Below are positions 1 to 24,457 of a stretch of 24,457 nt of DNA, piece by piece. Where the stretch lies: positions 1 through 24,457 of IMG/VR virus record IMGVR_UViG_3300028925_003923. One strand, given 5' to 3'. The notes beneath the pieces are model-generated. The model was not told the origin of the DNA and searched no databases. It saw only the letters and a program-made list of their open reading frames with translations. The DNA comes from a virus. The position numbers and the translations under genes were made by a program. The stretch's first letter is position 1. Each line of letters opens with the position of its first letter.

Positions 1-150
1 TTAGCTGCTGTAGGTGTAGCTGCTGCAGGTTTAGCTGCTGTAGGTTTAGCTGCTGTAGGTGTAGCTGCTGCAGGTTTAGCTGCTGTAGGTGTAGCTGCTG
101 CAGGTTTAGCTGCTGTAGGTTTAGCTGCTGTAGGTGTAGCTGCTGCAGGT
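1..150. repeat. Tandem 15-bp repeat array with a 75-bp higher-order duplication
   Basis: Ten perfect 15-bp units of two kinds fill 1-150. Type T is TTAGCTGCTGTAGGT and type G is GTAGCTGCTGCAGGT (plus strand). Their order is T G T T G T G T T G, so 1-75 and 76-150 are identical. The array lies in frame in the leftward gene and encodes PTAAK and PAAAT pentapeptides. The perfect 75-bp copy points to recent unequal recombination or slippage. It may continue beyond the edge. Confidence 0.95.
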
Positions 151-737
151 TTAGGTGTAGAACCGGAAGATGTAAACTTTGTATTATTTGGTTTTTTTCG
201 GGTTGGTGCGGCCCGTTGTGCTTTAATATTGTCTTTAATCTTCTCTGGTGTATTTTTGAAAGCCTTTCTACCTGTATCAAATATACTTTTAGCTACGCTG
301 TACTTACCCATGTTTTCTCTCCTAACTGGTGGTGTTGCTTTAACTGCTCGACCTGCTTTATTCACTGCTTTACCTGTACCAAGTATTGCTTTTCCTCCTG
401 CTGCTGTAGCAACAGTGTCTGCAGCAGCCTCTATTATATTCCCTGCTGTAGGTTTATCTAAAGCCTTGTTTACAGCTTCTGCAGGAGTTCCCAAACTTAG
501 CAATCCTTGTACAGGTTTTGCAGCAGGCCCTAGTGCACCAGAAAGAAACTTATCAACAGGTTTTGTAAAGGGGTCTGTGTACTCTGACCACCAGTATTTA
601 CCTTTTTTGTTTGCAGGTGTACGTCCTTTGTTTCCTGCTACCCGTCTCTTTTCAGCTTCTTCAGGATTTGTCAGGTGACCCATAGGATTATAAGGTGTAG
701 TTCTACCCCCTTCTTGAAACTTAATCTTTCTATTCAC
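1..737 (-). CDS. Basic phage protein with C-terminal Ala/Pro/Lys/Thr pentapeptide repeats (partial)
   Basis: Unrecognised protein, open at the left edge, with 245 codons visible. The start is GTG at 737: an in-frame TGA lies just upstream, and a GGGGAG ribosome site sits 9 bases before it, inside the end of the adaptor gene. The N-terminus (about 1-60) is polar and basic, with a YWW motif near residue 49. Residues about 60-130 are Ala/Gly-rich and may form amphipathic helices. Residues about 130-195 are strongly basic. From residue 197 the chain is a pentapeptide repeat alternating PTAAK and PAAAT, with no aromatic or acidic residues. Such tails resemble histone-H1-like or linker sequences; DNA binding or a role as an internal virion protein is inference only. 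It follows the head-tail adaptor, so it is probably a late virion gene. Methionine at 683 is an alternative start but lacks a ribosome site. Confidence 0.7.
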   Translation of the reverse strand, partial: MNRKIKFQEGGRTTPYNPMGHLTNPEEAEKRRVAGNKGRTPANKKGKYWWSEYTDPFTKPVDKFLSGALGPAAKPVQGLLSLGTPAEAVNKALDKPTAGNIIEAAADTVATAAGGKAILGTGKAVNKAGRAVKATPPVRRENMGKYSVAKSIFDTGRKAFKNTPEKIKDNIKAQRAAPTRKKPNNTKFTSSGSTPKPAAATPTAAKPTAAKPAAATPTAAKPAAATPTAAKPTAAKPAAATPTAA

Positions 738-739
738 TC

Positions 740-1393
740 CTAGTCACTCCCCTTGACCAGTGTATTAGGACCACCGGCTGTGCTGAAACTTGTCTGCATG
801 TCATCTTGCCTGCTTCTTCTGGCTCTATTTCTAAGCCTTTCTATTTCACCTTGGTACTCCTGTTGCCACGCCGCCGTTGTGTTAAAGCTCTTCATAAAGA
901 GAGAAGCCTCTATCATAGAAGAATAGAACAGCGCGTTCTCACAGTGAATGGTAAAGTAGTTTGTAGGACTGGCAGATGTAATAGTTGTAATCTGTGCAAT
1001 AAAACCTATCTGAGAATCTACCGTGGCAGAAGGCGTGGGAGCTACTCTGATCTCTGTGTTAGTCTTAAAGCCATAGTACCTAGGTGTACCAGTGGAAGCT
1101 GACACAGGCCAGTAGTCCAGCAGGTATTCATAGGGTCTGTGCTTCAGCTGTGTCCTGGAACCTCCTACTTCTATGGAGAACGTCTTGATGATCTCTCCTC
1201 CCACAGGTACAGATACCTCTGCAGAGGAAGCTGATACAGCTACACTGGCATAGGTAACCAGACCCTGATCATCCAGATCATTCTGCATCTTCTCCTGTGC
1301 TCTCTGTATCATGGCAGGGAGAGCACCTACAAACTCTGAGCCATCGTTCTCAGTAGTTTCTATGATGATGCTGACAAGAGAATTAAAATCCAC
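740..1393 (-). CDS. Head-tail adaptor (connector) protein
   Basis: A 217-residue protein that probably forms the ring joining the portal to the tail. The N-terminal pattern (a run of acidic and helical residues, then LPAMIQRAQEKMQNDL near 25-40) and the C-terminal helix rich in Arg (about 170-200) match the phage adaptor family I know from SU10- and phiEco32-like phages; this is recalled family likeness, not a search. The middle is beta-rich (VSVPVGGE, IEVGGSRTQL). The start is GTG at 1393, with AGGAG 7 bases upstream. The gene lies in the late leftward operon two genes after the capsid gene, the usual place for a completion protein. The next gene begins 2 bases past its stop and takes its ribosome site from this gene's last codons. 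Confidence 0.7.
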   Translation of the reverse strand: MDFNSLVSIIIETTENDGSEFVGALPAMIQRAQEKMQNDLDDQGLVTYASVAVSASSAEVSVPVGGEIIKTFSIEVGGSRTQLKHRPYEYLLDYWPVSASTGTPRYYGFKTNTEIRVAPTPSATVDSQIGFIAQITTITSASPTNYFTIHCENALFYSSMIEASLFMKSFNTTAAWQQEYQGEIERLRNRARRSRQDDMQTSFSTAGGPNTLVKGSD

Positions 1394-1403
1394 AGTCTAA
1401 CTC

Positions 1404-1703
1404 CTAGCCATAGTAAACATAAATTTTACCAGCGTTACTTGCGCCAGCAACAGAGACATTCCCTAGGCACCTGACACCGCTGTCCTGCATATAGATACTA
1501 TCACCAGTATTTGCAGCTAAAACAGGCTGCTTGATAACAGGTCCATTAGAAGCTCCTATGACAATTTCTGAAGCAACGGTGACAGCGTAGGTGTACATTC
1601 TGATACGAGTGTCAGAGAGGGTGACACTGGTCTGTACATCACAAAGAAAACCATTACCACCTGCTCCCCCTATGACATGCGCTATTCTAGTTGTAGTACT
1701 CAT
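1404..1703 (-). CDS. Small beta-rich virion-type protein, unknown
   Basis: A 99-residue protein I do not recognise. It is rich in Gly, Ala, Ser, Thr and Val, with alternating hydrophobic residues that suggest an all-beta fold. It contains two Cys (near 21 and 79), no membrane segment, and ends in YVYYG. An AGGAG lies 8 bases before the ATG. An intrinsic terminator lies just upstream of it, so it would be transcribed by readthrough at a reduced level relative to the capsid gene. Position between capsid and adaptor suggests a minor structural or decoration protein; this is inference from context. Confidence 0.65.
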   Translation of the reverse strand: MSTTTRIAHVIGGAGGNGFLCDVQTSVTLSDTRIRMYTYAVTVASEIVIGASNGPVIKQPVLAANTGDSIYMQDSGVRCLGNVSVAGASNAGKIYVYYG

Positions 1704-1720
1704 CTATTAGTCTCCTGAGT

Positions 1721-1753
1721 AAAAAGGGGAGAACCATTTCCTGATCCTCCCCC
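1721..1753 (-). terminator. Intrinsic terminator after the 237-residue protein gene
   Basis: Read leftward, stem GGGGAG (1752-1747) pairs with CTCCCC (1731-1726) around a 15-base loop and is followed by TTTTT (1725-1721). It falls between the stop at 1795 and the next start at 1703. A 6-bp stem suggests a partial terminator. Confidence 0.7.
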
Positions 1754-1794
1754 TATTATAGATCAAACTCTATATCTTTCCAAACAACAGAGGG

Positions 1795-2508
1795 TTATCT
1801 TTCCACCGCTATCATAAGAAAGTCAATGGTCAGCGTCTTAACAACTGCTTCACCATTCTGAATACCGAAGGAAAGAGTAAGCTCTTCGTCATCAGGAGCG
1901 TTAACGGTACTTGCAATCTGACCCACTTTAACGTCATCTTGATAGGCGCGGAACACCGGCCCACCCGTGGCAACGTCCAGAGGATCATATTCAAAAGAGA
2001 GGGTGACAAACGTATCGTCTGCCATTGCGTTCATCTCCAGAATAGAGATGCCAAAATCATTGTCTTTCTCAATGACAAAATCAGGTTGAGTATCTCCGTC
2101 TGGTTTAAAGAAGTAGATACCATCCGTAACGTCCAGAGGGGCTGTGTCAGTGATTTGAAGACCCATGATAATATCTGACTGAGTAGCATCGTTGGTTTTA
2201 AACCTAGCCGTAAAGAACATTCTCTTGGTAGAATCCCAGAGGAAAGACTCGCCTTTCAACTGGAGAAAGTCTAAGTCATTATCACCTGCAGCGTTCTTTA
2301 TCAGAAGCTGTCCACCTGCACCGAAAGTGATCGCCTCTGTGGCGGAACCTGTTCCTGCCTCAGTGGTGGTTATGGTGTAGATACCATTGTGAAATTCAAA
2401 GAAATCATCGTGGTACATGTAGTATTTAAAGGGGTCCATATAAGGGTAATTAAAAAGGGGATTACCTTTTATTTGGTTAGAAACGCCGTTGGGAAAATGT
2501 GTAGGCAT
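1795..2508 (-). CDS. Beta-sandwich virion protein, lectin-like, function unknown
   Basis: A 237-residue protein with an aromatic N-terminus (NPLFNYPYMDPFKYYMYHDDFF within 16-38) followed by many short beta strands. The run of features FFTARFKTND, IMGLQITDT, GIYFFKPDGD and VTLSFEYDP resembles concanavalin-like jelly-roll proteins found beside the capsid gene in many marine phages. That is a pattern judgement, with no catalytic residues to confirm it. An AGGAAGGA lies 9 bases before the ATG. It sits directly downstream of the capsid terminator and is itself followed by another terminator, so it forms its own transcriptional step. Likely a capsid surface or head-fibre component. Confidence 0.65.
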   Translation of the reverse strand: MPTHFPNGVSNQIKGNPLFNYPYMDPFKYYMYHDDFFEFHNGIYTITTTEAGTGSATEAITFGAGGQLLIKNAAGDNDLDFLQLKGESFLWDSTKRMFFTARFKTNDATQSDIIMGLQITDTAPLDVTDGIYFFKPDGDTQPDFVIEKDNDFGISILEMNAMADDTFVTLSFEYDPLDVATGGPVFRAYQDDVKVGQIASTVNAPDDEELTLSFGIQNGEAVVKTLTIDFLMIAVER

Positions 2509-2563
2509 AGTGAACAGTCCTTCCTAGACCAGCACCCCTGGGGGTACCATTCAAATATGTGTG

Positions 2564-2600
2564 AAAAAGGAGTGGAGGAAGTTTTTAGGCTCCCTCCACT
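2564..2600 (-). terminator. Strong intrinsic terminator after the major capsid gene
   Basis: Read leftward, an 11-bp stem (2600-2590 with 2581-2571, one G-U pair) closes an 8-base loop and is followed by CC and TTTTT (2568-2564). It begins 10 bases past the capsid stop codon, where many phages place a terminator to set capsid abundance. Confidence 0.85.
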
Positions 2601-2610
2601 GTAGTAAGAA

Positions 2611-3525
2611 CTACGCTCCTGCTGAACCGAAGAAACCTCTCCAGTCTGACCAGCCAAAGCTGTAGCGTTCTCTGGCCTTGAACCGGAGATTACCCGTGTC
2701 AAAGTCAGGCTCCATCTTGGTGGCAAGCGGTGCTCTGATGAACATCTTGGCCCCGTTGGGGACATCCGTTCTGATAAAGAACGCATCAGGGTCACTGAAT
2801 CGCTTGTTCACCATGTAACCACTGGGGAGCATACCCTGGTGGTTAATGGAGTTGATGTTGTTATCAGCCGTATTAGATTGATAAGGGCTGTTCAGCACAC
2901 GGTCTGCCGTGAACTGATTAGAAGGTGCAACGTGCAAAGAAAGCGCGCCGCCTCCTACTAAGATACCTCTATCATCTTTCAACGTCTGAATAGACACCAA
3001 AGCAGTTTCTAGAGCAGCTTCAGAAAGATCAACCGTACCCGTGGTACCAATCAGATTGCTCTGGATACCATCACCCACGGTGGGGTGGCTGGCACTGAAC
3101 ATTGGTTGGCCGTCACCACCCGTGAAGGCAGCGGCAAAGCCTTGGTTGAACGTCTGAGCAGCTTTCGTCTGCTTAGTACTTGCCATGGAACGAGCAAGCC
3201 CTCTGGCACGTAGCTTGGCAAACGTGTCATAGAGGTTGTCTTCCATAGCTTCCTCAGTGACGGAGAAGGCCAAAGCAATGGTCTCTGCCGTGTAACGTGA
3301 GGTGTAACTTTCTTGTGCATTGTCATACTGGACAGCAGCGCCTTCACCCTTGACAGGTGCCTCGCCAAAGCCAGTGAAGAGGACTTCTTCTTCAAACGCA
3401 CGGTCAGAATTCTCTACTTCATAAAGAACACTGTATTCATCGGCAACTTCTCCGTACTCAATACCGAAGACGGCATTAAGACCTGGCAGAAGCTGCTTGG
3501 CAATACTAGCTCTATTAATAGCCAT
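2611..3525 (-). CDS. Major capsid protein (HK97-type fold, Mu gpT-like)
   Basis: A 304-residue protein that forms the icosahedral shell. The N-terminal LLPGLNAVFGIEYGE (about 13-27), the following acidic and aromatic segment, the helix ETIALAFSVTEEAMEDNLYDTF (within about 80-102), the loop FTGGDGQPMFSASHPT (133-150) and the late segment ending SFGWSDWRGFFGSAGA all match Mu-type gpT and related phage capsid proteins. About 300 residues is normal for this group, with no separate delta domain or protease gene seen. The AAAGGAG lies 8 bases before the ATG. Upstream neighbours are a decoration-like protein and the scaffold, and a strong terminator follows, all typical of a capsid gene. It is the best single marker for placing this phage. 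Confidence 0.88.
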   Translation of the reverse strand: MAINRASIAKQLLPGLNAVFGIEYGEVADEYSVLYEVENSDRAFEEEVLFTGFGEAPVKGEGAAVQYDNAQESYTSRYTAETIALAFSVTEEAMEDNLYDTFAKLRARGLARSMASTKQTKAAQTFNQGFAAAFTGGDGQPMFSASHPTVGDGIQSNLIGTTGTVDLSEAALETALVSIQTLKDDRGILVGGGALSLHVAPSNQFTADRVLNSPYQSNTADNNINSINHQGMLPSGYMVNKRFSDPDAFFIRTDVPNGAKMFIRAPLATKMEPDFDTGNLRFKARERYSFGWSDWRGFFGSAGA

Positions 3526-3544
3526 TATCTAAGCTCCTTTCAGG

Positions 3545-4132
3545 TTAAGCACCGGATGACACTTTAGTCAACTGGTGGTGGATAAGTTGAACTTCCGCAA
3601 CTGGGAAAGCACGGTCCGCAGGCACGTCAATGTTGTTACCAGGGGTCTCAACAAAGTCAATGATACGGAACATTGCAGCTACACCACTGGTACGACTGGC
3701 AACGTCTAGACCGAAGCCTGAACGTCCAGTAAAGGTAGAACCCGCACCACGGGTAACCGTAAAGTTGTGCTCCATGATGTCGCCAACAGAAGAACTGGCG
3801 TCACACTGGACTTCAAAAGTAGCTTGAGGATCATCACAAACAATTGCATAAGCATTGCTTGCAGACGTTCCCGTGGGCCAATGGCTTCTCCATCGTGGCT
3901 CACCGTCCTCCTCGTAGTAACATCCCATGAATACACCAATTGGCGCATCAGAGGCACCGGAGTCATTACCTACAACAGATACAACACCGTTTCTGACATG
4001 GACAAGATCACCTGTGAAGATGCTCCCAGCCGCGCCAGATGCAATACGGTAGTTACGAGTCTGCGTAGTATTAGCACCACCAGCGTATCTACGAGAAGGA
4101 GTGAGACCGTTTAGGGCTTTTGTAGCAGTCAT
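3545..4132 (-). CDS. Capsid decoration-like structural protein
   Basis: A 195-residue protein, probably a capsid-stabilising or decoration protein made just before the major capsid protein. It has a basic N-terminus (about 1-30), then short strands with the pattern GDLVHVRNGVVSVV, APIGVFMG, and GDIMEHNFTVTRGAGSTFTGRSGFGLDV, followed by a C-terminal segment naming VAEVQLIHHQL. Small beta proteins with this layout commonly precede the capsid gene in marine phages. I recognise the type but not a precise family. The AAAGGAG 8 bases before the ATG gives a strong start, and the gap to the capsid gene is only 19 bases, so the two are co-transcribed. Confidence 0.65.
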   Translation of the reverse strand: MTATKALNGLTPSRRYAGGANTTQTRNYRIASGAAGSIFTGDLVHVRNGVVSVVGNDSGASDAPIGVFMGCYYEEDGEPRWRSHWPTGTSASNAYAIVCDDPQATFEVQCDASSSVGDIMEHNFTVTRGAGSTFTGRSGFGLDVASRTSGVAAMFRIIDFVETPGNNIDVPADRAFPVAEVQLIHHQLTKVSSGA

Positions 4133-4177
4133 ACTACACTCTCCTTTTTAAAGATGAGTAGAATAAACAGTAGGTGT

Positions 4178-4660
4178 TTAAGCCTGAAATTGTGCCATTC
4201 TACCCTTGGTTACAGTTGAAGTGCTACTATTTGAAATGGGCATTTTAGAGTTTGAAGCTGACATAAGTTGCTGATTTACAGCCTCCATAAGGTCGTTTGC
4301 TTTGCCCTCGTAATAATCATTTCTGGCAACTGCTTTGCCTCGGGGCATCTTGGCTAGAGCGACATCCCCCCGTACAACGCAGTTAGTGTAGCGTCCAGTA
4401 TCTAAAACAGTGGCAGAGTGTAACATCTCAGGAATTTCTTCAGGAGTTACAAATACCCATCCCTGCGTCATCTTGTTACCTACGTTCTTATAGTCATCTT
4501 CACCTTTGAGGGAGATACGCACCCAGCGGAGAACCATGTCTTCATTGGTGAATCTTTCTGTAACAACGGCAGGGACATCAAGATAATTTGGTTCTTGATA
4601 CGTGTATTCTTTTGATTCAAGTTCCCTTGTGCTTGTTGCTCTACTATTTGCTTTACTCAT
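4178..4660 (-). CDS. Conserved phage protein between scaffold and capsid genes, unknown
   Basis: A 160-residue protein with no recognised enzyme motif. The middle (about 35-125) looks globular: RFTNEDMVLRWVRIS, GWVFVTPEEIP, and VVRGDVALAKMPRGKAVAR. The last 35 residues are Ser/Thr/Asn-rich and probably disordered. Proteins of this size and composition occupy the same slot in other phages with this capsid type, so a role in head assembly or as a minor head protein is likely but unproved. An AAGGAG lies 11 bases before the ATG. Confidence 0.6.
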   Translation of the reverse strand: MSKANSRATSTRELESKEYTYQEPNYLDVPAVVTERFTNEDMVLRWVRISLKGEDDYKNVGNKMTQGWVFVTPEEIPEMLHSATVLDTGRYTNCVVRGDVALAKMPRGKAVARNDYYEGKANDLMEAVNQQLMSASNSKMPISNSSTSTVTKGRMAQFQA

Positions 4661-4703
4661 CTTTAAAAACGCTCCTTATTTTTTTGTTACGCGCACTTAC
4701 TTC

Positions 4704-5711
4704 TTACCCAATGGGTACATATTCTCCTGCTGCACGGTCTGCCCGTGCTTTCTCAGCAGCATATTTCTCAAGAGGGATATTCCACTTCTGGGCTAACTTT
4801 ACATCTGCTTGAGTAAGCTTCACCTTTTTAGAAGAGGAACCGGGAGAAGAACTGCGCGACTGTCCTGCCACCACCTGTTGAGTATTCCTTTTTACAGGAG
4901 CTTCCTGATTAAACTTATGCGGAAACTCGTGTCTCATTCTTGAATCTACCTCAGAATAAAAATCATCAGAGGTTGGATTGTAACCTTCTTCTTTAAGCTG
5001 TGCGTCAATTGTAAGAGCCGCCACAGTCATAATGTTATCAGAACCAAACCACTTATTCTCTGGTTTCTTACTCCACTCCACGGCTTGTGGGTCGTACTCG
5101 GTGGACTGGGCTTGGTTCTGTGCTTGTACCTGTTGCTGCTGTACAAGCTGTTGTTGTTGTCTCTGTTCTCTGTCTACTAGAGTTTTTTCGTACTGAGCAA
5201 GTTGACCTCTGTTCTGCTCAACATTGTTAAGATCAAGCTGAGATTTACTTAAAATCTCTTGTGCTTCTAGCATCTTTTCTTTATCGCCTGCGTCGTAGGC
5301 ACTTAGATAGGACTGCTTGGCTAATTCTGTTTGTTTCTGTAGCTGTTGCTCTGTGGCATCGTAAGTATTTTTGTGGAGGTCTACAGAATTTTTATCTCTG
5401 TTGTTTACAGTTTCAATAAGACCCTGACGCTCTGACTCTAACTGAGCAATACGCTCTTCGCGCTCATTCTTCTGCTTGACCAGTTGCCTTATTCTTTTCT
5501 CTGCGCCCTTGGTCTCAATACCGTCTAGTTCAGGAATCTCTTCTTTTACCGGGGCAGCTTCTTTTTCTTGGGCAGCTACTGGTTCTTCTTTCTCTTCCTC
5601 AATCTCAAATTCTACTTTTTCTTTTTCAGAAGAGGAGGATACGTCAACTTCGTTCCAGTCGGTTAGCTCTTCTGCTACGTTTTCTTTTACTTCTTCTTGG
5701 TCTTCAATCAT
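4704..5711 (-). CDS. Capsid scaffolding protein
   Basis: A 335-residue protein that would guide assembly of the procapsid from inside and then leave. The first 65 residues are very acidic. Residues about 70-205 form a long predicted coiled coil rich in Glu, Lys and Gln, including a run of Gln near 185-200. A short conserved patch follows (KPENKWFGSDNIMTVAALTI within 216-235, then SEVDSRMRHEFP), then a Ser-rich linker and a basic C-terminus that could contact the capsid protein. This layout is that of a phage scaffold. The start is ATG with GGAG 8 bases upstream. No protease gene lies nearby. Confidence 0.78.
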   Translation of the reverse strand: MIEDQEEVKENVAEELTDWNEVDVSSSSEKEKVEFEIEEEKEEPVAAQEKEAAPVKEEIPELDGIETKGAEKRIRQLVKQKNEREERIAQLESERQGLIETVNNRDKNSVDLHKNTYDATEQQLQKQTELAKQSYLSAYDAGDKEKMLEAQEILSKSQLDLNNVEQNRGQLAQYEKTLVDREQRQQQQLVQQQQVQAQNQAQSTEYDPQAVEWSKKPENKWFGSDNIMTVAALTIDAQLKEEGYNPTSDDFYSEVDSRMRHEFPHKFNQEAPVKRNTQQVVAGQSRSSSPGSSSKKVKLTQADVKLAQKWNIPLEKYAAEKARADRAAGEYVPIG

Positions 5712-5773
5712 TTATATTTCTCCATAGTTGCGAAACTAAGATTACGCAGGTCATACTAATATTATTACCATAC

Positions 5774-6190
5774 TTAGTTACCTAATACAAGTGTAGTGTC
5801 TAAATCTTCTGGGTCAGAGATTCTCATCAGGACCTGATCATCAAAAATAAGAAGGAGCTTTACCCCTTTGTAGACAAACTTGGTACCTGTGAGCTTCTGG
5901 TAGCAGACGTAGTCGCCTTCTCTGCACCAGGCTCCAGCAAGAAACTTAGCTGAGTCTTCGTAAGCCAGCGTTCCTACTTTAAGAACTCTGCCAACAGTGG
6001 TGAGATAGGCAATATCATCTCTGGCTTTCTCTGGTAGTAGGATACCTCCTTTTGTTTTTTCTTTGATAGAGGTTGGTCTGACAAGAACATGATAACCGGG
6101 AAGGTCTGGAAGAACCTCTGGGTCCGGTACATCATTTTTTGTAATCCACGCATCATTAGTAATAGCCCCGCCTAGTTGAGGATTAATCAT
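5774..6190 (-). CDS. GroES-like co-chaperonin (Cpn10 family)
   Basis: A 138-residue protein expected to cap the host GroEL cage and help fold the phage capsid protein, as gp31 does in T4. After a 30-residue leader, the Cpn10 core is clear: GYHVLVRPTSIKEKTKGGILLP (within 32-53) carries the strand and the mobile loop with the GGILLP anchor. Then follow TVGRVLKVG (65-73), REGDYVCYQK (90-99), and the closing strand with KLLLIFDDQVLMRI (111-124). Host GroES is about 97 residues, so the extra length is the N-terminal leader and the tail. Its ATG overlaps the end of the upstream small gene by 8 bases. It lies in the capsid operon just before the scaffold gene, which suggests it serves head assembly. 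Confidence 0.82.
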   Translation of the reverse strand: MINPQLGGAITNDAWITKNDVPDPEVLPDLPGYHVLVRPTSIKEKTKGGILLPEKARDDIAYLTTVGRVLKVGTLAYEDSAKFLAGAWCREGDYVCYQKLTGTKFVYKGVKLLLIFDDQVLMRISDPEDLDTTLVLGN

Positions 6191-6380
6191 AGCTGTCTTC
6201 TCTCTCCATTCTATTGTTGATAATACGTCCTAGTTCTACGGAAGCCCACTCAATTCCTGAGATAGTCCCCACCAATTGCTTATATTGGTTATAGTCTTCC
6301 ACCTGTCCTGTTGCAAGCAAAACTTTTAATTTTTCCTGCTGCTCAGAAAAAGCTTCTTTAATTTCTTGGAACATGTCCAT
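6183..6380 (-). CDS. Small acidic/amphipathic phage protein, unknown
   Basis: A 65-residue protein of probable all-helical fold. It has two helices, about 4-25 and 28-58, and the motif VGTISGIEWASVELGRIIN. Small proteins like this sit near portal and scaffold genes in several podovirus-like phages, but I cannot name a function. The ATG at 6380 has no clear Shine-Dalgarno site, and the upstream sequence TATAAT overlaps the preceding stop codon. Its end overlaps the GroES-like gene by 8 bases, consistent with coupled translation. Confidence 0.6.
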   Translation of the reverse strand: MDMFQEIKEAFSEQQEKLKVLLATGQVEDYNQYKQLVGTISGIEWASVELGRIINNRMEREDSYD

Positions 6381-6390
6381 TGTAAAGTTA

Positions 6391-6564
6391 TTATACTGTC
6401 TTTGATCTGCTCATCCTACGGTTTTTTTTAGAAGGTCTCTTTTTAGATTGCTTAGAGGTAGACATGGCAATGGCCACAGCTTGTTCCTGTGGGTAGCCTT
6501 CTCCTCTTAATTTTTTAATGTTAGCTGTGATGGCTTTCTTACTTTTACCAGGGGTCAGGGGCAT
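6391..6564 (-). CDS. Small basic protein, conserved in phages
   Basis: A 57-residue protein beginning MPLTPGKSKKAITANI. The pattern PxxPGKSKKAI followed by KLRGEGYPQEQAVAIAMS is a widespread short phage motif of unknown role. The last 20 residues are almost all Lys, Arg and Ser. I chose ATG at 6564, one base after the lysozyme stop, because the conserved motif begins there. A GTG at 6615 in the same frame would add 17 residues but would overlap the lysozyme gene by 50 bases. Confidence 0.6.
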   Translation of the reverse strand: MPLTPGKSKKAITANIKKLRGEGYPQEQAVAIAMSTSKQSKKRPSKKNRRMSRSKTV

Positions 6565-6565
6565 G

Positions 6566-7516
6566 CTAAATAGCTTTCGGTTCGTAGGGGTTAGGGTTAC
6601 TGGCCAGTCTGCCACCTCTGGCAGCTTGTCTAGCAGGCTCCATGCTTAGAAGAGCAGTGGCAGTATCTTCCATTCTTTCTCTGATACCTGCTCTATTATT
6701 CTTTTTAGCATTTCTATATTCATTATTATCCAGTAGCTCTGCAGCAGCTTCTTTAAACTTCCCTGCGTTGATTAATTTCCTGGTCTTAGGGCTGTGGTTT
6801 GGAGTCAATGTACCTCTGTAGTAAGAAGAAGCCATATGTTGTTGTACTTCCGCAGGGTAAGAATTAAAATCAGGATAAGCTTTACGAAGCTCGGGCATAC
6901 GCTTTTTTACGTCTTCTCTAAGGTACCTGTCTGCCTGTTCCTCTGTAATCTTAGCCCCTTTCTTTATAAGGTTTCCCTTATCATCTCTGGTTCTTCCGTA
7001 GCCCACTGTATAAGGATCGCCCTCTACAGGCTTTCTTGCCTTTAGTATAGGAGCTCCTTCGTAGTACCTGATGGTGTGTAGGATAGCCTCGTCAAAAGAA
7101 TCATCGGCTGGAGGGCCTCCGTCTTCCTCTACTTCTAGGTGCGGAGACCCAGTAGGTTTTTGTACAGATTTTGTTCTAGAAACTGGCTCTTCAATAGCAG
7201 GGGGAGGAGAAGAAGAAAAAAGATTAGAGACGTACTTTGTGATATCGTCCATATTAAAATCAAACATAGAACCTTCCTCTTCTTGTACCTGTGGAGTAGC
7301 CGCTAGTCCTTTTTTTCTTCCAGATGTGTCAGCACCGCCGGGGCCAAAAAGAGGAGCAGCAGAACCATAGGTATCAGCGAGCCTATCCTCTGACTTTACA
7401 AGCTTCTCCTCTGACTTTACAAGTCCCTGGCTCTGACCAATCAAGTCCATTATTTCAGACTCTGTTAACCTGTGTTCTGATCCAACGTGCTTGTTTACTC
7501 TAGCAGATTCTACCAT
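6566..7516 (-). CDS. GH24 lysozyme-domain protein with long N-terminal extension
   Basis: A 316-residue protein whose C-terminal half is a T4-type muramidase that would cleave the glycan of peptidoglycan. The catalytic Glu is E153 in IRYYEGAP. The Thr of the family motif is T170 in DPYTVGYG. The usual Asp between them is not at its normal place: where related enzymes read D-P-V-G there is K162-P-V-E-G, and the nearest Asp is D167. Later helices (KITEEQADRYLREDV) fit the fold. Residues 1-145 are a polar extension with a short repeat (LVKSEEK, VKSEDR) and a Pro-rich linker. No signal peptide or membrane segment is seen. Its place between portal and scaffold suggests a virion-borne enzyme used at infection rather than the lysis endolysin. 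The start has AAGGAA 9 bases upstream. Confidence 0.72.
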   Translation of the reverse strand: MVESARVNKHVGSEHRLTESEIMDLIGQSQGLVKSEEKLVKSEDRLADTYGSAAPLFGPGGADTSGRKKGLAATPQVQEEEGSMFDFNMDDITKYVSNLFSSSPPPAIEEPVSRTKSVQKPTGSPHLEVEEDGGPPADDSFDEAILHTIRYYEGAPILKARKPVEGDPYTVGYGRTRDDKGNLIKKGAKITEEQADRYLREDVKKRMPELRKAYPDFNSYPAEVQQHMASSYYRGTLTPNHSPKTRKLINAGKFKEAAAELLDNNEYRNAKKNNRAGIRERMEDTATALLSMEPARQAARGGRLASNPNPYEPKAI

Positions 7517-7529
7517 TTTATTAAGTTCC

Positions 7530-10016
7530 TTATTGCTTCTGCGCCATGGCCAGCAGAGATTTCATGGCGGTGTCCGCTGCCTTGATCTCACTATTGTCTT
7601 CTGCCTTGTTACGCTCCAGTTCCAGCTTGGCAGCGCTCTCCAGGGCCTTGAGGTTGTCCCTGCGCTCCTCTGTTTCCATCTTGCCCACGTTTAGAACCAG
7701 GTCGTTCATGTTCTCTTTCTCTCTGAGGTTCATGTCACGCTGCTTCAGGGCAATGTCTGCAGAATCTTTCAGCGTTGCGGCCTGCGCCTTCTCTCTGTCA
7801 AACTCTAACCGCTCTTTCTCCAGGAGAAGCATCTGTTGTTCTGGACTTTGGGCCACGCCCATGGCAGCGTTGGCGTTTGCCACCTCTTCTGCGGCCTGTG
7901 CCATGACCATCTCCGTGGTTTTGGGGTCATTGGCCACTCCAGAGGCTTCCACCATGCCCAGAACCTGCTCTTGGTACTTCATAATCATGTGATCTCGGAC
8001 ATTTGCGTTGATTATGGGTACAATCTGCTTCATCATGGGGTTTGCCCCCGTGGCAGGGTCCTTTAGGAAGGAAGTTTTGAACTGAATGTGCGCTTCGTGG
8101 TTCTGTCCAGGGAAAGCAGCTATGGGTAGGCCCTTGGTAGCGGCCATTATGTCCGCCAGGGGGTCCCTTGGCTCTGGTTTCTGGTCCGGGGGTAGGATTT
8201 CGTCCAGGTTTGGGAAGTTTGCAGCTGTCAGGACCTCTCTGTAGAGCGCAGGCATGTTGAAAGTACCAGGAGGGGTCTGGCTGGCAAGCTGAATTGCCAG
8301 TTGACCCAGTGCCATACGGTGTGCAGAGGACGGGATGTTGGGGTCAGAGACAGGAATGATGTCAATTCTCCCGTCAAAGTCCTGCTTGAACACCTTCTGG
8401 TCTCCTCCCACTACCTCGTAAGGGTAATCAGCGGGTAGGTAGTCATAGTTTATCTGAGCTAGGACTGCAAACTCATCCTTCTGTGCCTTGTGTAGCCGCT
8501 TGTGAATGGCAGAGAAAAACTTTGAGGAGGCCTCCAGGAGGGCCATGGTGGTTCCCACGGGTCCAGAGTTCTTAGAATCTGCAATCACCTGTTCTGTGGA
8601 GTCTGCAAACTTCTGTCCTGCTCCTATGACAAACTGCATCATTCCCATCAGGGTCTGAGAAGGTTCTTTATAGGGGAGAGTTACAATGGCCTTGTTCAGG
8701 TCAATGCCTGTGCTCTCCACTTCCTTAAACTCACCTGGGGCAATTGGTTCATTGTCCCCCACCAGTCTTACACCTCTGGCCTTGAAGCCACCGGGAAGGT
8801 TGGCAAACTGTCCTGCGTCTATCAGAGAGCGCATGGCAGTGGTGGCTGTCATGGTCAAGTTACCCAGGAAGTGAATAAGACCAAGACCATAAAAACCAAA
8901 CCCCGGTACGTACTTGTAGTGAATAAAGTGCAGCTTCTTTTCTTTCTTGGGGTCATCCTCTTTGTAGTTTCTTGTGATACAGAGAACCTTCTTACTGGTC
9001 TCCTCTATGGTTACAATGTAGGGGTGGGCTATTCCGTCTGGATCATTATAGGGTTCTGGGAGGTCAAGGTAGCAGTGTTGTTCCAGGAGAACGTACTGGG
9101 GGTCTTCCAGGTCCATGCCCCCGGAGGCAATGCCCATGATCTCGTCCATCTTCTGGGTCATCTCTGGTAGATCAGGAGCAGAAGGTTTTGAGAGTTCAAT
9201 GTCCCGGTACATGCCAGAGACAACGTCCTTCCTGAAATCATTCTCTGAACGGAAGATAAGGTGAGTGTACCTGCTGGCTGTTCTGAGGTCTCTGGCATTG
9301 TACGAGACATAGAAGTGGTCCACGGGTACTAGCTCTGACACTGGTCTTTCCATCAGCTGATCATAGTAAATTTTCTTAAAGGAAGACCCCATCACAGGGA
9401 GATGAAAGAGAAGGCGTTCTTGCTCTTCAAAGTATTCTGGCATCTGCTGTGTCAGCTGGTAGTTCATAAAGTTCTTGACACGTTGTGCTTGTTTTTCGCG
9501 CTCAATGGTAGAGGCCCCTATGATCTGAGACTTCACAGGTCCACCAGAGGGGAAGAGTTCTTGAGAGGCTTTGCTCTGAAACTTGACAACTGATTCTATC
9601 AGGAGAGGGTGTACCGCTGTGCAGGCACCGTCAAAAGGTTCTGTGGTTTCTTCTAGCTTGAGACCAAGGAGGTCAAAGCCACGTTCAAAGATTTGCTCCC
9701 ACTCTGATCTGGATTCTTTGTCACTCTGGTAGCCGTCCAGGACCGTGTTGCCTATGTCAGCTAGGTCATCATCGTCCAGGTACTCTGCTAGGTTTTCAAA
9801 GTGAGAACCCATGGGACCAGAGATCATCATCTCTTCCATCTCTCCGAACTCTACCTCTACGCCCCCGTCCTCTGTGGGCATAAAGTTGACAATGCTTTCC
9901 TCCAGTAGTTCTGCTTCTATGGAAGGAGTTTCTCCTCTTGCGTCAAAGTTAGAGGTGGGCATTTCTTGCTGGAGTTCTGGCTCCATCATCAAGATTGGAT
10001 TACGTTCAACTGCCAT
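7530..10016 (-). CDS. Portal protein
   Basis: An 828-residue protein that would form the twelve-fold ring at the packaging vertex, through which DNA enters and leaves. The family-typical segment WEQIFERGFDLLGLKLEE followed by TEPFDGACTAVHPLLIESVVKFQ lies near 104-147, and further conserved stretches (LPVMGSSFKKIYYD, ELVPVDHFYVSY) follow. The central region with IHFLGNLTMTATTAMRSLIDAGQFANLPG matches the portal stem and clip of this group. The last 130 residues are a charged coiled coil. It is longer than typical portals of 500-700 residues, mainly through the acidic N-terminal 95 residues and this C-terminal coil. It lies two genes downstream of terL. AAGGAAAAGG lies upstream of the ATG. Confidence 0.85.
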   Translation of the reverse strand: MAVERNPILMMEPELQQEMPTSNFDARGETPSIEAELLEESIVNFMPTEDGGVEVEFGEMEEMMISGPMGSHFENLAEYLDDDDLADIGNTVLDGYQSDKESRSEWEQIFERGFDLLGLKLEETTEPFDGACTAVHPLLIESVVKFQSKASQELFPSGGPVKSQIIGASTIEREKQAQRVKNFMNYQLTQQMPEYFEEQERLLFHLPVMGSSFKKIYYDQLMERPVSELVPVDHFYVSYNARDLRTASRYTHLIFRSENDFRKDVVSGMYRDIELSKPSAPDLPEMTQKMDEIMGIASGGMDLEDPQYVLLEQHCYLDLPEPYNDPDGIAHPYIVTIEETSKKVLCITRNYKEDDPKKEKKLHFIHYKYVPGFGFYGLGLIHFLGNLTMTATTAMRSLIDAGQFANLPGGFKARGVRLVGDNEPIAPGEFKEVESTGIDLNKAIVTLPYKEPSQTLMGMMQFVIGAGQKFADSTEQVIADSKNSGPVGTTMALLEASSKFFSAIHKRLHKAQKDEFAVLAQINYDYLPADYPYEVVGGDQKVFKQDFDGRIDIIPVSDPNIPSSAHRMALGQLAIQLASQTPPGTFNMPALYREVLTAANFPNLDEILPPDQKPEPRDPLADIMAATKGLPIAAFPGQNHEAHIQFKTSFLKDPATGANPMMKQIVPIINANVRDHMIMKYQEQVLGMVEASGVANDPKTTEMVMAQAAEEVANANAAMGVAQSPEQQMLLLEKERLEFDREKAQAATLKDSADIALKQRDMNLREKENMNDLVLNVGKMETEERRDNLKALESAAKLELERNKAEDNSEIKAADTAMKSLLAMAQKQ

Positions 10017-10019
10017 GGT

Positions 10020-10175
10020 CTAGACCTTTTCCTTGCTTCGCTTACTGGGTTTGCGGCTTCGCCTTGTATTCTTTGATAGTATCTTCTTTCCCTTACCTAT
10101 GGTAGCAGTTTTTGTTCTTTTATTCTGCCTGTTACCTCTTAGTTCTCTGGGAATGCTTGCTCTGGATATTGTCAT
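10020..10175 (-). CDS. 51-residue very basic protein
   Basis: A short gene tucked between terL and the portal gene. It begins MTISRASIPRELRGN and continues with Lys/Arg/Ser-rich sequence to its end, with almost no acidic residues in its last 30. Small proteins with an ISRASIP start occur at this spot in related phages; the role is unknown. The spacing supports it as real: it starts 7 bases after the terL stop and ends 3 bases before the portal ATG, and its last codons supply the portal ribosome site. Its tail resembles the basic tail of the 57-residue gene at 6391-6564 in composition. Confidence 0.65.
   Translation of the reverse strand: MTISRASIPRELRGNRQNKRTKTATIGKGKKILSKNTRRSRKPSKRSKEKV
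10053..10067. repeat. Dispersed GC hairpin repeat, copy 1
   Basis: GCGGCTTCGCCTTGT, identical to 21806-21820; its minus strand contains the mini-hairpin GCGAAGC. Another GCTTCGC lies at 10035-10041. It falls inside the 51-residue basic gene. Confidence 0.6.
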
Positions 10176-10181
10176 AATCTT

Positions 10182-11732
10182 CTAATTCCAGTTCCAGTAA
10201 GTTCTCTTCTTGGGTTTGTCCTCGTCTTCCTCGTAGGAGGGATCGTCTGGGTGCGTAAGGTACCAAGACTCTTTCAGGTAGTGTATGGCCATTGCCATGG
10301 CATCTACTTGGTCATCGTGACGGGCATAGGGAAATTGTATGGCCTCTGCAAATAGGTCTTCGGCCCAGTCCTTACCCCTGGGGAGCCAGACTCTTCCAGA
10401 TTCTAGTATAGGTGTAACCGCGTGTACCCTTGCTACTTTATCACGGTCTGGGAGGTAATCCAACACGGGGAGACCTGCCCTACGCATATCTTGTATCAGG
10501 CTCTGCCCAGAGGCTTTCTTTTCTATGATACAGATGTCAGGTCTGTAGGAGTCGTAGAGGTCCTGCGCTGTCCTTCTTAGCTCTGGGTATTCCAGTCTTT
10601 CCCTGACATTTCCCAGGAGGATCATGTTAGGGGCCATGTACTCTCTCCCGGCTAGGTCAGTGGTCCGGTACTCAAAGATGCCCCATGTCTGGATCACAGA
10701 GTAGTCAGCTGTGCTCCGGGTGGAGAAGGCAGTGTCATAGGTTTGAATGATTAGCTCGCACTCTGGAGGGTCTTCCTCGTCCCAGTTCTGGAACCATTCA
10801 GACTTGATGGCAGAGCCTTCGTCAGGGGAGGGGTTCTGCATATACAAGGCCTGCCAGTATTTACCCCCGTTGTTGGCCCTGATCTCTGCCTCGTCTAGCC
10901 TGAGTACCGCGTCTGGCTTCCACTCTGGGAAGTAGGAGGAGCCCTCTGGTAGGTTTAGGAGTTCTGCTGATTCCTCGTCTAGCCACGCTGGTATAGAGAT
11001 AACGTCCCAGGGGATTGTATCTTCTGTTTCGTTGGAGAGGAGCCACCCGCAGAGATCATCTTCGTGGTACCGGGTGTTGATTATGATAACAGAACCATTG
11101 GGCATCAGTCTTGTTCTGAGACCAGAAGGGTACCATTCCTTGATGTACCTTCTGCCTGCCTCTGAGAAAGCGTCTTCCTCTGACATGGCATCGTCTATCA
11201 GTGCAATGTGTGCTCCCCTACCTGCAATCTGTGAACGCACTCCAGCGGCGTAATAGATGCCGTTCTGTTTAGTCTTCCATTTACCAGCTGCTCTGACATC
11301 TTCTCTAAGCGTGGCAGCGGGGAATATCTCTTGGTACAGGGGCATCTTCAGGATGTCTCTGACAGTTCTGCCGAAGTCTGAGGCTAGCTGGTCAGAGTGA
11401 GAGATACTCATTATTTCGTGAGAGGGGTAGTTTCCTATGTACCACGCTGGGAAGAGTTGAGAACAGATCAAGCTCTTGGAGGAACGCGGGGGGAGGAACA
11501 CCATCAGTCTCTGTGGGTCTGGTGAGTCCACCACTTTCTGTAGCTTCTTACAGATTACTTCTATGTGTTTTCCTATTTTAAAGTCAGGGACCAGGGAAGG
11601 TGCAATGAACTTGGTGAAAGAGAAAAAATCTGTTCTGGCTGCTTCTATGGCCTGGAGGTAGAGGGTCTCTCTTAGCTTTAGCAAGTGCTCTTGAGGTGGA
11701 AGGACTTCTTGAGCAGCTTCTCCTTGGTTCAC
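10182..11732 (-). CDS. terL: Terminase large subunit (packaging ATPase and nuclease)
   Basis: A 516-residue motor that drives DNA into the procapsid and cuts the concatemer. The ATPase domain shows Walker A as LPPRSSKS (80-87) and Walker B as IALIDD (176-181), with the coupling region IIINTRYHEDD (216-226). The C-terminal RNase-H-like nuclease shows its acidic residues in IQTYDTAFS (D333), ICIIEKKASG (E404) and ARHDDQVDAMAMA (D473, D474 and D477). This is the normal set and the length is normal. Its ATG overlaps the terS stop by 4 bases (ATGA), so translation is coupled. Confidence 0.92.
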   Translation of the reverse strand: MNQGEAAQEVLPPQEHLLKLRETLYLQAIEAARTDFFSFTKFIAPSLVPDFKIGKHIEVICKKLQKVVDSPDPQRLMVFLPPRSSKSLICSQLFPAWYIGNYPSHEIMSISHSDQLASDFGRTVRDILKMPLYQEIFPAATLREDVRAAGKWKTKQNGIYYAAGVRSQIAGRGAHIALIDDAMSEEDAFSEAGRRYIKEWYPSGLRTRLMPNGSVIIINTRYHEDDLCGWLLSNETEDTIPWDVISIPAWLDEESAELLNLPEGSSYFPEWKPDAVLRLDEAEIRANNGGKYWQALYMQNPSPDEGSAIKSEWFQNWDEEDPPECELIIQTYDTAFSTRSTADYSVIQTWGIFEYRTTDLAGREYMAPNMILLGNVRERLEYPELRRTAQDLYDSYRPDICIIEKKASGQSLIQDMRRAGLPVLDYLPDRDKVARVHAVTPILESGRVWLPRGKDWAEDLFAEAIQFPYARHDDQVDAMAMAIHYLKESWYLTHPDDPSYEEDEDKPKKRTYWNWN

Positions 11733-12271
11733 TCCTTCCCTCCCTTGATCACAGAGTACCCTGAGATATTGGCCAGTCTCTGTATATCACTGTCTACATC
11801 TGGAGTGAAGGCTTCGTCTATTCCCTGGAACGTGGTGGTGGTGTTCTGTTTGATCTCTTTCTTGTCAATGAACATGCCCAGGTGCTTTCCCATGTTCTCC
11901 AGGGAACGGTTGGCATTGGTATAGTCCTCTGCCTCTGTGGCTCTCATGTAGGTCTGGTACATTTTGTCCAGGACCTTCTGAGCATTCCAAGAGACTTTCT
12001 CCACAACGTCTTCTCTGAGGATTTCTATGTAGGCTCTGAGCTTGGGATTGGCTAGGTACTGCTGTGCTCTTCTGGCTGTTCTGGTACGGTCCAGTCTACC
12101 GTCCTGAGTCTTCACAGGGGCGTACCCTGCTTCCACCAAAGAATGAATAGAATCATTGGTCTCTATGTACACCTCTGCAAACCTGGTCTGCATCTTGGTA
12201 AGGTCATAGGCTTCTGATCTTGCCTTGGGCCTAGGTTCTTCTCCAGATAGTACTGCTTCTGTTTCGCTCAC
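11729..12271 (-). CDS. terS: Terminase small subunit (DNA recognition)
   Basis: A 180-residue protein that would recognise the packaging site and load the large subunit. After a charged leader the segment MQTRFAEVYIETNDSIHSLVEAGY (within 27-50) is a helix-turn-helix-like DNA-binding region. It is followed by RRAQQYLANPKLRAYIEIL (68-86), the signature of small terminases of the Terminase_2 type, then a helical oligomerisation region (about 95-135). The C-terminus is polar. The start is GTG at 12271 with AAAGGGG 10 bases upstream. It is the first gene of the leftward late operon and overlaps terL by 4 bases. Confidence 0.82.
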   Translation of the reverse strand: MSETEAVLSGEEPRPKARSEAYDLTKMQTRFAEVYIETNDSIHSLVEAGYAPVKTQDGRLDRTRTARRAQQYLANPKLRAYIEILREDVVEKVSWNAQKVLDKMYQTYMRATEAEDYTNANRSLENMGKHLGMFIDKKEIKQNTTTTFQGIDEAFTPDVDSDIQRLANISGYSVIKGGKE

Positions 12272-12421
12272 TTTTAAAATACCCCTTTACTGGACAGTGG
12301 CGCTGGCGCGCCTAAGAGAGACACCTCTCTAGAATCTTTTTATTATAGTTTATTAGAAAGGGCCTTGCAAGGTCTTTGTTTCCATGATACCCTTGCTACA
12401 GCACACCCCCCCAGAGAACTC

Positions 12422-12480
12422 TTATGTGTTATTATGTAATACTAAGAGAATAGTAATAAGAATAATATTATGTGTTATTA
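12422..12480. repeat. Direct repeat of 13 bp at 46-bp period in AT-rich DNA
   Basis: TTATGTGTTATTA occurs at 12422-12434 and 12468-12480. The DNA between is almost pure A/T. The 46-bp period equals that of the 38-bp repeats at 12652-12735. Confidence 0.7.
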
Positions 12481-12651
12481 GGAGTAGGAAAAAGACTATT
12501 CTTTTTATAATACTATGAACACCCTTGCCAGGATACCCCCGACTTTTATTTTTTATATTTTATGGATATGGTAAAAACTGGTCCGCTTACGGGGGGTGCC
12601 ATACATATATAAAAGACTATGGCTTAAACTTTGGGTCCCCCAGGGTGCCTT

Positions 12652-12735
12652 CTTGCATAACATACGAGCGTCCCAGCGAGTTCCTTCAATCTACTTCCTT
12701 GCATAACTTACGAGCGACGCAGCGAGTTCCTTCAA
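12652..12735. repeat. Two tandem 38-bp repeats at 46-bp period
   Basis: Copies at 12652-12689 and 12698-12735 differ at only three of 38 positions. Each begins CTTGCATAAC, has a GC-rich middle and ends GCGAGTTCCTTCAA. In the second copy the middle GAGCGACGCAGCGAG is a perfect mirror repeat (reads the same backwards on one strand); the first copy breaks this symmetry. Read leftward, each copy also offers TTGAAG, 19 bases, then TAAGTT or TATGTT, so tandem weak promoters are one possible reading. Protein-binding iterons are another. Confidence 0.85.
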
Positions 12736-12774
12736 CTTACCCCGAAGCGGAACGCGTAGGGAAAATTTTTGGAT

Positions 12775-12814
12775 AAAAAAATAACCCTAGCCAATCCGGT
12801 GGGACTAGCTAGGG
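12775..12814 (-). terminator. Intrinsic terminator after the 53-residue gene
   Basis: Read leftward, CCCTAGC (12814-12808) pairs with GCTAGGG (12791-12785), followed by TTA and seven T (12781-12775). The 16-base loop is long, but the perfect 7-bp stem and T-run make a good terminator. It separates the accessory leftward genes from the terS operon. Confidence 0.8.
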
Positions 12815-12826
12815 ATTCTGTGTGTT

Positions 12827-12988
12827 CTATCGGATCTTGATGAGGGCTTGCCATTCCAACTCAGTCCACTGGGACAATCGGTCCAGTTCTGCATCGGTCA
12901 GCTGGGCGGCCAGGTCTTGGAGTTGGTTATCGTGGGATTCGGTCATTGCTTCCCGAATGGGGTGTGTCTTTGGTATGATGTGGGTCAT
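12827..12988 (-). CDS. Small protein of about 53 residues, unknown
   Basis: A short leftward gene bracketed by two terminators. From ATG at 12988 it encodes 53 residues beginning MTHIIPKTHP. The in-frame ATG at 12946, with GGGAA 4 bases upstream, gives a 39-residue form beginning MTESHDNQ and is perhaps the better start. The body is an acidic amphipathic helix pair, DNQLQDLAAQLTDAELDRL then WTELEWQALIKI, with two Trp. Such small acidic proteins are often early host-interaction or regulatory factors, but nothing here proves it. The terminator directly after it supports the gene being transcribed alone or by readthrough. Confidence 0.5.
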   Translation of the reverse strand: MTHIIPKTHPIREAMTESHDNQLQDLAAQLTDAELDRLSQWTELEWQALIKIR

Positions 12989-13031
12989 ACTAAGTAAACG
13001 GATTAGCCCTCTACTTTATTCCCTCCGAGTT

Positions 13032-13073
13032 AAAAAAAAAGAACCCGGACCAGCGATCTTCTGCCAGCCCAGG
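13032..13073 (-). terminator. Strong intrinsic terminator after the leftward 261-residue gene
   Basis: Read leftward, an 11-bp GC-rich stem (13073-13063 with 13054-13044, several G-U pairs) closes an 8-base loop and is followed by TTC and nine T (13040-13032). It begins 20 bases past the stop at 13093 and is the strongest terminator in the window. Confidence 0.88.
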
Positions 13074-13092
13074 TCAAATTTGCGCGGCGTCT

Positions 13093-13878
13093 CTAAATGT
13101 TTAAAGTATCCAATGTCCGGATCGGCTGGGCTTCTAGTCTCCGGTGAACTGCATTGGCCAGTGCAATGACTGACTCATTGCTGATTTCAAATTTATTGAG
13201 GACATCGGGCCGGGCATTGTGTGCTTGCCAAGCTGCGACCTTCTCAGCCTGGAGCGTGTCATTGTCTCCTACCAGTCCAATCCATGGTTTCCGGTTTCCG
13301 TTGAACTTGCCAACCCTACGACTGAAGTGTCCCAACTTTCCGGTGTACATTTGGGTGGTGTCCAACCCAAATGTCCTACCAATTACCACGCTGGAGACTA
13401 ACATTTTCTTACCGCGATAGGTTGGAATATCTAATTCCGCTCCTTTAAAACCTGCGGAATGGTGGCCCAGGCCAGGGTCTACCAAAGTACGAACACGCCA
13501 GAGTACTTCTTTATGTGTGCTCGACCGACTTTCCGGAGTGGAAAGAATAGCCATTGCTTCTGAGGTGTAAGCATTTGAGATCGGAGCCGAGGCCATGGCA
13601 AAGTTCACAAGCTCCGCGTCAAGATCGCGATCTTTGAAATGGTCCATCATTTTAGTAAGACCAAAGCGGTGACCCCAGATACCCCAGCTGGTAGTTTCAA
13701 TAGAGGCGGTATTCACATCCATTGTCTTTCCGGTGTTCCTATCTATTTCCACTTTAAGGAAATGGGTACTAGGCTTCAAGCCCGCCATTACCTGGTAGGC
13801 TCCGCCAGTGTTGCCAGCAAACAAGGTGATCAAGTTTGCTTTGTCTGAATTCTGGGCCGCGATTGTGAACTTACTCAT
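13093..13878 (-). CDS. Unrecognised leftward gene at the divergence point
   Basis: A 261-residue soluble-looking protein I cannot place. It begins MSKFTIAAQNSDKANLITLF. It is rich in Gly, Thr, Asn and Ser with mixed alpha/beta character, and has a central SAPISNAYTSEAMAILSTPES and a basic segment near the end (GKLGHFSRRVGKFNGNRKPW). It has no Cys cluster, P-loop or membrane segment. I chose ATG at 13878 because a TTGACA lies about 70 bases upstream, so transcription would begin near 13918. A GTG at 13926 (AAAGGA 5 bases upstream) would add 16 residues. It is transcribed away from the early rightward genes, ends at a very strong terminator, and shares the CCGG-rich composition of this island. 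Possibly an early or regulatory gene, but that is a guess from position. Confidence 0.7.
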   Translation of the reverse strand: MSKFTIAAQNSDKANLITLFAGNTGGAYQVMAGLKPSTHFLKVEIDRNTGKTMDVNTASIETTSWGIWGHRFGLTKMMDHFKDRDLDAELVNFAMASAPISNAYTSEAMAILSTPESRSSTHKEVLWRVRTLVDPGLGHHSAGFKGAELDIPTYRGKKMLVSSVVIGRTFGLDTTQMYTGKLGHFSRRVGKFNGNRKPWIGLVGDNDTLQAEKVAAWQAHNARPDVLNKFEISNESVIALANAVHRRLEAQPIRTLDTLNI

Positions 13879-13924
13879 TGTCTCTAGTCCTAGTTTGTTT
13901 CCCAGACTCGCTGCCTGGATCAAC

Positions 13925-13953
13925 ACAATGATCCTTTATTGATAACCTGTCAA
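13925..13953 (-). promoter_or_regulatory. Possible leftward sigma70-type promoter
   Basis: Read leftward, TTGACA (13953-13948) is a perfect -35, but the hexamer 17 bases on is CATTGT (13930-13925), a poor -10. If used, the transcript would start inside the longer version of the 13093 gene and support the ATG at 13878. Confidence 0.35.
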
Positions 13954-14061
13954 TCCACTAAATTAATTAATTTTGTCCCTTGCCAGACTTGGCCAGCTGG
14001 TGCAGGCTCTCGAGCCCGTGCGCCCAAGCGTTCTGCTTTTGTGCCTGTTCTGTTCTGTGTT

Positions 14062-14174
14062 CTGCTTTGTTCCTGCTTTGTTCTCATGCCGGGCCGCGTC
14101 TATATTCCAGCACGTGGACGCGGAAGAAACAGGACGTGGACGCAGACGAAACAGAACAAACGCAGAACAAGCAG
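14062..14174. repeat. Extended imperfect inverted repeat containing tandem 22-bp repeats
   Basis: The left arm (14062-14084, CTGCTTTGTTC repeated) is nearly complementary to the right arm (14153-14174, GAACA-rich). Inside, CCGCGTC (14094-14100) and GACGCGG (14117-14123) form a perfect 7-bp inverted repeat around a 16-base loop that includes CACGTG. The right side also holds two 22-bp tandem copies starting ACGTGGACGC (14111-14132 and 14133-14154) and a third degenerate copy (14155-14174). TGTTC recurs in the left arm and the bases just before it. Cruciform or multi-site protein binding is likely. Confidence 0.7.
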
Positions 14175-14269
14175 GTGCTCCGGGAAGGACAGTTCGCAGG
14201 CGCAAGGGAAAAGGCTAGTGAAAACAAAGGGATATGGGGCATATCAACAGAATACAAATAAAATAGTAA

Positions 14270-14304
14270 TTGCTCTTTACCTTTGCTATGTGCTATGTAA
14301 TAAT
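14270..14304 (+). promoter_or_regulatory. Possible early rightward promoter
   Basis: TTTACC (14276-14281), a 16-base spacer and TAATAA (14298-14303) make a plausible sigma70 promoter. TTGCTC (14270-14275) with TATGTA 18 bases on is an alternative. GCTATGT is directly repeated between them. It lies about 30 bases before the first rightward gene. Confidence 0.35.
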
Positions 14305-14334
14305 TAAATCAACTTAAACAACCAAAGGCTCCAG

Positions 14335-15018
14335 ATGATGGCCAAGTATAATCTTATAGGCGTCGGAACCAATGCGAAGACAATCAAGGGTGACGGGAGC
14401 GAATACCTAACGGGTATCCTATACCTTATCCCTGAGTTAGAACTATGTCCGTTCTCTGTCATAGCAGGGTGCTTTGAACCTTGCCTAGTCTCAGCGGGTC
14501 GCGGCGCTTTCAATAGTGTACACGCGTCACGGGAACGGAAAACTAAATTACTACTCACTGACCCGGAAGAATTCAAGCGGCTCCTGCGTCAAGACCTAAC
14601 CAAGTTCTCGGGGACTTGCTCCCGTAAAGGTGTGCAGCCTGTCATCCGACTCAATGGCACGTCGGACAAGTCATGGCTGGATATCATCCGGGAATTCCCG
14701 GCTATTCAGTTCTACGATTATACTAAGGTATTTAACCGGGTGGCCAAGGACCTCCCAAGTAACTATCACCTCACTTTGTCCTACTCCGGAGCCAACCCAG
14801 ACTATGCCCGGAACGTGCAGGCCTTTGCCGATAAGTACCAGGCAAATCTAGCGGTAGTCTTCCGGGATAAAAACAAAATCCCGCATACATACCTGGGCCG
14901 CCCCGTGATCAACGGAGATGCGGATGACCTCCGTTTCCTGGACCCTGCTGGTGTGGTGGTTGCACTATATGCCAAGGGTAAAGGAAAGAAAGATACCTCC
15001 GGGTTTGTGCAAGGTTAA
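14335..15018 (+). CDS. Conserved phage protein with Cys cluster (DUF7227-like), unknown
   Basis: A 227-residue protein of a family I recognise from many phages, where it is uncharacterised; the label DUF7227 is from memory. Conserved features: VGTNAKTIKGD near the start, CPFSVIAGCFEPCLVSAGRG (C38, C46, C50), RLNGTSD (105-111), FYDYTK (126-131), and the long GRPVINGDADDLRFLDP (188-204) followed by KGKGKKDTSGFV. The alternation of strands and loops resembles a TIM-barrel, and three close Cys suggest a metal or iron-sulfur site; both are inferences. The start is ATG at 14335 or 14338, with AAAGG 6-9 bases upstream. It is the first rightward gene, so early expression is likely. Base composition matches the CCGG-rich island rather than the replication genes. 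Confidence 0.75.
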   Translation: MMAKYNLIGVGTNAKTIKGDGSEYLTGILYLIPELELCPFSVIAGCFEPCLVSAGRGAFNSVHASRERKTKLLLTDPEEFKRLLRQDLTKFSGTCSRKGVQPVIRLNGTSDKSWLDIIREFPAIQFYDYTKVFNRVAKDLPSNYHLTLSYSGANPDYARNVQAFADKYQANLAVVFRDKNKIPHTYLGRPVINGDADDLRFLDPAGVVVALYAKGKGKKDTSGFVQG

Positions 15019-15022
15019 GAAT

Positions 15023-15175
15023 ATGCAATCACTTTATAAATGTAACACTTGCACGCGCCCAGCGGTGGTGTTAGTACACAAGGCATATACGTGCTATCAG
15101 TGCTGGGCAAAGGTGGAGGCAAGCCGACCGCCTGTGCTTATACTTAACAAACCAGTGAAGGAAACAGAACAATGA
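15023..15175 (+). CDS. Small four-Cys zinc-ribbon protein
   Basis: A 50-residue protein. C7-N-T-C10 and C24-Y-Q-C27 form a treble-clef or ribbon-type zinc site, followed by a polar tail. It starts 4 bases after the previous stop (AAGG 9 bases upstream) and its stop overlaps the next ATG (ATGA), so it is translated as part of the operon. Small zinc ribbons of this kind in phages are often nucleic-acid or host-protein binders; the partner is unknown. I rejected an upstream in-frame start at 14918 because it would overlap the preceding gene by 100 bases. Confidence 0.6.
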   Translation: MQSLYKCNTCTRPAVVLVHKAYTCYQCWAKVEASRPPVLILNKPVKETEQ

Positions 15176-15432
15176 GTTGCCGCCAACAAATAAACCAGTA
15201 CCAGCTACACCCACGGCACAAGCTGCCAAGGGACACGCACCTAGATATAGCGGAGACGCTGGGGGATAACCTCCGGGTATGGCTCGCAGCTATTCACCCG
15301 GAGGCTAGCGCCGAGGTCCTTAGCATGTACGCAGAAGAGATCGTGGACCAAGCATACGACGCTCTCCATGATCTGTCAATGGACATAGACGCGGCAGAGG
15401 CAGAGCGATCCACCATGGGCGGGGAACCTTGA
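15172..15432 (+). CDS. Small acidic helical protein, unknown
   Basis: An 86-residue protein I do not recognise. After a polar start (about 1-22) it looks helical throughout (DIAETLGDNLRVWLAAIHPEA, VLSMYAEEIVDQAYDALHDL) and is strongly acidic toward its end. It overlaps the zinc-ribbon gene by 4 bases. Its last codons carry the GGGGAA ribosome site of the next gene. A DNA-mimic or host-binding role is possible for a small acidic early protein but is not shown. Confidence 0.55.
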   Translation: MSCRQQINQYQLHPRHKLPRDTHLDIAETLGDNLRVWLAAIHPEASAEVLSMYAEEIVDQAYDALHDLSMDIDAAEAERSTMGGEP

Positions 15433-15434
15433 CC

Positions 15435-15635
15435 ATGCAAATGCTACACTTACACGATTTCATAACCGACCACCTAGCAGACAGGGAAAGGGCCATACGT
15501 AAACGTGAACGCAAGAGGCTTGACAAGGTGGGCAGGGCGGTGGATTATAAATCTGAGAACTTAACAACAACCAAGGACGCTAGAGCATGGACGCAGCAGA
15601 CAAGAAGAACAGGGGCGCAAGTGGTAAAGCTCTGA
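15435..15635 (+). CDS. Small basic protein, unknown
   Basis: A 66-residue protein with a hydrophobic/His start (MQMLHLHDFITDHL) and a highly basic middle (about 18-40, RERAIRKRERKRLDKVGR) likely to be a DNA- or RNA-binding helix. I chose ATG at 15435, 9 bases after GGGGA; a TTG at 15429 would add two residues. Its last 49 bases overlap the next gene in another frame, an unusually long overlap, which leaves some doubt about one of the two starts. Confidence 0.55.
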   Translation: MQMLHLHDFITDHLADRERAIRKRERKRLDKVGRAVDYKSENLTTTKDARAWTQQTRRTGAQVVKL

Positions 15636-15961
15636 TATATAAGGTGGTCACCGCCACAACTCTGGTGATTCCCTTTGACCCAGACGACCCTGACAAGGTA
15701 GACGCAGCCAGTGGCATGGTGCAAACACCTGACGGGATGGTGATACCACTGAAAGATTGCCTAGAGCAGCTGATAGACGCGGCCATATCCTTTGGCATAG
15801 AATACGATGAGCTAACAGGCATGGGTACGCAGGTCCAGGCAGGCATCACCGAGTCTCACGTCGTAGACATAGAAGTCTTAGAAAAAAATGATCCCGAGGT
15901 GCAATTAGTTCTTGACACCTCTACCATTAACCCAGTACAAACAAGCAGAACAATCAACTAG
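15587..15961 (+). CDS. Acidic phage protein, unknown
   Basis: A 124-residue protein with a basic start (DKKNRGASGKAL), a strand-rich section (YKVVTATTLVIPFDPDDPDKVD), a helix (LKDCLEQLIDAAISFGIEYDEL, within 55-76) and a polar tail. No known motif. AAGGA lies 9 bases before the ATG. The end of the gene contains a promoter-like element (15912-15941) that would serve the DUF932 gene. Composition here is already like the replication module rather than the CCGG-rich island. Confidence 0.6.
   Translation: MDAADKKNRGASGKALIYKVVTATTLVIPFDPDDPDKVDAASGMVQTPDGMVIPLKDCLEQLIDAAISFGIEYDELTGMGTQVQAGITESHVVDIEVLEKNDPEVQLVLDTSTINPVQTSRTIN
15912..15941 (+). promoter_or_regulatory. Sigma70-like promoter before the DUF932 gene
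   Basis: TTGACA (15912-15917), an 18-base spacer and TACAAA (15936-15941), inside the end of the preceding gene and 33 bases before the DUF932 ATG. The extended -35 TTGACACCTCTACC nearly repeats in the stronger promoter at 16934. Confidence 0.5.
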
Positions 15962-15973
15962 GAAACACTGACA

Positions 15974-16909
15974 ATGAACGACACATTACTAAGCTTTCGC
16001 TCTCCCACTGCCAAGGTGGCACAGGACCTTTTCTCTGAGCACAACCAGACAGAGAAGGCACAAGCCTTCCTCTCACCTGTCAGGGAACAGGACCTCTGGT
16101 ACCATGACGTGGGAGGGGCAGACGAACACCTGCTAGGCACGCACAAGACACTGGTCAACACCTTGACAGGTCTGCCCACAGGTGTAGTAGGTGAGAAGTA
16201 CAAGGTCACGCAGATGGGGGACTTCACCAAGGCAACAGAGGATATGCTACTGGAAGCCCTACCCAATGAGAAGTTCAAGGACATGGAAATCTCTGACAGC
16301 ATGTCTCACGGGTCAGCTATCAGGTCCCGGAAGTATACCTTCCCTGCCTTCGCCATGCCCATTGAGACACGTAAGCACAGCACAGAGGTGGCCCTATCTG
16401 TTGCCCTGATCCAGAGCTACGACGGGAGCACATCCAATGGCTTTGTCACTGGCCTTCTGGATTTCTTCTGCACCAACGGCATGATCTCAGGTGACTACAC
16501 CAAGGGAAACCGTAGGCACACCTCTGGATTTGATCTGTCTCAGTTTATCCTGGACATGGACAAGGTGGTGCAAGATTTCCACATGGACATTCGCAAGTAC
16601 CAGGTGATGGCTAGCACTGACATCCATATCACAGAGGCAGAGGCAGTGATAGAGGCACTCCCTGGCATGAGTGAGAGAATTCAGAAGAGCATGAAAGATC
16701 AGTACCTTACAGAGGTGAGCACCAGAGGCTCCAACGTCTGGGCCTTGGCCTCTGCACTGACTTACTTCTCAAGCCATAACTCTGAAGAGTTCCCTGTCAA
16801 GCGAAGCGCCACCAATGATAACGAGGCCAAGTCCCTCCTGGACAGATCACGAAAGGTCAACACGTGGATGAACAGCACACCCTTTCAAAGCCTACTACTG
16901 GCAGCTTGA
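15974..16909 (+). CDS. DUF932 family protein
   Basis: A 311-residue member of the DUF932 family, found in phages and plasmids and of unsettled function. The typical marks are LVNTLTGLPTGVVGEKYKVTQMGDF (within 60-84), then ALIQSYDGSTS (144-154) and DFFCTNGMISGD (163-174), matching the family's YkvvQ, SyDGs and CtNG signatures. The C-terminal third is helical. AGGA lies 9 bases before the ATG. In other mobile elements these proteins travel with replication and anti-restriction genes, which agrees with its place at the head of the replication module. A promoter-like element lies upstream. Confidence 0.75.
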   Translation: MNDTLLSFRSPTAKVAQDLFSEHNQTEKAQAFLSPVREQDLWYHDVGGADEHLLGTHKTLVNTLTGLPTGVVGEKYKVTQMGDFTKATEDMLLEALPNEKFKDMEISDSMSHGSAIRSRKYTFPAFAMPIETRKHSTEVALSVALIQSYDGSTSNGFVTGLLDFFCTNGMISGDYTKGNRRHTSGFDLSQFILDMDKVVQDFHMDIRKYQVMASTDIHITEAEAVIEALPGMSERIQKSMKDQYLTEVSTRGSNVWALASALTYFSSHNSEEFPVKRSATNDNEAKSLLDRSRKVNTWMNSTPFQSLLLAA

Positions 16910-16914
16910 GCGTT

Positions 16915-16926
16915 ACAAGGCGAAGC
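16915..16926. repeat. Dispersed GC hairpin repeat, inverted copy
   Basis: ACAAGGCGAAGC, the reverse complement of the last 12 bases of the copies at 10053 and 21806. It lies in the intergenic gap just upstream of the strong promoter at 16934. Confidence 0.6.
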
Positions 16927-16933
16927 TGCTCAC

Positions 16934-16963
16934 TTGACACCTCCACCTAGGCAAGTGTATAAA
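16934..16963 (+). promoter_or_regulatory. Strong sigma70-type promoter for the small-gene/replication operon
   Basis: A perfect TTGACA (16934-16939), 18-base spacer and TATAAA (16958-16963) in the 98-base gap after the DUF932 gene. The predicted start is near 16970, with AAGGAGG and ATG at 17008. It implies use of the host RNA polymerase. Confidence 0.7.
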
Positions 16964-17007
16964 CTGCCCACCGTTTAACATCAACCCAACCAAGGAGGAT
17001 CATACAC

Positions 17008-17208
17008 ATGATCACCATACGCCCCTTCCACTCTCCCCGCGCCGACTGGGTGCGCCGCCCAACTGACAAGAAGTGGGTCAAGTGGGTGGAGAAACCCATC
17101 TCCTCACTCTCCTCTGAACCAGTTACACAGGTCAGCCCCGTCTCCAAGGGTAAGGAGGAATGGCTACACGATCACTACACCTGGGTCATCGAGGAGGTGA
17201 AAGTCTGA
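17008..17208 (+). CDS. Small Trp-rich protein, unknown
   Basis: A 66-residue protein, the first gene after the best promoter in the window, with an ideal AAGGAGG 9 bases before the ATG. It should therefore be strongly made. The N-terminal 35 residues are basic with several Trp (ADWVRRPTDKKWVKWVEKP) and the C-terminus is acidic with HDHYTWVIEEV. I recognise no family. Its stop overlaps the next ATG (TGATG). Confidence 0.65.
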   Translation: MITIRPFHSPRADWVRRPTDKKWVKWVEKPISSLSSEPVTQVSPVSKGKEEWLHDHYTWVIEEVKV

Positions 17209-17447
17209 TGAGCACAAGCAACTTAAAACTATACAACTACCAGGACCACGATAAAATTCCAGCTGATCTATGGCAATACATGACCAGTGTGGCAGACATT
17301 GACAACTCACTGGATGAGGTAAGCATCAATGATATCAATGACTTCCTTAACTTTGTTGAGACAGAGGGTCAGATGGGTTTACCAGACGAGGTACTCATGG
17401 TACCCACCAGTGACCCGCGACAACTTGAACTGGACTTCTGTAAGTGA
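17208..17447 (+). CDS. Small acidic protein, unknown
   Basis: A 79-residue acidic protein beginning MSTSNLKLYNYQDHDKIPADLW. The pattern SVADIDNSLDEVSINDINDFLNFVETEG (within 27-54) suggests a helical, negatively charged body. The ATG at 17208 overlaps the previous stop, with GGAGG 10 bases upstream; a longer frame from 17160 would overlap the previous gene needlessly. Not recognised. Confidence 0.6.
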   Translation: MSTSNLKLYNYQDHDKIPADLWQYMTSVADIDNSLDEVSINDINDFLNFVETEGQMGLPDEVLMVPTSDPRQLELDFCK

Positions 17448-17479
17448 TCAGCCTAACACTATACTCACCGCTGGAAAAC

Positions 17480-17608
17480 ATGGCAGAATATGACATCTCC
17501 AAATGGTACGAGAACAGGGCAGACATGTCCTTCACCTGGTCTTGCCTATCACCCTGGGCCAAGGGTAAATGGACAGGCATGTTCTGGAAAGAGAAAGGAA
17601 TAGATTGA
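17480..17608 (+). CDS. Very small Trp-rich protein, unknown
   Basis: A 42-residue protein, MAEYDISKWYENRADMSFTW at its start, with five Trp in all and a WxKGKWTGMFWK pattern. It fills the gap between two neighbours, and the next ATG follows its stop by 3 bases. The ribosome site is weak (GGA, 6 bases upstream). The composition and tight packing support coding, but no function can be proposed. Confidence 0.45.
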   Translation: MAEYDISKWYENRADMSFTWSCLSPWAKGKWTGMFWKEKGID

Positions 17609-17611
17609 CTG

Positions 17612-17794
17612 ATGTTTAAAAAAAGCATATCACTGTCAGACATCTTTAGAATGACAGACCTGATGAAGGATATAAGTATTAACAAGTATTCGCAAGAAGA
17701 GTACAGACAAATACTTAACGAGATCATGTATATATCTATCACTGATTATGACTCAGAGGAGATACAAAATGAACATCTTTTTTCTCCATCCTGA
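17612..17794 (+). CDS. Small helical protein, unknown
   Basis: A 60-residue protein, MFKKSISLSDIFRMTDLMKD at its start, helical and mixed-charge. AAAGGAA lies about 12 bases upstream. Its last 26 bases overlap the start of the next gene and hold that gene's AGAGGAG site, so translation may be coupled. Not recognised. Confidence 0.45.
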   Translation: MFKKSISLSDIFRMTDLMKDISINKYSQEEYRQILNEIMYISITDYDSEEIQNEHLFSPS

Positions 17795-18365
17795 CCCGCT
17801 CACAGCGGCAGAGATGCACTGTGACAAGCACTGCGTCAAGATGATACTGGAGACAGCACAGATGCTCTGCACTGCTCACCGTGTGCTAGACGGTGACACC
17901 GTGGCAGACCAGGAAGGTATGTACAAGACTGCCCACCTGAACCACCCCTCTACCAAGTGGGTCAGGGGATCACCCCTACAGTACAAGTGGACCTATGACC
18001 TGTTCAAGTTTCTCTGTGATGAATACACAAAGAGGTATGACAAGGTACACCTGACAGATAAAAAGTTCAGAGAAATACTGAGCACACCTCCTTTTAATAT
18101 AAACTATTTGGTCACCGTGAACCCATCCATTTGGGCAGAGTACACACAGCCACCACAGTGTATGCCTGACCAGTACAAGGTACCAGGTGATGCGGTCAAG
18201 GCCTACCGGGACTACTACATAGGGGAGAAGGCATCCTTTGCCAAGTGGGCTTACTCACCTACACCTACCTGGTTCACCACGGGTACAACTGCACAGGTGC
18301 GACAATATACGGGGTTGACAAGGGGTAATTTTGATGATAGTAGCTATGCTACAGGGGGGATATGA
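17769..18365 (+). CDS. Conserved phage protein with ILETAQML signature, unknown
   Basis: A 198-residue protein of a family seen in many T4-like and marine phages. It begins MNIFFLHPDPLTAAEMHCDKH and continues KMILETAQMLCTAHR (24-38). It also has NHPSTKWVRGSPLQYKWTYDL (within 58-78), DEYTKRYDKVH and a C-terminal AYRDYYIGEKASFAKWAY (145-162). Relatives are usually hypothetical; I recall some labelled pyrimidine-dimer glycosylase, but I see nothing here that proves a DNA-repair activity. The ATG at 17769 has an ideal AGAGGAG 7 bases upstream, preferred to an earlier in-frame ATG at 17748. Six Cys and several His leave metal binding open. Confidence 0.65.
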   Translation: MNIFFLHPDPLTAAEMHCDKHCVKMILETAQMLCTAHRVLDGDTVADQEGMYKTAHLNHPSTKWVRGSPLQYKWTYDLFKFLCDEYTKRYDKVHLTDKKFREILSTPPFNINYLVTVNPSIWAEYTQPPQCMPDQYKVPGDAVKAYRDYYIGEKASFAKWAYSPTPTWFTTGTTAQVRQYTGLTRGNFDDSSYATGGI

Positions 18366-18490
18366 TGAGTAGTAATAAGAATAATTCTTCTGATTATGAT
18401 TATTCTAAACACACTATTAAAGACTTAGGATGTTACTTAATATCACCAGCAGGGTGGGTACTAGTTGTTATTATTTTACTCTTGATCTAG
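18365..18490 (+). CDS. Tiny single-span membrane protein
   Basis: A 41-residue protein with a polar N-terminus (SSNKNNSSDYDYSKHTIKDL) and a C-terminal hydrophobic segment GWVLVVIILLLI that would anchor it in the inner membrane. The first ATG pair (18362, 18365) overlaps the previous stop; AGGGGGG is placed for the second. It lies immediately before the primase-helicase gene. Its role is unknown. Confidence 0.5.
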   Translation: MSSNKNNSSDYDYSKHTIKDLGCYLISPAGWVLVVIILLLI

Positions 18491-18500
18491 AGGACTTAGT

Positions 18501-20231
18501 ATGTTAGAAGATACTGAACAAGACGAAGCACTGGTGACCCACCAGCATTGCCCTTGCGGTAATAGTTCAGACGCCTTTGCGCTGTACCCTGACGGTCACG
18601 GGTTCTGCTTCTCTCAGGCTTGTAAGAATGAGAAGAAAAGATTTAGAAGGAATGAACTACCAAAGGAGTTACAAGAGATGCTAGAACAGTACGGAGTAGA
18701 TGCTCCTGATAAGGAGGAGGGACCAGAAGAGAATAATGCAGAGGACTTTTCTTCTGGTGTCTCTCTTAGCAAGGGTACCTTTACAGATATTACTAAGAGA
18801 AAAATATCCAAAGAGACCTGCAAACTATTCAACGTCACTGTCAATGTGCAGGACGGTGCAGAACTAGGCCACTACTACCCCTACTATGACAAGGCCGGTA
18901 GCCACGTGGCCAACAAGGTCAGGGGCAGGGCCAAGTCATTCAAGTGGGAAGGATCAGCAAAAGAAACTATTCTCTTTGGTCAACAGGTCTTTGGGTCTTC
19001 CACTGCCAGGGCCGTCACCGTGGTGGAGGGTGAGCTAGATGCGCTCTCCACGTACCAGCTGCTAGGCTCACGCTACCCTGTTGTCTCCATCAAGGGCGGG
19101 GCAGGGAACGCACTGAAGGACTGCAAGAACAACTACAACTTCCTCAACTCCTTCAAGGAGATCGTCATCTGCTTTGACCGTGACGAAAGCGGTACGCAGG
19201 CGGCTAACCAAGTGTCCAAGCTGTTCCCTAATAAGAGCAAGGTGGTCACGCTAGACGAGGGCAAGGACCCTTCCGACTACCTGATGGAGAACCGTTCTGC
19301 TGACTTCACCCGGCGCTGGTACGCAGCGGAGCGGTATACGCCTGCCAACATTGTCAGGGGAGAGGACCTCCTGGACCGCCTGCTTAACCAACCCACCCCT
19401 GACTCACTAGAACTCCCCTGGGAAGCCCTCCAAGACCTGACCTATGGCATCCGAAAGGGAGAGATGTGGACCATCACCAGTGGGGCTGGCATGGGCAAGA
19501 CACAGGTGCTCAGAGAGCTTGCCTTCCACATACAACAGCACACCGAGGATAACATTGGACTCCTCTTCCTGGAGGAACCACTGGAGGACGCTGCCAGGGG
19601 GATGATGAGCCTCTCCGCTGGTAAGCCACTGCACCTGCCCACCACCGAGTACACCCAGAAGGAATGGGACGACTCCTTCCAGGAGACCCTGGGCACAGGG
19701 AGGTACGTGTTCTTTGATTCCTTTGGTTCCAATGACATTGACACCATCATAGACACCATCAAGTATATGTGCCACGCCTGCGGGTGTAAGTATATCTTCC
19801 TGGACCACATCTCCATACTGGTCAGCGATCAGAGCGCAGGCGATGAGCGTAAGGCACTAGACGAGATCGCCACCAAGCTCAAGACCTTGACCATTGAGCT
19901 AGACATATGGCTAGGCATGGTCAGTCATTCCAAGCGCCCAGCAGGTAAGCCACACGAGGAGGGGGGTCAAACCAGTTTGTCAGAGCTCAGAGGGACAGCC
20001 GGAATCGGCCAACTTTCCAATATGGTCATAGGCTTGGAGAGGAATGGACAAGACGCTGACCTGTACCTACGGAACGTCACGCTGATACGTGTACTAAAGA
20101 ACCGTTTCTCTGGGCTCACCGGACCTGCCTGCTACCTGCACTACGACAGGGACACAGGGCGCTTGACACAGATAGACGACCCTGCTACAGATACTGAGGC
20201 AGAGACAGAGGATTTTGACGAGGTACTATGA
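18501..20231 (+). CDS. Primase-helicase (T7 gp4-type)
   Basis: A 576-residue bifunctional replication protein that would lay down primers and unwind DNA ahead of the polymerase. The N-terminal zinc ribbon has C17, C19, C36 and C41 around ALYPDGHGFC. The TOPRIM primase core shows VVEGELDALS (E176) and ICFDRDESG (D226, D228). The C-terminal RecA/DnaB-type helicase has Walker A SGAGMGKT (327-334), Walker B YIFLDH (431-436), the SELRGTAGIGQLSN loop (494-507), and VLKNRFSG (R535), the likely arginine finger. It is slightly larger than T7 gp4A (566) and all key residues are present. The GAGGAC site lies 5 bases before the ATG. Its partner polymerase follows after one tiny gene. Confidence 0.9.
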   Translation: MLEDTEQDEALVTHQHCPCGNSSDAFALYPDGHGFCFSQACKNEKKRFRRNELPKELQEMLEQYGVDAPDKEEGPEENNAEDFSSGVSLSKGTFTDITKRKISKETCKLFNVTVNVQDGAELGHYYPYYDKAGSHVANKVRGRAKSFKWEGSAKETILFGQQVFGSSTARAVTVVEGELDALSTYQLLGSRYPVVSIKGGAGNALKDCKNNYNFLNSFKEIVICFDRDESGTQAANQVSKLFPNKSKVVTLDEGKDPSDYLMENRSADFTRRWYAAERYTPANIVRGEDLLDRLLNQPTPDSLELPWEALQDLTYGIRKGEMWTITSGAGMGKTQVLRELAFHIQQHTEDNIGLLFLEEPLEDAARGMMSLSAGKPLHLPTTEYTQKEWDDSFQETLGTGRYVFFDSFGSNDIDTIIDTIKYMCHACGCKYIFLDHISILVSDQSAGDERKALDEIATKLKTLTIELDIWLGMVSHSKRPAGKPHEEGGQTSLSELRGTAGIGQLSNMVIGLERNGQDADLYLRNVTLIRVLKNRFSGLTGPACYLHYDRDTGRLTQIDDPATDTEAETEDFDEVL

Positions 20232-20326
20232 TGCTTGACTTTCCCATATTAGTTTTAGGCCTATACATATTCATTATTGTGGGCATCCTGGTGACGATAG
20301 CTTACCTGGAAAAAAGGGAACGGTGA
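20231..20326 (+). CDS. Tiny single-span membrane protein
   Basis: A 31-residue protein (32 if the ATG at 20228 is used) that is mostly one hydrophobic helix (FPILVLGLYIFIIVGILVTI) ending in a charged YLEKRER. GAGG lies 7 bases before the second ATG, and the first overlaps the helicase stop. The polymerase ATG follows its stop by 3 bases. It fills the gap exactly, which supports it, but at this length chance is not excluded. Confidence 0.45.
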   Translation: MLDFPILVLGLYIFIIVGILVTIAYLEKRER

Positions 20327-20329
20327 CGA

Positions 20330-22006
20330 ATGAAGCGCCTATTCCTAGACATAGAGACAGATGGGTTTAACCCTACCCGCATATGGTGCGTGGGTACAGT
20401 AATGGTAGAGGACAACAAGGATGGTACTACAACTGAAACCTCTAAGTTATTCAGCGAGGGAGAAAGAAATCTCTTCACAACTCTTGCGGCACAAGCGGAT
20501 AAAGTTATTGGGCATAACGCTATTCAGTTTGACTTTCGGATACTTGATCTTCTTTGGGGTATACGTTTTGAACCAGAGCAGATGCTCGACACACTGGTCC
20601 TCTCTCAACTTGCAAACCCAGTCAGAGAAGGAGGTCATTCCCTTGAAGCATGGGGTAGGAAGCTCTCTTTCCCAAAGGTAGAGTTTGATCCTTCCCTTTT
20701 CTCCCAAGGGTACACGGAGGAGATGGGGCTGTACTGTATGCAGGACATCAAGCTGACCTGTAAGTTATACAAGGTACTGATCAAAGAACTACACAAGTTC
20801 AGCGGAGATTCCATCAAGCTAGAGCACCGCATCCGCATGATACTAAGTGAACAGGAACTCAACGGCTTTGCCCTTGACCAGGAGAACGCTTGCATACTGG
20901 TGGCAGAACTGAGCGATGAACTGGTGCAGATAAAGGAAGATATGCAGAAGGTGTTCCCTCCCACCAAGGTACAGATGAAGACCAAGGTGAAGTATATTCC
21001 CTTCAACCCAGGGTCACGTAAGCAGGTGGGAGAGCGACTGATGGAGAAGGGTTGGGTACCAGTGAAGAAGACTGACCTGGGTACCCCCGTGCTAGACGAG
21101 GGCGTGCTCTCTAAGATTGACATGGAAGAGGCACAGATAGTTGGAAGGTACATGATGCTCCAGAAGAGGATCGCACAGATTAACTCTTGGATAGACGCCG
21201 TTCACCCCCTGACAGGGAGGGTACACGGTAAGGTACTGACCCTTAGAACTATCACAGGGCGCATGGCGCACGCATCTCCTAACATGGCCCAGGTGCCAGC
21301 TGTCTACTCACCCTACGGGGAGGAGTGCAGGAGCCTATGGGTACCATCCAACGCAAGGAAGCAGAATCTTGTGGGAATAGATGCATCCTCCATTGAACTC
21401 AGGATGCTGTGCCACTACATGAACGATCCAGAGTACACAGAGATCGTGGTCTCCGGTGACATACACACAGCTAACCAAGAGAGAGCAGGTCTAAGCTCGC
21501 GCTCCCAAGCAAAAACATTTATCTATGCATTTCTCTACGGGGCCGGTGCTGCCAAGATAGGGAGCATAGTGGAGGGTAGTGCCCAGGCCGGACAGGCACT
21601 GATAGATAATTTTCTAGAGGCTACCCCGGCCCTGAACAGAGAAAGGCAGCGGGTTATCCTACTGGCAGAGAAAGACGGGGTACTCAGGGGCCTCGACGGT
21701 AGGCTACTGTGGATCAGGTCACCGCACGCTGCACTTAACACCCTGTTACAGGGAGCCGCAGCAGTGGTGATGAAGAGAGCACTCCTAATCTTTCACAAGG
21801 AGTTGGCGGCTTCGCCTTGTGCAGGGAAGGCAAAGTTTGTTGCAAATGTTCACGACGAGTGGCAGTTAGAGGTTGACAAGCCCTTGTCAGATATGGTAGG
21901 TACTATGGGAATAGATAGTATCAAGCAAGCAGGAGAATACTACAAATTAAAATGCCCACTGGGAGGCGAGTACAACGTAGGTTCCAACTGGGCAGAGACA
22001 CACTAA
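20330..22006 (+). CDS. DNA polymerase I family A, with 3'-5' exonuclease
   Basis: A 558-residue replicative polymerase. The exonuclease domain has DIETDG (D7, E9), GHNAIQFDF (N63, D68) and YCMQD (Y135, D139), so proofreading should be active. The polymerase domain has motif A VGIDASSIELR (D351), motif B RSQAKTFIYAFLYG (R391, K395, Y399, Y403) and motif C ANVHDEWQ (H508, D509, E510). No 5'-3' exonuclease domain is attached. The residue equivalent to E. coli Phe762 is Y399, as in T7 polymerase. It is shorter than T7 gp5 (704), lacking most of the inserted loops. A GC hairpin repeat (21805-21816) encodes part of LAASPCAGK just before motif C. Confidence 0.92.
   Translation: MKRLFLDIETDGFNPTRIWCVGTVMVEDNKDGTTTETSKLFSEGERNLFTTLAAQADKVIGHNAIQFDFRILDLLWGIRFEPEQMLDTLVLSQLANPVREGGHSLEAWGRKLSFPKVEFDPSLFSQGYTEEMGLYCMQDIKLTCKLYKVLIKELHKFSGDSIKLEHRIRMILSEQELNGFALDQENACILVAELSDELVQIKEDMQKVFPPTKVQMKTKVKYIPFNPGSRKQVGERLMEKGWVPVKKTDLGTPVLDEGVLSKIDMEEAQIVGRYMMLQKRIAQINSWIDAVHPLTGRVHGKVLTLRTITGRMAHASPNMAQVPAVYSPYGEECRSLWVPSNARKQNLVGIDASSIELRMLCHYMNDPEYTEIVVSGDIHTANQERAGLSSRSQAKTFIYAFLYGAGAAKIGSIVEGSAQAGQALIDNFLEATPALNRERQRVILLAEKDGVLRGLDGRLLWIRSPHAALNTLLQGAAAVVMKRALLIFHKELAASPCAGKAKFVANVHDEWQLEVDKPLSDMVGTMGIDSIKQAGEYYKLKCPLGGEYNVGSNWAETH
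21805..21820. repeat. Dispersed GC hairpin repeat, copy 2
   Basis: GGCGGCTTCGCCTTGT; GGCG and CGCC form a 4-bp stem around GCTT. It shares 15 bases with 10053-10067 and is in frame within the polymerase gene, before motif C. Confidence 0.6.
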
Positions 22007-22035
22007 GAACTAAGCAAAGCGTAGGAGGTAGCTTT

Positions 22036-22266
22036 ATGATAACACTGATGGTAGTGATGGGCTTATTTGGATTGAATAACCAAGAGTATCTTGACAAGGT
22101 AGAAGAGCAAGTGGACAAGGGCTACACCTGGGAGTACCAGGGGTACACTCCTTGGAGCCAGAAGAAGTCTCTCTCTATCCTCATAGAACCACAGTCGGAA
22201 CCTTTTACAGATGACTTTCCTCCTTACATTTTATTTAAACTTACCAAACCAGAGGAGAACAAGTAG
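22036..22266 (+). CDS. Small phage protein, unknown
   Basis: A 76-residue protein with a hydrophobic start (MITLMVVMGLFGL), too short and followed by NNQEYLDK to be a confident membrane segment. A polar, aromatic body follows (GYTWEYQGYTPWSQKKSLSI). An ideal AGGAGG lies 7 bases before the ATG at 22036; the same frame opens earlier inside the polymerase gene but without support. The next gene begins directly after its stop. Not recognised. Confidence 0.6.
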   Translation: MITLMVVMGLFGLNNQEYLDKVEEQVDKGYTWEYQGYTPWSQKKSLSILIEPQSEPFTDDFPPYILFKLTKPEENK

Positions 22267-22533
22267 ATGGATAATAATGAGCAGATAAAGATACTGGAGA
22301 ACAACGTATCTGAGGTGACGACGCAGTTGTATAACTCTTACGCACGGATAGCAGAGCTAACAAAGGAGAAGCAGGCCCTTGAACAACAGCGAGATGACCT
22401 GATGCACCACCAGCTATCAGCCAGTGAGATCACCAGCAAAGGAAAAAAAGTATTGACAACCTATGTAGAAGATGCTATGAACCTTAACATCAAAACATTC
22501 CAGAATATTCTGGGTAAACTTAAAGGAGCTTGA
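22267..22533 (+). CDS. Coiled-coil protein, unknown
   Basis: An 88-residue protein. Residues about 3-50 form a heptad-like coiled coil (IKILENNVSEVTTQLYNSY, then ARIAELTKEKQALEQQRDDL). The C-terminus looks like a short helical domain with VLTTYVEDAMNLNIKTFQNIL. It sits between the polymerase and the OB-fold-type gene; a scaffolding or accessory replication role is possible. The ATG abuts the previous stop. Ribosome site GAGGAG lies 10 bases upstream. Confidence 0.6.
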   Translation: MDNNEQIKILENNVSEVTTQLYNSYARIAELTKEKQALEQQRDDLMHHQLSASEITSKGKKVLTTYVEDAMNLNIKTFQNILGKLKGA

Positions 22534-22537
22534 GACC

Positions 22538-23056
22538 ATGCCAATTGTACAAGGTACAGCTTACTGGGCAAAACTTGATCCAACCTCACCAGCACAGAAG
22601 TATCAGACTACTTCTAAGGAAGACACTGAATGGTGCCTTGACCTGGGGCTTGACAAGAAAGCAGTGAAGCTGATAGAGGGCATGAACCCCTCGGCCTCTG
22701 TCAAGGACGGTAAGAAGAAGAACCATGCCAGCGGTGGACCGTTCTTTAAGTTCAAGAAGAATGCTTTCACCCGTGACGGTAAGGACCTCCCGGCACCTCG
22801 CCTTGTGGATGTACACAAGAAAGATATCTCTGGCACCGCCATTGGTAACGGGAGCACGGTCAATGTTCTCTTCCGCGCCAAACAGCTGGAAGAAGGACAG
22901 TGGGCAGGTAAGAGTGTGTTCTACCTCGACGCTGTACAGGTTCTTGAACTGGTACCTTACGACGGCCCAGCGCAGGAAGACTTCTCCGTTGTTGACAGCG
23001 GGTACGTGGGAGAAGAAGATTTCTCTGCGGAGACTACTGAAGACAAAGGTCTCTAG
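22538..23056 (+). CDS. Single-stranded-DNA-binding-like protein
   Basis: A 172-residue protein that probably coats single-stranded DNA in replication. The core is beta-rich with aromatics and basic residues (GTAYWAKLDP, GGPFFKFKKNAFTRDG, STVNVLFRAKQL, SVFYLDAVQVLELVPYD), as in OB-fold proteins of T7 gp2.5 type. The tail from about 146 is acidic (QEDFS, GEEDFSAETTED), the usual docking tail of phage SSBs, though it ends in KGL rather than an aromatic residue. Its position between polymerase and nuclease agrees. No sequence signature fixes the family, so the call rests on fold, tail and context. Confidence 0.72.
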   Translation: MPIVQGTAYWAKLDPTSPAQKYQTTSKEDTEWCLDLGLDKKAVKLIEGMNPSASVKDGKKKNHASGGPFFKFKKNAFTRDGKDLPAPRLVDVHKKDISGTAIGNGSTVNVLFRAKQLEEGQWAGKSVFYLDAVQVLELVPYDGPAQEDFSVVDSGYVGEEDFSAETTEDKGL

Positions 23057-23059
23057 GAG

Positions 23060-23908
23060 ATGACAGGTAGCAAGATTAGTTCTCTTCTGGTGGACATCAA
23101 CAATCGTTTAGAAGAGGGTACGGGACCAGACAAGGCTAATCTTGCTACCTTTCTGGAAGAAATAAAGGAGGTGATGGAGAACTTTTTTGAAGAAGATGTT
23201 AACCGTGACAACAGAGGTAAGCTAAGACTATCAGCTGTTGGAAAGGAGGACAGGAAGCTCTGGTACGATTACCACGGGTACGATAAGGAACCTCTGGGCA
23301 CAGATACAAGGATCAAGTTCTGCTTTGGTAATCTGCTAGAGGCTTTCGTTCTCCTCCTTGTCAAAGAGGCAGGGCACAAGGTGACAGAGTGTCAGAAAGA
23401 AGTGACAGTGGGTAGTGTCAAGGGTCACATAGACTGTCTGATAGACGGGGAGTTAGTAGATGTTAAGTCTGCCTCACCGTATGGGTTTAAAAAGTTTAAG
23501 GACGGGAGCATTCTCAAGGGTGACGATCCCTTTGGTTACATGTACCAGCTAAGTTCCTACGGTAAAGCATTGAAGAAAAAGATAGGGTACTTCTTGTCCA
23601 TTGACAAGAGCGGAGGTGGTCTCAACCTACTAGAGGTACCACTGGACAGGGTGGACCCGGTGCAAAGAATAGGGTACCTGAAAGAGATCATGCCCCATGA
23701 ACTACCACCTTCCAGGTGCTACTCAGAGGTAACAGAGTCATCAGGTAATAGAAAGCTAGGCTTCAACTGTAAGTACTGCGACTTCAAGTCAAAGTGCTGG
23801 GAAGATTCTAATAATGGTCAAGGTCTCAGGAAGTATAACTATGCCAGAGGACCTGAGTACTTCACGCATGTACAGAGGGAACCCAGAGTAGAGGAGGATT
23901 TCTTTTGA
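23060..23908 (+). CDS. PD-(D/E)XK nuclease, Cas4/RecB-like with putative Fe-S cluster
   Basis: A 282-residue exonuclease-type protein. The active site reads GHIDC (D125), then ELVDVKSAS (D134, K136), with MYQLSSYGKAL (161-171) as the following helix. Upstream FCFGNLLEAF (C88, E94) and near the end CKYCDFKSKC (C237, C240, C246) give the one-plus-three Cys layout (C-x2-C-x5-C at the end) of Cas4 and AddB enzymes that hold a 4Fe-4S cluster; C220 is a further Cys. No helicase domain is attached. It follows the SSB-like gene by 3 bases and would act in end processing or recombination of replicating phage DNA, the role of T7 gp6. It overlaps the next gene by 4 bases. Confidence 0.8.
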   Translation: MTGSKISSLLVDINNRLEEGTGPDKANLATFLEEIKEVMENFFEEDVNRDNRGKLRLSAVGKEDRKLWYDYHGYDKEPLGTDTRIKFCFGNLLEAFVLLLVKEAGHKVTECQKEVTVGSVKGHIDCLIDGELVDVKSASPYGFKKFKDGSILKGDDPFGYMYQLSSYGKALKKKIGYFLSIDKSGGGLNLLEVPLDRVDPVQRIGYLKEIMPHELPPSRCYSEVTESSGNRKLGFNCKYCDFKSKCWEDSNNGQGLRKYNYARGPEYFTHVQREPRVEEDFF

Positions 23909-24457
23909 GCGCCGCACCTAGACCTGACCAGTCTATTATATTATCTTACCAAGAGTGTAAGTTCTGTTCTTCTCACAACGGTTTTGTCTTCTATGACAGC
24001 CACGGTTACTGTTACACTTGTAATGAAGTATGGTTTGGAGAAGACTACGATCAAGCACTGGAGGACATGAACGAAATGCACTGGACTTTTAGAGATGACA
24101 AGACACGGGTCTCTGACCCAGAGGAATACTTTGGTTTTGTTTACCTGATCACCAACAAGAAGAACCAGAGGAAGTACGTGGGGTGTAAGCAGTACTGGCA
24201 GATGCGTCATAGGAAAAGGTATAAGCCTTCCAACTGGAAAGTATACACCTCTTCCTCCAAGGAACTGTGCGCTGACATAGAGAAGATCGGGAAGAGAAAC
24301 TTTAAGTTTGAGATCATACAAGAGTACACGACCAAGCGAGGCCTGCACTACTACGAGCAGTACTACCAGATGAAGCACCATGTGCTCACCGCTGTGCTAG
24401 AGGGAACAGACCAGAAGGAATACTATAACAAGAACGTAGGAGGAGTCAGGTTCTATG
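23905..24457 (+). CDS. GIY-YIG endonuclease with primase-like N-terminal zinc ribbon (partial)
   Basis: 184 codons are visible and the gene is open at the right edge. The start is TTG at 23905, overlapping the previous stop (TTGA), with GGAGGA 6 bases upstream. Residues 18-39 are a zinc ribbon, C18-x2-C21 and C36-x2-C39, around VFYDSHGYC. From about 75 the GIY-YIG nuclease core follows: GFVYLITN (77-84), KYVGCK (90-95), WKVYTSSS, and the metal-binding Glu in HYYEQYYQMKHH (E151). The motif pair is complete. The ribbon closely resembles that of the primase at 18501. Such nucleases in phages are often homing enzymes or DNA-processing factors; the role here is unknown. The gene lies in the replication operon directly after the exonuclease. 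Confidence 0.78.
   Translation, partial: MSAAPRPDQSIILSYQECKFCSSHNGFVFYDSHGYCYTCNEVWFGEDYDQALEDMNEMHWTFRDDKTRVSDPEEYFGFVYLITNKKNQRKYVGCKQYWQMRHRKRYKPSNWKVYTSSSKELCADIEKIGKRNFKFEIIQEYTTKRGLHYYEQYYQMKHHVLTAVLEGTDQKEYYNKNVGGVRFY

Follow-up and report, generated by a model that had tools for sequence, protein, structure and literature searches.

The open reading frame at the right end of the record analysed here, from an uncultured marine phage, joins a primase-type zinc ribbon to a SegE-type GIY-YIG nuclease, and in sister phages the equivalent position beside an exonuclease gene is held by a T7-type endonuclease I. Tentatively, and at somewhat less than an even chance, we read the protein as a resident GIY-YIG nuclease of the replication and recombination module, ribbon-tethered, that occupies the place and probably fills the role of endonuclease I. 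The endonuclease I slot is the most useful new fact in this analysis. We infer zinc binding, contact with single-stranded DNA or a polymerase, and cutting of junctions or of host DNA.

The window, meaning the whole stretch of DNA analysed, covers a virus record of 24,457 bases from end to end, and the nuclease frame (23905..24456, + strand) starts at TTG and runs off its right edge; complete relatives have about 240-439 amino acids and include C-terminal repeats. T7-like replication genes precede it on the same strand: a primase-helicase of the T7 gp4 type (18501..20231, with its ribbon at residues 17-41), a family A DNA polymerase within this replication block (20330..22006) and, directly 5' of the nuclease, a Cas4-like exonuclease (phrog_1990; 23060..23908) that served as anchor for the slot comparison. 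Among named phages, the replication genes are closest to those of the Pelagibacter phages HTVC103P, HTVC104P and HTVC115P (42-47% identity), with the Roseobacter CRP phages as more remote relatives. A gene at 17748-18365 has matches to phrog_624 and, at E 2.4e-6, to pyrimidine dimer DNA glycosylase (PF03013).

The fusion is real and conserved. Its TTG overlaps the exonuclease stop codon (TTGA; stop at 23906-23908) and lies 7 nt after a Shine-Dalgarno-like GGAGG read from the sequence (23893..23897, + strand). Ribbon and nuclease are encoded in one frame at 35 IMG/VR loci, and these relatives begin with TTG, GTG or ATG close to the start position in the window. Computed for 31 distinct sequences, dN/dS has values of 0.073 for the ribbon and 0.088 for the catalytic domain, and purifying selection thus acts on the ribbon. 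A wrongly chosen start codon is ruled out by the homologues that reach the N-terminus, the low dN/dS and the ribosome site. The preliminary description, made from this sequence alone, had called the TTG start and suggested a survey for the same fusion in relatives; the start is upheld, and the fusion recurs at the 35 loci.

The catalytic domain (24082..24438, + strand; residues 60-178) matches PF19835 (SegE_GIY-YIG) over its whole length with E 8e-33 and 113.7 bits against a cutoff of 25, which places it among the SegE-type enzymes; PF01541 also matches the nuclease (E 9e-6). Six residues (G77, Y80, Y91, G93, E151 and N175) are invariant in 26 sequences and R101 is nearly so; with correspondence to I-TevI positions assigned by eye, the tyrosines of the GIY and YIG motifs, the catalytic Glu and the C-terminal Asn are all conserved. 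The best Foldseek match of a full-length AlphaFold model (pLDDT 65) was the I-TevI catalytic domain (E 4e-3), which confirms only that this domain is I-TevI-like. No TOPRIM match was found in the nuclease, so that it lacks the RNA polymerase domain which beside the ribbon would make it a DNA primase. The domain is 36-43% identical to cyanophage and Roseobacter phage members of the T4 SegE (PF19835, phrog_447) family, from which the window nuclease differs by its additional N-terminal ribbon and its fixed position in the replication module.

The ribbon (23920..24039, + strand; residues 6-45) has the four cysteines, C18, C21, C36 and C39, and the motif FVFYDSHGYCY exactly where the preliminary description had placed them. 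These cysteines are invariant among relatives and are putative zinc ligands. A profile of 14 distinct ribbon sequences, searched against the whole PDB (177,635 sequences), ranked T7 gp4 first (1nui and 6n7i; E 0.0023 and 0.0046), and all other matches were at chance level only, from E 0.28 up. T7 gp4 is therefore the sole meaningful match, a relationship beyond that to generic ribbons, and this search rules out a chance resemblance to primase. A tblastn search of 50,697 phage records with the sister ribbon of the L023 type gave 124 records at E <= 0.02 (best E 8e-4), and nearly all of the annotated records among the matches listed were T7-type primases. The proposed primase character of the ribbon is thus supported, and a profile check against primase ribbon families agreed in part: T7 gp4 was recovered from the PDB, but PF08273 (Zn_Ribbon_Prim) matched the ribbon in the records of six relatives at 14.6-20.1 bits, under its 23-bit cutoff, and had no match in the window record. 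Most genuine primases of related records miss this cutoff too. On sequence grounds we therefore call the ribbon primase-type, and not a member of the Pfam family. Searching IMG/VR with the ribbon alone returned nothing besides this nuclease family, and the suggested structure prediction gave a ribbon-only AlphaFold model (pLDDT 55) too poor for fold comparison. A small open reading frame at 14918-15175 has a four-Cys pattern of its own (CNTC...CYQC), which by eye is unrelated to the primase ribbon.

In T7 the ribbon domain contacts the template through S27, F29, D31, H33, F35, Y37, K41 and W42, and it both reads the template and docks on T7 DNA polymerase (PMC10557236); D31 and H33 contact the cryptic cytosine of GTC (PMC12839067). 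When the nuclease ribbon is aligned to T7 gp4 (1nui; PF08273), D31 and H33 correspond to an invariant D and H, and the aromatic contacts F29, F35 and Y37 to Y, Y and Y; a strand ahead of the ribbon is also alike (DQSIILSYQEC against DSVFLYHIPC). The nuclease ribbon differs from its T7 counterpart in that it is one residue shorter, has no adjoining TOPRIM RNA polymerase domain and does not conserve the contacts S27, K41 and W42.

Whether the ribbon was taken from the phage's own primase gene is a separate matter of origin, compatible with any proposed function, and we consider such a capture possible, though somewhat doubtful. The preliminary description had likened the ribbon to that of the primase at 18501 and proposed capture from this neighbouring gene. 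The motif ALYPDGHGFCF is indeed present there, and the two ribbons have SSD-x-F...Y...HG[FY]C[FY] in common, but their cysteine spacing differs, being CX2C...CX2C in the nuclease and CXC...CX4C in the primase. A tree under the simple LG+G4 model unites the nuclease ribbon with the primases of its own lineage (support 96/95), whereas the grouping does not hold in the better, mixture-model tree and no placement is rejected by AU tests (p 0.21-0.61), all on 43 columns. Against a nuclease-ribbon profile the own-lineage primases score 16-23 bits and so do not surpass other T7-type primases, at 18-28; the primase of a group-2 relative scores 28.7. Mean identity of the nuclease ribbon is 30% to own-lineage primases and 34% to other T7-type primases. 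We therefore uphold the primase type of the ribbon and treat its copying from the phage's own primase as no more than a possibility.

The ribbon of the window primase itself (18501-18641) retains D31 and H33, and its CXC...CX4C spacing is common to all near relatives; other T7-type primases have CX2C...CX2C, and the spacing of the own-lineage primases is derived. Annotation of primase ribbons is uneven in public records: in HTVC105P (MH598804.1) the primase annotation starts downstream of the ribbon, in P-SSP2 (NC_016656.1) no CDS covers it, and in Pf17397_F_PD1 (OM131411.1) it lies in a separate small open reading frame ahead of the primase.

Two sets of relatives are without the ribbon, namely the group-2 relatives (L040-L059), which share about 77% identity over the catalytic domain, and about 60 distant and diverse relatives with 48-61% identity. 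The ribbon-less proteins start at a methionine equal to window residue 58 (codon at 24076..24078, + strand), the fusion point. Because some 60 diverse relatives start at this equivalent, the ribbon is a lineage-specific N-terminal addition, and the earlier remark that an N-terminal ribbon is unusual holds within this GIY-YIG family. On a tree of the exonuclease the ribbon-bearing rows form a single branch adjoining group 2, for which one gain is the simplest account; loss of the ribbon in group 2 is a possible alternative. Bacterial genomes yielded one relative only, on a contig of a Sneathiella MAG, and it is also without the ribbon. Group 2 has a further gene, of 168 aa and PD-(D/E)XK-like by eye, that overlaps the GIY-YIG start (L042:7353-7859, with equivalents in L040-L059); it gave no Pfam hit above cutoff and no PDB match, and in L041 a different gene occupies its position (about 1060-1476).

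T7-type endonuclease I (PF05367) is the next nuclease around the exonuclease in sister phages. Among 100 distinct exonuclease-anchored contigs, 55 carry the GIY-YIG gene, 35 carry endonuclease I, none carries both, eight are too short and two have neither; this mutual exclusion is one of contigs and not of complete genomes, and endonuclease I could still be encoded outside them. The two enzymes are unrelated, endonuclease I belonging to the PD-(D/E)XK fold family, and a search with PF05367 had no match in 20 GIY-bearing records (the window and 19 related ones). The likeness suggested by the equivalent slot and the mutual exclusion is one of function. One of the two contigs with neither enzyme has, after a related exonuclease, a recombination endonuclease VII (L179:5186-5788; PF02945, E 2.9e-23), which adds a third type of nuclease for the slot; in the other (L105) the exonuclease shows just 26% identity. 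At the isolate level, HTVC115P has endonuclease I three genes past an exonuclease-like gene, and no nuclease was recognised in the stretch after the exonuclease of HTVC103P. At each of the 63 distant GIY-YIG loci whose upstream sequence reaches far enough, the exonuclease lies directly upstream, and ribonucleotide reductase is also present at 40 of them. Because the nuclease occupies the slot of the junction-cutting enzyme of related phages, it is probably linked to replication and not a stray mobile gene. The exonuclease tree requires at least two switches of nuclease type, with GIY-YIG long retained, which argues for long retention and rare replacement over many independent swaps; with so few independent switches, only about two events underlie the mutual exclusion.

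The gene might instead be an ordinary free-standing SegE-like homing endonuclease that settled behind the exonuclease gene, with the ribbon as one more DNA-binding bead altering its choice of target. We regard this as rather unlikely, although both the SegE family membership and the C-terminal region speak for it. Beyond the edge of the window, where the preliminary description had recommended looking, complete relatives do have repeats of a DNA-binding type in addition to the N-terminal ribbon: a 17-residue unit (..DPEYRKKxSAxxKAxWA..) occurs from one to about 12 times and is followed by a final block that opens with GPYRITFDTG; the array of the window itself is cut by the record end, and this description comes from relatives. 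Homing-endonuclease profiles extend into the repeat region (phrog_314; TIGR01453 under cutoff), and zinc fingers together with recombining repeats are known in the T5orf172 homing endonucleases (PMC10448857). The C-terminal array is also hypervariable. An island about 550-1000 nt after the nuclease start (L006, L012, L013, L014, L023 and others) spans the array and the final block; within it identity falls to 50-72%, with large indels in several locus pairs, between flanks with 93-100% identity ahead of it and 91-100% behind it.

Homing genes usually have a patchy distribution. Here, however, the slot is constant across exonucleases just 40-50% identical, and none of the 100 anchored contigs has an empty slot, leaving out the eight that are too short and the one with the 26%-identical exonuclease; where GIY-YIG is absent, endonuclease I or VII is present. 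Patchy presence, with empty allelic sites in close relatives, was thus not what we found. Several observations nevertheless weigh against the resident, ribbon-tethered reading: homing endonucleases have this catalytic family and such C-terminal repeats, S27, K41 and W42 are not conserved, and the structure models, at the pLDDT values given above for ribbon and full length, are poor. Furthermore, because the array varies sharply between near-identical neighbours, a changing target specificity fits it better than a fixed structural role.

As a resident enzyme of the replication module, the nuclease would cut branched intermediates of replication and recombination, break down host DNA, or do both. 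In this lineage a T7-primase-type ribbon was joined ahead of the ancestral start codon, and most likely it would keep the enzyme at single-stranded priming sites or on the phage polymerase at the fork, with duplex DNA bound by the C-terminal repeats. A bolder and unlikely extension is that this marine phage group has, in its SegE-type GIY-YIG enzymes, a junction-processing nuclease of a third kind, distinct from endonucleases I and VII; in one lineage the primase ribbon would then steer cutting towards the polymerase or the priming sites of the lagging strand and so physically couple priming to debranching. Processing of branched or bridged DNA is described for the GIY-YIG enzymes SLX1 and LEM-3/ANKLE1 (PMC8599992, PMC11975286); these are eukaryotic, have other accessory domains and are likened here by description, not by sequence.

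A close architectural precedent is Odn (Gp88) of phage ICP1, in which a replication-protein DNA-binding domain likewise lies N-terminal to a GIY-YIG-superfamily nuclease and can aim it (PMC8263062). Odn differs in its parts, a RepA_N domain and a T5orf172 nuclease, and is an accessory anti-satellite gene. By this analogy the window protein could be an anti-competitor nuclease that its ribbon or variable C-terminus directs against co-infecting phages or satellites, at their replicating DNA, and a variable C-terminal module between conserved flanks does resemble an arms race. This seems improbable to us: the fixed position in the replication module and the substitution by endonuclease I elsewhere point to a housekeeping role, and the ribbon is conserved, whereas the targeting part of a weapon would be expected to vary.

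Our literature search returned no description of a GIY-YIG nuclease with a primase-type ribbon, and the portion seen of a 2006 survey of the GIY-YIG superfamily does not mention one (PMC1564403). The resident reading offers two testable cases, one of phages that swap unrelated nucleases into one job and one of a primase module reused for steering a nuclease. The slot evidence also suggests resident replication nucleases within a family that carries the label 'NAD synthetase' or homing endonuclease. The former label, widely carried by SegE-type GIY-YIG proteins of phrog_447 (e.g., NC_055826.1 and NC_026923.1), is apparently a propagated misannotation.
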